DNA from: Macrococcus epidermidis
GTDB taxonomy: Bacteria; Bacillota; Bacilli; Staphylococcales; Staphylococcaceae
Assembly: GCF_003259695.1 (NCBI RefSeq)
Contig: NZ_PZJH01000002.1
Coordinates: 62,001-126,000 of the forward strand
Reading direction: 5' to 3'
Length of the DNA stretch: 64,000 nucleotides
A model generated the notes under the pieces. The model ran no database searches. It saw only the letters and a list, made by a program, of their open reading frames with translations, and had not been told where the DNA came from. The position numbers and the translations under genes were made by a program. Below, piece by piece: positions 1 through 64,000 of this stretch; the first letter of the stretch is position 1; every line of letters begins with the position of its first letter.

Positions 1-561
1 AACTGAACCGAACGGCATTTGCGCAACAAGTTCCCAAGTTGCAGGAATATCGAATTCACTTGCTACTTTTTCATCGATTACGCCATCATAATGTTGTAAT
101 GATGCACCTAATCCTTTATTGGCAAACGCTGTCCAGATTGCAAATTGGTGCATTGCATTTGATTGTTGTGCCCATACAGGGAATTTCGGAGCATAAGCAG
201 CGAATTTTTCTTGTAATCCTTCAGTTACTTTTGTATCGATGTAATATAATACAGTCCCGTAACCAGCTTTAAAGCTATTGATTTTTTGTTCAGTTTCACT
301 GAAATCACGGTCTGGACCCATTAATTCTTTTAAGCTGTCTTTAGTAATATCCCATAATTTTTTATGTTGATCATTTAATAAAAGAACGACACGTGTACTT
401 TGTGAGTTGAATGCTGATGGTACATGTTTTACTGTGTCAGAAATAATTTTTTCGATTTCTTCGTCAGAAATTGGTGATTTTGGTTCGATGTGATAAATTG
501 AACGTCTGTTTTCGATTGCCTCTTCAAAACTTTTTGCTAAATCTTTTTTAAATAAACTCAT
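1..561 (-). CDS. Nitroreductase-family oxidoreductase, C-terminus beyond window
   Basis: The gene reads leftward from an ATG at 559-561 and runs off the window edge, so 187 codons are visible. The N-terminus shows the nitroreductase signature RRS at residues 19-21 and KHVPSAFNSQSTR about 25 residues later. These are typical of the FMN-dependent Frm2/YdgI-like branch, cytoplasmic enzymes that reduce nitro or quinone compounds with NAD(P)H. An aaaaGGAG ribosome site precedes the ATG. Only 24 bases separate it from the VOC dioxygenase-like gene upstream, so the two probably form one operon for quinone or aromatic detoxification (inferred). The exact substrate cannot be read from sequence. Confidence 0.85.
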   Translation of the reverse strand, partial: MSLFKKDLAKSFEEAIENRRSIYHIEPKSPISDEEIEKIISDTVKHVPSAFNSQSTRVVLLLNDQHKKLWDITKDSLKELMGPDRDFSETEQKINSFKAGYGTVLYYIDTKVTEGLQEKFAAYAPKFPVWAQQSNAMHQFAIWTAFANKGLGASLQHYDGVIDEKVASEFDIPATWELVAQMPFGSV

Positions 562-585
562 TGTCATTTCTCCTTTTATTTAAAA

Positions 586-1437
586 TTAATTACTACGTAT
601 CATTAATCTGATACCTATACCATTTGGATCTTTTATTACTTCAGAATTCCCGTCTTTATGCATTGTTAATCCTTTTTCGTTCAATAACTTTTTGAAATGG
701 GCAACATCTTCATCATTTGGCATCTGAATATCGAAACGACGTATACCCGGTGCATCTTGTTCAGGTTGTTCAGTCGCTTTATCCCACGTATTTAAGCCGA
801 GATGATGGTGATATCCAGCTGCTGATAGAAATGCAGCACTCGTTCCGTATTTAGTCATAACATCCATGCCGAAGAAATCCTTATAGAAAGCAATACTTTT
901 ATCGAGATCGATGACAGATAGATGCATATGTCCCATAATTGTATCAGGATGTAAACCTTTAAAAGGATGGTTATTATTCGCAGCAAGTACACCGCTAAAA
1001 TCCATTTCAGTTGTACCCATCACGATATTGCCGTTTTCTTCAAATTCCCATTTTGAAGATGGCACATCACGATAAATTTCAATCCCATTACCTTCTGGAT
1101 CTTGTAGATAGATCGCTTCAGATACATCATGATTACTAGCTCCAGAAAGCGGATAACCCGTTTTGATGAGATGGAAAAAGATATTACCTAATGCTTCACG
1201 AGATGGTACCAACAGCGCAAAATGAAATAATCCAGCTGATTTTACTCTTTCTTTATTGGTCTGGTACAGATAAATTAAAGGACGGTTTCTAGTGCCGAGT
1301 ACTGCATATTGATCTGTTGACTCTAAAACATTCAGTCCTAAAATTTCGTTGTAGAAAACTAAACTGTTCTCCATAAAATTTACATTTAAATGAATTGCAC
1401 CGATATGCGTGTCGTTCGAAAAATATTTTGCTTCCAT
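586..1437 (-). CDS. VOC-family protein, CatE-like (catechol-2,3-dioxygenase/glyoxalase fold)
   Basis: 283 residues with two vicinal-oxygen-chelate modules, at about 10-130 and 165-283. Candidate metal ligands are the His in AIHLNV, the His in LFHFALL and the Glu in GNGIEIY of module one, with matching HMHLSV and HHHLGLN elements in module two. Length and layout fit the Bacillus CatE/YfiE group of ring-cleaving or thiol-adduct enzymes. AGGAG lies 10 bases upstream of the ATG. It is the first gene of an operon with the nitroreductase. In Bacillus and Staphylococcus such pairs are often controlled by quinone-sensing MarR proteins (MhqR, QsrR), and a palindrome sits just upstream here. The substrate is unknown. 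Confidence 0.85.
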   Translation of the reverse strand: MEAKYFSNDTHIGAIHLNVNFMENSLVFYNEILGLNVLESTDQYAVLGTRNRPLIYLYQTNKERVKSAGLFHFALLVPSREALGNIFFHLIKTGYPLSGASNHDVSEAIYLQDPEGNGIEIYRDVPSSKWEFEENGNIVMGTTEMDFSGVLAANNNHPFKGLHPDTIMGHMHLSVIDLDKSIAFYKDFFGMDVMTKYGTSAAFLSAAGYHHHLGLNTWDKATEQPEQDAPGIRRFDIQMPNDEDVAHFKKLLNEKGLTMHKDGNSEVIKDPNGIGIRLMIRSN

Positions 1438-1466
1438 AATTTAAAGACTCCTAAGTATATTTTATA

Positions 1467-1493
1467 TATATGATATAATTAATATATCATATA
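1467..1493. promoter_or_regulatory. Candidate operator upstream of the VOC/nitroreductase operon
   Basis: A perfect inverted repeat with 10-base arms (TATATGATAT / ATATCATATA) and a 7-base centre lies 30 bases before the VOC start codon. Position and symmetry fit a dimeric MarR-type repressor site. The sequence is all A/T except one G/C pair per arm, so chance is not excluded. Confidence 0.4.
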
Positions 1494-1655
1494 ACGTTAT
1501 AAAATAAAATGATTTAATGTTATTATATCAACTTTTATAAATTTATTGCAGTTATATATACTATGTTAAATATATGTAACAATACGCTCACTTAATAGAA
1601 AATAATAAATATGTGCTTTATAATGAACGTAATTGGAAATTTGGAGGAATGTATA

Positions 1656-2642
1656 ATGCGTAAACTAAAGCTACATTCGTTTGCTATAACGACAGCTGCT
1701 CTAACGTTAAGTCTAAATGCATTAGACATTAACTCAGCAGAAGCTAATGAAATCACACATAAACCAGCAAGTACTGTTGAAATCGTATCAACTGAAATGA
1801 ATCAATCTACGAATGATACACCAACTATAGAGCGTCCTACGACAGAAGCAAGAACGACTGAAACACCGACAACGGAGAAAAAGTCTACTGAAAAGACGAT
1901 TGTTACATCTCAAACGAATGATAAAGTAACTGAAAAGCCGGCAAAAGAACCAGCTAAGACGACGAGCACTTCAACAAATCCTGCTACGAATAATCAGGCT
2001 GTCAAACCAAGTGTAAAGCCACCAGTTACGACTGAAAGGCCGACTACTGAGCAACCTGTACAAGTACCAGCTCCAGCCCCTGTTACAAAACCAACAGAGC
2101 CTGTGACAACTGAAAGACCGAATGTTCCAACAGATCATAATAATATTGGAACTAACCCTTCAACACCGGGTACACCATCAAATCCAGGGATACCAAGTAC
2201 AGGAGGCGGGGACGATAAACCAGTACCACCAGCACCAAAGCCACCTGTCGATGGGAATAAAGATGAAGACAAACATGAGCACACAGATAAACCCGGTAAA
2301 TTCACGCCAGCTAAAGGAGAAGCATACTATACAGCACTAGACAAACATGTTGGGGAACTTGTGACGACAAAGATTGAAAAGTCTAAAGATATAGATGATG
2401 CACCACAGACAGAAGATGTACATGCAACAGATAAGAAAGAGAAGAAGGCTTCAACTAAATCTAATACTTCAAAAAAGACAAAATCGACTAAAGATAAACA
2501 AAAAGATTCAGACAAAGAGAAACAGCCGAAAAAAGAAAAAGACCAGATAAAAGTCCTACCTGAAACAGGTGAAGTAACTTCTTTATTTGGATATATCGCA
2601 GCACTTCTATTAGCAGGTTCAGTTTTAGTGAGAAAGAAATAA
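1656..2642 (+). CDS. LPXTG-anchored Thr/Pro-rich surface protein
   Basis: The start is set by GGAGG at 1643-1647, giving 328 residues. Parts in order: a signal peptide (MRKLKLHSF, hydrophobic core, then a cleavage-like SAEANE at about 31); a Thr/Glu/Pro region with recurring TTERPTTE and TEKP units (about 40-170); a Pro/Gly linker; a short mixed segment around 215-265; a Lys-rich stretch; then LPETG, a hydrophobic helix and RKK, the sortase A signal. It should be covalently linked to peptidoglycan, with the Thr/Pro region acting as a wall-spanning stalk. There is no recognisable ligand-binding domain, so the function is unknown. It is monocistronic, ending at a bidirectional terminator. Confidence 0.9.
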   Translation: MRKLKLHSFAITTAALTLSLNALDINSAEANEITHKPASTVEIVSTEMNQSTNDTPTIERPTTEARTTETPTTEKKSTEKTIVTSQTNDKVTEKPAKEPAKTTSTSTNPATNNQAVKPSVKPPVTTERPTTEQPVQVPAPAPVTKPTEPVTTERPNVPTDHNNIGTNPSTPGTPSNPGIPSTGGGDDKPVPPAPKPPVDGNKDEDKHEHTDKPGKFTPAKGEAYYTALDKHVGELVTTKIEKSKDIDDAPQTEDVHATDKKEKKASTKSNTSKKTKSTKDKQKDSDKEKQPKKEKDQIKVLPETGEVTSLFGYIAALLLAGSVLVRKK

Positions 2643-2650
2643 TTACAAAA

Positions 2651-2684
2651 AATACGCTTAAGCTTATAGCCTAAGCGTATTTTT
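2651..2684. terminator. Bidirectional terminator between LPXTG gene and oligopeptidase
   Basis: Ten-base arms AATACGCTTA / TAAGCGTATT flank an 11-base loop, with A- and T-runs on both sides. It sits between two convergent genes and can serve both. Confidence 0.8.
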
Positions 2685-2689
2685 ACGTA

Positions 2690-4384
2690 TTAAAATTTAG
2701 AAGTATCAATCTGATCTAGATAGTTCTCAAGGAAAATCATCACATCTTTCAATGTACCATCTTTAAATGGTGATTTTAAGTGCGCAGCTTCTACAATTTT
2801 ATTGAATGGCAGAGATCCACCAATATCACAAATATGCAGATAGTTTTTCCACGCATTTTCAAAATCTTCACTAGAGCGTTTAAAGAATTGGAAGGCACAT
2901 ACTTGAGCTAAAGTGTAATCGATATAATAGAATGGAGATTCGAATATATGTCCTTGTCTATGCCATAATGCACCATCGATAAGCGGCGCAATACCATCAT
3001 AATCTTTATGTGGTAAGTATTTTGTTTCTAGAGATTGCCATGCTTCTCGTCGTTCTTTCGGTGTCATTTCTGGATTGCCATAGACGATATGCTGGAACTC
3101 GTCCACTGCAACACCGTAAGGAAGGAACTGAATCGCATCTCCGATATGTTTATATTTAAATTTATCCGCATTATTAAAGAATAAATCCATCCATTTGTAA
3201 GTGAAGAACTCCATGCTCATTGAATGAATTTCACATGATTCATGTGTTGGCCATAAATAATCAGGCACACTGAGTTCGCGAGAGCGATATACCTGGAAGG
3301 CATGTCCAGCTTCATGTGTTAATACCGTGATATCATGGTCTGTGCCGTTAAAGTTAGAGAAAATGAACGGTGATTTGTAATCATCGATAAATGTACAATA
3401 ACCACCTGCCTGTTTACCTTTTTTCGCTTCCACATCAAAGAGTTCACGCTCCATCATAAACTGATAGAACTCATCTGTTTCAGGACTTAATTCACGATAC
3501 ATCTTACGACCATTTTCTAAAATCGTCTGAGCATCATCTTTTGGAGACTCATTACCATCTGTAAATAAAATCGGTTCATCATAAACTTTTAAACGCTCAA
3601 CGCCGATACGTTCAGCTTGTGCCTGATATAATTTTTGTGCAAGTGGCACAACATGCGTTTTAATTTGCTCGCGATAGTTTTGTACCATATCAGGTGTATA
3701 ATCTACACGACGCATACGCACGTAACCAAGCTCGATGAAGTTGTCAAAACCTAGTTTCACTGCGATTTCGTGACGCACTTTAACTAAGCGGTCATAAATA
3801 TCATCATATTGGTTCATTAACCCAGCACGATAATTTTGCACAGCAAGTGTCGCAGACTTACGTTCTTCACGGTCGCTAGACTCAAGGAATTTACCCATTT
3901 GAGCAAAAGTATACGTTTCACCTTTATATTCAATTTCAGCTGAAGCCACAAGTTTAGAGTATTCAGAAGCAATCTTATTTTCTTTATTTAATAGATCTTT
4001 AATAGATTCGTCGAACTGTTTCACATAAAGTTCAGCTAAATCAAAAAGTTGCTCCCCATAAACAGACTTCAATTCCTCTTTGAACTGACTTCTGTTTAAA
4101 GCATTGTAATAAAGTGATTCGAAATAGACGATTTCACCGTTGTTATCATCGAAGAAATCACGTTCTTTTTCGTAGAATTCATCTTTAGTATTAATTGATG
4201 CACGGACATAAGCCAGATTAAACATTGAATCAATCTTGTTACGTAAAGCGTTAATCTTATCAATCACTTGAATCTGTTCTTCTACAGATTGTGCCTGATC
4301 AAAGTCAGTGTATAACTGCAAAAATTGTTTCTTTGCATCTGCTAAATCGGGTCTCACATATTTGTAGTCATTGAAAGTAGTCAT
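2690..4384 (-). CDS. M3-family oligoendopeptidase (PepF-like)
   Basis: 564 residues, the normal length for the M3B oligoendopeptidase F group. The zinc site HEAGH is at residues 357-361, within THEAGHAFQVYRS. The third ligand Glu is expected in the following HESCEIHSMSMEFF stretch. Family members are cytosolic zinc peptidases that degrade peptides of roughly 7-20 residues, working with oligopeptide importers. No signal peptide is present. It is convergent with the LPXTG gene, and its start lies about 130 bases from the divergent PPK2 gene. No operon partner is seen. Confidence 0.92.
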   Translation of the reverse strand: MTTFNDYKYVRPDLADAKKQFLQLYTDFDQAQSVEEQIQVIDKINALRNKIDSMFNLAYVRASINTKDEFYEKERDFFDDNNGEIVYFESLYYNALNRSQFKEELKSVYGEQLFDLAELYVKQFDESIKDLLNKENKIASEYSKLVASAEIEYKGETYTFAQMGKFLESSDREERKSATLAVQNYRAGLMNQYDDIYDRLVKVRHEIAVKLGFDNFIELGYVRMRRVDYTPDMVQNYREQIKTHVVPLAQKLYQAQAERIGVERLKVYDEPILFTDGNESPKDDAQTILENGRKMYRELSPETDEFYQFMMERELFDVEAKKGKQAGGYCTFIDDYKSPFIFSNFNGTDHDITVLTHEAGHAFQVYRSRELSVPDYLWPTHESCEIHSMSMEFFTYKWMDLFFNNADKFKYKHIGDAIQFLPYGVAVDEFQHIVYGNPEMTPKERREAWQSLETKYLPHKDYDGIAPLIDGALWHRQGHIFESPFYYIDYTLAQVCAFQFFKRSSEDFENAWKNYLHICDIGGSLPFNKIVEAAHLKSPFKDGTLKDVMIFLENYLDQIDTSKF

Positions 4385-4515
4385 TAAAATGCTCCTTATC
4401 TATGTATTATCTAATTTTTCTTACTATTCTTATAATACTCTAAACATACAGAATAAGGAATATATTTATTATTGTTCAGATGGTATAATTAATGTATGAG
4501 ATTAGGGGGATGAAT

Positions 4516-5958
4516 ATGACAAAGGTAGATGAAGCTTTAGCACTCAAAACAGCAGAACTTGTAAGACAGACACATGAAGCGGGAATCCCGGTAATGGTAG
4601 TCTTTGAAGGTATTCCGGCATCAGGGAAATCAAGATTATCTAACGAATTATTATTAACACTTGATGCAAAGTATACTAACTTCTATGCGACGCAACGCCC
4701 AGACAGTGAGTTATTACGTTATCCGTTCTTATATCCTTACTGGAAGAATATTCCGAATAAAGGTGGCGTAACATTATTCTTCAGAAGCTGGTATGCACAG
4801 AAGTTAGATTATGAAATCCATGAACTGAAAAAAGACATTATTAAAGACTATGATTTATTAATGCAGGAAATAGTGGGCTTTGAATCGATGCTTAAAGAAG
4901 ATGGCTATGAAATTATTAAATTCTATTTATCAGTCAATGAGCAGAAGAGACTTGAACATATTCAGCAAACAAAGAAAAATCCTTTAACTCGATGGAAAGC
5001 ACAGGAATATGAAACAGGCATTCCGACGAAAGATTATCAGGAAGGTATGATCGATTTAATGAAGGCGACTGAGGAGATTTCACCTTGGACACATATCGAT
5101 TATACAGAACGTGGTAAAGCAGCGAATGAAATGTACGAAACGATTATTAAACGTTTAGAGAAAGCTTTAAAAGAGAAAAAGAAAAAGACAGAACATCGTA
5201 AAGTAGACGGAGCATTCACTGAAGACTTCTCAACAGATATGTTTGACGATACTTCAGATGATATGTCAAAAGCGGAATATAAAGAACTATTACCGAAATT
5301 ACAGAACAGAATTCGTGAATTACAATATGCATTATATCAAGAGAAAATACCGATGATGCTTGTATATGAAGGTATGGATGCAGCAGGTAAAGGCGGTAAT
5401 ATTAAACGCGTACGTGAAAGTCTTGATCCGACAGGTTATGAAGTGAACGCGATTAGTGCACCGACTGAAACGGAGCTGAGTTATCATTATTTATGGCGCT
5501 TTGCAACAGACGTACCACGAACTGGTCATATCGAAATATTTGATAGAAGCTGGTATGGCCGTGTATTAGTAGAGCGTGTTGAAGGATTTGCATCTACTGA
5601 TGAATGGCAACGTGCGTATGATGAAATTAATAAATTTGAACGTGCTTTAACAATTGAAGGATCAATCGTTATTAAATTCTTCTTAGTATTAGATAAAGAT
5701 GAACAGTTAAAGCGTTTTGAAGAACGTCAGGTTACACCTGAGAAGCAGTGGAAGATTACCGATGAAGACTGGCGCAATCGTGAGAAGTGGGATCTATATC
5801 TTGAAGCGAGTAAGGATATGATTGATAAAACATCAACGGACGATGCACCATGGGTAATTATACCTGCGAATAATAAACGTGCAGCACGTATTAAAGCGCT
5901 GAAGACAATTATAACAGCTTGTGAAGAGCGTCTATGGGGCGTTAAGAAATTGTGGTAA
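4516..5958 (+). CDS. Two-domain PPK2, polyphosphate:AMP phosphotransferase-like
   Basis: 480 residues from the ATG at 4516, which follows AGGGGGA; two earlier in-frame ATGs (4492, 4510) have poorer spacing. Two PPK2 modules are fused. The N-terminal copy (about 20-225) has a modified P-loop GIPASGKS, and the C-terminal copy (about 260-480) carries GMDAAGKGG, APTETE and FDRSWYGR. This layout is class II PPK2 (PAP), which phosphorylates AMP with polyphosphate in the cytoplasm; the N-terminal copy is often degenerate. Both copies keep the SWY motif. It is monocistronic, followed by two hairpins. An ADP-directed activity cannot be excluded. Confidence 0.88.
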   Translation: MTKVDEALALKTAELVRQTHEAGIPVMVVFEGIPASGKSRLSNELLLTLDAKYTNFYATQRPDSELLRYPFLYPYWKNIPNKGGVTLFFRSWYAQKLDYEIHELKKDIIKDYDLLMQEIVGFESMLKEDGYEIIKFYLSVNEQKRLEHIQQTKKNPLTRWKAQEYETGIPTKDYQEGMIDLMKATEEISPWTHIDYTERGKAANEMYETIIKRLEKALKEKKKKTEHRKVDGAFTEDFSTDMFDDTSDDMSKAEYKELLPKLQNRIRELQYALYQEKIPMMLVYEGMDAAGKGGNIKRVRESLDPTGYEVNAISAPTETELSYHYLWRFATDVPRTGHIEIFDRSWYGRVLVERVEGFASTDEWQRAYDEINKFERALTIEGSIVIKFFLVLDKDEQLKRFEERQVTPEKQWKITDEDWRNREKWDLYLEASKDMIDKTSTDDAPWVIIPANNKRAARIKALKTIITACEERLWGVKKLW

Positions 5959-5969
5959 TAATAGTTTTA

Positions 5970-6015
5970 GTGAGTGGTCGAAATAATAGATATTTCGACC
6001 ACTCACATACTTTTT
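5970..6015. terminator. Hairpin terminator, GAGTGGTCGAA repeat family copy 1
   Basis: Sixteen-base perfect stem GTGAGTGGTCGAAATA with a 5-base loop, followed by a T-run at 6011. It terminates the PPK2 gene. The same core recurs in the next hairpin and after ampS at 45958 and 46018. Confidence 0.8.
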
Positions 6016-6027
6016 GAAATAAAAAAC

Positions 6028-6075
6028 AACACCGAGTGGTCGAATTATTACGTAATCCGACCACTCGGTGTTTCT
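6028..6075. terminator. Hairpin terminator, GAGTGGTCGAA repeat family copy 2
   Basis: Fifteen-base stem AACACCGAGTGGTCG / CGACCACTCGGTGTT, with flanking A-run on the left and T-run on the right. It probably terminates mroQ on the minus strand. Confidence 0.75.
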
Positions 6076-6843
6076 TTATAGATTAAAATATGATTTTATA
6101 ATTGGAGTAATCAATTGTGTCGTTTGCTTTAATTGTTCCTGTGCTTCCTGTACTTTGTCTGCAAACACGACCTGCATGATTACAACAAAAGCATTCATCG
6201 ACATATGCGCGGCAATCGGTACAATGATACGATTCGTTAAAACATATAAACTACTGAACACTAACGACATCCCCATATAGATTAATGTATGGTCGAAGTC
6301 ATTGTGGGCTGCTGAGAAGATAAATCCGCTAATTAATAAAGCAATGGTAAAAGCAAGCCAGCGAGGACCTTTAATCACTTCATATAGTTCACCGAAAATG
6401 ACTTTTCTAAAGACGAATTCCTCTAGAATTGGACCAACAATAGCAATCAATATAATAAATACTGGTGCAGCTTTAGCGATATCCATAATGTTTTTAGTAT
6501 TCTGACTTTCCAGTGGCTGATGTAAAATATAGGTATTAATCATACCGAAGATCATCTGAGCAAACAGTGAGATAAAGAATCCACCGACAATCCAGCCGAT
6601 TGTAGCCAATGTATCAGACTTTGGAAGACGTTCTAACTTTGTTTTATTTTTAATACGTGTGTTGATAAATATAACTAAAATAGAAGCAACAATAAAAGAA
6701 GCTACATAATAAGGTATAGATTTTAAGAATGCATCTGACTCGCTTAAACCTTGTTTCATAAAATAAATATTAGGAATTAAGACGAAAAACTGTGAGCCGA
6801 TGTAAATTAAGACAGTAAGCACGTTGATCCATATACGTTTCAT
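6076..6843 (-). CDS. mroQ: MroQ-like CPBP intramembrane protease
   Basis: 255 residues, mostly membrane helices. The CPBP (Abi/CAAX protease-like) active-site elements are present: E141-E142 in ILEEFVFRK, H180 in FIFSAAHND, and AHMSMN in a late helix. Size, motif positions and the position divergent from groES match Staphylococcus aureus MroQ, a membrane protease that influences Agr autoinducer production and virulence. Here it sits about 215 bases from groES on the opposite strand, with its own ribosome site (GAAGGAG). Whether this genome has an Agr target cannot be seen from this window. Confidence 0.88.
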   Translation of the reverse strand: MKRIWINVLTVLIYIGSQFFVLIPNIYFMKQGLSESDAFLKSIPYYVASFIVASILVIFINTRIKNKTKLERLPKSDTLATIGWIVGGFFISLFAQMIFGMINTYILHQPLESQNTKNIMDIAKAAPVFIILIAIVGPILEEFVFRKVIFGELYEVIKGPRWLAFTIALLISGFIFSAAHNDFDHTLIYMGMSLVFSSLYVLTNRIIVPIAAHMSMNAFVVIMQVVFADKVQEAQEQLKQTTQLITPIIKSYFNL

Positions 6844-6965
6844 GTAAATTTTAATTCTCCTTCAAATTTGAATACTTCATACATTGTACAATAAATTGGT
6901 AGTAATAAAAACTCAATCGAATTGATAAAAAATAATATAAAAAATCAAATTAAAATATTTGCATT

Positions 6966-6982
6966 CTTGACCTTCTTTGATT
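6966..6982 (-). promoter_or_regulatory. CtsR box of groESL
   Basis: On the minus strand the sequence is AATCAAA-GAA-GGTCAAG, which matches the CtsR heptad direct repeat RGTCAAANANRGTCAAA at all but two positions. It overlaps the likely -35 TTGACC of the groESL promoter (6967-6972). Combined CtsR and HrcA control of groESL is established in staphylococci. Confidence 0.75.
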
Positions 6983-6995
6983 ATTATAAAATTAT
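6967..6995 (+). promoter_or_regulatory. groESL promoter
   Basis: A TTGACC -35 at 6967-6972 and a weak AATTAT -10 at 6990-6995 are spaced by 17 bases. It is overlapped by the CtsR box and directly followed by CIRCE, so transcription would start within or beside the HrcA operator. Confidence 0.6.
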
Positions 6996-6996
6996 G

Positions 6997-7023
6997 TTAG
7001 CACTTAAGCATATAGAGTGCTAG
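6997..7023. promoter_or_regulatory. CIRCE element (HrcA operator)
   Basis: TTAGCACTT-N9-GAGTGCTAG matches the CIRCE consensus TTAGCACTC-N9-GAGTGCTAA with one change in each arm. It lies 35 bases before the groES start. Confidence 0.93.
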
Positions 7024-7058
7024 AAAATATGAATTTATTTTTCAAGGAGGAAATTATC

Positions 7059-7346
7059 GTGATAAAACCATACGGAAATCGTGTTGTAATCGAAAAAACT
7101 GAAAGAGAACAAACTACTGCAAGTGGAATCGTCTTAACTGATTCTGCAAAAGAAAAGTCAAACGAAGGTACAGTCATTGCAGTTGGCACAGGCCGTATCC
7201 TTGAGAATGGTGAAAAAATTGATATCCAGGTAGCTGTAGGTGACCGTGTAGTTTATGAACCATTCGGTGGTACTGAAGTGAAAGCTGGGGACGAGAAGTA
7301 CATCGTATTAAAAGAAGAAGATATCATCGCGATTATCGAAGAATAA
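7059..7346 (+). CDS. groES: Co-chaperonin GroES
   Basis: 95 residues from a GTG start, fixed by AAGGAGG eight bases upstream. The sequence opens [13 protein letters not shown] and carries the mobile loop [15 protein letters not shown] (about 21-35) that binds GroEL. It forms the heptameric lid of the cytoplasmic folding chamber. It is the first gene of the groES-groEL operon, 53 bases before groEL, with heat-shock control through the CIRCE and CtsR sites. Confidence 0.97.
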
Positions 7347-7378
7347 TCAAATTATAATAAATACATTCTATAATATAA

Positions 7379-9019
<1,641 letters not shown>

Positions 9020-9031
9020 TAACTTTTATAG

Positions 9032-9073
9032 CACCATTCGTCGATTCATTTGAATTGATGGATGGTGTTTTTT
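9032..9073 (+). terminator. groESL terminator
   Basis: A stem of about 16 pairs (with a few G-U) opens CACCATTCG and closes GATGGATGGTG around a short loop, followed by TTTTTT. Confidence 0.85.
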
Positions 9074-9117
9074 GGTGGAGTGAAGTATTGGATGATGATG
9101 AAGGTGTTAATGTGAAG

Positions 9118-9144
9118 TGGCTTGTAAATAAAAAACACGAGCCA
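9118..9144. repeat. Dispersed hairpin, TTGGCTCRTG family copy 1
   Basis: TGGCTTGT / ACGAGCCA pair around a 11-base A-rich loop, between convergent groEL and the lysE-like gene. On the minus strand it reads TTGGCTCGTGTTTTTT, resembling a T-rich terminator. Related copies are at 9179 and 29084. Confidence 0.5.
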
Positions 9145-9178
9145 AGATGCCCCTAAAATCAGAGTAAAGTTAATCAAG

Positions 9179-9207
9179 TTGACTCATAAAATAAAAACAT
9201 GAGCCAA
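9179..9207. repeat. Dispersed hairpin, TTGGCTCRTG family copy 2
   Basis: TTGACTCAT / ATGAGCCAA arms with one mismatch and an A-rich loop. On the minus strand, TTGGCTCATGTTTTTATTTT runs away from the lysE-like gene and may form its terminator. Confidence 0.5.
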
Positions 9208-9253
9208 GTAAATCTTATTTTTAGTTTCACTTAATCATTTCGTGTATCTTTAA

Positions 9254-9868
9254 TTAAGATATCTCGATAATATTTTTCGCTATCAGAACTGCTACAGCAA
9301 TAATTATGATGCTCGACACTTTATTAAGTATTAAGATGAATTTTCCTTCTTGATCGATGTTTCCGACAAGCTTTCCTATTAGACCTAGCGATATAAACCA
9401 TATCCATGAAACAGAGATGGTTGTTAGAGTGAATGCTATTTTTTCAGCATGTTCGTACATTGCAGCATTTGTACCAATCACACCTATCGTATCCATGATG
9501 GCATGAGGATTTAATAAAGATACTGAAAGTGCAAAGCTAATTTGTTTCTTTGCAGACATGGGTGGACTATCAGCATTAGTACTTGGTGATTCATGCCATA
9601 GTGACCATGCCATATAAAGTAAGAATATGAAACCTATAGCATAGATAATGAGTTGAAGCGTTGGATATTGATTTAATAATAATGAAACACCAAAGACTGC
9701 AAGTAAGATGAGTAAAGTATCACAAAGCCCCGCTGTAACGATGACAGGTATGATTTTTTTAAAGCGTTTATGGTTTGCACCTTGATTGAAGACAAACACA
9801 TTCTGTGCCCCGAGTGGCAATATTAATCCGAATGCGAGTAAGAATCCGTGTAAAATCGATTGTATCAA
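9254..9868 (-). CDS. LysE/ArgO-family amino acid exporter
   Basis: 204 residues with about six membrane helices, opening MIQSILHGFLLAFGLILPLGAQNVFVFNQG. The LPLGAQN element is the LysE-family hallmark, and SLLNPHAIMDTIG is the second conserved segment. Family members export basic amino acids such as lysine or arginine using the proton or sodium gradient. It is divergent from a MocR-type regulator 90 bases away, which is the likely controller. The substrate is inferred only to family level. Confidence 0.88.
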   Translation of the reverse strand: MIQSILHGFLLAFGLILPLGAQNVFVFNQGANHKRFKKIIPVIVTAGLCDTLLILLAVFGVSLLLNQYPTLQLIIYAIGFIFLLYMAWSLWHESPSTNADSPPMSAKKQISFALSVSLLNPHAIMDTIGVIGTNAAMYEHAEKIAFTLTTISVSWIWFISLGLIGKLVGNIDQEGKFILILNKVSSIIIIAVAVLIAKNIIEIS

Positions 9869-9959
9869 TTGAATCTCCTCCTTTATGATAGTATAAAGAA
9901 AAAGTCATACGTTTAAATCCACCAGATAAAAATAATAGGTCAACCAGGAGAAATTAAAT

Positions 9960-11387
9960 ATGAAAAAGCCGAAATATCAAGAAATTATTGATGATCTTAT
10001 AAAGTCAATCAATGACGGCATCTTAGAAGCGGGTATGAAATTACCGTCTCAACGGGTATTAGCAGAGAAGTATGAAGTCAATAGAACAACAATAATTCAT
10101 GTACTAGAAATATTAAAGAGTAAAGGTATTCTAGAAAGTAAAGAAAGAAAAGGAATCTATGTAGCAGATAATCAATGGAATACATATATTCAAAATAATA
10201 TAAGCTGGCAAAGTTACATCGGTAATAACGCATCGAAAAATAATCAATATTATATTCAAGAAATCAACCGTTGTGAGTTTATTGAAGGTATACAGAGACT
10301 TGGTACAGGAGAACTATCACCTCGTCTAATCCCGAATGAAATTCTGAAAAATATTATTACTGAAGATAATCGAAATCATTTAACAACAAATTACGAAGAA
10401 CCTAAAGGTAATATTCATTTGAGAAATCAAATTAAAGAATTTATGAGCAAACGTGGTATTGAATGTAATATTGAAGAAATATGTGTTACGTCTGGAGCAT
10501 TACAAGGGTTGAAACTAATATCAGATGGCTTATTGACGCCACAATCAAAAATACTCGTTGAAACACCTTCATATATTAACTCGATTAGAACGTGGCATGC
10601 TATACAGTCGAAACTAATTGTCTTACCAATTGAATATATAAAAAATAATATTAATGCAATATTTAAAGAAGACGAAGATTATACCAACAGCATTTTGTAC
10701 TGTAACCCGACATTACATAACCCGACATCGAATACATATACAGTAATTGAGAAAAATAAATTACTCGAACAAAGCAAAGAAAAAGGGATTCCGATTGTGG
10801 AAGATGATATATATAGCGAATTATGGTTTGGTAATGACATTCCAAAATCTCTAAAACAATTAGATAAGAATAACAATGTCATCTATATAGGCAGCCTGTC
10901 TAAAACAGTCAGTCCAGGATTAAGGATAGGATGGATTATCGGGAATGAAAATGTAATTGAGCATTTAGCAGATTTGAAAATGCAGAATGATTATGGTGCA
11001 AGTTCTGTTTCTCAATTTATAGCTGCTAGATGGTTAGAGTCATATCATGAAGCGCATATTGATAGTTTGAAAACGGCACTACTTAAACGAAAAAATATAA
11101 TGTGTGAAGTACTATATAAGCACTTTTCTGACATTGGATACTGGGATGAACCACAAGGGTCATTTTATATATGGTTTAAGTTTAGAAAGAAAATTAATAT
11201 GAAGAAGCTATTTCAACTCGCTTTAGATGAAAATATTTTGATTAACCCAGGAGAAATCTATTCTAATTCAGATAAAGATAAAATAAGATTTTCATATTCT
11301 TATATCGATGAAGAAATGATAGAACCTAGTATAAAGCGACTAAGAGAAATCATTGACCGTGAGAGGTTGATGGAATATCATAAATGA
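9960..11387 (+). CDS. MocR-family regulator (GntR winged helix + aminotransferase domain)
   Basis: 475 residues. Residues about 1-75 form a GntR winged helix (KLPSQRVLAEKYEVNRTTI), and residues about 110-470 form a fold-type I PLP aminotransferase domain with the PLP lysine in GSLSKTVSPGLRIGW. MocR proteins are dimers that use PLP-amino acid chemistry as an effector-sensing step rather than as metabolism. An AGGAG lies 11 bases before the ATG. Its divergent neighbour, the LysE exporter, is the likely target, implying amino-acid-responsive export. A role in vitamin B6 or GABA genes, as for PdxR and GabR, is an alternative but is not supported by neighbours. Confidence 0.9.
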   Translation: MKKPKYQEIIDDLIKSINDGILEAGMKLPSQRVLAEKYEVNRTTIIHVLEILKSKGILESKERKGIYVADNQWNTYIQNNISWQSYIGNNASKNNQYYIQEINRCEFIEGIQRLGTGELSPRLIPNEILKNIITEDNRNHLTTNYEEPKGNIHLRNQIKEFMSKRGIECNIEEICVTSGALQGLKLISDGLLTPQSKILVETPSYINSIRTWHAIQSKLIVLPIEYIKNNINAIFKEDEDYTNSILYCNPTLHNPTSNTYTVIEKNKLLEQSKEKGIPIVEDDIYSELWFGNDIPKSLKQLDKNNNVIYIGSLSKTVSPGLRIGWIIGNENVIEHLADLKMQNDYGASSVSQFIAARWLESYHEAHIDSLKTALLKRKNIMCEVLYKHFSDIGYWDEPQGSFYIWFKFRKKINMKKLFQLALDENILINPGEIYSNSDKDKIRFSYSYIDEEMIEPSIKRLREIIDRERLMEYHK

Positions 11388-11460
11388 CAATAATCTATTA
11401 TGAAGCACGGTGTTATTGATGGTGTAGATCAAAATATTAATTTATGGAAAGACTATTATA

Positions 11461-11496
11461 AAGCATCCCCGAAAAACGGGGATAGCTTTATTTTTT
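11461..11496 (+). terminator. Terminator after the MocR gene
   Basis: ATCCCCG-AAAAA-CGGGGAT, extended by A/T pairs, followed by TTTATTTTTT. It overlaps the stop codon of the convergent small Cys protein gene. Confidence 0.8.
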
Positions 11497-11592
11497 ATCT
11501 TTTTGATTTTCATTTTTCTTATCGTCTAAATTAACAACTTTTATATTACAGCATTTACTATCTTTCTTCTTAAATAAATCTTTAATCTTCAA
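11488..11592 (-). CDS. Small Cys-pair protein of the permease operon (LDCC-motif type)
   Basis: 34 codons from a TTG start preceded by GAGGTGA: MKIKDLFKKKDSKCCNIKVV followed by an Asp/Lys-rich tail. Tiny proteins with a CC pair after a Lys-rich helix are encoded beside DUF318 permeases in many Firmicutes and are described as putative metal-binding proteins. The gene begins 14 bases after the permease stop codon, on the same strand, so it is the third gene of a MarR-permease-CC operon. A role as a metal or metalloid shuttle or sensor is inferred. Confidence 0.7.
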   Translation of the reverse strand: MKIKDLFKKKDSKCCNIKVVNLDDKKNENQKDKK

Positions 11593-11606
11593 AACTGTCA
11601 CCTCGC

Positions 11607-12515
11607 TTATTTAAAATTTAATAATAAAAACAAATATCCTGAGAAAGTAGCCATAATAAATACAGAAACAACAAATGCAATGACAAGTCTATTATGAAAT
11701 ATGCTCTTTAGCATTATCACTTCAGGTAAACTTGCACCGGCACCACCAATTAATAATGCCATCATTGGAGATAGAGGAAACCCTCCTGCTAATAGTGCGT
11801 TAGTAATTGGAAGCATCGTTGATAGCCTTATATACAAAGGAACACCGATGATTGCCGCAATGGGTATTACAATCCACTGGTTATAGTCACCTAAAGCTGT
11901 GAGAAGTGAAGTAGGTACAGCTTCTTTTATAATTGCACCGATTAAAGCCCCAACAATGATGTATGTGAATACAGATTTCATTAAATTTAACGTGTCAATA
12001 AATGCGACTTTGATATTAAGTGGAATATTCGTACGTCTTGAGGCATCTTCATGTAATTCAACGCCTTCAACAATTACGTTTTTTACGTATTTACTAAATT
12101 TGAGTTTGTCCAATACATATCCAATTAACATCGAGAATAAAAATGTCACAATCCCGTAAATTGCTGTCACTTTAAAACCATAAATATAATACATTAGACC
12201 AAGTATCCATGGATCAAGTAAAGGTGAAGAGAACAAGTATGTCATAACGATCTGAAAAGGAATTTTTCTATTAATCATCGTCACAAGCAATGGTATCGTA
12301 GAACATGAACAAAATGGGGTGATAAATCCTAATAGTGCACCCGCAAAATTGCCCAATAACATATTGCGATCAGTCATAACTTTCTCCAGCTTACTAAATG
12401 GAATAAACGGTTCAAAGAAACTGATGATAATCGAAATAATGAAGAATAATATAAGTAAATTTAGAGACAATGATAAGAATGATCCAAAAATGTCTTTTAA
12501 TAATTCTATGTTCAT
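11607..12515 (-). CDS. DUF318 (ArsP-like) permease
   Basis: 302 residues from the ATG that overlaps the marR stop as ATGA; a second ATG six bases earlier is possible, but AAGGATG spacing favours 12515. About eight helices in two halves, with the hallmark ITPFCSCSTIPLLVTMI (Cys pair near residue 66) and GGFPLSPMMALLIGGAGASLPE. Relatives include ArsP, which exports trivalent organoarsenicals, and other permeases of unknown substrate. Co-transcription with a Cys-rich MarR regulator and a CC protein suggests thiol-reactive metalloid or metal export. Confidence 0.85.
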   Translation of the reverse strand: MNIELLKDIFGSFLSLSLNLLILFFIISIIISFFEPFIPFSKLEKVMTDRNMLLGNFAGALLGFITPFCSCSTIPLLVTMINRKIPFQIVMTYLFSSPLLDPWILGLMYYIYGFKVTAIYGIVTFLFSMLIGYVLDKLKFSKYVKNVIVEGVELHEDASRRTNIPLNIKVAFIDTLNLMKSVFTYIIVGALIGAIIKEAVPTSLLTALGDYNQWIVIPIAAIIGVPLYIRLSTMLPITNALLAGGFPLSPMMALLIGGAGASLPEVIMLKSIFHNRLVIAFVVSVFIMATFSGYLFLLLNFK

Positions 12516-12967
12516 TGACATTCATCCTTATTGCATTGTTTATTGTTTACAAGTTGAATGGTTTCATCAAGTTTGTTCATGTAATAGAACAATGAATCTG
12601 TTTCTTCAGGTGTAAAATGCGATAAAATTTGTTCTGCATAATCGTTCATCTCTTTATTAATATCGTTAAAGTTATCGAGACCATTAGTTGTTAATGATAA
12701 TGTTACAGAGCGTCTGTCGTGAGTTTCGGTTTGTCTATCGACCAGTCCCTTTTCAACAAGAGACTGAACTGCACGACTGATACTAGCTTTCTCGGATGAA
12801 AGATTTTTAGCTACTTCATTTAGTGAAAGATTAGGGTTTTCACCGAGTTCAATCAATATATGACTCTGAAGGATGGGTAAACCACAACAGCTGATGCCGT
12901 CTTTTTCTATCTCAACTAATCCTCTGCTAACCGCACGACTTAATTTTCTAAACTGATGATTATTCAT
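12512..12967 (-). CDS. MarR-family regulator with Cys pair
   Basis: 151 residues; the start at 12967 is fixed by AGGAGG eight bases upstream. It has a winged helix with NEVAKNLSSEKASISRAVQ and the wing DRQTETHDRRSV. An N-terminal Cys pair (DGISCCGLPILQSHI) and a C-terminal CNKDEC give four cysteines, suggesting that it senses thiol-binding ligands (metalloid, metal or electrophile). It is the first gene of an operon with the permease and the CC protein. An inverted repeat overlapping its own -35 indicates autorepression. Confidence 0.88.
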   Translation of the reverse strand: MNNHQFRKLSRAVSRGLVEIEKDGISCCGLPILQSHILIELGENPNLSLNEVAKNLSSEKASISRAVQSLVEKGLVDRQTETHDRRSVTLSLTTNGLDNFNDINKEMNDYAEQILSHFTPEETDSLFYYMNKLDETIQLVNNKQCNKDECQ

Positions 12968-12987
12968 AAGATCAACCTCCTGAATCA

Positions 12988-13019
12988 AGAATAAAATAAT
13001 TAGTTGATAATGTCAACTA
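12988..13019 (-). promoter_or_regulatory. Promoter and operator of the MarR-permease operon
   Basis: On the minus strand TTGACA (13011-13016), a 17-base spacer and TATTCT (12988-12993) form a near-consensus promoter. An inverted repeat TAGTTGA-N5-TCAACTA at 13001-13019 covers the -35 box. This is a convincing repressor site for the MarR protein. Confidence 0.8.
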
Positions 13020-13088
13020 TTGATATAAACAATTTTATTTCCACTTTTCAATTATGATATAATTTTAAAAAAATAGGAGGCGAGTAAG

Positions 13089-13466
13089 ATGCATTACACA
13101 TGCGCAAATTTAGTACATATGAAAGACGGGAAGTTGCTGCTCGTTAAAGTAAGAGAGAATGAGCATTACTATTTACCAGGAGGGAAAATTGAAACAGGCG
13201 AAGATGACCGTACTTCATTAGAAAGAGAGTTGCGAGAAGAGTTGAGTTTACAACTTGATAAAGAAAACATGCTGTACTTATATACCGTAATTGGTCCAGC
13301 ATATCCGGATACAGATAAAACAGTGGAATTACGTTGTTATCGTTATGCTGATGATATTGGGGAGATTCAGAAGAATAGCGAAATTGCTGATGTGAAGTAT
13401 ATAGATATTAATGAAAAAGAAAAAATTGCACCTGCAGTGATCAAGTTGATTGAAGAGTACTTATAA
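13089..13466 (+). CDS. NUDIX hydrolase
   Basis: 125 residues with a complete Nudix box starting GGKIETGEDD and ending RELREELSL (about residues 36-58), which binds Mg2+ and hydrolyses a nucleoside diphosphate linked to another group. The ATG follows GGAGGCGAGTAAG. It is a single-domain MutT-like protein; the substrate is not deducible. The next gene begins 19 bases after its stop, so the two are probably cotranscribed. Confidence 0.88.
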   Translation: MHYTCANLVHMKDGKLLLVKVRENEHYYLPGGKIETGEDDRTSLERELREELSLQLDKENMLYLYTVIGPAYPDTDKTVELRCYRYADDIGEIQKNSEIADVKYIDINEKEKIAPAVIKLIEEYL

Positions 13467-13485
13467 AATATTTCGGAGGGACATC

Positions 13486-13980
13486 ATGACTTATGAAGAA
13501 ATGTTCAAACGTTATAACAAGATGAGACGGTTATCTAATGATAGAGACAATATTGAAGCACTGCTGAAACAATATAAGGCGTATGAAATACCAGTTCGTT
13601 CAATTCATCAAGATGATTATCGCAATGATGAAGAAGTTGACCCGCAGTATATTTATAAACTATTTCATATTAGCGATAAACATGCACTTAATAAAATCAT
13701 AGATGCTGGATATAAAAATAAAGGAGAAGATACATACTCTAAAGAATCTGAACTTTCTTATCGTTCGCTCATCGGAAGACATAATTCTGGCAGAGGGGTA
13801 TCTATCGTATTAGAATCAAAAGATGGAAAAAAGGTATCAAATTTTAAAGTTTATGGACAAGCTCAGAAATTAAGTGAATTGTTACTTTGCTACATTCCTT
13901 TTGAAGCGATGACGGAAGATATTCAAAGTTCTGATTTTCAATATTTTTTGGATTGTTTAGATGGAAATGGCTTTTTATAA
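13486..13980 (+). CDS. Uncharacterised cytoplasmic protein
   Basis: 164 residues from the ATG after TCGGAGGGACATC. There is no signal peptide or membrane helix. The first half is charged and helical (MTYEEMFKRYNKMRRLS), and the second half has alternating strands. No family is recognised. It lies just downstream of the NUDIX gene in the same direction and is followed by a 62-base tandem repeat rather than an ordinary terminator. Confidence 0.65.
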   Translation: MTYEEMFKRYNKMRRLSNDRDNIEALLKQYKAYEIPVRSIHQDDYRNDEEVDPQYIYKLFHISDKHALNKIIDAGYKNKGEDTYSKESELSYRSLIGRHNSGRGVSIVLESKDGKKVSNFKVYGQAQKLSELLLCYIPFEAMTEDIQSSDFQYFLDCLDGNGFL

Positions 13981-13986
13981 AATAAA

Positions 13987-14147
13987 GGTGTCGAACTATG
14001 AAAAAGTCCGCCACCTAGGTCAAGTGGATGAGGTCAATAATAGCTGTAGGTGTCGAACTATGAAAAAGTCCGCCACCTAGGCCAAGTGGATGAGGTCAAT
14101 AATAGCTGTAGGTGTCGAACTATGAAAAAGTCCGCCATCTACACTCC
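13987..14147. repeat. 62-base tandem repeat, about 2.6 copies
   Basis: Copies begin at 13987, 14049 and 14111 with GGTGTCGAACTATGAAAAAG, and the first two are almost identical. Each unit can fold: AGGTGTCG pairs with CGCCACCT with one mismatch, and ACT/AGT continues the stem inside. The third copy is truncated and ends in CCATCT. It lies between two convergent genes. The array may act as serial hairpins for termination and is likely to vary in copy number. Confidence 0.85.
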
Positions 14148-14159
14148 CAATCTACATTA

Positions 14160-14702
14160 CTATTCCTTCACTGTCACCACGCCATTTTTAATATGCACGG
14201 TATCGCCACTTTCGATGCGATCGTATATTTCTTTCGACACGACATATAATCGTTCTCTTCCATTTCGCTTAACGCTTATCGTATATGCTTTACGGTTACC
14301 GAGTTGTTGTCTGATTAAAGCTTGCTGTCTTTGCACGTTTGAAGAATGTCCGTACATAGCACCGTAAAATATTTGATTGTTTACAAACTGATTATGTGCC
14401 GTCTGGTACTTCAATGGATGTGTCATTTTGTTGCGTACAGGTGGTGTAAGTGTTACCGCATTTGCTTTTGCACGCTGTAAGTTTTGTGATGAATTCATAC
14501 GTGACGTATTATTCATTCGACTCATAGTATTGATACGTGATGCGTTTACTGCAGCACTCGATGTAGTAGATGATCGTGCTGAACTACTCGAACTGGTACT
14601 TGATGAGCTCGAACTTGACGAACTTTGTGTACCGCCAGCATCAGTTGTTTCTGGTATCATAAGTAGCAATAATAATATTCCGCATATTTTTAAAGTTTTC
14701 AT
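14160..14702 (-). CDS. Secreted Ser-rich protein of unknown function
   Basis: 180 residues with a hydrophobic signal peptide (MKTLKICGILLLLLMI, cleavage near TDAGG), then a run of about 30 mostly Ser residues, an Asn/Met/Ser linker, and a C-terminal 80-residue basic domain ending in a strand-rich part (ERLYVVSKEIYDRIESGD). The poly-Ser region probably acts as a flexible spacer. There is no sortase motif. The gene begins six bases after the upstream lipoprotein stop, so the two form an operon. No family recognised. Confidence 0.7.
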   Translation of the reverse strand: MKTLKICGILLLLLMIPETTDAGGTQSSSSSSSSSTSSSSSARSSTTSSAAVNASRINTMSRMNNTSRMNSSQNLQRAKANAVTLTPPVRNKMTHPLKYQTAHNQFVNNQIFYGAMYGHSSNVQRQQALIRQQLGNRKAYTISVKRNGRERLYVVSKEIYDRIESGDTVHIKNGVVTVKE

Positions 14703-14708
14703 ATTGAT

Positions 14709-15077
14709 CTACTCCACAACAGATTTCTTCTCGACTTTAGCATCAAATTCACCTTCATTATCAAAGATGATATATGGCTGCCTGAAAATATGAACATCAT
14801 TTTTCTTAATTAATATATATGGTTTAGCACTTTCATCTTTAAGAATGTGCTCTGTAACATTTTCTGTATCAAATCGTTCAGACTTTAACTTCTTATTATC
14901 CTTATATCCTACTTCCATAGACATCTTGCTTTCATTACCATTGTTCAATACTTCAGCATATACGAGATCATATTTCTTAACATCTTTATCAGTTGCGTCA
15001 GGCGCTTCATTCTCTTTGGCATTCCCGCAAGCTGCAAGCATTACAGTGCACAACATCATTAAACATAGTTTTTTCAT
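14709..15077 (-). CDS. Small lipoprotein
   Basis: 122 residues with a type II signal peptide and lipobox LAAC at residues 14-17, followed by an acidic linker. The mature part is a small strand-rich domain of about 90 residues. It is expected to be anchored on the outer face of the membrane. AAGGAG precedes the ATG. It is the first gene of a two-gene operon with the Ser-rich secreted protein. The function is unknown. Confidence 0.8.
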   Translation of the reverse strand: MKKLCLMMLCTVMLAACGNAKENEAPDATDKDVKKYDLVYAEVLNNGNESKMSMEVGYKDNKKLKSERFDTENVTEHILKDESAKPYILIKKNDVHIFRQPYIIFDNEGEFDAKVEKKSVVE

Positions 15078-15172
15078 GGTACGTCTCCTTTTTACTATTT
15101 TATTCCAATAATGTCATGGTATCATTAATGTAAGCGAAATAAAAGTTAAGATATAGTAAAGTAGGTGAGTAT

Positions 15173-15931
15173 TTGGTACACCAACAATTCAAAAAAATTA
15201 TCACAATTATGTTCATAATATTTTTCCTGTTTATATTATGGGCGGTATTAGAGTATGTTTATAATCATAAGTTAAATGCCTTATTTATAGGATTATCAAG
15301 CATTATATATTTGATTATTGCTATCATCTATATAAAAAAATACAAGCATTCCACGATTGAACATAAAGCAATCGTTACGGATGATATTGTAAAATACAAA
15401 AAATTTGTAATAACAAGTGAAGTGTCTTTCAATCAACAATTATTAATCTATAGTGAAGACGGTAAGTTTTTAGGTAGATGTAAATCATTGAATACAATTA
15501 AATCATTTATAATAACAACTTTTATTAGTAATAAAGGACTAGTGCCAGGTGAATACGTATTAATAGATGCAGAACAAAATGAAATATTGCGAGCTTATGT
15601 GAAAGGATTCCTACATCCTAAAGTAAAGATAATCGTTCAGAATAAGGAAATTGCAGTAATTAAACAGAAGTTATTTAATGCAGCGATGAGTTTCGTTTAT
15701 GAAATAAATACTAATGATGAAAAACATGTAATTAAGTCAGAAGTATTGACCAATGACCTTTACTTAGAAGATGTCTTTAAAATAAGTGAGACAAAAGTAC
15801 CATTGCAGCATACTGAGAAATTTCAAGAGGTTGCGATGAACACTTATGAAATTTTTCATGATCTAAATAGTGATAAAGGTAAAATAGGATTAATAACGAT
15901 GTGTATTCATAAAATATTAACAGGAAGATAG
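15173..15931 (+). CDS. Membrane protein, two N-terminal helices plus C-terminal domain
   Basis: 252 residues from a TTG codon preceded by TAGGTGAG. Two helices (about 9-29 and 36-54) anchor a cytoplasmic region that alternates strands such as QQLLIYSEDGKFLGR and GEYVLIDAEQNEILRAYVKG. The rhythm recalls the tubby/LURP-one beta-barrel found in some Bacillales proteins, but this is a weak impression. Monocistronic. Unknown function. Confidence 0.65.
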   Translation: MVHQQFKKIITIMFIIFFLFILWAVLEYVYNHKLNALFIGLSSIIYLIIAIIYIKKYKHSTIEHKAIVTDDIVKYKKFVITSEVSFNQQLLIYSEDGKFLGRCKSLNTIKSFIITTFISNKGLVPGEYVLIDAEQNEILRAYVKGFLHPKVKIIVQNKEIAVIKQKLFNAAMSFVYEINTNDEKHVIKSEVLTNDLYLEDVFKISETKVPLQHTEKFQEVAMNTYEIFHDLNSDKGKIGLITMCIHKILTGR

Positions 15932-16076
15932 AAGGGTTTTATGTAAGCAATACTATCATATAATCAAACCTCAGGATCTTATCAAGAGTAAATTACAAAA
16001 GAATCATTTAAATCAATACTTTCACTTTGAATACATGTATTTGAAGTGAAAGGTAATTATTTCAAAAATAGTAAAA

Positions 16077-16125
16077 CCTGTATCTTAAATTACTTAATAG
16101 TAACATAAGATACAGGCTGATTTTT
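16077..16125 (+). terminator. Terminator with 11-bp stem
   Basis: CCTGTATCTTA / TAAGATACAGG arms around an 18-base loop, followed by CTGATTTTT. It lies about 150 bases after the membrane protein gene ending at 15931. The sequence between shows nothing coding. Confidence 0.7.
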
Positions 16126-16166
16126 ATTCATTGCTATTTAACTAAAGCACCCGTTAGTGAAAATAT

Positions 16167-16337
16167 TTATCGGTTTTTGCCACAACCTTCTTTCTTTGAT
16201 TCTTTGCCTGAAAACACTATACCAAATATACTGCCCGTTCCTATTCCAAAAGCCACCGAAACACCTATATTATCAAATATCAACAATCCAATAACTGTCA
16301 TTATCATGATAAATACAATACTTTTACTTGTATTCAT
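16167..16337 (-). CDS. Small membrane protein
   Basis: 56 residues from an ATG 11 bases after AGGAG. It has two hydrophobic segments (about 5-22 and 24-42), a glycine-rich turn (GIGTGSIFGIVFSG), and a basic tail with one Cys (KKEGCGKNR). Coding is supported by the ribosome site and composition. Function unknown. Confidence 0.5.
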   Translation of the reverse strand: MNTSKSIVFIMIMTVIGLLIFDNIGVSVAFGIGTGSIFGIVFSGKESKKEGCGKNR

Positions 16338-16452
16338 TACTAAAATCACTCCTTTTCATTTTATATCCTAAACCAACGTAAATTCCCTTGAAATCATCAA
16401 ATTCAATGTGGGAAAGCAACTTTACGTTAAACCACATCAGTAAAAATTACGA

Positions 16453-16617
16453 TTAGGAAAGTTCTTTTTGAACTTTTTGACGATAGGCTTCATCACTAAG
16501 TAATTTTGGCTCGAAGGAATTTAAATTATGACTGAGTAGAATCTGTTGCCAAATGTTCAAATCATTTGTGAGAAGAACTATTTCTATTTTATTGCCATTA
16601 TAATCTTCTGCATACAT
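16453..16617 (-). pseudogene. Probable gene remnant downstream of XRE module A
   Basis: A minus-strand frame open from about 16671 to a TAA at 16453 has protein-like composition (EIVLLTNDLNIWQQ, SFEPKLLSDEAYRQK). It has no ribosome site or convincing start: the first ATG at 16617 gives 54 codons. An upstream in-frame stop overlaps the end of the membrane gene at 16670. It is best read as the C-terminal remainder of a lost gene. Confidence 0.4.
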
Positions 16618-16669
16618 TGCATCATTTAGGATGAATGCTGGCGATTCACCTTTTCCACATTTATCTGTG

Positions 16670-16972
16670 TTAATATCTTCTTTTTAATACCGTTAGGATA
16701 CTAGCATGAAGAATCATTAAACCTGTAATTAAAAACCAAATGGCTAATTTATATGTTTCATAGTCCAGATGACTAATGAACTGATCATATAATTCAATTA
16801 AAAACCATCCAAGAGGTATTAACGGAAAAACAAGACCATAAGATTTATTTGAAATACTTTGTCCACGTTCATCTTTATTCTCTTCTCCCATTTCGAATTT
16901 TAAAGAAATAAACACTGCAACAAAGAATATTAATACATATACAACACGTAAGATGGCTAGGAAAATATCCAT
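16670..16972 (-). CDS. Membrane partner of XRE regulator A
   Basis: 100 residues with three or four helices and a polar loop KDERGQSISNKSY after helix one. The two proteins of the XRE module at 51.5 kb carry the same DER-containing loop (LLDERVVALSNRAF and DDERDQRVLLESF), so the three belong to one family. It starts two bases after the regulator stop; its ribosome site is inside the regulator gene. Such HTH-membrane pairs are common in Firmicutes, with unknown role. Confidence 0.75.
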   Translation of the reverse strand: MDIFLAILRVVYVLIFFVAVFISLKFEMGEENKDERGQSISNKSYGLVFPLIPLGWFLIELYDQFISHLDYETYKLAIWFLITGLMILHASILTVLKRRY

Positions 16973-16974
16973 AT

Positions 16975-17205
16975 TTATTTCTCCTCCTCTATTTCATACT
17001 GAAAAACATCGTGTAAATCTACACCAAATAGAAGTGCAATATCGAATGCTAACTTCAAGGATGGATTGTATCTATTTTTTTCTAGGGATATAATGGTCTG
17101 CCTACTGACATCTAATTTATCAGCGACTTCTCGTTGTGATAAGCCTCTTTCAGCTCTTAATACAACAATTCTATTTTGAATTTTTCTATTGTTATTTAAT
17201 GGCAC
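16975..17205 (-). CDS. Small XRE (Cro/CI-type) regulator A
   Basis: 76 residues from a GTG nine bases after AGAGG; a TTG six bases earlier is too close to that site. The helix-turn-helix is LSQREVADKLDVSRQTIISLEKNRYNPS, and the C-terminal DLHDVFQYEIEEE is a dimerisation-type tail, as in YgzD-like regulators. It heads a two-gene operon with a membrane protein. A long inverted repeat directly upstream, containing two palindromes, is the likely autoregulatory operator. Confidence 0.88.
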   Translation of the reverse strand: MPLNNNRKIQNRIVVLRAERGLSQREVADKLDVSRQTIISLEKNRYNPSLKLAFDIALLFGVDLHDVFQYEIEEEK

Positions 17206-17228
17206 CTTCAATCACCTCTTATACTATG

Positions 17229-17292
17229 ATGGTAAAATATTTATTACTAAAAGTAAAGTATTTTTTACTTTTAGTAATAAATATTTTACCAT
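17229..17292. promoter_or_regulatory. Long inverted repeat, paired operators of XRE A
   Basis: A perfect inverted repeat has 29-base arms and a 6-base centre. It contains two 13-base palindromes, TTACTAAAAGTAA (centre 17250) and TTACTTTTAGTAA (centre 17271), exactly 21 bases or two helical turns apart. The central junction reads GTAAA-N6-TTTAC, the same site found twice before XRE C at 51.5 kb. It ends 18 bases before the regulator start. Confidence 0.65.
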
Positions 17293-17542
17293 AAATTTTC
17301 AAGTTGAACACAGGTAATTGATTTTAAGATTAGAATGTTAATAAACAACTAATCATAAAATTGAAGTAAAACTATTTCATGCTTTAGAATAGATATAATG
17401 GATACGGCTTATTCTCCACTTCTATCCTTTGAACCCTCACACGTTCCCTCCTCTTTAAACACTTTAAGTACTATTATTTATTATACTATGGTTAACTATT
17501 TTCACTGAATATATGGTATATTTTTCAAAAAGGGGTGGGGAT
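17293..17542. other. Intergenic region before paiA
   Basis: About 250 bases of A/T-rich sequence between the XRE A operator and paiA. A minus-strand GAGGAGGG stretch near 17448 resembles a ribosome site but leads straight into a stop codon. No gene or stable hairpin was recognised. Confidence 0.4.
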
Positions 17543-18049
17543 ATGATTAGAGCGTGCACAATAAATGACAAGTCAGCTTTACAGGAAATCGCTTATCAGA
17601 CTTTCAATGAAACGTTCAGAGCACAAAATAAAAAAGAGAACATCGACAATTATTTAAAAACAGCTTTTACAGACGAAAAAATAGAACGAGAACTTTTAAA
17701 TCCTGAATCGTTCTTTTATTTTATATATTTTGGCCAGCAACTTGCGGGTTATTTAAAGTTAAATATTAAAGGCTCTCAGACAGAAGCGTACAACGATGAC
17801 GATATGGAAATAGAACGAATTTATATTCTAAAACAATTCCAGAAGCACGGGCTAGGAAAACAGTTATATCAGCATGCGCTTACGAAAGCTGCATCATTGT
17901 CCTGCAAACGCATTTGGCTAGGTGTATGGGAGAAGAATATTAACGCGATTGAATTTTATAAGAAGATGGGGTTTGAAAAGGTTGATCAACATGCATTTTA
18001 TATGGGGGATGAAAAACAAATTGATTATATTATGATAAAAAATCTATAA
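17543..18049 (+). CDS. paiA: Spermine/spermidine N-acetyltransferase, PaiA-like
   Basis: 168 residues from the ATG after AGGGGTGGGG. A GNAT fold with acetyl-CoA loop QKHGLGKQLYQ and the C-terminal WLGVWEKNINAIEFYKKMGF and FYMGDEKQ. These segments match Bacillus PaiA almost residue for residue, as does IETFNDTF-like QTFNETF near the start. PaiA acetylates polyamines in the cytoplasm, lowering their toxicity and their regulatory effects. Spermidine synthase and agmatinase genes lie at the far end of this window. It is monocistronic or leads into the next small genes 22 bases downstream. Confidence 0.85.
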   Translation: MIRACTINDKSALQEIAYQTFNETFRAQNKKENIDNYLKTAFTDEKIERELLNPESFFYFIYFGQQLAGYLKLNIKGSQTEAYNDDDMEIERIYILKQFQKHGLGKQLYQHALTKAASLSCKRIWLGVWEKNINAIEFYKKMGFEKVDQHAFYMGDEKQIDYIMIKNL

Positions 18050-18071
18050 ATATAATTAAGGAGGCCGCATG

Positions 18072-18425
18072 ATGAAGTGTGTACACTGTAATTATAAATT
18101 CAGTTTCAAGGAACGTATGAAAGCCGGTTGGAAGCCATCGATGAATAATGAAGTAACGTGTCCGCAATGTGGGCAAAAACAATTTATATCTAATAAAAGA
18201 CTGGCGAAATCTTACGGATTAATGATGTTTTTGGAACTCATTATTATATTACTTGCACCGATGATCAATATACCAGTTCCATTACTTACAATCCTTATGA
18301 TTGTTGCACTTGCATTGGTGATTGTATTCTTTCCGATGACTTTGAAACTTGTTGCTGAAAAAGATGGATTGCTGGAAGAACAGTTTAGAGAAATGGAGAA
18401 AAAACAAAAGGGGAAATCGCTATGA
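18072..18425 (+). CDS. CXXC-type zinc-ribbon membrane protein (TIGR04104-like)
   Basis: 117 residues; of two adjacent ATGs, the second has better spacing from AAGGAGG. The N-terminal zinc ribbon has CVHC at residues 3-6 and CPQC about 23 residues later, then two hydrophobic helices (about 46-65, 70-90) and a charged tail. This is the pattern of the staphylococcal/listerial 'cxxc_20_cxxc' family, of unknown function. The stop overlaps the next gene as ATGA. Confidence 0.8.
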   Translation: MKCVHCNYKFSFKERMKAGWKPSMNNEVTCPQCGQKQFISNKRLAKSYGLMMFLELIIILLAPMINIPVPLLTILMIVALALVIVFFPMTLKLVAEKDGLLEEQFREMEKKQKGKSL

Positions 18426-18688
18426 CAAAACAATATTATCTTCTTACTACAATTATTATGTTTATTATTAATATCATCGTAATTTCAACGATGGTAATTC
18501 TGCAATACATATTAGGTTTTGCAAATGAATATATAGATTATATGCATATTGATGGAGCGTCAGTACATTTATTAAATCACAGTAATATCTTCTTAAGCTA
18601 TGTCAGCTTTGTACCTATCGTACTTGGTGCAATTTCATTATACACACTTTATGAATACAAAAATTACGATCAAAATAATCCCGCATGA
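18422..18688 (+). CDS. Small membrane protein
   Basis: 88 residues with two helices (about 7-33 and 55-78) and a short polar outer loop (EYIDYMHIDGASVHLLNHSN). It overlaps the CXXC protein gene by four bases (ATGA), indicating translational coupling. No family recognised. Confidence 0.65.
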   Translation: MTKQYYLLTTIIMFIINIIVISTMVILQYILGFANEYIDYMHIDGASVHLLNHSNIFLSYVSFVPIVLGAISLYTLYEYKNYDQNNPA

Positions 18689-18709
18689 CAATGTCATGTG
18701 GGATTTATT
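18677..18709 (+). terminator. Terminator after the CXXC/membrane gene pair
   Basis: A 13-base stem AATCCCGCATGAC pairs with GTCATGTGGGATT (one G-U) around a 3-base loop. Its right side touches the start of the next inverted repeat. Confidence 0.7.
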
Positions 18710-18754
18710 ATAGTCATTTTGACTAATATACTTGTCAAAATGACTATAATAAAT
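18703..18754. promoter_or_regulatory. Long inverted repeat, paired operators of XRE B
   Basis: Perfect 21-base arms around a 10-base centre. Within it are TAGTCA-TTT-TGACTA (centre 18718) and TGTCA-AAA-TGACT (centre 18739), 21 bases apart. The same spacing is found before XRE A, but the half-site is different (AGTCA). It ends 39 bases before the regulator start. Confidence 0.65.
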
Positions 18755-18793
18755 TACAATAAAACTGTAAATAATTGAAAGGAGCTGCGCATA

Positions 18794-18997
18794 TTGAAAA
18801 ATAGGTTAAAAGAGCTACGTGCAAGAGATGGATACAACCAAACCCAGCTTGCCAAACTTGCGCATGTCTCAAGACAAACGATTTCTCTAATAGAACGCGA
18901 AGACTTTATGCCATCCATCTTAACTGCAGTACGCATCGCAAGAATATTCAATGAACCAGTAGAGAATGTATTTATATTTGAGGAAGATGAGTTATGA
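18794..18997 (+). CDS. Small XRE regulator B
   Basis: 67 residues from a TTG preceded by GAAAGGAG. The HTH is YNQTQLAKLAHVSRQTISLIERE, followed by SILTAVRIARIFNEPVENVF, a YgzD/YozG-like Cro protein. The recognition region differs from regulators A and C after VSRQTI, in keeping with its different putative operator. The usual membrane-protein partner is missing or reduced to a short ORF downstream. Confidence 0.87.
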   Translation: MKNRLKELRARDGYNQTQLAKLAHVSRQTISLIEREDFMPSILTAVRIARIFNEPVENVFIFEEDEL

Positions 18998-19016
18998 GTA
19001 AGAAAAAGGGATACTC

Positions 19017-19142
19017 ATGTTGCTCGGGATATATCAAACACTTACAGGTGAAAATCAGTATTTAGCAATGTTCTCAATTGCTGCAGTACTCATCTATTCA
19101 ACAGTTGTGTACTATAAGAAGAATGAAGAGTTTAACCGTTAG
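19017..19142 (+). pseudogene. Short ORF or remnant of the XRE B partner gene
   Basis: A 41-codon frame encodes MLLGIYQTLTGENQYLAM followed by one membrane helix and a YYKKNEEFNR tail. It resembles the final helix of a small membrane partner protein. An overlapping frame from an ATG at 18994 stops after 23 codons, suggesting that a frameshift or deletion removed the front of the gene. An intact 41-residue protein is possible, but no ribosome site is evident. Confidence 0.4.
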
Positions 19143-19260
19143 GATGAACGAGTATGCAACCAGAAAGTTAATGTAGATAGTGTCACAAGCTGAGTCTAGG
19201 TCATGACAAAACCAACCAAATTGTCACGACTCCATAAACATTCATACAAACAAATTAAAA

Positions 19261-19297
19261 AATCCAGCACACATTCACGTGTACTGGATTATTTTTT
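19261..19297 (-). terminator. Terminator of the aquaporin gene
   Basis: AATCCAG and CTGGATT arms extend inward with CACAC/GTGTA-type pairs; on the minus strand a T-run follows. The 110 bases to its left hold only a GTCATGACA-rich stretch. Confidence 0.7.
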
Positions 19298-19961
19298 ATG
19301 ATTCTAAATAGTTATGTGTAACTGCTGCTACTGCTGCACCTACTAATGGAGCTACGATGAAGATCCATAATGTTGATAATGCTTCGCCACCTGTGAATAA
19401 TGCTGGAGCGATACTTCTTGCAGGGTTTACTGATGTTCCAGTTAACGGAATACCGATTAGATGTACCATCGTTAATGTAAATCCAATTACAAGTACTGCT
19501 AAGCTTGGTGCGATAACCTTCGTTTTCGTTACTGATAATACAACGAATACGAATACAAACGTAAGGATTGCTTCAACTAAGAATGCACCCCAGATTGTTA
19601 AATCGCCAGGCGCGTTTGCACCGTAAGAGAATGGAATCTCAGTTTTGAATGATTTAAGAATCGCCCAAATTAATGTTGTTGCAAGTAATGCACCGATTGT
19701 CTGGAATACCGAATAGATAGCAAAGTCTTTAAGTGATAATCTTTTATCTAAAAACATCGCGAATGAGATTGCAGGGTTTAAGTGTCCACCTGAGATATCG
19801 CCGATTGCGTATGCTGCTGCGATTACAGTTAAACCGAATGCAAATGCGATGCCGAATATACCGATGTTGTTGTCTGGGTTAAGTGATGCCATAACAGCAG
19901 TCCCTGTCCCAAAGAATACTAATACAAATGTTTCTAACAGTTCTGATAAATACTTTTTCAT
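19296..19961 (-). CDS. Aquaporin (AqpZ-like MIP channel)
   Basis: 221 residues from the ATG after TAGGAAG; an upstream in-frame extension to 20117 lacks a ribosome site and is not used. There are six helices and the two half-helices with NPA boxes: HLNPAISF (about residue 62) and SVNPARSI (about 181). The arginine after the second NPA is the selectivity-filter residue. Sequence and length favour an AqpZ-type water channel over a GlpF glycerol facilitator, since GlpF is longer and has the GYA/NPARD pattern. Confidence 0.9.
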   Translation of the reverse strand: MKKYLSELLETFVLVFFGTGTAVMASLNPDNNIGIFGIAFAFGLTVIAAAYAIGDISGGHLNPAISFAMFLDKRLSLKDFAIYSVFQTIGALLATTLIWAILKSFKTEIPFSYGANAPGDLTIWGAFLVEAILTFVFVFVVLSVTKTKVIAPSLAVLVIGFTLTMVHLIGIPLTGTSVNPARSIAPALFTGGEALSTLWIFIVAPLVGAAVAAVTHNYLES

Positions 19962-20099
19962 TGAATTGCTTCCTAAAGCTGATTTGTTGAGCATATAACA
20001 AATTACTTGTAAATATAAGTTGAGATTTATCCGGAAGTTTAGAGTTAAAGTGAAACTTGGGTGCAATTTATATAAAAGTTTAAAGTTGAGGTGAAAATT

Positions 20100-20246
20100 T
20101 TGGATAAAATTGTACAACGATCGGAATATATTGAGTTTTTAAGAAGACATCGCGATAAACAAGTGATTAAAGTTGTGTCTGGTGTCAGAAGGGCTGGTAA
20201 ATCTACGTTATTTAAGTTATTTCAAGATGAATTAATTGCTGACTGA
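20100..20246 (+). pseudogene. Truncated AAA+ ATPase (DUF4143-type), N-terminal fragment
   Basis: A TTG start after GAGGTG leads into 48 codons, MDKIVQRSEYIEFLRRHRDK and so on, with the Walker A box SGVRRAGKST. It then hits a TGA. This is the opening of the roughly 400-residue bacterial ATPases with a DUF4143 C-terminus; the rest is absent. Confidence 0.75.
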
Positions 20247-20293
20247 ATGCATTTGATTGGTTGTTAGACAAATAAATTAAAAGGAGAAATTGA

Positions 20294-20690
20294 ATGAACT
20301 GGAGAAGCTATTTTAAACCAATAATATTAGAACGCGGCAAAATGTATTGTGAGGATGACTTAGTAGAAGTAACATACATTGATAAGACAAGTATTAATAC
20401 AATAGTATATGGTACAGAAGACTATGAAGTTGAGATAGAAAATATCGATACAGATGATATGACGATGATATGTGATTGTCCTTATGCCCTTAACGATAAT
20501 TACTGTAAGCATATCGCTGCGAGTATGATGGTATTTGAAGAGTTAGAAGGTACAGTTCAAAAAACAAATAAGAAAAAACAAAATAAAAATTGATCAGAAT
20601 GTTTTGCTTCAAACACTTACACATGCGAGTGAAGGGGATGTAAAGTCGTTCTTGTTCGAGCTATGTATGGGCTTTTTACATTATCTTTGC
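20294..20690 (+). pseudogene. SWIM zinc-finger protein, frameshifted remnant
   Basis: The first frame (ATG 20294, AAAGGAG upstream, stop 20591-20593) gives 99 residues, with the SWIM signature CDCPYALNDNYCKH at about 57-70. From 20592 the +1 frame continues in family style (DQNVLLQTLTHASEGDVKSF, then LFEL) before ending. Full SWIM proteins in this group are several hundred residues long. A frameshift plus a large 3' deletion is the simplest reading. The short N-terminal protein may still be made. Confidence 0.65.
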
Positions 20691-20763
20691 TAAATCAAAG
20701 TGTAACTTTCCATCTTACATTAATTGTAATACAATAGTATTAATATGGTATTTGAGGTGCATT

Positions 20764-21300
20764 ATGGACAATAAAGATTTCAAGAAAACATTTCGGTATT
20801 ATGTGAAGAACTTATTTAATTTTAAAGGTGAATTACCATTTCATTTATATAAGAGACTAATGCTTATACCATCGATATGTGCTTTTATGCTTTTTCTGTT
20901 ATTTCTTATTTATATCTTAAAGGATTTATTTATAGGTTATCCTTATTACGATTTACCTCAGAAAGAAGCAGAACGCTTGGAAGCGATTGATCAGTTTAAA
21001 AGATTTAGCTTCATGATTTTTATATTCTTATTTATTTACTTAACAACTTTATCAACAGAAATTAAGCGATTCAGATTTTTAAGAAAGTCTCCTAATGTAT
21101 ATTTAGCGATAGGTTTTATAGGAATCCCGCTAGTTTATGCTTATAGTTACTATTCAAATGTGATTATGCATAGTACGAGTACTATAGGTATCTTATTCAT
21201 TATCATCATCCCATGGTTTGCAAATTCTAAGAACAAAGTGACCGATCGCGATCAACTTTATAAAGATTATGATTTTGAAGATATTGATCAACTTAAGTAG
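20764..21300 (+). CDS. Membrane protein of unknown function
   Basis: 178 residues from the ATG after GAGGTG. About four helices (near 34-56, 82-100, 115-132, 140-156), with basic cytoplasmic ends and an acidic C-terminus (YKDYDFEDIDQLK). No family is recognised. It is followed by a 77-base gap and another small membrane protein, possibly co-transcribed. Confidence 0.65.
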   Translation: MDNKDFKKTFRYYVKNLFNFKGELPFHLYKRLMLIPSICAFMLFLLFLIYILKDLFIGYPYYDLPQKEAERLEAIDQFKRFSFMIFIFLFIYLTTLSTEIKRFRFLRKSPNVYLAIGFIGIPLVYAYSYYSNVIMHSTSTIGILFIIIIPWFANSKNKVTDRDQLYKDYDFEDIDQLK

Positions 21301-21377
21301 AGGATGAAATTACTCTATTTCTATATATACAGTAATAAATTCACTGAATAAAATATTAAAAACAAAGGAGAAACCAT

Positions 21378-21797
21378 ATGACAAGTAAACTTTGGGTGAA
21401 TTATCTGTTTTATGTTATTCTAATCGGAATATTAATTTGGGGCTTTTCCAATTCTGACCTGTATAAAGAGCCGTTTTTAGTTGCTTTTATTTGTTTAATA
21501 ATGGTTGGGACACTATTAGCTATCCCGAGAGAAACAAGATTGAGACAGCTATTAAATACGAACCGACTAGCTGGTCTTGAAAAAAGAGTGTCTCAAAGAA
21601 AATATGAATATATGATGATTGGTTTTGTCACGATATGTTGCTTATTACTACATCTATATTATAATGCGAACGATATTCATTCTCCCGGATTAAATGGAAT
21701 GTCATTTACTATTTTAGGAACAATTATTGGTTCATTTATTAAAGCGTCAGCTGATAAACAGGAAATTAAGGAGATTAAACAAAAGCAATCAAAATAG
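21378..21797 (+). CDS. Membrane protein of unknown function
   Basis: 139 residues, AAAGGAG upstream. Four helices (about 9-27, 32-51, 76-93, 104-122) and a Lys-rich C-terminal tail. It lies 11 bases before the next lipoprotein gene, so the two are an operon. No family recognised. Confidence 0.7.
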   Translation: MTSKLWVNYLFYVILIGILIWGFSNSDLYKEPFLVAFICLIMVGTLLAIPRETRLRQLLNTNRLAGLEKRVSQRKYEYMMIGFVTICCLLLHLYYNANDIHSPGLNGMSFTILGTIIGSFIKASADKQEIKEIKQKQSK

Positions 21798-21808
21798 GAG
21801 GTCCTCCC

Positions 21809-22234
21809 GTGAATAAATTATTAATTGCAATTACAATTCTCTTATTATCCGCTTGTGGTCAGCAGAAAGTTGATAATGTAGATAGTCTTTGGAAGCACAA
21901 AACGGAATATGTCGGGGATAATAGCAAGGTGATTAACATATTAAGTGAAGCTGGTGCTAAAGATATTGGTGATTATAAGATAAAGATTGAATCTGATAAA
22001 AAGCCGTATGGTTTGAAAGTGAACTATGAGAACGTTAAAGATATGGATCCTGAGCAACTTGAGAAACTAGCAGCAGTAACGATGGGATTAGTGGGTAACC
22101 TGGAGCGTATGCAAATTAATGCGGATGGTAAAGATTATGATTACACCATTGATGAAATAAATAAAAAGTTTAATAAGGATGTTAAAGATTTAAGTAAAGA
22201 TAAACAAAAATTAAAGTCATTTTTAGAGAAATAA
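21809..22234 (+). CDS. Small lipoprotein
   Basis: 141 residues from a GTG after AGGAGG. Type II signal peptide with lipobox LSAC at residues 13-16, then a polar mature domain of about 125 residues with mixed strands and a Lys-rich C-terminal helix. It is expected on the outer face of the membrane. The function is unknown. A compact terminator follows. Confidence 0.8.
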   Translation: MNKLLIAITILLLSACGQQKVDNVDSLWKHKTEYVGDNSKVINILSEAGAKDIGDYKIKIESDKKPYGLKVNYENVKDMDPEQLEKLAAVTMGLVGNLERMQINADGKDYDYTIDEINKKFNKDVKDLSKDKQKLKSFLEK

Positions 22235-22240
22235 TAAGAG

Positions 22241-22267
22241 ATGAGTGTATTTTGCGCTCATTTTTTT
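22241..22267 (+). terminator. Terminator after the lipoprotein gene
   Basis: ATGAGTG pairs with CGCTCAT (one G-U) around a 7-base loop, followed by seven T. Confidence 0.75.
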
Positions 22268-22403
22268 GATTTATAATGTTAGTTTTTGTAGCAGTTTTTC
22301 AAATAGAATAAAAGATGATTACTAACATTTATTGACTTTTTATGACATTTAGTACTAATATGAATTAATGGTAAAAATAACAAATACCTATAGGAGATGG
22401 ATG

Positions 22404-23366
22404 ATGAAAAAGATATTGTTGGGTATATTAATCGCGATACTTGCCTTAGGTGCTGTACTGGATACGAAAGATTATGTGTTAGGTAATAAGTTTGATGAGA
22501 CAAAACTGTACGGTGATATGGGTGTTTTAGGGAGTTATGGTGATACTATTAGTGATATGGAAAACAATTTAACGGAAGCAGGTATGGATGTCGCATCCAG
22601 ATCTTCTCGCATTTATAAATTGCCGAATAATCATTATTATATTCTGCAGATGTTTGAAAGTTTCTATAGAAAGTCTGACTATCTATATACAGGATTGATT
22701 GAAATTAAAAATGCCAATGAAACAGAATTAACATATCCTGATAACAAACTAGAATTAATAGAAGTCAATAAAAAATTCGAACAGAAGTCCTGGAAAGTAA
22801 ATAGTAAGGCAGGGACATTTGATTTTAAAGTTGGGAAGTTTGGCGACGTTTCTGATGACGATAAACAGATGATGGATGACGATGGAAAACATGGTCTAAG
22901 CATAGCTTTAACACCGAAGGAAGGTGTCATCACAGTTGGTAGAGATGGTATTTGGTTTGATAATGATAAGCGTAAAATAGGTATGCAAAACGCGATGAAA
23001 TCATATGCAACTGAAAAAGAAGCGGTGAATGCCGTGAAAAAAGATGATTTCGGAAAACTGATCGGTGTGATGCAAACTAAACAAATGAACTTTTATGTTT
23101 ATAGAAATCAGATTGATATCTTTAAAGAATATACAATTATCCCTGTAAGTTTGAAAGACAACAAATATACTGCTGGTAAGTATGAACGTTTTACTTATGA
23201 AACGGATAGTATTGCGGATATTAAAGCAGAAGAGCAAGTGGATAATGTAAATTATACGTTGAGATTCCAGCAATCGAGTGATAAATTTGAGAAAATAGCG
23301 AACCAGTTAAAAGATGGAGATATGCATATCGCTGTAAAGGTAAGAGGTGAAAGTCATGCAAAATAA
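22404..23366 (+). CDS. Secreted or membrane-anchored protein of unknown function
   Basis: 320 residues; of two adjacent ATGs the second is seven bases from AGGAG. A single N-terminal hydrophobic segment (about 3-20) could be a signal peptide or an anchor. The rest is a soluble, strand-rich domain without recognised motifs. It overlaps the next gene, a DUF805 membrane protein, by 11 bases, so the two are co-translated. Confidence 0.7.
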   Translation: MKKILLGILIAILALGAVLDTKDYVLGNKFDETKLYGDMGVLGSYGDTISDMENNLTEAGMDVASRSSRIYKLPNNHYYILQMFESFYRKSDYLYTGLIEIKNANETELTYPDNKLELIEVNKKFEQKSWKVNSKAGTFDFKVGKFGDVSDDDKQMMDDDGKHGLSIALTPKEGVITVGRDGIWFDNDKRKIGMQNAMKSYATEKEAVNAVKKDDFGKLIGVMQTKQMNFYVYRNQIDIFKEYTIIPVSLKDNKYTAGKYERFTYETDSIADIKAEEQVDNVNYTLRFQQSSDKFEKIANQLKDGDMHIAVKVRGESHAK

Positions 23367-23871
23367 TATGTCGATGAAAGATGCGGTCATTGCTTATTGG
23401 ACGAAAGGTTTTCAATTTTCTGGACGTGCACGACGTAGAGAATACTGGTTAAATTTATTAGCGACAATCATCATTGAATTGGTAATTGGATTGTTAATTA
23501 TGATTATCGATGTAATTTCAAGCAATAAAGCACATTTGAGTGAACATTACCGATTTTTCGTAACGACATTATTCCCATATATTAATACGATTCCTGCAAT
23601 GGCTCAGGCTAGTCGTCGCTTGCAGGATATTAATATTAACGGTAAAATCGCGATTGTGATTATGACGGTTGATGTAGTTCTTAGCTTCATTTTCACACAC
23701 GTTTATCCTATTTTACCGATTGATTTCACCGATAAGGGTGGGTTGGCACCGATGCTGATGTTGACACTTCTTTTATCACTGCCTTGGTTATTCTTATTTA
23801 TTTGCAACTTCATCCGTGGTAATCATGGTCCAAATAAATACGGAGAAGATCCGAAACAAACTATATATTAA
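23356..23871 (+). CDS. DUF805 family membrane protein
   Basis: 171 residues from the ATG after AGAGGTG. It opens with the DUF805 signature: YWTKGFQFSGRARRREYW, followed by four helices and the mid-protein RRLQDININGK. DUF805 proteins are small inner-membrane proteins of unknown role. Coupling to the preceding secreted protein gene by an 11-base overlap suggests a shared function. Confidence 0.88.
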   Translation: MQNNMSMKDAVIAYWTKGFQFSGRARRREYWLNLLATIIIELVIGLLIMIIDVISSNKAHLSEHYRFFVTTLFPYINTIPAMAQASRRLQDININGKIAIVIMTVDVVLSFIFTHVYPILPIDFTDKGGLAPMLMLTLLLSLPWLFLFICNFIRGNHGPNKYGEDPKQTIY

Positions 23872-23877
23872 AAAAAA

Positions 23878-23907
23878 TTCGTAGCCTTTTAATGGCTACA
23901 ATTTTTT
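23878..23907. terminator. Bidirectional terminator
   Basis: GTAGCC-N7-GGCTAC with an A-run before and a T-run after, between the DUF805 gene and the convergent Ktr channel. Confidence 0.8.
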
Positions 23908-25234
23908 ATCCTGTTAAGATATCTTCTTTTGGATAGCTATAAAGTTGTTTATTTGGTCTAGAGAATGTCAGGACGATTGTCAGTACACCGACTTTCCCGA
24001 TCATCATCATTAATATAATGAGTAGTTTACCAATGACAGATAGTTTAGTGGTAATGCCCATCGTCAGACCAACTGTACCGAATGCTGATATGACTTCAAA
24101 CATCAGCGGTAAGAACGGTAAATCTGGTTCTGCTAATACGAGACAGAAGACGATGGTAAAGCAGAAGCCGGAACTGAGTACTGCGACTGCCAGGCTTTTA
24201 AATAGAAATCTCGGGTCAATGGTGCGTTTAAAGAGTGTTAAATGTTCTCTTTGTTTAATGAAACTATACGTACCAAATAGGATTACAACAGTTGTTGTCA
24301 GCTTTATTCCACCTGCAGTGGAAGTAGAACCTCCCCCGATAAACATCAGCAGCATCATAATAAGAATGGTCGGCGTAGTCATTGCGCCGATGTCTATAGT
24401 ATTAAATCCTGCTGTTCTTGTCGTAATTGCCTGGAAATAAGCCATCTGTAGCTGGTCAAATGTCGAATGTCCTGCAAGCGTTTCTTTATTTCCGTATTCT
24501 AATACAAAGATGATTAGTGTTGCACAGAAGTTGATGATAAATGTCCCTAAAAGCATTACTTTCGTATGGACTCTTAGTTTCTTAAAGTTTTTCGTCTTAT
24601 ATAAGTCAAGGATAACCGTAAATCCTATTCCGCCGAGTATGATTAAACTTGTAATAATGAAATTAATGATTGGATTTGTACGGTATTGTACGAGATTGTC
24701 ACTATGCAACGCAAATCCGGCGTTATTAAAGGCGCTTACTGCAGTAAAGATACTATGGAACAGTCCTCTTTTGAATCCTAATTGAGGAATCCATTCCAGG
24801 CACAGCAACAAAGCACCTATACTTTCAAATATTAAACTGATGAAGAAAAGTATGAGTACAAGTCGTAGGATTCCTCCGGTATTTTGCTGATTCAACGCTT
24901 CTGTAGCTAAACTTCTTCTTTTAAAGCCAACCTTTCTCCCAAGCATCATAAAGACGATAATGGCTAAAGTAATAATCCCTAGACCACCAGCTTGTACAAG
25001 TATCATGATAATGGTATAGCCGATAACATTAAAGTTTGCTGTAATATCAATTGTTGCTAATCCAGTTACTGTAAATGCGCTTGTCGCAATAAACAAGCAA
25101 TCTACAAATGATGTCGGTTGTTTCTGTGAGAATGGCATGTATAGTAGTATTGTTCCAACAGTTAGAAATGCTAAAAAAGCACTAATGATAACGAGATAAG
25201 GATTTCGCCCACTTTTTTTATTTTTTTTATCCAT
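23906..25234 (-). CDS. KtrB/KtrD-type potassium channel subunit, copy 1
   Basis: 442 residues, the standard length for KtrB. Four repeated M1-P-M2 units carry pore loops with the filter glycine: SAFTVTGLATID, SAFNNAGFALHS, TTRTAGFNTIDIG and SAFGTVGLTMGIT. GGGSTSTAGGIK marks the gating loop in the third unit. The channel imports K+ when bound to the KtrA/KtrC RCK ring, not encoded here. A close paralogue lies at 29921-31255, and the two share an upstream promoter block. Staphylococci likewise have two (KtrB and KtrD); which is which cannot be settled here. Confidence 0.9.
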   Translation of the reverse strand: MDKKNKKSGRNPYLVIISAFLAFLTVGTILLYMPFSQKQPTSFVDCLFIATSAFTVTGLATIDITANFNVIGYTIIMILVQAGGLGIITLAIIVFMMLGRKVGFKRRSLATEALNQQNTGGILRLVLILFFISLIFESIGALLLCLEWIPQLGFKRGLFHSIFTAVSAFNNAGFALHSDNLVQYRTNPIINFIITSLIILGGIGFTVILDLYKTKNFKKLRVHTKVMLLGTFIINFCATLIIFVLEYGNKETLAGHSTFDQLQMAYFQAITTRTAGFNTIDIGAMTTPTILIMMLLMFIGGGSTSTAGGIKLTTTVVILFGTYSFIKQREHLTLFKRTIDPRFLFKSLAVAVLSSGFCFTIVFCLVLAEPDLPFLPLMFEVISAFGTVGLTMGITTKLSVIGKLLIILMMMIGKVGVLTIVLTFSRPNKQLYSYPKEDILTG

Positions 25235-25250
25235 GTGACATCCTCTTTTA

Positions 25251-25305
25251 ATGAATGATTTAAGTAAGAATAGCGTACATGATATTTACAGGAAATACAA
25301 TTGAA
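25251..25305 (-). promoter_or_regulatory. Conserved promoter block of Ktr channel copy 1
   Basis: Minus-strand TTGTAT, 17 bases, TACGCT followed by ATTCTTACTT. It is nearly identical to the block before the second channel at 31265-31321, although the sequences beyond it differ. This conservation suggests a functional promoter or regulator site. Confidence 0.55.
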
Positions 25306-25394
25306 ATTTGAATGATAACTATTAATATTTGAAATATGCTTTGTATTAATTTTATAAATAAAACATCCAGCTGCTAAGCAACTGGATAGTAGTA

Positions 25395-26948
25395 TTATTT
25401 CAATGCTGCTGGGAAAGGTGATATATCTATACCAAATACATAAGGTACAATCAGATATACAGCGATTACGATAATCACACATGCGATTATGTTGAGCCAG
25501 AATCCTGTTGTGGCCATTTCTCTAATACTAATTTTGCCAGTACCAAAGACAATTGCATTTGGTGGCGTACCTACTGGTAACATGAATGCACAGTTCGCAC
25601 CCATTGCTGCTGGTATCATCAGTGCTAATGGATGAACATTAATTGCTAATGCAAGTGCAGCTAGAATAGGTAGAATCATCGTTGCAGTGGCAGTATTTGA
25701 TGTAATTTCTGTTAAGAATAATACGAATAATGCAGTTACTGCAATAATCAATAACACTGGCATGCCTTTTAATAATATTAGCTGATCACTTAACCATGCA
25801 TCTAGTTTACTTGTCGTAATGGCATTTGCTAATGCTAAGCCACCACCGAATAGTAAGAGTACACCCCAAGGGATTTCTTTTGCGACGGACCAATCAAGTA
25901 AACGACCAGATTTACGTTTCGTCGGTATCATAAACAGTAGAATTGAAATGAACATGGCGATTGTGCCATCCTGAATCAGTTTAAGTGCAGGAATATTTGA
26001 AAAGAAGAATCCACGAACAATCCAAAGTGTTGCAGCTAGTATAAATATAACAAGTATTATCTTTTCTTCTCTTGTCGTCTTACCTAATTTATTTAATTCA
26101 CGTTCTATTACTTCTTTACCTCCAGGTAACTCTGTCATATCTGATTTAAAGGCAAAATTATGTAAGTACAACCATGTAATTAAGAGTAAAATAATTACAC
26201 TCGGTACACCAACAAGCATCCATTGGCCAAATCCAATTTCAAATCCAAATAATTCTTTCATCTGACCCGCTAATAGAATGAGTGGTGGTGTTCCAATCAA
26301 TGTCCCCATACCACCAATTGTTCCGGCGTAACCTATAGCCAGGACTAATGTTTTTTCAAATTTTCTCAAATTTTCATTAACCTGATTCGCACTTAACACT
26401 TCCGCTTCGGCAATTAGTGCAAGTCCAATTGGTATCATAATCATAACGGCAGCGGTGTTTGACACAAACATACTCATTACACCTGTAGCCATCATAAATC
26501 CTAGTATAATTTTAGATGTTGTTGTACCGACTTTATTGATGATATTGAGTGCAATACGTGTATGTAAATTCCATTGCTCCATAGCTATCGCTAAAATAAA
26601 TCCACCCATAAATAGGAAGATAATATCATTGCCGTAATTGGCTGCTACTTTTCCTGCATCCATTATTTGACCTATAGGAAATAACACGAGTGGTAATAAT
26701 GAAGTTACTGCTATCGGTATTGGTTCTGTAATCCACCATGTAGCAATCCATAGCGTTGCAGCTAATACAAATCGTGCCGGTCCTTCAATGCCAGCTGGCT
26801 GAATGAAAAACTGGAATAATATAAAGAGTAATGGTCCAAGAAAAAGCCCGGTAAGCTGAACTTTATTGTATGACACTACTTCTTTAGATGGTTGTATAGA
26901 ATCGGAGAAATGCGTTAAATAGCCTTTTTTGTTAATAAAATTTTTCAT
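25395..26948 (-). CDS. sdcS: Sodium-coupled dicarboxylate symporter, SdcS-like (DASS family)
   Basis: 517 residues with 11 or more helices. It carries the DASS signatures LWIATWWITEPIPIAVTSLLP, EYGND-like NYGNDIIFLFMGGFILA, VSNTAAVMIMIPIG, and the C-terminal substrate loop TSNTATATMI with GTPPNAIVFGTG. Closely resembles S. aureus SdcS, which imports succinate, fumarate and malate with Na+. The mRNA start region is A/T rich with a polyC-G run (GGGGGG) as ribosome site. It is upstream of Ktr copy 1 on the same strand, about 160 bases away. Confidence 0.92.
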   Translation of the reverse strand: MKNFINKKGYLTHFSDSIQPSKEVVSYNKVQLTGLFLGPLLFILFQFFIQPAGIEGPARFVLAATLWIATWWITEPIPIAVTSLLPLVLFPIGQIMDAGKVAANYGNDIIFLFMGGFILAIAMEQWNLHTRIALNIINKVGTTTSKIILGFMMATGVMSMFVSNTAAVMIMIPIGLALIAEAEVLSANQVNENLRKFEKTLVLAIGYAGTIGGMGTLIGTPPLILLAGQMKELFGFEIGFGQWMLVGVPSVIILLLITWLYLHNFAFKSDMTELPGGKEVIERELNKLGKTTREEKIILVIFILAATLWIVRGFFFSNIPALKLIQDGTIAMFISILLFMIPTKRKSGRLLDWSVAKEIPWGVLLLFGGGLALANAITTSKLDAWLSDQLILLKGMPVLLIIAVTALFVLFLTEITSNTATATMILPILAALALAINVHPLALMIPAAMGANCAFMLPVGTPPNAIVFGTGKISIREMATTGFWLNIIACVIIVIAVYLIVPYVFGIDISPFPAALK

Positions 26949-27100
26949 AAAAAACCCCCCTTTAAATTTTTGAATTTTGTATACAATTATATTGTATCAA
27001 AATACTGAATGTGTATGTAAGGGGTTTCAAAAAATGTATATTGTTAATCTATTTATATTTTAATAATTTATGATAAGTATTTTTTATCATGCGTCTTATT

Positions 27101-27430
27101 TTAAATTGATTTTACGATATCACCATCCTTGATAACAATTTTAATATTATCTGTATCTTTAAGAACACTAATATCTTTAAGCGGATCTTCCTTAACGAGT
27201 ATAACATCTGCCAAATAGCCTGATTTAATTTGTCCGACATTATCTAGACAAAGACATTCTGCTGCTGTAATTGTCGATGCTCGAATTGCATCAATTTCAG
27301 ACATGCCATATTTAACCATGCTCATTCCTAATTCTTCAGCGAACTCTAACACTGAAACGGGTGCTAATAGTGTTGGAACTAAATAAGTGCCTTGTTCAAT
27401 CATTTGCAGAACGACAGCTTCATCTAAATA
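27101..27430 (-). pseudogene. Amidohydrolase, C-terminal fragment
   Basis: About 110 codons encode the last part of a metal-dependent amidohydrolase (imidazolonepropionase/prolidase-like): EEL...DAIRASTITAAECLCLDNVGQ, then KSGYLADVILVKEDPL, the typical C-terminal beta-sandwich closure. The front 300 or so residues are missing. At about 27430 the frame runs into an unrelated plus-strand remnant, so this is a deletion scar. Confidence 0.75.
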
Positions 27431-27432
27431 TA

Positions 27433-27513
27433 TGGTTTTCAACACTTGAAGCTATTTGTAAGGAGCTGGACTGTCAACCTGGAGATTTGTTTGAATATGT
27501 GAAAGATGAATAA
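27433..27513 (+). pseudogene. XRE regulator, C-terminal fragment
   Basis: A plus-strand frame reads STLEAICKELDCQPGDLFEY, then VKDE and a stop. This is the characteristic C-terminus of YozG-type Cro/CI regulators; the HTH part is gone. It abuts the amidohydrolase fragment at about 27430 and is followed by its own terminator. Confidence 0.75.
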
Positions 27514-27527
27514 TTGTATGCGTGAAG

Positions 27528-27564
27528 AAGAACAAACTATGGTTTCATAATTTGTTCTTTTTTG
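27528..27564 (+). terminator. Terminator of the lost XRE gene
   Basis: AAGAACAAA-N14-TTTGTTCTT followed by a T-run. It now serves as an isolator before the M20 gene. Confidence 0.75.
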
Positions 27565-27615
27565 TTTTATATATAATAAAAGGGAATAAATAATATACAT
27601 AAGGAGATGAAGAAC

Positions 27616-28794
27616 ATGAATAAACAATTAATTGAAACTTTAAAAGCAAAAGAAGACAAAATGATTGAGATTAGACGTTACTTACATCAACATCCAGAAC
27701 TTTCTTTCCAGGAAGAGAAAACAGCACAATATATTGCGGATTTCTATAAAGGGAAAGACGTAAAAGTAGAAACGAATATTGGTGAACGCGGCATTAAAGT
27801 GACGATTGATTCTGGTAAAACAGGAAAGACATTAGCAATTCGTGCAGATTTTGATGCATTACCGATTACAGAAGATACAGGCTTACCATTTGCATCGGTG
27901 AATAAATGTGTGATGCATGCATGTGGTCACGACGCACATACAGCATATATGCTTGTGTTAGCTGAAACATTAGCAGAGATGAAAGAGACGTTTACAGGTA
28001 AAGTCGTTGTTATCCATCAGCCAGCAGAGGAAGTACCACCAGGTGGTGCGAAAGGTATGATTGAAGCAGGCGTATTAGACGAGGTTGATAACGTACTTGG
28101 TGTACACGTTATGAGTACGATGCCGGTAGGTAAAGTGTTCTATAAACCAGGTTATGTTCAGACAGGACGTGCATTTTTTAAACTGAAAGTTATCGGTAAA
28201 GGTGGTCACGGTTCATCACCACATATGGCAAATGATGCAATCGTAGCAGGAAGTTACTTTGTAACAGCATTACAGACAGTCGTATCAAGACGATTAAACC
28301 CATTTGAAACGGGCGTTGTAACAATCGGTTCATTTGATGGTAAAGGTCAGTTCAATGTCATTAAAGATTCAATTGAAATCGAAGGTGACGTACGTGGTTT
28401 AACAGATGATACGAAAGCAACAATTGAACGTGAGATTAAACGATTAAGTAAAGGATTAGAAGAAATGTACGGTGTTACTTGTGAACTGGAATACAACGAC
28501 GATTATCCGGCATTATACAATGATCCTGAATTTACAAACTATGTTGCACAAACTTTAAAGGATGCATCACTCGATTTCGAAGTGGAGATGTGCGAACCTC
28601 AGCCACCATCTGAAGACTTCGCATATTATGCTAAAGAACGACCAAGTGCATTTATATATACAGGTGCAGCACCTGAAGAAGGAGAAATATATCCACATCA
28701 TCATCCGAAATTCAACATCTCAGAAAAATCATTACTCATTTCAGCACAAGCAGTTGGTACAGTCGTACTTGATTATTTAAAAGGAGTGAAATAA
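27616..28794 (+). CDS. M20D-family metal-dependent amidohydrolase (HipO/IAA-hydrolase-like)
   Basis: 392 residues; the ATG at 27616 is chosen because AAGGAG abuts the earlier ATG at 27607. Motifs of the M20D group: HACGHDAHTAYML (metal ligands), QPAEEVPPGGAKGM (catalytic Glu pair), GVHVMS, GKGGHGSSPH of the dimerisation domain, and SEDFAYYAKE. The enzyme removes an acyl group from N-acyl amino acids in the cytoplasm. Relatives include N-acetylcysteine and N-acetyl-diaminopimelate deacetylases; the substrate is uncertain. It has its own start region after the remnant terminator. Confidence 0.9.
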   Translation: MNKQLIETLKAKEDKMIEIRRYLHQHPELSFQEEKTAQYIADFYKGKDVKVETNIGERGIKVTIDSGKTGKTLAIRADFDALPITEDTGLPFASVNKCVMHACGHDAHTAYMLVLAETLAEMKETFTGKVVVIHQPAEEVPPGGAKGMIEAGVLDEVDNVLGVHVMSTMPVGKVFYKPGYVQTGRAFFKLKVIGKGGHGSSPHMANDAIVAGSYFVTALQTVVSRRLNPFETGVVTIGSFDGKGQFNVIKDSIEIEGDVRGLTDDTKATIEREIKRLSKGLEEMYGVTCELEYNDDYPALYNDPEFTNYVAQTLKDASLDFEVEMCEPQPPSEDFAYYAKERPSAFIYTGAAPEEGEIYPHHHPKFNISEKSLLISAQAVGTVVLDYLKGVK

Positions 28795-28859
28795 CTTTGA
28801 AATTATGCCTATATGAGCATTGGTAATTACAGAGGATTGTCTAATGTTAATGTTTAGTA

Positions 28860-29030
28860 TGTGGCTTTTCTTTTCTGGAAGAAGAGCCTTACGATGAAGA
28901 TTATACTGGAAGTTTCGAAATTTGTGGTTGTTGTGGTTTTCAGTATTTGATCCTTCGTTATTTAATAAACAAGATTTACTGAATGGTTGTTTACCGGAGT
29001 TACACATGAATGAACATTTTAAGAATCGAG
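28860..29030 (+). pseudogene. Cys-rich CPCC-type protein remnant
   Basis: The frame CGFSFLEEEPYDEDYTGSFE, then ICGCCGFQYL, matches small Firmicute cysteine-rich proteins with an EICPCCGFQYG core (Pro of CPCC replaced by Gly here). There is no start codon or ribosome site, and flanking codons are interrupted by stops. The 310-base gap between the M20 gene and the hairpin at 29084 otherwise shows nothing. Confidence 0.55.
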
Positions 29031-29083
29031 GCTTATTATGAAGATATTAATGAAAGAATGCTTGTTTTATGAAGGGATTGGTT

Positions 29084-29128
29084 CATCTTGGCTCATGTTT
29101 AATATTTATGAGCCAAGATGATCTTCAT
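29084..29128 (+). repeat. Dispersed hairpin, TTGGCTCRTG family copy 3
   Basis: Perfect 13-base arms CATCTTGGCTCAT / ATGAGCCAAGATG around an 11-base T/A loop, followed by ATCTTCATTTTT. It belongs with the hairpins at 9118 and 9179 and may terminate transcription from the left. Confidence 0.65.
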
Positions 29129-29294
29129 TTTTCATAAACTTTCTTACCATTAGTATGAATGCACACAATATTATTAAACTGAAGGATGCCCAGCTAAAAA
29201 CTCCACGCCATTCGTAATCAATTAAGATAAATATAATATTTAGTATAGCGAGTATGATTGCTAATGTTAAAAAATATTTATATCCTTTGCTCAT
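29106..29294 (-). CDS. Small membrane protein
   Basis: 62 residues, AAAGGAG seven bases before the ATG. Two helices (about 7-27 and 34-50) with a short loop DYEWRGVFS and a basic C-terminus. Its stop codon lies inside the dispersed hairpin. Function unknown. Confidence 0.6.
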   Translation of the reverse strand: MSKGYKYFLTLAIILAILNIIFILIDYEWRGVFSWASFSLIILCAFILMVRKFMKNEDHLGS

Positions 29295-29366
29295 ATAATC
29301 ACTCCTTTAAATTAATATTACCATAATCAAAAATTTGGTAATATATATTCAAAGGGGGAGTTTAAA

Positions 29367-29546
29367 ATGAAAAAAGTATTTAAGACGATGACCAATAATG
29401 CCTCGATTCCACTAAAGTTAAAGCTGACGAGAGGGTTGTTTCCTCGGACGGCTGAAGTATTGGCAGAGGTTGATCTTGAAACTGGGGAGGTAGCTTTTAA
29501 AGTTTCAGAAGAAGATTTAAAGAAAATTAAACAAAATATTGAATAA
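29367..29546 (+). CDS. Small cytoplasmic protein
   Basis: 59 codons from an ATG seven bases after GGGGGAG: MKKVFKTMTNNASIPLKLKL, then a strand-rich acidic half ending EEDLKKIKQNIE. A strong ribosome site and a strong terminator right after the stop support a real gene. No family recognised. Confidence 0.7.
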   Translation: MKKVFKTMTNNASIPLKLKLTRGLFPRTAEVLAEVDLETGEVAFKVSEEDLKKIKQNIE

Positions 29547-29555
29547 TAAAATGAT

Positions 29556-29585
29556 CCGCACGCATATTCAGCGTGCGGGTTTCCT
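29556..29585 (+). terminator. Terminator after small gene
   Basis: CCGCACGC-N7-GCGTGCGG, a G/C-rich 8-bp stem followed by GTTT. It directly faces the next minus-strand gene. Confidence 0.8.
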
Positions 29586-29850
29586 ATATTGCGTATTTTT
29601 TCTTAGTTAAGAGTAATATTAACAGGATGAGTGGTATGCTTAATACAGTAACGAGAACGGCATGCACTCTTGCAGATTGTTTACGTGTGATTGTTGATGC
29701 GCCAGACTTTAAATATTTTCGGTAAATTGTCATGAACAATCCTGTAATTACGATGAATATCGCCCAGCAACTTGCGAGTTCAACGAGATAATTAATAAAT
29801 GTGTTTTTGTTAACAGACTCGAATGAGTACTTCATTTTTGTCACACTCAC
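29584..29850 (-). CDS. Small membrane protein, possible PepSY-TM remnant
   Basis: 88 codons from a GTG (or 83 from the ATG at 29835); neither has a clear ribosome site. Two helices are joined by a basic loop KYLKSGASTITRKQSARVH. The pattern (helix with WAIFIVITGLFMTIYRK, then an ARVHAVL helix) resembles the middle of PepSY-associated membrane proteins, which are about 400 residues long. It may be a remnant of one. Confidence 0.45.
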   Translation of the reverse strand: MSVTKMKYSFESVNKNTFINYLVELASCWAIFIVITGLFMTIYRKYLKSGASTITRKQSARVHAVLVTVLSIPLILLILLLTKKKYAI

Positions 29851-29875
29851 GTTCCCGGTCGTGACAAAACTAATA

Positions 29876-29911
29876 AAAGTGTCACACTCAGACTCACGAG
29901 TGTGACACTTT
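29876..29911. terminator. Terminator of Ktr channel copy 2
   Basis: Perfect 14-base stem AAAGTGTCACACTC around an 8-base loop. On the minus strand TTTTATTAG follows. The GTCACACTCAC half is echoed at 29840-29850 at the start of the neighbouring small gene. Confidence 0.8.
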
Positions 29912-29920
29912 CTAATTTGA

Positions 29921-31255
29921 TTAACCTGTTAACACGTCTTCTTTCGGGTAAGCGTACAGTGCTTTCTGTGGTTTTGAGAACGTAAGCACAATCGTTAATA
30001 CCCCAATCTTACCGATCATCATCATCAAAATGATTAATAGTTTTCCGACGACTGATAGCTTTGCTGTAATGCCCATCGTCAGTCCTACCGTACCGAATGC
30101 TGAAATGACTTCAAACATCACAGCAAGAAACGGTAAGTCCGGCTCTGCGATTACAAGCGCTAATGTGATTAAGAAGATAAATGTTGAACTTAACACAACG
30201 ATTGCAAAGCTCTTAAATAAATATTTCGTATCTATTGCCTTCTTAAATAAACTAATTTGTTCGCGTTGCTTTATAAAGCTTATCGTACCGAAGAATATTA
30301 CAACAGCGGTCGTTAGCTTTATCCCACCTGCTGTAGAAGTCGATCCACCACCGATAAACATGAATAGCATCATAAGTAGAATCGTCGATGTATTCATCGC
30401 TCCGATATCAACCGTATTAAAGCCTGCTGTTCGTGTTGTAATTGCCTGGAAGTAAGACATTTGAAACTGATCAAATGTACTGTGCCCACCAATTGTTTTC
30501 ATATTGTTCATCTCAAGTAAGTAAATTGTCAGTGTCGCAATTGTATTCACGATCACCGTCCCGAATATCATAATTTTTGTATGAAGTCTTAAATGCGTAA
30601 ATTTCTTTTTCTGATATATATCAAGGATGACTGTAAATCCTAATCCATCCATGATGATTAATGTTGTAATGATAAAGTTGATGACCGGATTCGTTTTAAA
30701 TTGTACAAGATTGTCACTATGAAGTGCGAATCCTGCGTTATTAAATGCACTGACTGCGATGAAGAAACTGTTAAATAGTCCGCGCTTCCACCCAAGTAAA
30801 GGCACCCATTCAAGGGCAAGCAGTATTGCTCCGATACTTTCAAAAATTAAACTGATCATTAATAGCTTCAATACGAGTCTGAGTATGCCGCCTAAGTTCT
30901 GCTGATTCAATGCCTCTGTTGCGAGTGAGCGACTTTTAAGTCCCACTTTACGTCCAAGCATGATAAACACGATCATCGCTAACGTAATAATCCCGAGACC
31001 ACCGGACTGTACGAGAATCATAATGATAATATGGCCGAAAGTGTTAAAGTTTTGTGTAATATCAATTGTTGCGAGTCCTGTAACACTGAATGCGCTCGTT
31101 GCAATAAACAGACAATCTACAAATGATGTAGGTTGTTTCTGAGAGAATGGCATATAAAGTAATAAAGTACCGATCGTAAGGAAGACTAAAAATGAACTGA
31201 TAATAACTAAATATGGATTTCTTGTACTTAATTTATTTTTTTCTCCATTTGACAT
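29921..31255 (-). CDS. KtrB/KtrD-type potassium channel subunit, copy 2
   Basis: 444 residues, highly similar to copy 1 along the full length (NPYLVIIS start and KEDVLTG end). Pore loops are SAFSVTGLATID, SAFNNAGFALHS, TTRTAGFNTVDIG and SAFGTVGLTMGIT; GGGSTSTAGGIK is kept. A K+ uptake channel that needs a KtrA/C-type RCK subunit, absent here. The paralogues flank sdcS and several remnants in direct orientation, which suggests duplication with later insertion. Copy 2 has its own promoter block. Confidence 0.9.
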   Translation of the reverse strand: MSNGEKNKLSTRNPYLVIISSFLVFLTIGTLLLYMPFSQKQPTSFVDCLFIATSAFSVTGLATIDITQNFNTFGHIIIMILVQSGGLGIITLAMIVFIMLGRKVGLKSRSLATEALNQQNLGGILRLVLKLLMISLIFESIGAILLALEWVPLLGWKRGLFNSFFIAVSAFNNAGFALHSDNLVQFKTNPVINFIITTLIIMDGLGFTVILDIYQKKKFTHLRLHTKIMIFGTVIVNTIATLTIYLLEMNNMKTIGGHSTFDQFQMSYFQAITTRTAGFNTVDIGAMNTSTILLMMLFMFIGGGSTSTAGGIKLTTAVVIFFGTISFIKQREQISLFKKAIDTKYLFKSFAIVVLSSTFIFLITLALVIAEPDLPFLAVMFEVISAFGTVGLTMGITAKLSVVGKLLIILMMMIGKIGVLTIVLTFSKPQKALYAYPKEDVLTG

Positions 31256-31264
31256 CCTCTATTT

Positions 31265-31321
31265 TTGAATGATTAAGTAACAATAGCGTACATGTTAGTT
31301 ACAGAAAATACAATTCAAATT
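31265..31321 (-). promoter_or_regulatory. Conserved promoter block of Ktr channel copy 2
   Basis: Minus-strand TTGTAT-N17-TACGCT in a 55-base block nearly identical to that upstream of copy 1 (25251-25305), including AATAGCGTACAT on the plus strand. Confidence 0.55.
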
Positions 31322-31418
31322 TTAGTATTTTGAAAAGACAGTTATCTTTTAATTTTGAGTGATTTAAATAAATATATTAATTCAATCCAACTATATTGAA
31401 TTATTCACTAGTGGATGT

Positions 31419-31501
31419 TACGATATAGTTGTAAAAGAGATAGTTAATATTATCTGATCAGGTAAACAACACGACTTATTTTTTTATATCACTATATCGT
31501 A
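31419..31501. promoter_or_regulatory. Separated inverted repeat upstream of the PadR operon
   Basis: TACGATATAGT (31419-31429) and ACTATATCGTA (31491-31501) are perfect 11-base complements 61 bases apart, the second about 28 bases before the padR start. They may be two half-sites or two whole PadR sites. The 270 bases between the Ktr gene and padR otherwise contain only A/T-rich sequence. Confidence 0.45.
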
Positions 31502-31528
31502 TTATCTAGTAGTGAGAGGAGGCGGACT

Positions 31529-31855
31529 ATGAATGTTCAATTAAAGAAAGGCGTACTTGAGCTCGTCGTTTTACAGGAGATATTGGTAAAGGATCAATAC
31601 GGTTATGATTTATCACAAAGTATTTCACAACATCTTTCCATCGCTGATGGCACGCTTTATCCGATGTTGCGTCGTTTAGTATCTGAAGGTTATCTGGATA
31701 CTTATATGGGTAAGACGTCAGGTGGTCCGGCAAGAAAATATTACACGATTACCGATGAAGGAAAGGTTCATTTACAACATTTGAAAACAGAATGGTACGG
31801 TATGGTTGACGCGGTAGATGCACTCATTAAGAGAAGGGGAGAATCATATGAATAG
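31529..31855 (+). CDS. PadR-family regulator
   Basis: 108 residues with a PadR winged helix: LKKGVLELVVLQEIL, ADGTLYPMLRRLVSEGYL and the wing SGGPARKYYTITDEG. GAGGAGG precedes the ATG. It overlaps the next gene (DUF1700) by eight bases and heads a three-gene operon. PadR proteins of this small type repress adjacent membrane-stress operons; an inverted repeat upstream suggests autorepression. Confidence 0.93.
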   Translation: MNVQLKKGVLELVVLQEILVKDQYGYDLSQSISQHLSIADGTLYPMLRRLVSEGYLDTYMGKTSGGPARKYYTITDEGKVHLQHLKTEWYGMVDAVDALIKRRGESYE

Positions 31856-32408
31856 ACAACAATATTTAAATACGTTAAGTAAAGAATTGAATGGTTTACC
31901 ACAAGGTGAATTTGAATCTTTAATGTTTGAATATGAATCACATTTTGAAGATGGTGCGATGGATGGTAAAAGTGATGCAGAAATCATTAATGAACTAGGC
32001 GATCCGGTTCAGGTTGGTAAAGAACTGCGAGCGATGTATCATGTAACGAAAGCAAAGACAGATCCGAGTACGTCAAATGTAGCACAGATGATCTTTTCGA
32101 TTGTAGGTTTAAGCTTTTTAAATTTATTTATATTGCTCATTCCGTTCGTTATTTACGTTAGTATTATGGTGTCGTTTGCATTTGGAGCACTGATGCTAAT
32201 CATATCACCGTTCTTTTTAATACTAGACTTTATCTTTAATGGTGCGAGCGCAGTGAATGGCTTTGAAATATTTATGACGGTATTCTGTGTAGGATTAGGC
32301 TTATTATTTGGCATAATTTTATTTAAAGTGATGCAGTTTGTGAACCGTTTCATCGTTCAATATATTCAATTTAATAAAAATATCATTCAGGGAGGTAAAT
32401 CGTCATGA
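31848..32408 (+). CDS. DUF1700 (HAAS-domain) membrane protein
   Basis: 186 residues from the ATG after GGGGAG. The N-terminal HAAS helix bundle (MNRQQYLNTLSKELNGLP ... YESHFEDGAMDGKSDAEII) has the usual ELGDP end. Three or four helices follow (about 87-112, 115-140, 150-172). In Firmicutes DUF1700 proteins sit between PadR and DUF4097 genes, as here, and are thought to act with them in envelope stress sensing. It overlaps the next gene by ATGA. Confidence 0.88.
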   Translation: MNRQQYLNTLSKELNGLPQGEFESLMFEYESHFEDGAMDGKSDAEIINELGDPVQVGKELRAMYHVTKAKTDPSTSNVAQMIFSIVGLSFLNLFILLIPFVIYVSIMVSFAFGALMLIISPFFLILDFIFNGASAVNGFEIFMTVFCVGLGLLFGIILFKVMQFVNRFIVQYIQFNKNIIQGGKSS

Positions 32409-33157
32409 AGAAACTTTTAATTGTCGCAATAAGTTTGATGGTTATCGGAATGATAGGGATGGGAGTATGTAGTATGATGTTTGGTTTTGGCAGTAGTTAC
32501 GGACAGTATAATAATAATGAAGTACTTACTGATGAATATCAGAAGGTTGATATAGATGTTAATACATTGATGTTAGATGTGAAACAGTCTGATGATAATA
32601 AAACGCATATTGATATCAAGCATGCTAAAAATGAAAGTCAAATAAAGTATACAGTAAAAGATGACACGCTATCTATTTCTGGTGGCGAATCAAGTGGTAT
32701 CGATGTCGACTTTAACTTCGGATTCAATCAGGAACAGAACAATATGAAAGTAATACTTCAGTTACCTCAAAAACAATACAATGAATTTATAATCGATTCA
32801 AATGTTGGGGAAATTAATATTGATAAATTAGATGCAAAAATTGCAAAAATTGATATGAATGTCGGAGAAGTAAACATTGAAGAAATGATTGCTGATGATA
32901 TTCAGTTTAGTGTCGATGTTGGTGAACTAACGTTAAGAAATGTTGATAAAGATGCCAATATAAAAGGTGACGTCAATGTTGGAGATGCTTCAATCTATTA
33001 TAAAGGAAAACCGGACAATGTGAATGTCACTACTGACAGTAATATGGGTGACGTTGAATTAAATGATGTTATTCCTAAAGGCGGTATGGTTGGTAAAGGA
33101 GAACACACCATTGACCTTGAAACAGATATGGGTGATTTAACGGTTGATGTTAATTAG
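32405..33157 (+). CDS. DUF4097 beta-helix protein, membrane anchored
   Basis: 250 residues. One N-terminal helix (about 3-22), then a repetitive beta-strand domain with recurring NVGE/NVGD/NMGD turns (DSNVGEINI, MNVGEVNI, VDVGELTL, VNVGDASIY, SNMGDVEL, TDMGDLTV), typical of a DUF4097/LiaX-like right-handed beta structure. Probably faces the outside of the membrane. It is the last gene of the PadR-DUF1700-DUF4097 operon. Confidence 0.88.
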   Translation: MKKLLIVAISLMVIGMIGMGVCSMMFGFGSSYGQYNNNEVLTDEYQKVDIDVNTLMLDVKQSDDNKTHIDIKHAKNESQIKYTVKDDTLSISGGESSGIDVDFNFGFNQEQNNMKVILQLPQKQYNEFIIDSNVGEINIDKLDAKIAKIDMNVGEVNIEEMIADDIQFSVDVGELTLRNVDKDANIKGDVNVGDASIYYKGKPDNVNVTTDSNMGDVELNDVIPKGGMVGKGEHTIDLETDMGDLTVDVN

Positions 33158-33254
33158 TTTATATTGATATTTTTTAACACAATCTTAACTTTAGTATTCT
33201 TTGAAACTCTTATATAATCAACTAAGATAAATTCAAACGTTAAGGATGTTAATA

Positions 33255-33899
33255 ATGAACTATTTTTTAGTTGGAGATATACATGGTTGTTATAATACAT
33301 TGAAGAAGATACTAAAGCACTGGAATCCAAAAGAAGAGCAGCTGATCTTTGTTGGAGATTATATCAATAAAGGTAAACATTCGAAAGAGGTTGTACGTTG
33401 TGTACGCAAGCTTCAGCAGGATTATCCGAATACGATTTGTATTCAGGGCAACCATGAGTATCAAATGGCGCAGTATATTTTTAAAGGTACTTCAAAGTCA
33501 GACATGAAAGAGAACTATAGGAATACGATAGAAGATTATGACTTACGTGAAAAATATATAGGTGATGCACGTTGGATGCGTGATCTACCATTATTTTACG
33601 AGAATGATGTGCTATACGTGTCTCATGCGGGCGTTAACTTTTTAGGGTTTAGAAAGTTTCATACAGAGAGTATGTGGAGTGTGTTACGTTTCCGTGGTAA
33701 GCTAAAAAAGATGAAGAAGTTGCAGGTTATTGGACATACACCAACTGAAATTGGGAAACCGATATATTTAAAACAATACAATACGTTAAACATTGATGCC
33801 GGCGCGGGGAATCATGATGCGCTTGCTGCAGTCGTCATTAATAAGAATGGTAAATTGGTTAGGACGTATATTGAAAAAATATTAAAGAGTGATTATTAA
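33255..33899 (+). CDS. Metallophosphoesterase (Ser/Thr-phosphatase/ApaH-like)
   Basis: 214 residues from the ATG after AAGGATG. All metallophosphoesterase blocks are visible: GDIHGCY (residues 7-13), GDYINKG, GNHE, and GHTP near residue 160. Members include symmetrical Ap4A hydrolases (PrpE) and protein phosphatases. The GDYINKG motif has Tyr-Ile in place of the usual Arg-Gly/Val of GDxxDRG; that Arg binds phosphate, so activity could be altered. Monocistronic. Confidence 0.87.
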   Translation: MNYFLVGDIHGCYNTLKKILKHWNPKEEQLIFVGDYINKGKHSKEVVRCVRKLQQDYPNTICIQGNHEYQMAQYIFKGTSKSDMKENYRNTIEDYDLREKYIGDARWMRDLPLFYENDVLYVSHAGVNFLGFRKFHTESMWSVLRFRGKLKKMKKLQVIGHTPTEIGKPIYLKQYNTLNIDAGAGNHDALAAVVINKNGKLVRTYIEKILKSDY

Positions 33900-33903
33900 A
33901 AGG

Positions 33904-33937
33904 AAAGAGAGCGGATATTTTATCCGCTCTCTTTTAG
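33904..33937. terminator. Bidirectional terminator
   Basis: Perfect 14-base stem AAAGAGAGCGGATA with a 3-base loop, between two convergent genes. Confidence 0.85.
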
Positions 33938-33949
33938 TATTTATAATGG

Positions 33950-34183
33950 TTAGCCCATATTTTTAACGTCTTTTGGTGTAATTTTTACGATTTTATCGAT
34001 ATTAATTGAGCAAGTTGATGATTCATCGTTAATCGGTAAAAAGCCTGTCTCATTTAAATCAAGTTTCTTAATGAAGTTATTAAATGCGATCTTCTCATCG
34101 GTAGTAAAGAACTCCTGATGGTTTACTGTTTCACCGTTGTCTAATTGAATTTCAATGTTTAAATAATTACTTTCTGCATCCAT
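33950..34183 (-). CDS. Small acidic protein of unknown function
   Basis: 77 residues, AAAGGAGG 12 bases upstream of the ATG. No signal or membrane segment; predicted strands at both ends (YLNIEIQLDNGETV, SINIDKIVKITP). Resembles uncharacterised small staphylococcal proteins. It is divergent from cadC. Confidence 0.7.
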   Translation of the reverse strand: MDAESNYLNIEIQLDNGETVNHQEFFTTDEKIAFNNFIKKLDLNETGFLPINDESSTCSINIDKIVKITPKDVKNMG

Positions 34184-34259
34184 TTAAATTAAAAGCCTCC
34201 TTTTAATTATTATTTATTCATTAATTGATATTCCCTTAGTAAAATTTTATAAACATTTC

Positions 34260-34320
34260 ATTCAAATAATTGTTTGAATGTGTGGTTTGATGTATACTTT
34301 ATTCAAATGAATGTTTGAAT
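34260..34320 (+). promoter_or_regulatory. cad promoter with two CadC operators
   Basis: Two palindromes ATTCAAA-N6-TTTGAAT lie at 34260-34279 and 34301-34320, 41 bases apart. Between them TTGTTT (34270-34275), 17 bases and TATACT (34293-34298) make a promoter. The first site overlaps the -35 and the second the start of transcription. This is the ArsR/SmtB CadC operator type, here duplicated. Confidence 0.82.
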
Positions 34321-34352
34321 GAATAAAATAAAGTTTGGAAGAGGGGTTATGT

Positions 34353-34712
34353 ATGGCTCAAGATACTTGTGATTTATATTTGTTTGATGTTGAGAAGGTA
34401 AAGCGTGTGAAATCACAACAGGATTTAGTTGATTTAAATCCAGTGCTTGTTATTTATAAAGCCTTAGCAGATGAGAAACGCTTGAAGATTTGCTTTAGTT
34501 TATTACTCGAAGATGAATTGTGTGTATGTGATCTGGCCAATATAATCGATGCGAGTGTCGCTACGACGAGTCACCATCTCAGATATTTAAATCAGGCGAA
34601 AGTGCTTGATTTTAGAAAAGAAGGAAAAAATGCATTCTATCGTTTGAAGGATGATCATATTAAGACACTGATTCGTACAGCTTTAGCGCATGGGGGTGAA
34701 TCTGATGAGTAA
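34353..34712 (+). CDS. cadC: Cadmium/zinc/lead-responsive repressor CadC
   Basis: 119 residues from the ATG after GAGGGG. ArsR/SmtB fold with ELCVCDLANIIDASVATTSHHLRYL; the CVC pair and an N-terminal Cys in QDTCDLYLF form the alpha3N metal site. Plasmid pI258 CadC has DTCEIFC, so the second N-terminal Cys is replaced by Leu here; in the literature that Cys is the least critical of the four. Metal binding releases it from the cad operator. It overlaps cadA by eight bases. Confidence 0.92.
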   Translation: MAQDTCDLYLFDVEKVKRVKSQQDLVDLNPVLVIYKALADEKRLKICFSLLLEDELCVCDLANIIDASVATTSHHLRYLNQAKVLDFRKEGKNAFYRLKDDHIKTLIRTALAHGGESDE

Positions 34713-36780
34713 AGAAGAAACATATCGTCTGGAAGGTTTAAGCTGTACAAATTGTGCTTCTAAATTTGTGAAAAATATTGAAGCGATTCCAGGCGTAGAT
34801 ACAGTGGATTTAAATTTCGGGGCGGCGAAATTGAATGTTACAGGTGACGTCACTGTCGAACAGTTAGAAGCAGCGGGGAAATTTGATCATATTAAAGTAC
34901 GTCCGGCAAATGTAAAGCGCACAAAGAAAGTTCCGTTTTACAAGAATAAAGCGCATTTACCGTTTGCCATCGCTTTGATTCTGTTTCTTGCGGGTTTAAT
35001 CACAAGTTATAATGTTGGTGAAGATAGTCTGTATACGAAAGTGATCTTTATCGCAGCGATTGCAATCGGTGGTTATTCATTATTTATTGAAGGTTTAAAA
35101 CAACTGTTTAAATTAAACTTTGATATGAACGTCTTAATGACCGTTGCAATTATTGGTGCAATGTTAATAGGTGAAGTACAGGAAGGTGCCATGGTCGTCC
35201 TGTTATTTGCAATAAGTGAAGCGCTTGAAGGATACGCGATGGAGAAATCGCGTGACAGCATTCAGAGTCTGATTGATCTCACACCTGAAGTGGCATTAAA
35301 GCGAATTGGTAATGAATATGCAGAAGTTGCTGTAGAAGATTTAAGCATTGGTGACGTCGTGCGCATACTGCCTGGTAAGAAAGTACCGATTGATGGTGTT
35401 GTAATAAATGGTCAGAGCAATGTCAATCAGGCAAGTATTACAGGAGAAAGTATCCCTGTATCCAAAAGTAAAGCTGATGAAGTTTATTCAGGGACACTGA
35501 ATGAATCTGGACAGTTAGAAGTGCGAGTTACTAAACGCAGCCATGAAACTAAGCTTGCGAAGATGATTCATCTTGTGGAAGAAGCGCAAAGTGAGAAAGC
35601 ACCGACACAGAAATTTGTAGATAAGTTTGCGAAATACTATACACCACTCATTATGTTAATTGCGTTGCTTGTAATCGTAATCCCACCATTATTTGGTGGC
35701 GACTTCAAACATTATCTTTACCAAGGTTTATCGGTACTCGTTGTAGGTTGTCCGTGTGCGCTTGTTGTCTCAACACCGGTTGCGATCGTTACCGCAATTG
35801 GTAGTGCTGCACGTCGTGGTATTTTAATAAAAGGTGGTATTCATTTAGAGAACGCAGGTCATATCGATACGATAGCTTTTGATAAGACAGGTACATTAAC
35901 TAAAGGAGAGCCTGTTGTTGTAGAACGTGTTGATTTCACAGCACTAACGCAAGACGAAAAAAATGTTATCTACACCCTTGAAAAAGATGCCGGACATCCA
36001 TTAAGCAAAGCAATCGTGAACAGTCTAACGGATTGTGAAACAGTCGACTTAACAGATTATGAAGTCGTTACCGCTAAAGGGGTACAAGGTATTTATAAAG
36101 ATAAAAAATATCGTATCGGACAACAGAAATTCTTTAATGTAAATGATTCTGATGCACAGAAACTTGCTGAAACAAATAGAAGCGGCGCAACAAAAGTATT
36201 GTTCGGTACAGAAGATCGTATAATCGCTGTCTTCTTTATTCAGGATACACTTCGCGATGAATCAATAGATGTCGTGCGCATGTTGAACAAAGAACGAATA
36301 GAGACACTGATGCTCACTGGTGATAATAAAGCAGTAGCCGATGCAATTGGAAATACGTTATCCATCACACGTGTGCATTCAGAGTTGTTACCTGAAGATA
36401 AGTTGAAATTAATTAAAGACTATCAACAAAAGGGAAGTCACATTGCAATGGTTGGAGATGGTGTCAATGATGCACCGGCACTCGCTCAGGCAGACGTAGG
36501 ATTTTCAATGGGTGGTGCAGCAACTGATACTGCGATAGAGACAGCTGATATTACATTTATGAAAGATGATTTAAGTGATTTACCGAAAGTGATTCGCCTC
36601 AGCAAGCGTACATTAAATATTATCAAACAGAATATCGGATTTGCGTTAGGACTTAAATTAATCGCGATATTACTCGTTATCCCAGGCTGGTTAACGTTAT
36701 GGATTGCGATATTTGCTGATATGGGTGCTACATTACTTGTGACTTTAAACAGCTTAAGATTACTAAGACATAAAGAATAG
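34705..36780 (+). CDS. cadA: Heavy-metal-exporting P1B-ATPase CadA
   Basis: 691 residues from the ATG after GGGGGTG. Order: one HMA domain with GLSCTNCASKF (residues about 9-70), two helices, actuator TGES, the membrane metal site CPCALVVSTP, phosphorylation site DKTGTLTKGE, the HP motif GHPLSKA, and the hinge GDGVNDAPALAQADVG. It exports Cd2+, Zn2+ or Pb2+ from the cytoplasm using ATP. Same order and coupling as the plasmid cadCA operon, but chromosomal here with no mobile element nearby. Confidence 0.94.
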   Translation: MSKEETYRLEGLSCTNCASKFVKNIEAIPGVDTVDLNFGAAKLNVTGDVTVEQLEAAGKFDHIKVRPANVKRTKKVPFYKNKAHLPFAIALILFLAGLITSYNVGEDSLYTKVIFIAAIAIGGYSLFIEGLKQLFKLNFDMNVLMTVAIIGAMLIGEVQEGAMVVLLFAISEALEGYAMEKSRDSIQSLIDLTPEVALKRIGNEYAEVAVEDLSIGDVVRILPGKKVPIDGVVINGQSNVNQASITGESIPVSKSKADEVYSGTLNESGQLEVRVTKRSHETKLAKMIHLVEEAQSEKAPTQKFVDKFAKYYTPLIMLIALLVIVIPPLFGGDFKHYLYQGLSVLVVGCPCALVVSTPVAIVTAIGSAARRGILIKGGIHLENAGHIDTIAFDKTGTLTKGEPVVVERVDFTALTQDEKNVIYTLEKDAGHPLSKAIVNSLTDCETVDLTDYEVVTAKGVQGIYKDKKYRIGQQKFFNVNDSDAQKLAETNRSGATKVLFGTEDRIIAVFFIQDTLRDESIDVVRMLNKERIETLMLTGDNKAVADAIGNTLSITRVHSELLPEDKLKLIKDYQQKGSHIAMVGDGVNDAPALAQADVGFSMGGAATDTAIETADITFMKDDLSDLPKVIRLSKRTLNIIKQNIGFALGLKLIAILLVIPGWLTLWIAIFADMGATLLVTLNSLRLLRHKE

Positions 36781-36791
36781 CTGATTATCAT

Positions 36792-36820
36792 TTGCTTACA
36801 ACGTCACTTATCATTATAAT
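36792..36820 (+). promoter_or_regulatory. Promoter of the leader ORF-yidC2 operon
   Basis: TTGCTT (36792-36797), a 17-base spacer and a perfect TATAAT (36815-36820). The transcript should start near 36827, about 20 bases before the leader ORF. Confidence 0.75.
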
Positions 36821-36846
36821 AAGTTTACTAATAGAAGGAGGTGGCT

Positions 36847-37119
36847 ATGTTGGAACTGTTACTCAGTTTATTGAGTGAAGCATTATTGCTCAAATATATT
36901 ACATTTCGTTTGTTGTATCTGGTACCATACATTGCCGCCTTCTTATTCGTATTATTACATTTAAAGCTTCAGTTACAAGTGGGTCAGAAATGGTCTTTAA
37001 CTGAATGTGTTGGGAATGTTTTGGAACAAACAATTATTATTTTCTCACCTGTACTGAGATGGCGTATTAAGTGTTTATCTAAGATGAGCGATGAAATAGA
37101 GGCCGTTCCTATATATTAA
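36847..37119 (+). CDS. MifM-like membrane-insertion monitor (putative arrest peptide)
   Basis: 90 residues from the ATG after GAAGGAGG. A hydrophobic N-terminal region (about 4-38) forms one or two membrane segments, followed by a polar linker and a C-terminal part, SPVLRWRIKCLSKMSDEIEA, ending VPIY. Its last codons and stop lie in the 5' arm of a hairpin that covers the ribosome site of the yidC paralogue downstream. Position, size (MifM is 95 residues), topology and an Arg/Ile/Met then acidic C-terminus parallel Bacillus subtilis MifM, whose ribosome stalls unless it is inserted by YidC. The function here is inferred; MifM residues were compared from memory. Confidence 0.6.
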   Translation: MLELLLSLLSEALLLKYITFRLLYLVPYIAAFLFVLLHLKLQLQVGQKWSLTECVGNVLEQTIIIFSPVLRWRIKCLSKMSDEIEAVPIY

Positions 37120-37141
37120 TCAAACATTAATATATAGGAGG
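37108..37141 (+). promoter_or_regulatory. Translational-control hairpin over the yidC2 ribosome site
   Basis: Perfect 13-base arms CCTATATATTAAT / ATTAATATATAGG with a CAAAC loop. The 5' arm contains the leader ORF stop codon (37117-37119). The 3' arm runs into AGGAGG (37136-37141), the Shine-Dalgarno of the next gene. A ribosome paused near the end of the leader would open it. Confidence 0.75.
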
Positions 37142-37149
37142 AGAAATAT

Positions 37150-37881
37150 TTGAAAAGATTTTTTAGTGTACTTATCGTATTAACATTGATATTAAGTGGT
37201 TGCGGGGCACAAGATGACGGTTTGTTTCATAACGGCATCGTCCAACCATTTACGGATTTAATTACTTTCTTTGCTGGTTTCTTTGCTGGCAGTTACGGTA
37301 TGGGAATCGTACTAGTAACGTTATGTGTACGCTTTATGATGATGCCGATGATGCTGAGCACTGTTAAACAACAAAAGAAGATGCAGGCAAATATGAAAGT
37401 TGCCGGTCCAAAAATAAAAGAGATACAAGATAAGATGAAACTAGCAAAAGACCCGGAAGAAAAGAGCGTATTATCGCAGGAACTTATGAAAATATACGGT
37501 GAACATAATATTAACCCAATGAACATGGGTTGCTTACCAATTATCGTTCAGATGCCGATATTGACCGGTTTATACTTTGCGATCATACACAGTAAATCAA
37601 TTGCAGCACAAAGCTTTCTCTGGTTTAACCTTGGTACGCCTGATCTGTTGATGATGCTCATTGCAGGTGGACTATATTTTCTCCAGTCATGGATTTCTAT
37701 ACAATACATGCCTGAAGAAAGCCGCAAACAGATGTGGCCGATGGCGATAATGAGTCCATTGATGATTATATTTATCAGTTTCCACTCGCCAGCAGCGTTA
37801 CCGCTTTACTGGTCGGTTGGCGCAATTGTGTTAATCTTCCAGCAATTTATTTCTAATAAACTATTTAGTGATATTAAATAA
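37150..37881 (+). CDS. Membrane protein insertase YidC2/OxaA paralogue
   Basis: 243 residues from a TTG after GGAGGAG. Lipoprotein signal with Cys18 in LILSGCGAQ, then five helices. The conserved hydrophilic-groove Arg is in TLCVRFMMMPMM; a cytoplasmic hairpin (KQQKKMQANMKVAGPKIKEI, to about 120) follows, then NPMNMGCLPIIVQMPILTGLYFAI. Inserts membrane proteins with or without Sec. It is shorter than the usual 255-290 residues at the C-terminus. The leader ORF and hairpin suggest it is a conditionally made second YidC (inferred; a first copy is not in this window). Confidence 0.88.
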   Translation: MKRFFSVLIVLTLILSGCGAQDDGLFHNGIVQPFTDLITFFAGFFAGSYGMGIVLVTLCVRFMMMPMMLSTVKQQKKMQANMKVAGPKIKEIQDKMKLAKDPEEKSVLSQELMKIYGEHNINPMNMGCLPIIVQMPILTGLYFAIIHSKSIAAQSFLWFNLGTPDLLMMLIAGGLYFLQSWISIQYMPEESRKQMWPMAIMSPLMIIFISFHSPAALPLYWSVGAIVLIFQQFISNKLFSDIK

Positions 37882-37886
37882 AGCAT

Positions 37887-37965
37887 CCCTCACCTTAAAA
37901 CTGTAAAAAGGCCGCGCCTACGTTATAATGTAAGTAAAGCAGACAGTTGAAGGTGAGGGGTTTTT
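37887..37965 (+). terminator. yidC2 terminator straddling the cyclase promoter
   Basis: CCCTCACCTT (37887-37896) pairs with AAGGTGAGGG (37950-37959), extended by ACTGT/ACAGT, then TTTTT. The loop holds the next promoter, so a read-through RNA would fold into a terminator that also hides the cyclase ribosome site. Confidence 0.65.
37901..37929 (+). promoter_or_regulatory. Promoter of the cyclase-monooxygenase genes
   Basis: A perfect TATAAT at 37924-37929 with a weak CTGTAA -35 seventeen bases upstream. RNA from here would lack the left arm of the surrounding hairpin and leave GAAGGTGAGG free for translation. Confidence 0.6.
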
Positions 37966-38580
37966 ATGTGGATTGATATTTCTCAGACATTAAAGCAAGG
38001 TATTGCAACATGGCCAGGGGATCAGCCTTATGTGTATCAGATGGATAGTCAGTTAGAAGGTCAAACTGGTGCCAATGTAGGCAGTATTAAAATGAGCTTA
38101 CATACTGGTACACATTTAGATGCACCTTTTCACTATGACCATGAAGGCGTAACGATTGATGAGATTGATATTAATCGCTTAATCGGTGAAGCGCAGGTGA
38201 TCGAGTTAATCGATGAGGAAATTGTTACTCAGAAATTATTAGAGGACCTTGTGATTGATAAGCCAATTGTATTGTTTAAATCAGTATACAGTAAAGATCA
38301 AAGTGTATTTTTGGGAGACTTCATGACCTTTGAAAGTGCTGCCATACATTATCTGGGACACCTTGGTGTTGAAGTGATTGGCACGGATATGCCTAGTATA
38401 GATACAGTAGATAATGAAACCCTCGATGCACACAAAGCATGTTTAGAAAATCAAATATTGATTATAGAAAATTTAGAATTAAATAAAGTGAGAGTAGGGT
38501 ATTATGATTTTATTGGGTTGCCACTAAAGATAGAAGCTGATGCCAGTCCAATTCGTGCAGTTGTAAAAAAGAAATTATAA
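37966..38580 (+). CDS. Cyclase-family hydrolase (KynB-like)
   Basis: 204 residues. The metal-binding signature HTGTHLDAPFHY is at residues 46-57, and the N-terminal DISQTLKQGIATWPGDQP is typical of the family. Relatives include kynurenine formamidase KynB and other manganese or zinc amide hydrolases. No other kynurenine pathway gene is next to it, so the substrate is open. It is followed by an FAD monooxygenase 15 bases downstream, and kynurenine formamidase and monooxygenase act in sequence in that pathway, a tentative link. Confidence 0.87.
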   Translation: MWIDISQTLKQGIATWPGDQPYVYQMDSQLEGQTGANVGSIKMSLHTGTHLDAPFHYDHEGVTIDEIDINRLIGEAQVIELIDEEIVTQKLLEDLVIDKPIVLFKSVYSKDQSVFLGDFMTFESAAIHYLGHLGVEVIGTDMPSIDTVDNETLDAHKACLENQILIIENLELNKVRVGYYDFIGLPLKIEADASPIRAVVKKKL

Positions 38581-38595
38581 GATGAGGTGAGTTAC

Positions 38596-39711
38596 ATGCG
38601 CATAGGTATTATCGGAGCAGGTATTGGCGGTTTAACAGCTGCGATTGCTCTAAAGTCTGCCGGGCATGAGGTAGACATATTAGAAAAGCGCCATGTATTG
38701 AAACAGCTCGGTGTCGGTTTAGGTGTTGGCGGTAATGCTATACGTGCTTTGAAACAGTATGGAATAGACAAAGATATACGTGCAGCGGGAAACCCGTTAA
38801 TTGAATGCCAGTTTAGAACAGATAAAGATGAGTTATTAAATACACTGATATTATCATTATCAGAAGAAGAAAATATAACGATTCAGCGTGAGCAACTCCA
38901 TGCTATTTTATTGGAGCATAATGACGCCGATATCCATTTAATAAAAGATGTTGTACATATTAAAGACTTTAATCATCCAACTTTAATATTACAAGATGGT
39001 GCCAAATATCAGTATGATTTAATTGTCGCAGCTGATGGCGTACATTCTAACATTAGACGACAGATGTTTAAAGATAGTGAAGCAATCTATCAAGGTTACA
39101 CGTGTTTTAGAGGAACGAGTAAAGATGTAGCTGTTGATCATAAAGTTGCGCTTGAGTACTGGGGAGAAACAGGTAGGTTTGGTATCGTACCACTGAAAGA
39201 TAATCAGGTGTACTGGTTCTGCTGTATGAATGCCGAAGAAAGAGATACAGAATTTAGAAATTATAATAAGAAGAAACTGTTGCAATACTTTAAAGCATTT
39301 CCTGATGCTGTGTTAGAAACGCTTGAAAAGACTGTCGGAGACCCTATTCAACATGATATTTATGATATCAATCCATTGAAGACATTTTATAAAGGCCGCG
39401 TCGTATTGTTAGGGGATGCAGCACATGCAACAACACCTAACATGGGACAAGGCGCATCACTCGCTATGGAAGATGCAGTGTGTCTAGCGAACCAACTCAA
39501 AAAGTATCCGATTGATGAAGCATTAAAAGCATATGATAAATTAAGTGTAAATCACACGAAAAAGGTGATTTTAAGATCACGTCAAATCGGTAAATCAGCA
39601 CAACTTGAAAATAAAACACTTATTAAAGCAAGAAACAAAGCGTTAAAATTAGTACCATTATCATTTTTAGAAAAACAAACTTTCTTCTTAAGTCATCGTC
39701 ATATCAATTAA
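38596..39711 (+). CDS. FAD-dependent monooxygenase
   Basis: 371 residues from the ATG after GAGGTGAG. Rossmann motif GAGIGGLTAAIAL at the N-terminus, DG motif LIVAADGVHS and the FAD ribityl motif LLGDAAHATTPNMGQGA near residue 280. This is the p-hydroxybenzoate-hydroxylase fold (class A flavin monooxygenases) acting on aromatic or similar ring compounds with NAD(P)H and O2. Probably co-transcribed with the cyclase gene. The substrate is unknown. Confidence 0.87.
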   Translation: MRIGIIGAGIGGLTAAIALKSAGHEVDILEKRHVLKQLGVGLGVGGNAIRALKQYGIDKDIRAAGNPLIECQFRTDKDELLNTLILSLSEEENITIQREQLHAILLEHNDADIHLIKDVVHIKDFNHPTLILQDGAKYQYDLIVAADGVHSNIRRQMFKDSEAIYQGYTCFRGTSKDVAVDHKVALEYWGETGRFGIVPLKDNQVYWFCCMNAEERDTEFRNYNKKKLLQYFKAFPDAVLETLEKTVGDPIQHDIYDINPLKTFYKGRVVLLGDAAHATTPNMGQGASLAMEDAVCLANQLKKYPIDEALKAYDKLSVNHTKKVILRSRQIGKSAQLENKTLIKARNKALKLVPLSFLEKQTFFLSHRHIN

Positions 39712-39720
39712 TACAAAATA

Positions 39721-39746
39721 AAAAAGCTCATCATGAGCTTTTTTAT
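39721..39746. terminator. Bidirectional terminator
   Basis: AAAAAGCTCA-TC-ATGAGCTTTTTT, between the convergent monooxygenase and the gene at 39743. Confidence 0.8.
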
Positions 39747-40177
39747 TTAAGTCTAGTTACTTTTAAATTTTGAATTTCCTGATCAAGATTGTTATCAAGC
39801 ACTTCAAAGAAAGTCATTAAGAAACGAATTTTACCACGTAACTCATATTCATTGAAGATAAGTGGCATCACATCGTTAGGATGTACTGGATTTTGTTCGA
39901 TTGCATAATCAATGTTATCGAAATAATTTGCTACATCAAAGAAATTTAATGTATGACCTTTTTCTTTAAATAGCTCATAATCACCAATCTGGTCTTTGTG
40001 TTGATCTAAGCCTTCATGATATGCATAAGCGATTTGAAGTAAATTATATTTGATACTTTTAAACTTTGATCCGAAATTATAGTTAAATTGTGACGCGCTT
40101 AATTTTTTAATTTGGCTGAGTAATTCATCTCTTGAAGATTTTACTTCTGTATAAATTTGATTATTATTGTTATTCAT
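39743..40177 (-). CDS. Uncharacterised cytoplasmic protein
   Basis: 144 residues from the ATG six bases after GAGGTG. An Asn-rich start (MNNNNNQ) followed by predicted helices, with no membrane segment. Composition is charged and soluble. No family recognised. It stands alone, divergent from the membrane protein-helD operon. Confidence 0.65.
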   Translation of the reverse strand: MNNNNNQIYTEVKSSRDELLSQIKKLSASQFNYNFGSKFKSIKYNLLQIAYAYHEGLDQHKDQIGDYELFKEKGHTLNFFDVANYFDNIDYAIEQNPVHPNDVMPLIFNEYELRGKIRFLMTFFEVLDNNLDQEIQNLKVTRLK

Positions 40178-40249
40178 TCGGTTCACCTCACAGTTTGATA
40201 GTTACTTATACCCTGAAAGCATATATTTATGACATAAAAAGGAGAAACA

Positions 40250-40759
40250 ATGCAAAATTCATTGATCAAAGAATTAAAAAGTTTATACACCGGTGAAGGC
40301 TTTTCAAGTGTAATGTTCTTTCTTATCTGGATGTACTGTTGTTTCAATCATGAATATCAGGAAATGGCATGTAGCCTCCATATTGCTGTTCCGCTCATAA
40401 CGTTATGTTTTATTCTTGCTATTGGTGCGTACTTCTGGAAACTGATGCATGACGTAGTAAAGAAGCGTGGTAAGATGCATATGACGATTAAACAGCAGCA
40501 TTTGTTCATATTATTTAAGCGTGTATCTATTGTACTCATCATGATTTGTAGTATGCTATTTATCTATGCATTGATGACAAGTGAGCGATATTTAATGGTA
40601 AGTACTTTTTTACTTTGCTTTGCGATCGTTGAATATATCAATTATTTTCATATACGATTATCCTATTTGACACCGCGAGAATTTGCTGCGCTACTTAAAC
40701 ATAGAAGGTTGAGACGATCACACTTGAATCGTATCATGCATGAGGAGGTTATAGATTGA
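40250..40759 (+). CDS. Membrane protein upstream of helD
   Basis: 169 residues, AAAAGGAG upstream. Four helices (about 18-34, 43-62, 87-107, 112-130) and a basic C-terminal tail (HRRLRRSHLNRIMHEE). Its stop overlaps the helD start by four bases, indicating coupling. No family recognised. Confidence 0.68.
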   Translation: MQNSLIKELKSLYTGEGFSSVMFFLIWMYCCFNHEYQEMACSLHIAVPLITLCFILAIGAYFWKLMHDVVKKRGKMHMTIKQQHLFILFKRVSIVLIMICSMLFIYALMTSERYLMVSTFLLCFAIVEYINYFHIRLSYLTPREFAALLKHRRLRRSHLNRIMHEEVID

Positions 40760-42828
40760 ACTTAAAACAAATTGAAACGAAACATTTAACAGCAGTGCAT
40801 GCTTTGATTGATATTATACAGAATAAATTAACCGGAGAGCTCACACAATCTACGAGTGAACTCATCGAAGAACGCCGCTTTGCGTTTGAAGAGCTTGGTA
40901 CAGAAATTTCTGATGATGCACAGATAGAATATTCACAAGTACTACCTTCTTTAAAATTACAGGAAGAAATTCAGGTTAACCGAAACAAGATTACCGAGCA
41001 GATTAATAAGATGAAAGACCGTCCTTATTTTGGTGCTGTTACATTAAAAGATGATGCGCATGAAACAGAAAAGTTTTATATTGGATTAAATAGTCTGAAG
41101 GACCCTTCAACAGGAGATCTCATTATCTATGACTGGAGAACACCAATTGCCAGTACTTATTATGAGAACCAACTTGGGGAAGTAAGCTATAATGTACCGA
41201 CTGTCGGTACACAAGTCGTAGATGTATTGTCACGCATTCAGATTGTAATTGAACATGAGCGCCTGTTAGATGTCTTCGATTCAGAAATATATATTGGTGA
41301 TGACGCTTTGCAACATCTACTCGTTGATAGTGCAAAAGACAAGATGAAGTCTATCGTTACAACGATTCAGCAGGATCAGAATGCAATTATTCGTATGACT
41401 TCCAACCACGATATTTTAGTATTAGGACCCCCGGGATCTGGTAAAACTTCGATTGCAATGCAGCGTATTGCTTACCTTCTATATTTACATAGAAATAAAA
41501 TGACAGCAGAACATATGCTGTTTATTACACCAAATGAGATGTTCGGTGATTATATATCTGATGTATTACCGGAGTTAGGAGAAGCACCGATTAATGCGAC
41601 GAGCTTTTTCAGGTTAAAAGATAAAATGAATCGTCGTCACTTTCATGTCGAATCGTTATTTCAAAATATCGAGCGCATGCGTCATGCAGATGATTACGCA
41701 CGAGCGTTATTTAAAATTAAAAATAGCAAGTTACTGTTACAAAAGATGGATCAAAAGATTGCATCGATTGCAGTGAAAAATATTAAATTTAATATATTAA
41801 CGATTGAAGGCACGCCTTTTGTAACGAAAGAGCATCTATCTTATTTATTTTATGATAAATTTGGTGAATCTCCGCTTGATGCACGCCTTAAAAAAATTCA
41901 GGTAGAATTACAGCCGATCTACGAGGAACACTTACAACAAGCGATAAAAGACAGAACGAAAGCATTAAAGAAAGTAACACGATATATCGGTACAGACGAA
42001 GAACTTGAGATACGTGCTAAACGTGAAAAGACAAAACAATATAAAGTGCTGAAACAATATATTAAAGATATACAGTTTATCAATATTGAACGTATTTATC
42101 TCAATATATTAAAGTCGATAGATCAGAACGCATACGAAGCAACACTCAATCAATTTAGAAACAAACAAATGTATTATGAAGATATAGCGCCTTTGCTTTA
42201 TTTATCAATTAAGATAAAGGGATTGCACAGAGAAAGTATGATGCAGCACATCATTATTGATGAGGTGCAGGATTATTCAGTCGTCCAATTAGCAGCAATT
42301 TGTGCGATATATCCCAATGCACGAAAGACGATGCTCGGAGATAGTAATCAAATTGTACATCCTGCAGTGACATTTGAATTACCAGATGACATCAATGTCA
42401 TTCATTTAACAAAATCTTATCGTTCAACAGTTCAAATTACTGAATTTACGAAAGGTTTGATAGGTAATGATGATACAGAGTCTTTAGGTGTTCAGGGAGA
42501 CGATGTAATAGAACTGGATTACGAAGCGTTTGTTAATACTGTAGAAGCATTGCAATCTGAAAGTGTCGCCATTATCGCACGTGACGTTCAACATGCTAAT
42601 AAGATAGCCCAGACTTTAAAGGGATGTACTTTATTAACACACGATCAATATACATTCACTAAAGGAAAAGTTATCATGCCGAATTACATGGCTAAAGGAT
42701 TTGAATTCTCGCATGTATTTATTGTCGGATTTAATCAATATGATCTGGAGCATGACCAGTTGCTGTTATATACAATCGCCAGTAGAGCGACACGTCATCT
42801 TTATTTAGTAGGTGATATCAATGATTAG
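40756..42828 (+). CDS. helD: RNA polymerase recycling helicase-like ATPase HelD
   Basis: 690 residues from a TTG after GAGGAGG. UvrD/Rep-like superfamily 1 with N-terminal coiled arm (about 1-100), Walker A LVLGPPGSGKTSIA (about residue 222), an inserted helical region (about 290-480), IIIDEVQDYS (motif II), GDSNQIVHP, TKSYRST and a C-terminal motif VI region ending YTIASRATRH. HelD displaces nucleic acid from stalled or post-termination RNA polymerase. It overlaps the DinB-like gene by eight bases. Confidence 0.93.
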   Translation: MNLKQIETKHLTAVHALIDIIQNKLTGELTQSTSELIEERRFAFEELGTEISDDAQIEYSQVLPSLKLQEEIQVNRNKITEQINKMKDRPYFGAVTLKDDAHETEKFYIGLNSLKDPSTGDLIIYDWRTPIASTYYENQLGEVSYNVPTVGTQVVDVLSRIQIVIEHERLLDVFDSEIYIGDDALQHLLVDSAKDKMKSIVTTIQQDQNAIIRMTSNHDILVLGPPGSGKTSIAMQRIAYLLYLHRNKMTAEHMLFITPNEMFGDYISDVLPELGEAPINATSFFRLKDKMNRRHFHVESLFQNIERMRHADDYARALFKIKNSKLLLQKMDQKIASIAVKNIKFNILTIEGTPFVTKEHLSYLFYDKFGESPLDARLKKIQVELQPIYEEHLQQAIKDRTKALKKVTRYIGTDEELEIRAKREKTKQYKVLKQYIKDIQFINIERIYLNILKSIDQNAYEATLNQFRNKQMYYEDIAPLLYLSIKIKGLHRESMMQHIIIDEVQDYSVVQLAAICAIYPNARKTMLGDSNQIVHPAVTFELPDDINVIHLTKSYRSTVQITEFTKGLIGNDDTESLGVQGDDVIELDYEAFVNTVEALQSESVAIIARDVQHANKIAQTLKGCTLLTHDQYTFTKGKVIMPNYMAKGFEFSHVFIVGFNQYDLEHDQLLLYTIASRATRHLYLVGDIND

Positions 42829-43297
42829 TATTATAGAACCGATATTTAAGCAAATTGAATGTCAGGTAGAAAGTATCAAAATGCTTGCAAACAAAGTAGA
42901 TATATTTATGTTAGAACAGGAAATCTATCCGGGTGGTAGAACTTGCTTTGAATTGCTAACACATATTGCATTAATACCTGAAGCTGATCTAATGATCATC
43001 AAAGGTGCAGGGAAGTCTGAAATGGATGATTATTATCATTACTGGCAAAAAGAAGTAACATCAATTGAAGTATTTGAAGCGAGACTCGAACTCAGCATGA
43101 ATATTCTGCTTGATTTTTATAATCAACTGGAAGAAGATGAAATGCTTAATATGAAAATGACCTATTGGCAGACACGTCAAACTTATTTAGACTGGTTGCT
43201 CGTTATTTTGACGCATTTAACGCATCATAGAGCTCAGCTATATAGTGCGATTAAACAATTTGGTGATGATGAAGGATTAAGTAATTTATTTGAATAA
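42821..43297 (+). CDS. DinB/YfiT-like four-helix protein
   Basis: 158 residues from the ATG after TAGGTGAT. Helical throughout with His residues in LLTHIALIP (about 47) and ILTHLTHHRAQLY (about 135-147), the metal triad layout of the DinB superfamily. Members are thiol-dependent transferases or unknown. It is translationally coupled to helD. Confidence 0.78.
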   Translation: MISIIEPIFKQIECQVESIKMLANKVDIFMLEQEIYPGGRTCFELLTHIALIPEADLMIIKGAGKSEMDDYYHYWQKEVTSIEVFEARLELSMNILLDFYNQLEEDEMLNMKMTYWQTRQTYLDWLLVILTHLTHHRAQLYSAIKQFGDDEGLSNLFE

Positions 43298-43299
43298 AA

Positions 43300-43325
43300 A
43301 ACAGCTGACTATTTTGTCAGCTGTT
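43300..43325. terminator. Bidirectional terminator
   Basis: AACAGCTGAC-N6-GTCAGCTGTT, preceded by A-run; overlaps the stop codon of the minus-strand thioredoxin-like gene. Confidence 0.8.
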
Positions 43326-43860
43326 CCATAATTGATGCGTAAACTTCATTCCAGAATTCAGGTGTATTTTTATATTTTTCATGAATTTGATGGTGTACTT
43401 CTTTTTGTTTAGATTCAAAATCTTTATCATCTTTAGCAGGTAAATCTTTACGTAAATCCATAACAAAATTTTGAACTTTCTCAGCGCGTGGACCCCAGTT
43501 TGTATATTCATTACCCGATTCATCCAGGAAGATAAATTTTGGAATAGAACGTCCACCATTCGTTAAATACTGATCCATTAAATCTAAGTTTGAATCACGT
43601 AAACTAATGCTTAACGGCATATCTGTCGCTTCCGCAATTTTCATCAGCACAGGTAAGTTCATCATCGCGTCACCACACCAATCTTCAGTAATGACGATAG
43701 CTTTTAAATGTTTGTCTTTTACAGTTTGTAAACGTGCGTCATCTACAGGTAATTCAAAAGTTTCATAGATTTTATGCATTTCTGCTTTATTTACTTCCAT
43801 TTGGTTAATATATTGCTCTAAAGATAAGCCTTGATTAAAATATTCGATTAAAGTCGTCAT
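43309..43860 (-). CDS. Thioredoxin-family protein with a single active-site Cys
   Basis: 183 residues, GGAGGC before the ATG. Thioredoxin fold with VITEDWCGDAMMNLPVLMK: the first Cys is kept but the second is Asp (WCGD instead of WCxxC). The cis-Pro region is RSIPKFIFLD. This WCGD type is common in Firmicutes (YtpP-like relatives) and lacks ordinary dithiol chemistry; it may bind bacillithiol or act as an adaptor (inferred). Confidence 0.85.
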   Translation of the reverse strand: MTTLIEYFNQGLSLEQYINQMEVNKAEMHKIYETFELPVDDARLQTVKDKHLKAIVITEDWCGDAMMNLPVLMKIAEATDMPLSISLRDSNLDLMDQYLTNGGRSIPKFIFLDESGNEYTNWGPRAEKVQNFVMDLRKDLPAKDDKDFESKQKEVHHQIHEKYKNTPEFWNEVYASIMEQLTK

Positions 43861-44142
43861 AAGTGCCTCCTGTAAGCTTTAATAATATAAATGTATTATA
43901 ACAATATCAGAATAATCAAACAAAAGATATTATTTTCACCATTTATATGAACAAATATTCAAAAATATTACGGTATATACGGATGTTTACCATGATGTGA
44001 AGTGATACACTTACCTTAGCTAATAATTTTTCATACATGTAAGTCTTCTCTATGGGTAGTTTAACTACCCATCTTTTTTTATTTTCATCATTTGTAATTT
44101 TATGGTATATTGGTAGAGATAAAATAGGAAAGTGTGTGAAGT
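43861..44142. other. Intergenic region with an orphan terminator
   Basis: 282 bases without a plausible gene between divergent genes. It contains a strong plus-strand terminator at 44052-44080 that belongs to no plus-strand gene nearby, so a small RNA or leader transcript is possible. The rest is A/T rich. Confidence 0.5.
44052..44080 (+). terminator. Orphan plus-strand terminator
   Basis: ATGGGTAGTT-T-AACTACCCAT followed by CTTTTTTT. The closest upstream plus-strand gene ends at 43297 and has its own terminator. Confidence 0.8.
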
Positions 44143-44625
44143 ATGAAAAAATTCGTAACAATGATTATCGTGCTCATACTAAGTGTGATTATCGCATTAT
44201 GGTTATATAACTATTGTACTACACCTGACAATGATTTAAGTGAAGAACGCTTAGGAGATATTAAAATCGGTGAAAATTATGAAGAAAAACATAAAGATTT
44301 CGTGAAAGACTCGCGTATTCAGTTAGAAGGTAGAACATTTTATCGATCTGTTAAACATAGAGGATTGATCATAAGAAAAGATAACAAAAACAATCATATC
44401 ACAGCAGTTTCTTTATTTAAGAACCCTGCTGTTAAAACGAGTCGTGATATTACTATCGATAGCACGAAACAAGATGTTATCGATGCATACGGAGATACTT
44501 ATAAAAAGTCGTTATTACCGAAACAGCAGACACAATTTCATTATAAGGATAAAGAACATCATATCGGCATGAAATTTGTATTAAGAAATGATTTGGTAAA
44601 AAGAATAGAAATATTTGCAGAGTAA
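44143..44625 (+). CDS. Secreted or anchored small protein of unknown function
   Basis: 160 residues. A single hydrophobic N-terminal segment (about 4-22) and a soluble mixed domain with basic surface (HRGLIIRKDNKNNHIT). The start follows AGGAAAG with 10-base spacing. No family recognised. Confidence 0.65.
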   Translation: MKKFVTMIIVLILSVIIALWLYNYCTTPDNDLSEERLGDIKIGENYEEKHKDFVKDSRIQLEGRTFYRSVKHRGLIIRKDNKNNHITAVSLFKNPAVKTSRDITIDSTKQDVIDAYGDTYKKSLLPKQQTQFHYKDKEHHIGMKFVLRNDLVKRIEIFAE

Positions 44626-44716
44626 GAGGCGATATTGATGCCTCGTCTTTTTTTGTTTTCATTTACTTCGGTTTCCGATATAATAGTATCAACAATGAGA
44701 TTGAGGAGGAAATTAT

Positions 44717-45946
44717 TTGAACTATAAAGAAATTGTAAAAAAATATGCCGAGACTGTTGTAAGCGTAGGTTTAAATGTACAACCAGATCAAACGGTTGTA
44801 GTAACCGCTGATATTGATGCTATTGATTTTGTGCGTGAGGTGACAAAAGCGGCTTACGAAAAAGGTGCAAGAGAAGTTATTCAGAAACTAACTGATGGTC
44901 CATCATCTCAATTGAAATTTGAATATGCGCCAATTGAAGTGTTTGAACATATTCCGCAATATAGAATTGATGAAACGAATGATTTTGTACAGAATAAAGT
45001 AGCACATTTACGTGTCTATTCACAAACGCCTGAGTTATTGAAAGATGCAGACCCAAAAAAGATTGCTGCACAGGCAAAAGCATTAGGTGAAGCGAATAAA
45101 GATTTCTCAAGAGCAGTTGGTCGTTATGACTTCTCATGGTGTATTGTAGGATTTCCAAATGATAAATGGGGTGAACTTGTATTCCCTGAATTCAAAGGAG
45201 AAGATGCAAAGTTAAAGTTACTTGAAGCGATGATAAAAGCAGTGCGTGTCGATCAGGATGATCCTGTAGCTGCATGGAAATTACATAATGAAACCTTAAA
45301 TAAAAAAGCACAGCAGTTGAATGAAAAAGCATATGATAAATTACATTATAAATCATCTACAACAGACGTTGAAATTGGTTTGACGAAAGGACATGTGTGG
45401 TTAGGAGCGAGTGCGATAAATTCTGACGGCGTAGAGATTCAGGTTAATATGCCAACTGAAGAAGTATTTACTTCACCAGACTATCGTCGCGTTAATGGTG
45501 TTATTGGTAATACACGCCCGCTTGCTTATCAAGGCGCAATTATAGATGACTTTAAATTAACGTTTAAAGACGGTGTGGTTACTGACTTTGAAGCAGGAGT
45601 CGGTTATGACGTTCTGAAGAATATGCTAAACAATGATGAAGGTGCACGTCGTTTAGGTGAAATTGCATTAGTACCAGACGATTCTCCGATTTCTAACTCT
45701 GGCATCCTTTATTACAATACGTTATATGATGAGAATGCATCTTGTCACGTTGCATTAGGTCGTTCGTTCCCTAATGCGATTAAAGATGGTAAATCTTTAT
45801 CCAAAGAAGAATTGATGGATAAGGGGTTAAATCAATCAATGATTCATGTTGACTTTATGATGGGTGGCAGTGATCTATCAATTGATGGTATTAAAGAAGA
45901 TGGGACAGTTGAACCAGTATTTAGAGATGGTAACTGGGTGATTTAA
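44717..45946 (+). CDS. ampS: M29-family aminopeptidase (AmpS/PepS)
   Basis: 409 residues from a TTG after GAGGAGG. Thermophilic aminopeptidase fold; metal-ligand segments are LNNDEGARRLGEIALVPDDS, LYDENASCHVALGRSF and NQSMIHVDFMMGGSDL. Cuts N-terminal residues from peptides in the cytoplasm with a two-metal site. Length equals staphylococcal AmpS. Monocistronic, followed by two dispersed hairpins. Confidence 0.94.
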   Translation: MNYKEIVKKYAETVVSVGLNVQPDQTVVVTADIDAIDFVREVTKAAYEKGAREVIQKLTDGPSSQLKFEYAPIEVFEHIPQYRIDETNDFVQNKVAHLRVYSQTPELLKDADPKKIAAQAKALGEANKDFSRAVGRYDFSWCIVGFPNDKWGELVFPEFKGEDAKLKLLEAMIKAVRVDQDDPVAAWKLHNETLNKKAQQLNEKAYDKLHYKSSTTDVEIGLTKGHVWLGASAINSDGVEIQVNMPTEEVFTSPDYRRVNGVIGNTRPLAYQGAIIDDFKLTFKDGVVTDFEAGVGYDVLKNMLNNDEGARRLGEIALVPDDSPISNSGILYYNTLYDENASCHVALGRSFPNAIKDGKSLSKEELMDKGLNQSMIHVDFMMGGSDLSIDGIKEDGTVEPVFRDGNWVI

Positions 45947-45957
45947 TTTTTAGTGGG

Positions 45958-45998
45958 TGAGTGGTCGAAATAAGCTATAATTCGCCCACTCAAGCACA
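45958..45998. terminator. Hairpin, GAGTGGTCGAA repeat family copy 3
   Basis: TGAGTGGTCGAA pairs with TTCGCCCACTCA with one mismatch. It terminates ampS and matches the stems after PPK2. Confidence 0.7.
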
Positions 45999-46017
45999 TT
46001 TTAATTTCAAAATAATA

Positions 46018-46060
46018 AATGAGTGGGCGAATAACATTGTTTTCCGCCCACTCATTTTTA
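46018..46060. terminator. Hairpin, GAGTGGTCGAA repeat family copy 4
   Basis: AATGAGTGGGCG pairs perfectly with CGCCCACTCATT around a 15-base loop, then TTTTA. It abuts the stop of the minus-strand S66 gene and probably terminates it. Confidence 0.75.
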
Positions 46061-47092
46061 TTCTACTGCACTCTCAGTAATAGTAAATGTTTTATTATCG
46101 GCATCAATTACCGCATTTCGTCCATACGGTACAATACATTTTGGTTCGTTATGTCCAAATGATGCATTAAACAACACCGGTTTATCCTCATGTCCCCATT
46201 CTTTCATGATCTTCTGAACGACTTCTTTATATTCATCATATAAATGACCGTTTTGAGGACGTCCAAATATAATACCGTTAATACGGTCTAAAGTACCTAA
46301 CGCACCTAAACTACGCATAAAATCTTCCATCAACCATTGTGGCATCAATACTTCAGAGGTTTCTAAAAATAATATCGCACCATCAAAATCTGTTTCATCC
46401 GGATAGACATCAGTGCCACGTAAAGAGATCATTAACTCCAGACAACCGCCAATTAACGGTCCGCTTGCCTGTCCTTTTCCATTTACTACGTCATATCCAG
46501 TATTATCAATTTGTTCACGGTCTATTAATTCATTTTCTTTATCCCAGCGTAATCCGTGTTTGTATACAAAGTCTGATGTCGGAATGTCACCGATGATTTC
46601 ATTCTGGGTTATCGTCTTGTTAAAATGATTTCGTGAATATTCTGGAAAAGCATTATTCTCTGCAAAATCCGTAAGTAGTGACAAACCATAAAAACTTGAA
46701 AATCCAGCTTTTAAACAAATAAAATGTGTAAACGTTGAATCGGAGTAACCCATAAAGATTTTAGGATGTTGACTAATAATCTCAATATCCAGATAAGGTA
46801 GCAAACGTACGCTATCATCGCCACCAAGCGTAGAGATAATCGCCTTAACTTCCGGATCAATAAATGCTGCCATTAACTCTTCAGCACGTGCTTTCGGATG
46901 ATCATAGTTAAATGCGAGACCTTTTAACGCGTTAGGCATAACTTTTACTTTGTAGCCCATCTCTTCAATACGTTTAATGCCAAGCGTTGTACGATGTTTC
47001 ATCGTTGGCTCGCCTGCTAAACCTGAAGATGATGAAACAAGCGCAATCGTGTCTCCTTTATTAAGGCGTTTTGGTTTCTTAAGTTGAAGCAT
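46058..47092 (-). CDS. S66-family peptidase (LD-carboxypeptidase/MccF-like)
   Basis: 344 residues. Starts KPKRLNKGDTIALVSSSSG, has the nucleophile segment IFMGYSDSTFTHF and ends in ASFGHNEPKCIVPYG. The Ser-Glu-His triad family contains LD-carboxypeptidases that trim peptidoglycan peptides and MccF, which inactivates microcin C-like peptide-nucleotides. The MccF-like branch keeps the LGGDDSVRLLP element seen here. No signal peptide. Monocistronic. Confidence 0.88.
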   Translation of the reverse strand: MLQLKKPKRLNKGDTIALVSSSSGLAGEPTMKHRTTLGIKRIEEMGYKVKVMPNALKGLAFNYDHPKARAEELMAAFIDPEVKAIISTLGGDDSVRLLPYLDIEIISQHPKIFMGYSDSTFTHFICLKAGFSSFYGLSLLTDFAENNAFPEYSRNHFNKTITQNEIIGDIPTSDFVYKHGLRWDKENELIDREQIDNTGYDVVNGKGQASGPLIGGCLELMISLRGTDVYPDETDFDGAILFLETSEVLMPQWLMEDFMRSLGALGTLDRINGIIFGRPQNGHLYDEYKEVVQKIMKEWGHEDKPVLFNASFGHNEPKCIVPYGRNAVIDADNKTFTITESAVE

Positions 47093-47160
47093 AATATCAC
47101 CACTTTCGATAAAATTATCTCAATTATATCAGAAAATTTAGAATATAAAACGAAATATAA

Positions 47161-47204
47161 AAAATGAGTAGTGGGAAAAGATTACTTTCCTGCTACTCAT
47201 TTTA
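47161..47204 (-). terminator. Terminator of hsp20
   Basis: AAAATGAGTAGTGGGAAA pairs with TTTCCTGCTACTCATTTT with one G-U or mismatch around a 7-base loop, giving an 18-bp stem. Confidence 0.8.
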
Positions 47205-47209
47205 TAAAT

Positions 47210-47656
47210 TTATATTTCACTGTCTATTTTAATAGATTGTTTCGGTGCTTCCGTAACATGTAGCTTTGGTAATACGATATCTAGCGTACCATCTTTTTTA
47301 TAGGTAGCTTTAATTGCTTCCACCTGAACATCTGGTAAGTATAAAGAACGATGCATTGAACCGAATGAACGTTCACGTTTAATGTAGTTGTGTTCATTGT
47401 TCTCAACAACCGATTCTTCAAGGCGTTTCGCTGTAATACTTAATGCGTCATTTTGATAGTCTAATTGAATATCTTCCTGTTTAATACCTGGTAGATCTAC
47501 ATGAACAGTATAATCATTATTTGTTTCTTTAATATCTAACTTAAAACTATGATTATAAGCATTATCTGCAAATTGACTGACTGATTTCGTTAACATGTCG
47601 TTTGCAACATCAAATACATTTTGTCCGCGAGAAAAGATACTATATTTATTATCCAT
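47210..47656 (-). CDS. Small heat-shock protein, Hsp20/alpha-crystallin family
   Basis: 148 residues from the ATG eight bases after AGGAG. Alpha-crystallin domain about 45-140: YTVHVDLPGIKQEDIQLDYQ, NYIKRERSFGSMHRSLYLP, and ending KKDGTLDIVLPK. ATP-independent holdase that binds unfolding proteins. No CIRCE or CtsR box was recognised upstream; it follows the HAD gene after 45 bases, so it may be read from the namA promoter or its own. Confidence 0.92.
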   Translation of the reverse strand: MDNKYSIFSRGQNVFDVANDMLTKSVSQFADNAYNHSFKLDIKETNNDYTVHVDLPGIKQEDIQLDYQNDALSITAKRLEESVVENNEHNYIKRERSFGSMHRSLYLPDVQVEAIKATYKKDGTLDIVLPKLHVTEAPKQSIKIDSEI

Positions 47657-47701
47657 GTTCATCACTCCTATTGATTTGATATATTTATCATAACATTAAG
47701 G

Positions 47702-48370
47702 TCAAATATAGTCAAAATATTGAGTGTCATTTGTAATAGCATCTAATAAATAATCGACGGTTGCAATAGTATAGGTTGGTTGTGCCTGTCTAATCTCATC
47801 TGCATCTCCGTAACCATAGAGTACACCGATTGTATCGATATTATTTTTTTGTCCACCGATGATATCATGTTTGCGATCACCGATCATGATGCATTCATCT
47901 CTATTGAGTCCGTGTGTATCAATGACATGCTGGATGACTTCTGCTTTATTAGTCCGTGTGCCATCTAACTCACTACCGGTAATAGACTCGAAGTAATGTG
48001 CAAGATTAAAATGTTCTAAAATCGGTACAGCAAAATACGTTGGTTTACTTGTTGCGATATACAACTTTTTATCCATCGATTTTAATGCTTGTAATAGTAA
48101 TGGAATGCCTGGATATACTTCATTTTCAAACATTCCTTTATCGCTGAAGTATTCTCTGTACAGTTTGATTGCTTCGGCATTAATGTCGCCTGATAATTGA
48201 TAGAAAGTTTCATAACTTTCATGCAGTGGTGGACCGATAAACGGAATAAGGGCTGCATTATCCGGGGCTTCAATATTTAATTTTTGCAGAGAATAGATAA
48301 TGCTATTCGTAATGCCCATATAAGGGTCAGTTAACGTGCCATCTAAATCAAAAAGTATATGTTGATACAT
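47702..48370 (-). CDS. HAD-superfamily hydrolase (phosphoglycolate phosphatase-like)
   Basis: 222 residues. HAD motifs: FDLDGTLTD (residues 6-14), ATSKP (motif II Ser), the Lys in NKAEVI and the acidic motif IGDRKHDIIGG. A helical cap of type C1 lies between motifs I and II. Phosphatase or phosphomutase of the PGP/PpaX group; substrate uncertain. It overlaps the namA stop as TAATG, so the two form an operon. Confidence 0.87.
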   Translation of the reverse strand: MYQHILFDLDGTLTDPYMGITNSIIYSLQKLNIEAPDNAALIPFIGPPLHESYETFYQLSGDINAEAIKLYREYFSDKGMFENEVYPGIPLLLQALKSMDKKLYIATSKPTYFAVPILEHFNLAHYFESITGSELDGTRTNKAEVIQHVIDTHGLNRDECIMIGDRKHDIIGGQKNNIDTIGVLYGYGDADEIRQAQPTYTIATVDYLLDAITNDTQYFDYI

Positions 48371-49410
48371 TAATGGATGCCTCGTTCATATTGCATAGGC
48401 ACATCAATATCATCGCGTAATGCTTTCACAGCATGGATTGCCCAGTATGGATCGTTAAGCATTCCGCGACCGACTGCAATTAAATCTGCATCATCGTTAC
48501 GAAGTGTCATTTCAGCTGTTTCGGGTGCGTCTAAAATACCTACAGCAATTACGGGTACATCAAACTTTTCTTTGAAGCGTTTTGCAAATGGTACTTGATA
48601 GCCAGGATAGTTACCTGGTTTATCAATGCCAGCAGGTGCTTCACCTCCTGTAGAAATATGAAACATGTCGACACCAGCATTTAAATATTTTTCTGATATG
48701 GCTAAAGCATGTTCTATATCATAGCCACCATCCATATATTCTCGTGCAGAAATTCTAAAGATTAAAGGCATATCTTTCGGCATTACTGATTTTGCAGCTT
48801 TAATTACTTCAACGCCAAACAATGAAAGGTCCTTGCCGTATTCATCGTCACGTTTATTGATACCTGGGGAATGGAATTGATGAATTAAATAACCGTGTGC
48901 TCCGTGAAGTTCAATTGCATCAAACCCAGCTTCAACTGCGCGACGTACACTTTCTTTATATTTAACGACCATCGCTTTAACTTCTTCGTTTGAAAGTTCA
49001 CGAGGATGGCGTATTGGACCGAAATCTGTAGGTTCTTCAACTGGCGTTGTAGATGATGAAACCGGTGTTTCAACATCGCGTGCTTTTCGGCCGGCATGAG
49101 CAATTTGAATAGCAGCTTTTGCGCCATTATTATGAATACCTTCTACGATATGTTTATAAGCTGGGATTTGTGCATCATCCCATAAACCGAGACAGTTTTT
49201 CGTAATACGACCTTCTGGTTCAACATTTGTCATTTCTACAATAATAAGCCCTGTTTGACCAACAGCACGTGATGCATAATGTACGTAATGCCATTCAGTA
49301 GGTGTTCCATCCTCTTTTTCTACAGAATATTGACACATCGGTGGCATAACGATTCTGTTTTTTAGTTCCAGGCCTTTAAATGAATAAGGGGTGTTTAATA
49401 AAGTTTTCAT
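48370..49410 (-). CDS. namA: NADPH dehydrogenase NamA (old yellow enzyme, YqjM-like)
   Basis: 346 residues, about the usual 338-340. FMN-barrel of the old yellow enzyme family, starting NTPYSFKGLELKNRIVMPPMCQYS (Cys26 of YqjM equivalent in PPMCQYS), with QIAHAGRKA, ELHGAHGYLIHQFHSP and AVGRGMLNDPYW. Reduces electrophilic alkenes and xenobiotics with NADPH. AGGAG upstream. Heads an operon with the HAD gene. Confidence 0.94.
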   Translation of the reverse strand: MKTLLNTPYSFKGLELKNRIVMPPMCQYSVEKEDGTPTEWHYVHYASRAVGQTGLIIVEMTNVEPEGRITKNCLGLWDDAQIPAYKHIVEGIHNNGAKAAIQIAHAGRKARDVETPVSSSTTPVEEPTDFGPIRHPRELSNEEVKAMVVKYKESVRRAVEAGFDAIELHGAHGYLIHQFHSPGINKRDDEYGKDLSLFGVEVIKAAKSVMPKDMPLIFRISAREYMDGGYDIEHALAISEKYLNAGVDMFHISTGGEAPAGIDKPGNYPGYQVPFAKRFKEKFDVPVIAVGILDAPETAEMTLRNDDADLIAVGRGMLNDPYWAIHAVKALRDDIDVPMQYERGIH

Positions 49411-49598
49411 AATGATACTCCTTTAGTTTTTTTATTTATTATAAAACTTCTAACCTGAGAATGATAAACATCTGTTTGAATAACTTTGCTGAATCGTATC
49501 ATTAATTAAATATTAATTAAATTTACATTTTAGTTAAATGAAATATCATTTTAAATAACGTATAATGAAAGTAAGTGAAGGTAAAGGGTGTGTATGAG

Positions 49599-50351
49599 AT
49601 GTTTGAAGTGAAAACAGAGATTAAAATTATTCCTGATGGCTACGAATCTACAAACCGCTATTTCCATAAACATGTACTAAACAATTATTTAGAGCTAGGT
49701 GTAACATTGGTCGGTCGATGGGTGAATGAGGACAAGACAATTATTACAGAGGTTTGGGGATATTTAGACGAAAAGCATTATCGAGATTTCTTTGAACTCC
49801 GAAAGAAGACGAAACATTATCAAAATTCGTTACCGGATAAGCTCGCAAATGATAAGTGGATTATTTCAAAGAAAGATATGATCATAACGCCGACTGGTGA
49901 TTATAAGATGGACTTACATATCGTTTCTACAAATGTTCTCGTACAAAATGAAGAAGATGAAGTATTACTGGTTAGAAGTTTACATCGTAGTGATACGTTA
50001 GAATTACCTGGTGGTCGCTTAGATAAAGACGAAGATATGATTAGTGGCGCTGTGCGAGAAGTAAAAGAAGAAACTGGATTAGATGTTGCGATTAAAGGTT
50101 TATTGTACAGTTCGCATAATAAAACGAGCGGGGTAGTCAACTTTACATTTCTAGGTGAAGTGATTGGTGGCACGCTGCAAAATAACGATGAAGAGACGAC
50201 TGATGTAGGATTTTATGCTATCAATTCAGAGAATATTTCGAAGCTTGTGACACGTAAAGTTTCGGAAGACCGCATACTTAATGCATTAGAGAAAAAAGCA
50301 CAAAAATTTGATCTGTATGAGAATAATCCGTATAAAATAATTGAATCATTT
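49599..50351 (+). CDS. NIPSNAP-like + NUDIX fusion hydrolase
   Basis: About 252 residues; the ATG at 49599 is preferred, with GTG codons at 49575 and 49590 possible. Residues about 1-100 resemble a NIPSNAP or ferredoxin-like dimer domain (LGVTLVGRWVNEDKTIITEVW); residues about 110-240 are a NUDIX domain with box GGRLDKDEDM..REVKEETGLDV. The NUDIX part likely cleaves a nucleotide-sugar or ADP-ribose-type substrate. The pairing of these domains is unusual. TATAAT lies at 49560-49565. Monocistronic. Confidence 0.8.
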
Positions 50352-50389
50352 AAATAAACCCTGAATCTACGTCGATTCAGGGTTTATTT
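50352..50389. terminator. Bidirectional terminator
   Basis: Perfect 16-base stem AAATAAACCCTGAATC with a 6-base loop, between convergent genes; it includes the stop codons of both. Confidence 0.85.
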
Positions 50390-51426
50390 TATTCACTGGC
50401 AAAAGTAATATCGCTGTTGATTTTTCCCGTAAACGATTGTACTGGTAGTGGTTTACCATCTAACCAATCCTGGAAGTTTAATGTTGTTGGTGTGTTGTTG
50501 CCACCGAGCGCAAATTGGATGCTTAAATCTTTAGGAAAGTAACAACTTGTATGAATCGTTCCGCTCCAGCTGGAATATAGTTCGCTGAATATGCCAGCTT
50601 CAGGGTCATTCATTATTTTAAATGCATTAGCGGCATCCGTAGTTCGATTTGTCTGCGCTTTTAAATTACGCATACGCATCTCAGAATCTGTTAGTACACG
50701 TCGATTCTCATGTGTTAACACTTCGAAGTGATTTGTGCAGTAATGATGTTCACGTACAATGATGTCGCGCGGTGTGGCTTCGACGATTTGCGTAATACCT
50801 GTTTTATCAAGCAGAATGTAGCTGAAACTAGAGCGGTGTGGAATTTCCTTTAAGAATTGCACAGCATCATCAACCGACTGACAACATTCAAGGATCATAC
50901 GACCAATCATATAACATACGAAACCATCTCCGGGTACTTTGCGATGCATGAAATTATATCCCATCGTAAGACCGTGTTCATTCATCCCGTCCATTCGACC
51001 TGTGATGCGAGAAACGGGTGCCATAGTCGCATAACCTGAATCCGTGGGTTGGAAGAAAGTGAAACGGCCATCATAAGTAGCAGGATGATAATCATAGTTT
51101 CTAACTAAAAAATCTTCGGTGGTGAATACACTACATCCGCTAGGTTTAGCATATACGCGGTAATGACCGAAGTTCTGTATGATTTGAGTCATATCCATCT
51201 TGAGTTCAGCTTGTAAACCGAGCAGTTCCTCCCAGATACCAGGGGCGAAACGTTTAAATGCAGCTTTTGTTTCCTGAATATCTATATCGAAACGTGGGCG
51301 ACGAATACGCCATTCACGCTCGCGATTCTCCATCATTAATGTTGTTTGAAGCCACTTTCCCTGTTCTATCCCGAAATCGAAATGACTCCCACGAAACTCT
51401 GTGATTACACTTTTAACTTGTTGCAT
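50389..51426 (-). CDS. C45-family Ntn hydrolase (acyl-CoA:6-APA acyltransferase-like)
   Basis: 345 residues from the ATG after GGAGGTG. The putative nucleophile Cys is in YAKPSGCSVFTTED, about residue 100; DFLVRNYDYHP and GMNEHGLTMGYN follow, as in C45 peptidases and isopenicillin N acyltransferases. These are usually activated by self-cleavage before the Cys, though many bacterial members have it internal, as here. Acts on amide bonds of unknown substrates. Divergent from XRE C. Confidence 0.85.
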   Translation of the reverse strand: MQQVKSVITEFRGSHFDFGIEQGKWLQTTLMMENREREWRIRRPRFDIDIQETKAAFKRFAPGIWEELLGLQAELKMDMTQIIQNFGHYRVYAKPSGCSVFTTEDFLVRNYDYHPATYDGRFTFFQPTDSGYATMAPVSRITGRMDGMNEHGLTMGYNFMHRKVPGDGFVCYMIGRMILECCQSVDDAVQFLKEIPHRSSFSYILLDKTGITQIVEATPRDIIVREHHYCTNHFEVLTHENRRVLTDSEMRMRNLKAQTNRTTDAANAFKIMNDPEAGIFSELYSSWSGTIHTSCYFPKDLSIQFALGGNNTPTTLNFQDWLDGKPLPVQSFTGKINSDITFASE

Positions 51427-51486
51427 TGATACACCTCCGTAAACACTATAGAGAAAGTATAACAAAGAATAAATAGAATGGATAAT

Positions 51487-51518
51487 GTAAAGTTTCCTTT
51501 ACGTAAAGGAAACTTTAC
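51487..51518. promoter_or_regulatory. Perfect 32-base palindrome, paired operators of XRE C
   Basis: A 32-base perfect palindrome without spacer, made of two adjoining 16-base sites, GTAAA-N6-TTTAC each (51487-51502 and 51503-51518). The same GTAAA-N6-TTTAC is at the centre of the XRE A operator. It ends 28 bases before the regulator start. Confidence 0.7.
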
Positions 51519-51546
51519 GTTATCATGATATTGAAGAGGTGAGTGT

Positions 51547-51753
51547 ATGAGGAATAAATTAGCTGAATTTAGAAAGTTACATGGATACTCACAGGAAACG
51601 TTAGCAAAACAACTGAAGGTATCAAGACAAACAATTATTTCAATTGAAAAAGGGAAGTATAATCCATCATTACCACTTGGAATGATGATAGCTGAAGTTT
51701 TTAATGTAAGTGTTGAAGCAATTTTTATATTAGAAGAAAGTGACTATGAGTGA
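51547..51753 (+). CDS. Small XRE regulator C
   Basis: 68 residues, GAGGTGAG upstream. HTH YSQETLAKQLKVSRQTIISIEKGKYNPSL, very close to regulator A (SRQTIISLEKNRYNPSL), and the tail VSVEAIFILEES. First gene of a three-gene operon with two DER-loop membrane proteins. The shared GTAAA-N6-TTTAC operator suggests that regulators A and C could cross-bind. Confidence 0.9.
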   Translation: MRNKLAEFRKLHGYSQETLAKQLKVSRQTIISIEKGKYNPSLPLGMMIAEVFNVSVEAIFILEESDYE

Positions 51754-51764
51754 GGAGGATGCGT

Positions 51765-52139
51765 ATGTTTAATCATTTAGAAGGCAATAGACCGATGTTA
51801 TATTTTCTTGGCGGTGGATTGTTACTGATATCATTATTTTTTATGTTAGTGATGTTCGAGAAACCGGAACTATATGCGATGCAGTTAGTACTTGGCATTC
51901 ATATGATTTTAATTGGAATACAAAATCGAGATGAATTGTTAGATGAACGCGTTGTCGCATTAAGCAATAGAGCATTTAAAACATCTTATATGGTGACCCT
52001 ATTTACAGGGATGCTATTTTTTACACTATATACGTTTGGATTAATCACTTTAAAAGCAGAAAGTGCAATTGTGATAATTTTGGCTATAATGTTTTTATCT
52101 TTTTCAGTGAGTAATTTCATGCTATGGCGAAAATATTAG
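51765..52139 (+). CDS. Membrane partner 1 of XRE C
   Basis: 124 residues from the ATG after AGGAGG. Four helices (about 13-32, 36-53, 72-90, 95-118) with the loop DELLDERVVALSNRAF between helices 2 and 3, shared with the partner of XRE A. Begins 11 bases after the regulator stop. Function unknown. Confidence 0.75.
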   Translation: MFNHLEGNRPMLYFLGGGLLLISLFFMLVMFEKPELYAMQLVLGIHMILIGIQNRDELLDERVVALSNRAFKTSYMVTLFTGMLFFTLYTFGLITLKAESAIVIILAIMFLSFSVSNFMLWRKY

Positions 52140-52149
52140 GAGGATGTGT

Positions 52150-52527
52150 ATGTTTAGTAGAAGAAAACTTAGTAGAGGAGAGTTGATTATTTTTGGTACG
52201 GCAATTACTTCGATGATTCTTATAGCTTATATCGCTTCAGGGTTTACTATGGATGGAGGAATTATGATTATGGCAGTAGGATTAAGTTATTTAATTAATG
52301 CAATAGAACCTGGTGCTGAAGTGGATGATGAAAGGGATCAACGTGTATTACTTGAAAGTTTTAGATGGATGACAATGTGTTTATATATTATATGGGCTGT
52401 ATTATACATTGGAGCTTCGTTTAATTTTTTTCATCTTTCTAAAGAAATGTATATTATCATTCCGATGGCGGTTTGTATCCTTATACAATCAATAGCTAGA
52501 GTAATTCTTAGTAAATTTATCATGTGA
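52150..52527 (+). CDS. Membrane partner 2 of XRE C
   Basis: 125 residues from the ATG after AGGAGG. Four helices and the loop EVDDERDQRVLLESF, a diverged copy of partner 1. It begins 10 bases after the partner 1 stop. Likely forms a complex with partner 1 (inferred). Function unknown. Confidence 0.73.
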   Translation: MFSRRKLSRGELIIFGTAITSMILIAYIASGFTMDGGIMIMAVGLSYLINAIEPGAEVDDERDQRVLLESFRWMTMCLYIIWAVLYIGASFNFFHLSKEMYIIIPMAVCILIQSIARVILSKFIM

Positions 52528-52574
52528 TTAAAAATTTAAGTTGAGCATGAATATTGATGGGCGGTTCTAATCGA

Positions 52575-52708
52575 GAACTGTGCCAAAACAAGCAAAATGG
52601 CCCGATTGCAAGAGGGAACCGTGCCAAAACAAGCAAAATGGCCCGATTGCAAGAGGAACCGTGCCAAAACAAGCAAAATGGCCCGATTCCAAGTAAGAAT
52701 CGGGCCAT
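52575..52708. repeat. 40/41-base tandem repeat ending in a terminator
   Basis: Three copies of GTGCCAAAACAAGCAAAATG followed by GCCCGATTGCAAGAGGAACC start at 52580, 52621 and 52661. The last copy ends in the right arm AATCGGGCCAT. Each copy contains the left arm ATGGCCCGATT, so the array looks like a duplicated terminator 3' half of the aureolysin gene. Confidence 0.85.
52678..52708 (-). terminator. Terminator of the aureolysin gene
   Basis: ATGGCCCGATT-N9-AATCGGGCCAT, an 11-bp stem. On the minus strand TTTTGCTTGTTTT follows. Confidence 0.85.
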
Positions 52709-52729
52709 AATAATTTCTAAAATCAACTA

Positions 52730-54253
52730 CTAGTAAACACCAACTGCATCCCAAGCTGCTTTAATAGTATTTGCTTCTGTTTGACCGTATAAGTCTAAAG
52801 CTGATTGGATTAATGCTTCTTTAGTATCTTTAAAGTTAGATGTTGATGTTAAGTAGTAAGATAATGCACGATAATAAATTTGTTCTGCTTTTGATTTATC
52901 CATTTTTGTTACAGTGTTGTAGAATGCTTTGTTAGGGATTCCTGAGTTGATGTGTACGCCACCCCAGTCACCGCTCTTAGTGTTAGGTAAGTATTGGAAG
53001 TCATCCATGTGTGATGGTTGATCATAAAGTTCTGGTTGAGAGAAGCTACGTAATGCATCTCCAGCTCTACCTGGTGTATAAACATCTTCACCCATTAAGA
53101 AGTCTGGGTCTACAAAATAACCAAATACGTCAGACATTGATTCGTTGATTGCACCTGGTTCATTTTCATAAACAAGTCCTGCTGTGTGCTCAGTTACAGC
53201 ATGTGTTAATTCATGTGCGATAATATCGTTAGCACCTGATAATGAAGTGAAAGTAACACCATCACCATCACCATAAACCATAGCTTCGCCATTCCAGAAA
53301 GCATTGTTGTAATTTGAACCATAGTGTACTACAGAATAGATTGGAGCCCCATTATCATCATAAGAGTCACGATTGTGAGTATTTTTAAAGTAATCGTATA
53401 CTACATCGCCATAATAATGTGCATCAACTGCTGCTTTTTGACGAGAAGAAGTGAAGTATTTATCTGTATCTCTTACAATGTCAAAATTTGTTTGTGTATT
53501 ATATGCATCATAAGTTTCAATATTTCCAGTATGTGTAGTATCAGCTAGATAGAAGTAACTACCTTCCTGGAAGATATTTAAATTTTTAAATCTGTTATCA
53601 ACACCGTATCCATAACCTGTTGTTGCAGCATCGAATAACATATTTTGTTTTTTGATAACTTCGCCTGTTTCAGCATCAATTTGTACGTGCCAGTTTGCTG
53701 CTTCAGGAGAAACGTAGATTAATTGAACATTGTATACATATTTATTTTTATCTGCATTGATTGCCACTTCAGCTTTTTTAACGACTTTACGGTTATCAAG
53801 ATTTTTCACTTTATCTTTATCAGCACCGACAGCTTTGAATGCTAAATCAACCGCTTGATCTTGAGATAATTTTTGTGTGTTTGTTGGGTCCACATCTTTT
53901 TGGTCAAGTTCACCATTTACATGAACGACTTGATTTTTATCGTTAACATGAATTTTAATTTCTTTATTTAGAGCTTTTTTACCGTTATTATGAGGCTTTA
54001 ATGTATAGTGTGTGAATCCTTTGTCGTCTTTTTCTACTTTTGTAATTTCATATTGTTTATAAAATTTCTTTGCAGCTTTGTCACCTGGTAAAGATTTTAA
54101 GAAGTTTTTTGCATCGATTTTAGATTGTACTTTCTGAAGGTGGTGAAGTGATTTGCTTGTTTCTGTTTTAGCAAAAGCTGTTTCGCCTTGAGTTAAACTT
54201 GCTAGTAAAGTCGATGATAATACGATAGCAGGTAAAATGTACTTTTTATTCAT
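52730..54253 (-). CDS. aur: Aureolysin-like M4 neutral metalloprotease (preproenzyme)
   Basis: 507 residues from the ATG after AAGGAGTG. Signal peptide (about 1-28, ending TAFA), FTP and PepSY propeptide domains (about 30-205), then the M4 catalytic domain. Zinc site H347-E348-x-x-H351 in IIAHELTHAVTEH, the third ligand in NESMSDVFGYF (GxxNExxSD), and the proton-donor region GGVHINSGIPNKAFY. Secreted, self-processed thermolysin-like protease; S. aureus aureolysin has the same length and layout. Monocistronic with a repeat-array terminator. It lies 3.2 kb from the pheromone locus. Confidence 0.94.
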   Translation of the reverse strand: MNKKYILPAIVLSSTLLASLTQGETAFAKTETSKSLHHLQKVQSKIDAKNFLKSLPGDKAAKKFYKQYEITKVEKDDKGFTHYTLKPHNNGKKALNKEIKIHVNDKNQVVHVNGELDQKDVDPTNTQKLSQDQAVDLAFKAVGADKDKVKNLDNRKVVKKAEVAINADKNKYVYNVQLIYVSPEAANWHVQIDAETGEVIKKQNMLFDAATTGYGYGVDNRFKNLNIFQEGSYFYLADTTHTGNIETYDAYNTQTNFDIVRDTDKYFTSSRQKAAVDAHYYGDVVYDYFKNTHNRDSYDDNGAPIYSVVHYGSNYNNAFWNGEAMVYGDGDGVTFTSLSGANDIIAHELTHAVTEHTAGLVYENEPGAINESMSDVFGYFVDPDFLMGEDVYTPGRAGDALRSFSQPELYDQPSHMDDFQYLPNTKSGDWGGVHINSGIPNKAFYNTVTKMDKSKAEQIYYRALSYYLTSTSNFKDTKEALIQSALDLYGQTEANTIKAAWDAVGVY

Positions 54254-54498
54254 TGATAACACTCCTTATTTGTCTAAAATTTAATTACAAGTTTTATTAT
54301 AAGGATTATCAATTTTAATACACTCGTATACACCGCAATTATTTTTACTCAAAAAAGTTAACATGAAAATATTATACTCATCATATGGTTATTTCATAGC
54401 AATATTTAAATTTTATATTGAACAAAATCCTTTATTTTTAAGAGATTTAACAAAATAAACAATTTATTAGATGTTAATTTTAAAAATAAAAAAAGATG
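54254..54498. other. Promoter region of aur, no gene
   Basis: About 245 bases of very A/T-rich sequence between aur and the NTF2-like gene terminator. No ORF, hairpin or obvious operator was recognised. Confidence 0.4.
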
Positions 54499-54515
54499 CA
54501 GCTAATTATTAGCTA
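54484..54515 (-). terminator. Terminator overlapping the NTF2-like gene stop
   Basis: AGCTAAT-T-ATTAGCT stem; on the minus strand CTTTTTTTATTTTT follows. The stop codon at 54502 lies inside the stem. Confidence 0.75.
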
Positions 54516-54879
54516 CACCTTTTTCAACATATGCTCGGATCAATTTACGCTCTTTTTCTCCAATTGTATCAAATGTAAATATACATAATGCTGCTTTGTC
54601 TGAAACATTATAATGTTCATCACCACGAGATATTTTAATAATAACTACATTAGCTGCACCACGCTCAGTTTTATGCATTACATCAAATTGCCATTCCAAA
54701 TTTGATCTTTTGGTTTCATCGAGATAACACTGTATACCTGCGATGAATTCATCATATCCTTTTTCATATTCAACACCGTCATCATAAATGATATTCGTTT
54801 GAACATTTTTATCGACGATTTCTTTGATTTTTTCAATATTGTTGTTCTGCCATGCAGCTAATAAATGTACGTGTGGCAT
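54502..54879 (-). CDS. NTF2/SnoaL-like protein
   Basis: 125 residues from the ATG after AGGATGAG. One compact alpha+beta cone-like domain: LLAAWQNNNIEKIKEIVD at the start, DGVEYEKGYDEFIAGIQ, and long strands to the end. The family includes small isomerases, dehydratases and non-enzymatic binding proteins, so the role is unknown. Monocistronic. Confidence 0.65.
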   Translation of the reverse strand: MPHVHLLAAWQNNNIEKIKEIVDKNVQTNIIYDDGVEYEKGYDEFIAGIQCYLDETKRSNLEWQFDVMHKTERGAANVVIIKISRGDEHYNVSDKAALCIFTFDTIGEKERKLIRAYVEKGVANN

Positions 54880-55010
54880 TTGTCTCATCCTATCTTCTTT
54901 TTCTTATTTACACTATATCATAATCTTGAATAGATAATGTTAATTATTTCATTCCATTTTATTCATGTGGTAAAATAAACTTAAAGAATCAGTAGAGGAG
55001 TGAAACACCG

Positions 55011-55181
55011 ATGGAATTTGTTAAATCTCTATTCAAAGCAATCTTTATTATATTTTTAGTATTATCTGTTATTGTTACTGCTGGTGCAGCTTTATTTGTT
55101 ATCAGCTTTAAGAAAGATTTTGAAGATATCGAACGTCGTACGAAAGAAATCGTTGCTAAAATTGAATCAGAAAATGTTTAA
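55011..55181 (+). CDS. Small single-pass membrane protein
   Basis: 56 codons after GAGGAGTG: MEFVKSLFKAIFIIFLVLSV, a 25-residue helix, then a charged helical tail (KKDFEDIERRTKEIVAKIE). A clear ribosome site and a terminator starting at its stop support a real gene. Function unknown. Confidence 0.75.
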   Translation: MEFVKSLFKAIFIIFLVLSVIVTAGAALFVISFKKDFEDIERRTKEIVAKIESENV

Positions 55182-55206
55182 GACTCTGTAATTTAGAGTC
55201 TTTTTA
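55181..55206 (+). terminator. Terminator of small membrane protein gene
   Basis: AGACTCT-N7-AGAGTCT followed by TTTTATTTT, beginning at the stop codon. Confidence 0.8.
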
Positions 55207-55240
55207 TTTTGCATAAAATAAATTTATCTGGGGTGTTCAA

Positions 55241-55762
55241 TTGAGTCCATTACAATCTATTTCACAAGAAGAATTACATGGTTTAGAAGATATTCATTTA
55301 GAGCAGGAAATGTCACAGCTGATTCAATTGATGAGAAAACAAAGACCAGTTATTCATGATATCGTAATAGGGTGTAGTAGGAATAATCTTGATTTGATAA
55401 AAGCATATCAGTTTAAATTATTGTGGGAACAATTTGGAGGTTTAGATGGTACAGGCGGAACTGTGCTTGCAATTGTAAGCTGGAACCCACACTCATCTTC
55501 ATTTAATAAATATGTTAAACGTATCGCTAGACACATACCAGATGGTTTCGTAGCAATCGGAGAAACTAAAGGTTTTGAACAAATTATGAGAAGATTGCAT
55601 CGTTTCACAGATGTAAAAGCAGATAGAACATTTGTATTTTCTTCTTTAGAATCTCAGCAGATGATTAATAGTGGGGGTGTCTTTATCTTTGAAGGTATGC
55701 AAGGCACTTCAAAACTCGGTACTTATTTTTCAGTTCGTGATGGACGAATTCAAATTACATAA
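55241..55762 (+). CDS. Uncharacterised cytoplasmic protein
   Basis: 173 residues from a TTG after GGGGTG. No signal or membrane segment; balanced strands and helices, with conserved-looking turns GGLDGTGGTVLAIVSWNP and FVAIGETKGFEQIMRRL. No family is recognised. Ends at a bidirectional terminator shared with the LPXTG gene. Confidence 0.68.
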   Translation: MSPLQSISQEELHGLEDIHLEQEMSQLIQLMRKQRPVIHDIVIGCSRNNLDLIKAYQFKLLWEQFGGLDGTGGTVLAIVSWNPHSSSFNKYVKRIARHIPDGFVAIGETKGFEQIMRRLHRFTDVKADRTFVFSSLESQQMINSGGVFIFEGMQGTSKLGTYFSVRDGRIQIT

Positions 55763-55799
55763 ATTAAAACGCACATGCCATAAACATGTGCGTTTTAAT
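55763..55799. terminator. Bidirectional terminator
   Basis: ATTAAAACGCACATG pairs with CATGTGCGTTTTAAT around a 7-base loop, between convergent genes. Confidence 0.87.
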
Positions 55800-57104
55800 T
55801 TAAATAGTATCATCATCACGCTTTTTACGTGTGAAGTACAATAATGCAACACCTGCTGTAACGGTCATAAGACCAGCTAACGGTAATAATAAGCTCATTG
55901 CCTCACCAGTATGTGGTAAATATTGATCTTCATTATTTGTTGGTTTATGGTTCGTTGCTGCATTGTTGGTGGAAGTATTATTATATGAACTTTTTTCAGA
56001 ACGATTATCAGAAGCGCTATCAGATTGATTACTAGAATCGTTAGTACTGCTGCTATTACGATAGTCTTTATAATTGCTGTCCGAAGCATAGCTGCTATCA
56101 GATGCATAGTCATCACTTGATGTGTTTTGTTGTGATGTATGATCCGATGTAAATGATGGACGTGTATTTTCTTGACTAGTTGTCGTGCTGGAATAATTAT
56201 TTGATGAAACATTATTATTACTTTCCGTGCTATATGAACCATTTTCGTTACTTGTTGTACCAGACGTGACAGAAGCCTCATTATTACGTTTCATAGGATT
56301 TACTGTCGGTTGTTTTACTGGAAGCTGTGATTTTACGTTACTATTATTAGTTGAATTACGTGTACGTGAAGACGCTCTATGTGTTACCTCATTAGAGCTA
56401 TCTTCCTTCTTACTTCTTGCAAGTAACGGTGGTATATCATCAGGAGATTTGCGGATCGTATCTTTTAGTTGTGAATTTTTAGTTGTCGTTTCAACAGAAT
56501 GATCTCGTTTAATCGGCTTTGTTTGTGCTTCAAAGATTAAAAATTTCTCTTCACCAGGTTCAATCTTTACATTATCTGTTTCCGTAGTTTTGTTGTAACT
56601 TACTTCATAGATCTTGTTTGGCTCAGTTGTATTAAAAGTTACGCTTCCGTTTGATACGTCAGCTTGATCAACAAGCTCTCCATCATATTTTAAATATACA
56701 GTGGTACCATCTTCTAAATTTGAAAATGAACGATCTACTGCATGAACTTTAATCGTTAGATTATCTTCTGGAAGAGGCGTTTCAGTCACCGGTATCTCTT
56801 CTAAAGAAGGTATAACTTCCTCGGGATTAACAACTTCGATATTATTCAGTTCACCAGGATTAATTTCATATTCTTGTCCGGCTATTTCAATCACTTTGAT
56901 ATCTTCAGCAATCACTGAATAACCATCATCTAAAGCAGTAAGAGATTGTTCTTCTTCGTTTATATTGATACTAAAAGGAAGGTCTTTAATAGGTTCATCG
57001 TCTTTATCATGAAAATAAAGTACTGTCGGGGTTGCTTCAGCATGTGCTGTTGAAACTGTCGTGAGGGAAGCCATAATAGCAAATGATAAAAGTATTTTTT
57101 TCAT
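55800..57104 (-). CDS. LPXTG-anchored Ser/Asn-rich surface protein
   Basis: 434 residues from the ATG after AAGGAG. Signal peptide ending AHAEA (about 1-22). Residues about 25-210 form two or three small beta domains (VLYFHDKDDEPIKDLPFSI; DGTTVYLKYDGELVDQADVS) like prealbumin/CnaB modules. Residues about 210-385 are Ser/Asn/Thr-rich spacer. It ends YLPHTGEAMSLLLPL, a helix and TRKKRDDD: a sortase A signal with LPHTG. Likely an adhesin or biofilm factor (inferred). Divergent from the pheromone operon across 311 bases, so a possible regulatory target. Confidence 0.9.
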   Translation of the reverse strand: MKKILLSFAIMASLTTVSTAHAEATPTVLYFHDKDDEPIKDLPFSININEEEQSLTALDDGYSVIAEDIKVIEIAGQEYEINPGELNNIEVVNPEEVIPSLEEIPVTETPLPEDNLTIKVHAVDRSFSNLEDGTTVYLKYDGELVDQADVSNGSVTFNTTEPNKIYEVSYNKTTETDNVKIEPGEEKFLIFEAQTKPIKRDHSVETTTKNSQLKDTIRKSPDDIPPLLARSKKEDSSNEVTHRASSRTRNSTNNSNVKSQLPVKQPTVNPMKRNNEASVTSGTTSNENGSYSTESNNNVSSNNYSSTTTSQENTRPSFTSDHTSQQNTSSDDYASDSSYASDSNYKDYRNSSSTNDSSNQSDSASDNRSEKSSYNNTSTNNAATNHKPTNNEDQYLPHTGEAMSLLLPLAGLMTVTAGVALLYFTRKKRDDDTI

Positions 57105-57415
57105 ATGGAACTCCTTTTTGCTTGTTGAATATATTATGACATAATTCAATTGCAAGTGCTATAGAGTATCCAATAATTCACAATTGATTTAGTAAGTTAA
57201 AACGTAATTTATATTGTTTAATATATTGTCATATAAACGTTGATTTTTCTTTGCTAATACCCATTAAATGGTTATAAAGTGAAAAAAATAAATTGATTAC
57301 AATGAAATAATATTGTAATTATTTTGTATTTTTTTTAAAATTCTATCGAATTTTTTGAATATTTCGTGTAATATTATATTTGCAATATATCATTTAGTGA
57401 ATGGAGGAAATGATT
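57105..57415. other. Divergent control region between LPXTG gene and comX
   Basis: 311 bases of A/T-rich sequence without a gene. It holds the inverted repeat AAAATTC-TATC-GAATTTT at 57337-57354 and a TTGAAT at 57355 with poor -10 candidates. I did not see a site like the Bacillus ComA box. Regulator sites for the response regulator would be expected here. Confidence 0.5.
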
Positions 57416-57595
57416 ATGAGAGAAGAGTTAGAACAAGTTGTTTTAAAGATGAAAGAAATGAACTTATCTCTAGAAGAATTGTTAAACCAAAACAAAAATT
57501 TAGGATTTAGCGAAGACGTAGTAACAGTAATTGACTCTGCTGCCCAAAAACCTCTTAAGTTCCAATCTTCTAAATATTGGACTGGCGATTTCTAA
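57416..57595 (+). CDS. comX: ComX-like pheromone prepeptide
   Basis: 59 residues from the ATG eight bases after GGAGG. The N-terminal part is an amphipathic helix (MREELEQVVLKMKEMNLSLE); the C-terminus is KFQSSKYWTGDF with the only Trp at residue 55. Bacillus ComX precursors are 55-75 residues, and a single Trp near the C-terminus is isoprenylated before export of the last 5-10 residues. It is followed two bases later by a ComQ-like gene, then kinase and regulator genes, which makes the assignment strong despite little sequence conservation in ComX. Confidence 0.87.
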   Translation: MREELEQVVLKMKEMNLSLEELLNQNKNLGFSEDVVTVIDSAAQKPLKFQSSKYWTGDF

Positions 57596-57596
57596 A

Positions 57597-58409
57597 GTGA
57601 TCGATCAATACATTTCGGAATTAATAAAGAAGTTAAATCTTTCTAAAGATTCCGAAGAGCAATTATTAGTTTATGTAACTAATAAAATCCAGCGAGATAG
57701 CTGGGGAAGTTATTACGAAACAATCAACAAATTATTTAATAAGGGAACACAAGCTGATATGCAAAGAAATTCGGTTGCTATTCAGCTTGTTTTTTGGGCT
57801 TTTGATTTAGTCGATGATGTTGTTGATGGAGATTACTTGTTAGAGTGGATATCTAGAGAGCAACAAATTCTTTTGTCTCATATTACTATGCTTCAAGCTA
57901 TTCGTTTGTTTAATCAGGAAATTCAAGATGAGGTAATGGCACTTATTGTTGATGCAGGGTATGCTGAATTTTTTGATGTAACTTTTGATTTTAATGAAAA
58001 TCCAAATATTTCTGAAGATGAATATATCAATTTAGTTACGCAAAAGTCAGGAAACTTAATGCGTTTGATTGGCTTAATCATTGATAAAGACAATGAACCG
58101 TTACAATATTTTATGCAAAATGTGGGAATAGCTGCCCAAATTAAGAATGATATTGATAGTATCTTATCTGAACACAAGAATGATTTTAATCAGAGAAAAA
58201 TGTATCTACCATTGATTAAATATATCTTTTTTTCCGGGGATAAAAACCTTCAGTATTATTCACGAGAAAATATTTTACAATCGGGTTCACTAGACTACTG
58301 CAGATTGTTGTATAATTATTACATTGAAAAAGCATACAGTATACTTTTAGATGCTTTTCCCGATAAAACTGAAGGAATAAGGAAATTAAAAGATGAATTC
58401 AATTTTTAG
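57597..58409 (+). CDS. comQ: ComQ-like isoprenyl transferase (pheromone modification)
   Basis: 270 residues from the GTG one base after the comX stop; an in-frame TTG at 57531 within comX is an alternative. All-helical polyprenyl synthase fold. The first Asp-rich motif is D70LVDDVVDGD79; in place of the second there is AAQIKNDIDSI, near residue 185. The QKSGNLMRLIG and the HKNDFNQRKMYLPLIKYIFF segments line up with B. subtilis ComQ (KCGSLIALANV, NRSDIEKNKHTLIYLYLKRL, from memory). It would attach a prenyl group to the ComX Trp. It overlaps comP by 17 bases. Confidence 0.87.
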   Translation: MIDQYISELIKKLNLSKDSEEQLLVYVTNKIQRDSWGSYYETINKLFNKGTQADMQRNSVAIQLVFWAFDLVDDVVDGDYLLEWISREQQILLSHITMLQAIRLFNQEIQDEVMALIVDAGYAEFFDVTFDFNENPNISEDEYINLVTQKSGNLMRLIGLIIDKDNEPLQYFMQNVGIAAQIKNDIDSILSEHKNDFNQRKMYLPLIKYIFFSGDKNLQYYSRENILQSGSLDYCRLLYNYYIEKAYSILLDAFPDKTEGIRKLKDEFNF

Positions 58410-60366
58410 ATTAAAACGTATGTCATTAACAATCTATATATCTTTAATTGTTATATCATATATATTTCATTTAAAGTTTTTCTATGCTATCAAATATTCT
58501 ATATTAACTGTGCAGAATACTGATGATATGACAATTTTAATAAGTTGTTCAGCTTGTTTTAACTTTTTCATAAGTATTGTCGTACTTCAAATATTTAATA
58601 AATTTGATTCATATGTACTAAAACATTTTTTTATACTTTGCATATTACTAGCTAACACTATATCTTTTTCATTTTATGATCCTTTGTTTAAAGGATTCGG
58701 AACAACCATGGAAATATTTTTACTGTTTTCTGTATTAGCTATGTTATCGAAGTTATTTAGTATCTATCCAGTATTCTCAAGGTCAAATAAATTAAATACA
58801 TTTTTAAAACTCAATAATTATTTAATTTTTATCCTTTTCATTATTGCAATGATACTGAATGTTACGCTTCAGAGAAGTGACTTTGTGTTATTTTCGTTTA
58901 TTATGCTCATCACAGTGTGCATCATTTTATTGCTGAGTGTATTTTATGTGATTTTCTCAATCATTCGTAACTCTCACGGTATGATTCGTCGTGAATTGTA
59001 TTTTATTCTTGCTTCGCTATTACTTAGTATTTTACCGATGTTTACACTTAATTTATTTTTGCATTTTTTTAATAGCAGTATTCCTTACTACTATTTATTA
59101 CCGACACTCATTATTTTCCCATTGTATTTACTTTATTCATTCTGTAAATTCAAGATAATCGTTTCAGAATCATTTTTATCTATTGTCTTTGGATTGTTTC
59201 AGATATGGAATGTGTTAATGCTATGTTCAATGATTGTATTCTATGTATTTTTCCTTGAGCATCCAATGCTCATCACTGCAATTATCATCCATAGCTTATT
59301 GTTGGTTGGATGTGTTGCATTATACTACTTCCGTAACCGTTATGCTGTAAAATATCGTGCTGCAAATATTACAAACAATATCAACGAGAATATTTATGAT
59401 ACTTTAATTCAGAACAATATTCAGTTATCTAATTATTATTTATTTATTGAAACGCAGGACCAATCTGAACAGTATAAGTTCCCAGCTGGAACATTTAATT
59501 ATGATGATATCATCTCTAAGACGCATATGATTTATGAGCGTTCAACGATTGCGATTAATCAACTGCAGGATATTACCGTTTATGTTCATCGTACTGCAAT
59601 GAATAATGCATTTATCGCTATTCATTCTTCCGAGGTTGAAAAGTTTAAATATCACGAATTTGTTCATTTATTAGAGCAGTTTGAGTTCTTTATGAAAAAC
59701 TATTCTACGAAGTTAATGGATGAAGATTATAAGAATCGTATTTATTTATCACATGCTGCACTTGAAGAAGAACGCGAACGTTTATCGATTTTCTTACATG
59801 ATGATATTTTACAGAATATTATTCTCGCATTGAATGAGACGAAGACTTTAGACAAAGATGGAAGTCGTGCGCATATTGAAGAGATTCTGGATGAATCAAT
59901 CTATGCGATTCGTGAAGCATGTGAGGATCTGTTTCCTGCAGATTTAGACGACTTTGGATTAAATGAGAGTTTAAATAGTTTAATTCGTCGTCATCTGTAT
60001 GAATCAATCATTGATATCCAGCTGGATTATCAGGAAAGCAACGTTATAATTGATAAACTCATAAAAATCAGCAGTTATCGTATGATTAAAGAATTGATCA
60101 ACAATGCGATAAAACATGCCGATGCTAAACATATTAAAGTTGAAGTGGTTGAATCAATCTCATCTTTATCATTTAAAGTTTCGGATGATGGTAAAGGTAT
60201 CCCGTATCATAACGTATCAGATATTTTAGTAAGAGGATCTAACAATGGATTAAAGTACTTGATAAACCAGGTCAACTTGTTTGATGGTGCTGTAGAATTT
60301 TCGGTGTTTGACGAAAATGCATACAGACAAGGTCTTATTGTAAGTGTTACATTGCCGTTAGAATAG
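58393..60366 (+). CDS. comP: ComP-like polytopic sensor histidine kinase
   Basis: 657 residues; the ATG lies inside the end of comQ after AAGGAA. About ten helices occupy residues 11-315, then a linker (about 320-455), a HisKA_3 dimerisation domain with H469 in ERLSIFLHDDILQNI, and an HATPase_c domain (NNAIKHADAKH near 570, SDDGKGIPYH). Bacillus ComP is about 770 residues with the same arrangement. Binding of the exported pheromone to the membrane part would trigger phosphorylation of the regulator encoded next. Ten bases separate the two genes. Confidence 0.87.
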   Translation: MNSIFRLKRMSLTIYISLIVISYIFHLKFFYAIKYSILTVQNTDDMTILISCSACFNFFISIVVLQIFNKFDSYVLKHFFILCILLANTISFSFYDPLFKGFGTTMEIFLLFSVLAMLSKLFSIYPVFSRSNKLNTFLKLNNYLIFILFIIAMILNVTLQRSDFVLFSFIMLITVCIILLLSVFYVIFSIIRNSHGMIRRELYFILASLLLSILPMFTLNLFLHFFNSSIPYYYLLPTLIIFPLYLLYSFCKFKIIVSESFLSIVFGLFQIWNVLMLCSMIVFYVFFLEHPMLITAIIIHSLLLVGCVALYYFRNRYAVKYRAANITNNINENIYDTLIQNNIQLSNYYLFIETQDQSEQYKFPAGTFNYDDIISKTHMIYERSTIAINQLQDITVYVHRTAMNNAFIAIHSSEVEKFKYHEFVHLLEQFEFFMKNYSTKLMDEDYKNRIYLSHAALEEERERLSIFLHDDILQNIILALNETKTLDKDGSRAHIEEILDESIYAIREACEDLFPADLDDFGLNESLNSLIRRHLYESIIDIQLDYQESNVIIDKLIKISSYRMIKELINNAIKHADAKHIKVEVVESISSLSFKVSDDGKGIPYHNVSDILVRGSNNGLKYLINQVNLFDGAVEFSVFDENAYRQGLIVSVTLPLE

Positions 60367-60376
60367 AGGTGGTTTC

Positions 60377-60988
60377 ATGGTAAAAATTATTATACTTGAT
60401 GACCATGAATTATTCGGTCACGGGGTTGCCAAAATTATTGAGGCGGAAGACGATTTGTCAGTGTTAAAAGTATTTACAGATCCGAATCTGCTTACGCATT
60501 ATATTAAAACGCTACAGCCTAATATTGTGCTGTGTGATATTAAAATAAAAGATGTGAATGGTTTAAACATCGTAAAGACGTATTCTAAAAAATATCCGAA
60601 CGTAAAGTTTATTATGCTCAGTGGGTACAACTTAGAAGAGTATAAGATTAAAGCTTATGAAAATGGTGCGGTTGGATTCATTTTAAAGGATGAATCTACG
60701 GATAAACTTGTAGATGGTATCCGTGCAGTTTATTATTTTAATCAAAATTTAAAGCATGATATGGTTTTAGCGAAACCTTTGCTGAGTGATCAAGAGAAAG
60801 AAATTTTGCGAATGATTGCTAAAGATATGAAAAATCAGGAAATCAGTGAAGCTTTATTTATCAGTAAGCGTACGGTTGAATATCACATTACGAAGCTGAT
60901 TAGAAAGCTTGGTGTGGAATCAAGGTTAGGTGCTGTAATTAAAGGGATAAAGCTAGGGATTATTGAAGAAAGTGAAACGAAAATATAG
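60377..60988 (+). CDS. comA: ComA-like response regulator (NarL/LuxR type)
   Basis: 203 residues, GAGGTGG before the ATG. Receiver domain about 1-120 with acidic pocket D8-D9, phosphoacceptor D54 in VLCDIKI, and Lys in FILKDEST. C-terminal LuxR helix-turn-helix about 136-200: LLSDQEKEILRMIAKDMKNQ, then KRTVEYHITKLIRKLGV. Expected to be phosphorylated by the ComP-like kinase and to activate or repress target promoters in the nucleoid. It is the last gene of the comX-comQ-comP-comA locus, closed by a strong terminator. Confidence 0.88.
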   Translation: MVKIIILDDHELFGHGVAKIIEAEDDLSVLKVFTDPNLLTHYIKTLQPNIVLCDIKIKDVNGLNIVKTYSKKYPNVKFIMLSGYNLEEYKIKAYENGAVGFILKDESTDKLVDGIRAVYYFNQNLKHDMVLAKPLLSDQEKEILRMIAKDMKNQEISEALFISKRTVEYHITKLIRKLGVESRLGAVIKGIKLGIIEESETKI

Positions 60989-61014
60989 ACGCAGGACATT
61001 GTCCTGCGTTTTTT
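60989..61014 (+). terminator. Terminator of the com locus
   Basis: ACGCAGGAC-ATT-GTCCTGCGT, a 9-bp stem followed by TTTTT. Confidence 0.87.
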
Positions 61015-61416
61015 CTAATGGGTGTAAATATTGATGATATCCATAAATGAAATAAAGAAAGTCTGATGATTACTTGTCACAGAACCGATAATAATGGCTG
61101 CCCATTGATCTATTTTCTCTATCGTCATATCGACAGACTGAATATAACCATCCATATAGTATTCGATTGTCACATCCTGATGTTTAGCAAGTGCAATGTG
61201 CAATGTTTCATTGATTTCCTGCACACGGTCTTCAGAAAGCTCTGGCCGTTCAACTTTATTTTGATTTTCTATTTGTCGTCGTACATCGGCAAATTGTTGT
61301 GGCATCGTAGCAAATGGCGCCCATTTAATCATACCGCGCCCTTTAGGAATGTTGCGGTTCAGTTGCTCCGGTTCAACTTTTCTGTAATCAGTTTCGCCAT
61401 AGATAGGGTGGATCAT
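61015..61416 (-). CDS. YolD-like protein, probably SOS-regulated
   Basis: 133 residues from the ATG after AAGGATG; longer in-frame readings lack a ribosome site. YolD-like signature GRGMIKWAPFATMPQQF (residues about 29-45) and a C-terminal strand-rich half with VTIEYYMDGYIQ. In Bacillus YolD proteins accompany Y-family polymerases (UvrX) in mobile elements and DNA-damage cassettes; no polymerase is next to it here. A LexA box lies 34 bases upstream. Its molecular role is unknown. Confidence 0.85.
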   Translation of the reverse strand: MIHPIYGETDYRKVEPEQLNRNIPKGRGMIKWAPFATMPQQFADVRRQIENQNKVERPELSEDRVQEINETLHIALAKHQDVTIEYYMDGYIQSVDMTIEKIDQWAAIIIGSVTSNHQTFFISFMDIINIYTH

Positions 61417-61449
61417 TGTCTCACATCCTTGTTCTTTTCTTTTATTATA

Positions 61450-61463
61450 CGAACATACGTTCT
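61450..61463. promoter_or_regulatory. LexA (SOS) box
   Basis: CGAACATACGTTCT matches the Gram-positive SOS box CGAAC-N4-GTTCG at all but the last base. It sits 34 bases before the yolD-like start codon. Confidence 0.82.
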
Positions 61464-61475
61464 GTTTTTCAACAA

Positions 61476-61507
61476 AAATAAGCAGTGGAATTTTCCACTG
61501 CTTATTT
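61476..61507 (-). terminator. Terminator of the MFS gene
   Basis: ATAAGCAGTGGAA pairs with TTCCACTGCTTAT around two T; on the minus strand TTTTTGTTG follows. The MFS stop codon at 61502 lies inside. Confidence 0.8.
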
Positions 61508-62743
61508 GTTCGTTTTAAATTGATGTTTACCAGGAAGATTAAGCGCAGTGACAATCAGCGTCACACCTACAATGCCAAGCAGTGCGACATATACACCCAT
61601 CATTACACTGTTTAACACGACGCCCACGATTAAACCGGAACTTGCTACAAGTCCTGCACCACTATAACCAAGCGAACTGAATGCTATATAACTTGCACGT
61701 GCATCATCAGGCATCAGTTTCGCCATATACACAGAATAAATCGGACTTTGAATCAATTCTCCGATAGTTGCAAATAATATACACAACATAAGCACCCACC
61801 ATACTGTAATTGTATGCGTTAATGCATACCCGAATGTGTACATCAGTCCACCAATGACAAGCATGGTACGTTGATTAAATGGTTCGACGAGTTTGTTGAC
61901 AAGAAAAGTGATCGTTACAACAAGTACTGTATTTTCAATGAGCATTAAACTCATCATGCGTACACCATCAATGTGTACACCGAACAAATCAATAGGTTTA
62001 AATACTTCATGTAAACGTACGCCAATATAATTGGTTAAAGCAAATTCGGCAGAAAAGATAAATACGGCAGCAGCAGTGAAGAGCACGAAGCGCGTATCCT
62101 TTAAAGCTACTTTATATTTACCGAATAGATCGCGCATCCAGTGCATATCAACGATGACTTTCTCTTTCTCGGTCGTTGGATCTTTTAGAAATTTGTAGAA
62201 GATAAACGTATTGATTAACATGATTGCAATGATAATGATAAAGAGCAGGAAGCGATGTTCTTTATAAAATAGTCCACCAATTGCTGTTCCGACAGCAGTA
62301 GCGAGGTTATTCGACCAGTATGTCGTCACATAAACTGATTTTCTGCTAACTTCATCGGTTGAGTCAATAATCAATGCTTCAAGTGCCGGGAAGATCATGG
62401 CACTTGGAATAGCGAGACACATAAAGATAATGGCCACAAACCATGCAAGATTAATATCCGGGTGAATGAAAATCGCCATCACTGTAAAAAGAATCGCAAA
62501 TATAGTTTGTCCCCAGATAAGCTGTCCTTTCCGACTGAAGCGGTCTGCAAAGTAGCCGCCGACAAGATTACAAAGCAATCCGAAAATAACATTCAGTGAC
62601 ATGAGGATACCCGAAGTGACTTTATCGAGTTCATCAGCAATATATAAAACCATGAAAGGCATAATACTCATTGACGCAGCGTGATCAAAGAAACCACAAA
62701 TAATTCGCAGTTTAACATTAGATGGAAAGTCTTTAAATTTCAT
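61502..62743 (-). CDS. MFS multidrug-type exporter (DHA1-like)
   Basis: 413 residues, 12 helices. MFS loop 2-3 motif GGYFADRFSRKGQL and the helix 5 antiporter-like stretch WSNNLATAVGTAIGG. Closest in style to the YttB/MdrP/QacA-like DHA1 proton antiporters that export drugs or metabolites; the substrate is unknown. A long intracellular loop DPTTEKEKVIVDMHW divides the halves. Monocistronic. Confidence 0.88.
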   Translation of the reverse strand: MKFKDFPSNVKLRIICGFFDHAASMSIMPFMVLYIADELDKVTSGILMSLNVIFGLLCNLVGGYFADRFSRKGQLIWGQTIFAILFTVMAIFIHPDINLAWFVAIIFMCLAIPSAMIFPALEALIIDSTDEVSRKSVYVTTYWSNNLATAVGTAIGGLFYKEHRFLLFIIIIAIMLINTFIFYKFLKDPTTEKEKVIVDMHWMRDLFGKYKVALKDTRFVLFTAAAVFIFSAEFALTNYIGVRLHEVFKPIDLFGVHIDGVRMMSLMLIENTVLVVTITFLVNKLVEPFNQRTMLVIGGLMYTFGYALTHTITVWWVLMLCILFATIGELIQSPIYSVYMAKLMPDDARASYIAFSSLGYSGAGLVASSGLIVGVVLNSVMMGVYVALLGIVGVTLIVTALNLPGKHQFKTNK

Positions 62744-62846
62744 TACGGGATACCTCTAGTTGTTTTTATTCTTATATATTTCTCTTATTATATTTCATAA
62801 TAATCTGAAAATATACAAAAAAATAAGCTAGAACAAAAGTTCTAAC

Positions 62847-63698
62847 TTATTTCGTAATTGAAAGCAATAGTTCACGTGCAACTTTCGCTGCAACAGCATT
62901 AGAGACGCCACTGTGGTCGTATGGTGGTGACAATTCTACGATATCAGCTGCAACAACGTTCAGTTGTTCGAATACTTTAAATGCAGGTTCAAGTTCTTTA
63001 TAAGTTAATCCACCAGGTTCAGGTGTTCCTGTACCAGGGAAGATTGATGGATCTAAACAATCCAGATCAATTGTGATGTATACAGGTGCATTACCGATAA
63101 TGCCCGGTAAATCCTTTAATGTATCGATTGAGAATTTCTCAAGTACAGTATGTGTTTCGCTCCAGTCGAACTCTTCTTTTGTGCCTGAACGAATACCGTA
63201 CTGATAAATTCTGTTATCGCCGACAAGGTCATGTATACGACGTACGACTGTCGCGTGAGATAATGGTTCTCCCATATAGTCATCACGTAAGTCTGTATGA
63301 GCATCAAGCTGCACAAGGATCGCATCCGGATACTTTTCAAGAACAGCACGCATAGGGCCAAGCGTTACTAAATGTTCGCCACCAATCATAAATGGCAGTT
63401 TCCCTGCATTTAAAATCGTGCGTGCCGTATCTTCAAGTTCTTCTAATACTTTCATTTTGTTACCGATTGTAATATCGACGTCTCCTGAATCCATAATACG
63501 GACATCTTCCAGATCTTTGTTTAAGTATGGGCTATATGTTTCAAGACCATAGGACTCAGAACGGATTGCATCAGCTGCAAAGCGTGTACCAGGACGGTTT
63601 GAAACCGTACCGTCAAATGGTGCACCATATATTACTGTTGTTGCTTCTTCAAATGAAGCTTCGCAACTCATATACACGTGTTTATTCGGTTGCATCAT
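62847..63698 (-). CDS. speB: Agmatinase SpeB (ureohydrolase)
   Basis: 283 residues from the ATG after AAGGAG (a second ATG follows immediately). Binuclear manganese motifs are GGEHLVTLGP, QLDAHTDLRDDYMGEPLSHATV, and ITIDLDCLDPSIFPGTGTPEPGG. It converts agmatine to putrescine and urea, upstream of spermidine synthase. It overlaps the speE stop by 17 bases, forming an operon speE-speB. N-guanidino relatives (arginase, guanidinobutyrase) are alternatives but less likely next to speE. Confidence 0.9.
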   Translation of the reverse strand: MMQPNKHVYMSCEASFEEATTVIYGAPFDGTVSNRPGTRFAADAIRSESYGLETYSPYLNKDLEDVRIMDSGDVDITIGNKMKVLEELEDTARTILNAGKLPFMIGGEHLVTLGPMRAVLEKYPDAILVQLDAHTDLRDDYMGEPLSHATVVRRIHDLVGDNRIYQYGIRSGTKEEFDWSETHTVLEKFSIDTLKDLPGIIGNAPVYITIDLDCLDPSIFPGTGTPEPGGLTYKELEPAFKVFEQLNVVAADIVELSPPYDHSGVSNAVAAKVARELLLSITK

Positions 63699-64000
63699 CG
63701 AGCATCTCCTTAACGAATGTTGGAAGAGCGAATGCACCAGTATGAATATCAGTGTTATAGTATTTAGTTTTTAAGCCAAGCGCGTTCCAGGCATCTAAGT
63801 CAGCATCTTTTAAAGGATCGAACTTCTTAGAAGCAAATCCGAATAACCAGTGACCAGATGGATAAGTCGGCATATGGAACTGGTACACACGTGTAATCGG
63901 GAATAAACCTTTGATTTTAGAGTGTGCACGTTTCATTTCATGTGCGTAACTTGGGTAGTAAGGTGATTCATGCTGATTAATTAATATACCGTCATCTGTT
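63682..64000 (-). CDS. speE: Spermidine synthase SpeE (C-terminal part, start beyond window)
   Basis: About 105 codons of the C-terminal half are in the window; the frame is open to the right edge. Visible are DDGILINQHESPYYPSYAHE, the substrate-binding QHESPYYP motif, and the terminal stretch GHWLFGFASKKFDP. The enzyme transfers an aminopropyl group from decarboxylated SAM to putrescine. Forms an operon with speB. Confidence 0.93.
   Translation of the reverse strand, partial: TDDGILINQHESPYYPSYAHEMKRAHSKIKGLFPITRVYQFHMPTYPSGHWLFGFASKKFDPLKDADLDAWNALGLKTKYYNTDIHTGAFALPTFVKEMLDDATE

Follow-up and report, generated by a model that had tools for sequence, protein, structure and literature searches.

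In lambda/434-type phage control regions, several adjacent dimer sites overlap a promoter. The CylR2/CylR1 system of Enterococcus faecalis pairs a short XRE protein with a small membrane protein, CylR1, which has three transmembrane segments, and is associated with a lantibiotic operon. PMC5454873 describes CylR1 as membrane-bound and as acting upstream of CylR2 release.

A locus comparable with both is present in a 64,000-nucleotide stretch of Macrococcus epidermidis DNA (contig NZ_PZJH01000002.1, positions 62,001 to 126,000; hereafter the window), where a long inverted repeat lies upstream of the gene for a short XRE regulator, XRE A, and a small membrane protein (Table 1). We propose, with a probability of about 0.8, that this repeat serves as operator and promoter of an autoregulated operon for a membrane-coupled repressor of the CylR2/CylR1 kind, because its predicted sites have a 21-bp pitch, a promoter register common to relatives and linkers of constant length, because XRE A is homologous to CylR2, and because the same pitch recurs at a second regulator, XRE B. 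The locus differs from that of CylR2/CylR1 in that the associated gene encodes a beta-lactamase-family hydrolase and three phased predicted sites lie on the regulator's own promoter. It resembles lambda/434-type control regions in having adjacent predicted dimer sites over a promoter, but here there is one promoter, a putatively autoregulated operon and an exact 21-bp pitch, and no lysogeny switch is seen.

Table 1. Coordinates of observed and predicted features of the XRE A locus in the window
Feature	Coordinates	Strand	Details
Whole inverted repeat	17229..17292	.	Arms 29 nt, loop 6
Predicted operator site 1, GTAAAATATTTATTAC (upstream)	17274..17289	-	GTA-N10-TAC 16-mer; PWM score 19.5
Predicted operator site 2, GTAAAAAATACTTTAC	17253..17268	-	-35 in right end; PWM score 20.5
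Predicted operator site 3, GTAATAAATATTTTAC	17232..17247	-	-10 in right end; PWM score 19.5
Predicted -35, TTTACT	17252..17257	-	Register common to relatives, TTKAC pattern; 4/6 to consensus
Predicted -10, TACCAT	17229..17234	-	Spacer 17; 4/6 to consensus
Mirror-image promoter-like element, TTTACT-17-TACCAT	17264..17292	+	Follows from perfect symmetry
76-aa CylR2-like XRE regulator (XRE A)	16975..17205	-	GTG start; HTH_3 6.9e-15; CylR2 (1utx) phmmer E 6.8e-14
100-aa 3-helix membrane protein	16670..16972	-	Invariant DERG motif; no Pfam/NCBIfam family
Remnant (C-terminal end) of third operon gene, beta-lactamase-family hydrolase	16453..16658	-	HMM match 6.2e-35

The regulator, its membrane-protein partner and their distribution

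XRE A falls within the CylR2 type in size and fold, with a Cro/C1 helix-turn-helix (HTH) in a protein of ~66-80 aa and homology to CylR2. Among solved structures, the closest match by sequence (E 9.9e-19 over 62 residues) is PDB 9k3w, entered as "Transcriptional regulator, PbsX family", for which no account of an operator or a partner was found. ATG occupies the position of the GTG start at 17205 in several relatives; an alternative TTG start at 17211 would give a regulator of 78 aa. The membrane protein is likened to CylR1 by position and helices, rather than by shown homology. Its DERG motif is invariant across a 25-sequence alignment, and its AlphaFold model is helix-only (mean pLDDT 95.4), with three long helical stretches predicted. 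Searches of Pfam and NCBIfam placed the window protein in no family, 25 members of its family gave weak, scattered Pfam matches, and Foldseek comparison of the model with the PDB gave no match at E ≤ 0.001. Carriage on plasmids was considered and rejected, as a tblastn search with the protein against 72,556 plasmids, which may or may not include a cylR1 record, found no match.

Loci were collected by searching genomes with the membrane protein as query. It was present in 2/9 genomes of the genus, 2/108 of the family, 4/157 of the order (E ≤ 1e-6) and 21/398 drawn from the class (E ≤ 0.001), counts that include the window's genome, and in 25/261 genomes in the family of a Sporosarcina genome and 35/159 in that of an Oceanobacillus genome (both at E ≤ 1e-6 and including the centre genome). 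Ten named loci were added, one of them weak, and 12 duplicates (L040-L049, L068 and L096) and a 31-residue weak match (L018) were dropped; from one of the two family searches, only match rows that carried a locus were used. At 57 of the 81 non-duplicate loci, parsing placed an XRE gene directly upstream of the one for the membrane protein, the other 24 being without a parsable XRE gene; the ladder counts below rest on these 57, some of which are closely related to each other, and are thus counts of non-independent events.

The third gene, at 24 of the 57 loci with the window remnant included, encodes a beta-lactamase-family hydrolase (PF13354) with an N-terminal hydrophobic stretch. It is intact in a same-genus relative, Salinicoccus, Phocicoccus and others; in the window, ~1.1 kb is deleted, from just before the start to near the C-terminal end. 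Two blastn blocks of window DNA, 16652-17398 and 15977-16658, are 98% identical to DNA of Salinicoccus sp. YB14-2, an identity that spans both flanks of the deletion (15977-17398); the blocks meet at 16652-16658 (7-bp overlap) and lie ~1.1 kb apart in L008 and in L016, a Salinicoccus locus. In Salinicoccus sp. YB14-2, the membrane-protein gene is preceded, at a distance of 0.7 kb, by open reading frames (ORFs) with phage-integrase and DUF6262 domains, which adjoin the module (L016:1405-2325); we take them to resemble a Tn554-type element. The 98% identity, the integrase/DUF6262 neighbours and the patchy distribution together point to arrival of the module by recent horizontal transfer. Full-text literature searches listed no paper that describes this operon in its title or in the opening of its abstract.

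Predicted operator sites and promoter

The initial annotation claimed 29-base perfect arms beyond chance expectation and two TTACT-N3-AGTAA words 21 bp apart, and all of this was borne out. The left (17229-17257) and right (17264-17292) arms are 100% complementary (29/29) around a 6-nt loop, making this the top perfect inverted repeat of the window at loops of up to 20 nt, ahead of arms of 21 nt at XRE B and then 18 nt; in 12 first-order resampled 64-kb sequences, the longest reached 13 nt at most. Elsewhere in the window are a loop-free perfect 32-bp palindrome, GTAAAGTTTCCTTTACGTAAAGGAAACTTTAC (51487-51518), and two adjacent inverted repeats with a common word, GAGTGGTCGAA (5970-6072).

The repeat looks like an operator of the adjacent Cro/C1-type regulator, as the initial annotation had suggested, and its two-turn (21 bp) phasing would suit dimers on the same face. 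The repeating unit, however, is not the palindrome that was named. On the minus strand, in the direction of the regulator gene, the 64-bp repeat has the sequence ATG-GTAAAATATTTATTAC-TAAAA-GTAAAAAATACTTTAC-TTTTA-GTAATAAATATTTTAC-CAT. It contains three GTA-N10-TAC sites of 16 bp, with a 5-bp linker between one and the next; the pitch is exactly 21 bp, so that predicted site 2 lies 21 bp from each neighbour. Both TTACT-N3-AGTAA palindromes are junctions, each made of a site end, a linker and the start of the next site. The exact palindrome pair 21 bp apart occurs at 1/57 loci, the window alone; 16-mers at the 21-bp pitch recur widely.

A position weight matrix (PWM) for the site matched three times at 23 of the 57 loci, twice at 28, once at 5 and not at all at 1. 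Among the resulting 97 site pairs, window included, 70 were 21 bp apart, 25 were 42, one was 63 and one was 20; in 200 rounds of Markov-resampled upstreams, no locus had a 21-bp pair. By hand count, 10/57 loci have no 21-bp PWM pair, among them L033, with a spacing of 20 bp, and L035, which was mis-parsed. The loci counted here had also served to train the matrix; the following two tests are independent of it. Motif-free base identity over lags 8-49 was highest at lag 21 (0.477) and second highest at lag 42 (0.392). Bare GT-N12-AC words formed 118 pairs, 73 of them at 21 bp and 31 at 42, and gave a 21-bp pair at 45/57 loci. Among parsed loci, the linkers vary in sequence and are constant at 5 bp in length.

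A predicted promoter is built into the sites, the -35 hexamer lying in the right end of site 2 and the -10 in that of site 3. This register is fixed over the predicted sites in all 54 parsed loci, 48 of which retain the final T of the -10, a position beyond the operator. The promoter is weak, with 8/12 matches to consensus, and is absent from the list of a promoter scan because that scan required at least 9.

The three ladder sites are the only perfect matches to the core pattern in the organism's own genome. Allowing up to one mismatch, GTAANNAATANNTTAC matched 54 times genome-wide, against 93 for a reversed control. The paired-site pattern, searched on both strands, gave 26 matches against 70 in the control, of which only the ladder and C30:5923 were perfect. 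A wider regulon was rejected, as no further target of the regulator is indicated at this stringency. With no other perfect core site in the genome, the simplest target would be its own operon.

These features suggest a model in which three dimers of the regulator would bind the three 16-bp sites on the same helix face, two helical turns apart. Bound site 2 would cover the -35 and bound site 3 the -10, site 1 would add cooperativity, and binding would shut off the regulator's own operon. By analogy with the action of CylR1 on CylR2, the 3-helix membrane protein may pass on a signal from the envelope and so free the repressor; in relatives, release would also raise levels of the membrane-anchored hydrolase.

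Hairpin potential and the origin of the perfect arms

As RNA, the repeat would fold very stably (-32.9 kcal/mol, where shuffled sequences average -5.95; z -11.8), and a transcribed hairpin had been put forward as an alternative role, which could be that of an attenuator, stabiliser or terminator. The comparative data make this highly improbable. Arm complementarity is 29/29 in the window alone, 24-26 in the nearest relatives and 8-26 across relatives with a full 64-mer, and the predicted transcript start lies downstream of the repeat. The initial annotation had named degeneration of one arm in relatives as refuting its reading; such degeneration is seen, and it counts against the hairpin, not the operator. 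Pairing is demanded by a hairpin alone only in the linkers, and across 27 distinct three-site arrays with the window excluded, pairing in the linker columns is 0.474, compared with 0.421 when partners are shuffled (reached in 145/2000 shuffles), which gives no clear hairpin signal. Site columns in the same arrays pair at 0.799 against 0.758 (1/2000). Without the six closest loci, the values are 0.436 against 0.401 for linkers (385/2000) and 0.768 against 0.748 for sites (81/2000); sites 1 and 3 thus slightly tend to match each other, most among close relatives. Rfam gave no match above gathering, its three matches at E ≤ 1 being microRNA families far below that level, and no terminator-like site was found. 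An RNA element was rejected on these grounds, and because the next-best arms after the window's pair at 26/29, it is the predicted sites, not the hairpin, that appear to be conserved.

Why the arms are perfect in this genome is a separate matter. Compared with L008, L009 and L016, the window has private substitutions at 5/64 ladder positions and 2/660 flanking positions (Fisher p 8.5e-5). All five ladder substitutions make arm pairing perfect: three turn the right arm into a copy of the left, and two are left-arm G-to-A changes, one at ladder position 9 and the other, a direct match to the right arm, at position 24. When the majority sequence of relatives (26/29) was given random sets of five changes, 2/2,000,000 reached 29/29. 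These comparisons were made after the fact, on 5 substitutions and 3 outgroup sequences. Template-switch mutation in a quasipalindrome perfects an imperfect repeat by copying from one of its arms (PMC7202029; PMC8794818), and the clustering of private changes looked for as a mark of such correction is present. The likeness lies in the perfected repeat; here, the process is proposed from a natural bacterial promoter rather than from experiment. Given that the five private changes are clustered in the ladder and all perfect the arms, their symmetry is probably a lineage-specific by-product of template switching in a quasipalindrome, by which an already symmetric ladder would have been made perfect.

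Selection could instead have perfected the arms, favouring either three strong, symmetric sites or a divergent promoter directed at the GNAT gene (17543). Two of the private changes, at positions 49 and 56, do bring site 3 nearer consensus (15.6 to 19.5), and because the arms are perfectly symmetric, an identical promoter-like element faces that gene on the plus strand, with no evidence of use. The changes at positions 24 and 45 of the 64-mer, however, are in linkers, outside the sites, and also perfect the pairing, and the concentration of private changes in the ladder over the flanks likewise favours template switching; we consider selection the less likely explanation, though one to be taken seriously.

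A second ladder at XRE B

The window encodes a second short regulator, XRE B (18794-18997, plus strand), that is 38% identical to XRE A and has the second-longest repeat of the window in its promoter region (18703-18754; 21-nt arms, loop 10). Parsing succeeded at 29 of 30 homologous loci and yielded 27 distinct upstreams, in which base identity was again highest at lag 21 (0.433) and then at lag 42 (0.374). A loose 16-mer pattern with GAC/GTC ends, picked after the sequences had been viewed, which is not so for the lag test, placed 20/25 site pairs 21 bp apart. The XRE B operator thus differs from that of XRE A in sequence but has the same pitch. In L139, arm bases of an XRE B-type repeat appear changed on both sides, from TTATAGTC/GACTATAA to TGATAGTC/GACTATCA.

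The identity between the two proteins and the common pitch of their operators raise the question of whether the sites upstream of XRE A bind another regulator, such as its paralogue XRE B. This is improbable, since the ladder adjoins XRE A homologues across families and XRE B loci have GAC/GTC rather than GTA/TAC ends. We tentatively suggest, as a possibility that we hold at less than even odds, that an exact 21-bp ladder of 16-bp sites with promoter hexamers in the site ends is a regulatory grammar common to short XRE repressors, as a large class that has mostly gone unstudied. Half-sites would differ between branches (GTA/TAC for XRE A and GAC/GTC for XRE B), and the XRE A branch would belong to an undescribed membrane-coupled signalling operon, comprising the XRE gene, the DERG membrane protein and a membrane-anchored beta-lactamase-family hydrolase, that moves between Bacilli families.

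The window is a natural case of an inverted repeat, in a predicted promoter, that was perfected in one lineage, so that arms able to pair stably are not in themselves a sign of selection for a hairpin. If the fixed spacing rule with its embedded promoter is true, it would become possible to read from sequence where many unnamed regulators of the short XRE type have their operators, and the rule would also pair such regulators with an uncharacterised membrane partner.

Follow-up and report, generated by a model that had tools for sequence, protein, structure and literature searches.

Does Macrococcus epidermidis regulate its second YidC insertase through a leader peptide that arrests its own ribosome? 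In Bacillus subtilis, the MifM-YidC2 (YqjG) system, in which an arrest peptide is encoded upstream of yidC2, is experimentally established (PMC6037786). A sequence-only reading of a 64,000-nucleotide stretch of the M. epidermidis genome (hereafter, the window) had proposed the same architecture for a plus-strand locus that comprises a promoter, a 90-codon open reading frame (ORF) with an N-terminal membrane segment, a hairpin, and a gene for a YidC-type insertase. The last of these elements was confirmed: yidC2 (37150–37881; TTG start, 243 amino acids) encodes a YidC/Oxa1 insertase with a lipoprotein-like signal, which matches Pfam 60KD_IMP (PF02096; E = 2.4e-38) and TIGR03592 (2.1e-45), and it is the second of two YidC genes in the window genome (G000, contig 22; 2.49 Mb).

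The putative YidC-monitoring arrest peptide is encoded at 36847–37119, with an ATG at 36847, a TAA at 37117–37119, and a Shine-Dalgarno sequence, AGGAGG, at 36836–36841. As the reading had stated, the ORF encodes 90 amino acids with an N-terminal membrane segment: residues 18–36 (36898–36954) form the top 19-residue hydropathy window (KD mean 2.05). Hydropathy and charge balance, with acidic residues before the segment (approximately residues 17–36) and basic residues after it, predict a type I, N-out/C-in orientation, and the pattern is alike across 15 aligned homologues and the Bacillaceae leaders. From the segment to codons 85–90 there are about 50 residues, compared with a median spacer of 54 residues for MifM in a 2024 survey (PMC10987492). 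The leader is under purifying selection, with a pN/pS of 0.21 within groups over the whole ORF. Searches of Pfam and NCBIfam with the protein returned no match, nor did the leader alignment when used as a profile against the PDB; B. subtilis MifM was found in the PDB via its motif (3j9w).

Between the leader and yidC2 lies a hairpin (37107–37139) that is predicted to hide the yidC2 Shine-Dalgarno sequence. Its 5′ arm (TCCTATATATTAAT, 37107–37120) contains the leader stop codon, its loop is CAAAC, and its 3′ arm (ATTAATATATAGGA, 37126–37139) runs into AGGAGG (37136–37141), which is paired in the fold and precedes the TTG start by eight bases. The arms form 14 perfect pairs plus one U-G pair, one perfect pair more than the 13 originally noted. 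None of 200 shuffles was equally stable (z = -4.45). Perfect hairpins of at least 13 bp numbered 13 in the real window versus none in ten Markov-simulated 64-kb windows, and inspection showed that only the leader hairpin has an AGGAGG-bearing 3′ arm before a gene. Two others in the window are unusually long (29 bp at 17229–17292 and 21 bp at 18703–18754). Pairing at the leader hairpin is also conserved: all 168 alignment cells pair (100%, 15 sequences), with two compensated pairs, while slid partners pair in 31–50% of cells and none of 500 shuffles matched the covariation score. Specifically, the changes CCT/CCA and ATA/GTA in the last leader codons are each mirrored by a complementary change in the 3′ arm. 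The codons for Pro88-Ile89-Tyr90-stop (37108–37119) thus appear doubly constrained, by the peptide and by the hairpin; the peptide ends in P-[IV]-Y-stop at 15 of 15 loci, and pS is 0 within groups for codons 88–90, as opposed to 0.476 across the whole ORF. The most divergent locus, L018 (genome G009, from a fourth genus), has a leader of 100 amino acids that overlaps yidC at GTGA and a hairpin of different sequence, yet there the leader CGTCCT pairs with AGGACG overlapping the Shine-Dalgarno sequence, which is again covered.

Because the leader stop codon lies within the 5′ arm, any terminating ribosome opens the hairpin, and this counts in favor of plain translational coupling, whereby terminating ribosomes would briefly expose the start region and a basal level of YidC2 would be made with neither programmed arrest nor sensing. 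The joint conservation of leader and hairpin is likewise consistent with coupling. However, coupling needs an open frame only, and the C-terminal part of the leader is conserved as protein. An arrest-motif candidate, residues 70–85 (LRWRIKCLSKMSDEIE, 37054–37101), emerged from the aligned homologues as L-x-W-R-[IT]-[KR]-C-L-[SA]-...-D-[ED], which is kept while codons drift. L70, W72, R73, L77, and D82 are invariant in 15 of 15 aligned sequences, divergent L018 included, and in a codon comparison of 15 loci C76 joined them as a fixed residue. Synonymous codons differ at L70, R73, C76, L77, and D82 (R73 is encoded by CGT, AGA, CGG, or CGC), and Trp has a single codon. Between groups, pN/pS is 0.33 for residues 68–85 versus 0.85 for the linker (residues 39–67). 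The motif ends in an acidic cluster (DEIE/DEED, residues 82–85), which places the leader among sequences with an acidic cluster at residues 70–100 of a Firmicutes yidC upstream ORF, the criterion for MifM given in PMC10987492. Since W72, R73, C76, L77, and D82 are preserved as amino acids along with the acidic cluster, and more tightly than the linker, we consider coupling without arrest improbable. The likeness to the "Arg/Ile/Met" character of the MifM stall region, on which the sequence-only reading had drawn, proved mostly coincidental, in that Met80 is confined to the window and its nearest relative (other leaders have Q, T, L, or S there) and Arg-Ile follows the Trp here while it precedes the Trp in MifM.

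Mammaliicoccus and Macrococcus are animal-associated relatives of Staphylococcus. Besides the window genome, 15 of the 60 relatives that were sampled carry the leader, at 33–97% identity and across four genera, that of the window genome included. Named carriers are Macrococcoides goetzii (whose leader shares 97% identity with the window leader) and Macrococcoides caseolyticum; Macrococcus hajekii, bovicus, and equipercicus; and Mammaliicoccus lentus, stepanovicii, and sciuri. At all 16 loci the leader lies directly upstream of a second yidC, which starts at most about 35 bases from the leader stop codon or overlaps it. Within Macrococcoides, Mammaliicoccus, Macrococcus, and the fourth genus, the leader is present in 16 of 16 genomes with two full-length YidCs and in none of 8 genomes with one YidC; a search for it on plasmids found none. 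This strict co-occurrence, together with the membrane segment and conserved cytosolic tail, would also fit a stable small membrane protein that serves as partner or subunit of YidC2 and is merely co-translated with it. Such a partner would leave unexplained both the covarying hairpin that buries the Shine-Dalgarno sequence and the frozen synonymous sites of codons 88–90, and the equivalent position in B. subtilis is occupied by an arrest peptide (PMC6037786), so we regard this role as very improbable. The transcribed spacer does contain a perfect 14-bp hairpin, but a role for it as intrinsic terminator or other RNA switch, with the ORF incidental, is scarcely credible, as the hairpin is followed by AGGAGGAG with no U tract, a terminator scan makes no call, an Rfam search gave no family match, and the leader is under purifying selection.

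The locus also behaves as a unit. In the sister genome G008 (L167), the alignment stops after 36778 (93.6%) and resumes at 37875 (95.7%); the interval between is missing, and the genes on either side, which encode a P-type ATPase and an arylformamidase, are joined directly. Because G008 lacks exactly 36779–37874, the promoter region, leader, hairpin, and yidC2 constitute one all-or-nothing module of about 1.1 kb, the ends of which are marked by a short imperfect repeat (TAAAGAAT/TAAATAAA). An operon for an ArsR-family regulator and a P-type Cd/Zn-type ATPase (34335–36780) lies directly upstream. The promoter within the module is less certain than initially described: the possible site at 36792–36820 (TTGCTT-17-TATAAT) has a perfect -10 element with only three of six matches at -35, and a scan showed that promoter-like sites at the locus are not more frequent than in shuffles.

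Returning to arrest control, we evaluated where a stalled ribosome would have to reside. With the leading edge set 15 bases beyond the first P-site base, the established toeprint distance, the computed geometry leaves the Shine-Dalgarno sequence paired when the P-site is at codons 80–82, half free at codon 83, and free from codon 84. Since it is freed only from codon 84, the pause at codons 80–86 that had been suggested begins about four codons too early; in this modelled geometry, its later part (codon 84 onward) could open the hairpin and codons 80–83 could not. B. subtilis MifM stalls at codons 89–92, starting at the final acidic residue of DEED and continuing for three more codons (PMC6037786, PMC4423224). 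Aligned by the acidic cluster (residues 82–85), the equivalent codons in the leader are 85–88, and aligned by the Trp, which lies 16 residues from the first stall in MifM, the equivalent is codon 88. The two registers agree at Pro88, which is thus the most likely stalling codon.

We propose that the hairpin, whose 5′ arm is made up by the last leader codons and stop, keeps the yidC2 Shine-Dalgarno sequence hidden. When YidC is working, the N-terminal segment would be inserted, and the resulting pulling force would let the ribosome finish the leader and leave, after which the hairpin would refold. When insertion capacity is low, the motif W72-R73-x-[KR]-C-L-[SA]-...-acidic 82–85 would stall the ribosome with its P-site within codons 84–90, most likely near Pro88, and the stalled ribosome would cover the 5′ arm, thereby freeing the Shine-Dalgarno sequence and permitting YidC2 synthesis. 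We hold it to be highly probable that arrest upon insertion failure opens the hairpin and switches on YidC2 in this manner. Taken together, conservation, hairpin covariation, leader/yidC2 co-occurrence, and geometry strongly support both the mifM-yidC2-type architecture that had been claimed for the locus and the mechanism predicted from it, which makes MifM-type arrest control of yidC2 by the leader very likely on sequence grounds.

We also examined the ancestry of the insertase. In the YidC tree, the leader-linked YidCs are united in a single clade (support 99) and the Bacillaceae YidC2s form a grade, a topology that does not settle orthology of the leader-linked YidC with Bacillus YidC2. 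The second YidCs of Staphylococcus were considered as leader carriers and rejected, as they have no leader, lie in different neighbourhoods, and cluster in the tree with the primary YidC of that genus. In Staphylococcaceae, the primary yidC adjoins a thiE-like gene (L001, from the window genome; L035; and L041), and its product and Bacillus SpoIIIJ fall at opposite ends of the tree, with the YidC2s between; the primary yidC may itself have arisen from within the YidC2 lineage.

Stalling by MifM in B. subtilis depends on Met90 of ribosomal protein uL22; hydrophobic residues are tolerated there, Lys is most harmful, and lineages with R, Q, K, or H at this position were judged unlikely hosts of MifM stalling (PMC4423224). 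Unlike the B. subtilis host, all Staphylococcaceae genomes checked have Gln90 rather than Met90, a host trait as opposed to a strict criterion for the family; outside Staphylococcaceae, Met90 occurs in 11 of 12 genomes carrying YidC2 leaders. On M90K ribosomes, a MifM T72R variant, altered at the residue before Trp73, recovered about 60% of the induction (PMC4423224). Of 15 loci, 11 have Arg before the leader Trp, and those of the M. caseolyticum group have Ile; the sixteenth locus, L018, has Lys. The residue after the Trp is Arg at all loci. A basic residue before the Trp may be a natural compensation for Gln90, an idea drawn from one clade. A general correlation between uL22 and leader was not upheld by independent cases, as Cys precedes the Trp in G199, the one Gln90 genome outside Staphylococcaceae, and Ile takes the place of Arg in the M. 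caseolyticum group. That the leader is an arrest peptide adapted to Gln90 ribosomes via this basic residue (R71) is a tentative suggestion that we consider rather unlikely to hold. What the locus offers is a conserved leader of MifM design on Gln90 ribosomes, which differs in spacing and has a basic residue at the site of a laboratory suppressor, and such natural pairs of leader and ribosome make directly testable how arrest peptides keep up with ribosome changes. If the proposal holds, YidC2 should also be under feedback control in Mammaliicoccus and Macrococcus, for which we found no report in the literature searched.

How closely does the leader resemble MifM? Occurrence outside Bacillus, part of the original proposal, is not new in itself, since the 2024 survey, which covered more than 30,000 genomes, records MifM in 592 genomes of Firmicutes (572 sequences; PMC10987492); our literature search found no report naming MifM together with Macrococcus. 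At five Bacillus mifM loci that we compared, the leaders are approximately 93–95 amino acids long, the hairpin begins in the last leader codons, the TAA stop lies in or beside the 5′ arm, about 30 nt separate stop and start, and yidC2 starts with TTG at four of the five (L073 is ambiguous, with an upstream GTG or TTG). Like MifM, the leader is an upstream ORF of 90–95 codons with one N-terminal segment, acidic before and basic after, and with a C-terminal Trp and acidic cluster close to the stop; in both systems a hairpin covers the Shine-Dalgarno sequence, and yidC2 mostly starts with TTG. Unlike MifM, it ends in P-[IV]-Y-stop, and its Trp-to-acidic spacing is 10 rather than 13 (12–13 in other Bacillaceae leaders). 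Of the MifM motif RIxxWIxxxxxMNxxxxDEED, it contains the Trp and the acidic cluster, three residues closer together; R69-I70 and M80-N81 are without counterparts at the same spacing. Alignment with MifM homologues by hhalign was not significant (probability 3.7%, and 8% against 11 Bacillaceae leaders), although the latter alignment is collinear over residues 1–85 with Trp on Trp, and the leader and MifM profiles failed to find each other's genomes among 399 Bacilli genomes searched. That the leader works like MifM is well supported by these shared sequence features, and that it is a MifM homologue is plausible and unproven.

A positional survey, in which we applied a YidC2 profile to 220 Bacilli genomes and added one earlier single match, showed that varied leaders precede YidC2 in several other families; most of these leaders combine a Trp and basic residues with an acidic cluster that follows the Trp by 12–13 residues. 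At four Bacillaceae-type loci (L141, L144, L145, and L146), leaders of 123–128 codons read through the Shine-Dalgarno sequence (Gly-Gly) and end inside yidC2, so the stalled-ribosome model must differ there. The YidC2-class genes of family f6 (L123, L126, L128, L131, L133, L135, L137–L140, L142, and L143) have no MifM-type leader, and in most a gene with an AraC-type-regulator-like end lies directly upstream, which suggests that transcriptional control took over from translational control. Among more distant systems, CliM (uC_KYxIW) of Clostridia is, like the leader, a YidC-monitoring arrest peptide with an N-terminal membrane segment and a hairpin over the yidC2 start region (PMC13183943), and it differs in its motif, K-Y-x-I-W. 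ApcA of Actinobacteria is also an arrest peptide encoded upstream of yidC (PMC7897499, PMC13183943), although its RAPG-type arrest sequence is absent from the Staphylococcaceae leader. Finally, whereas SecM and VemP monitor Sec export with other motifs and other target genes, they follow the same regulatory logic, in which arrest opens a hairpin.
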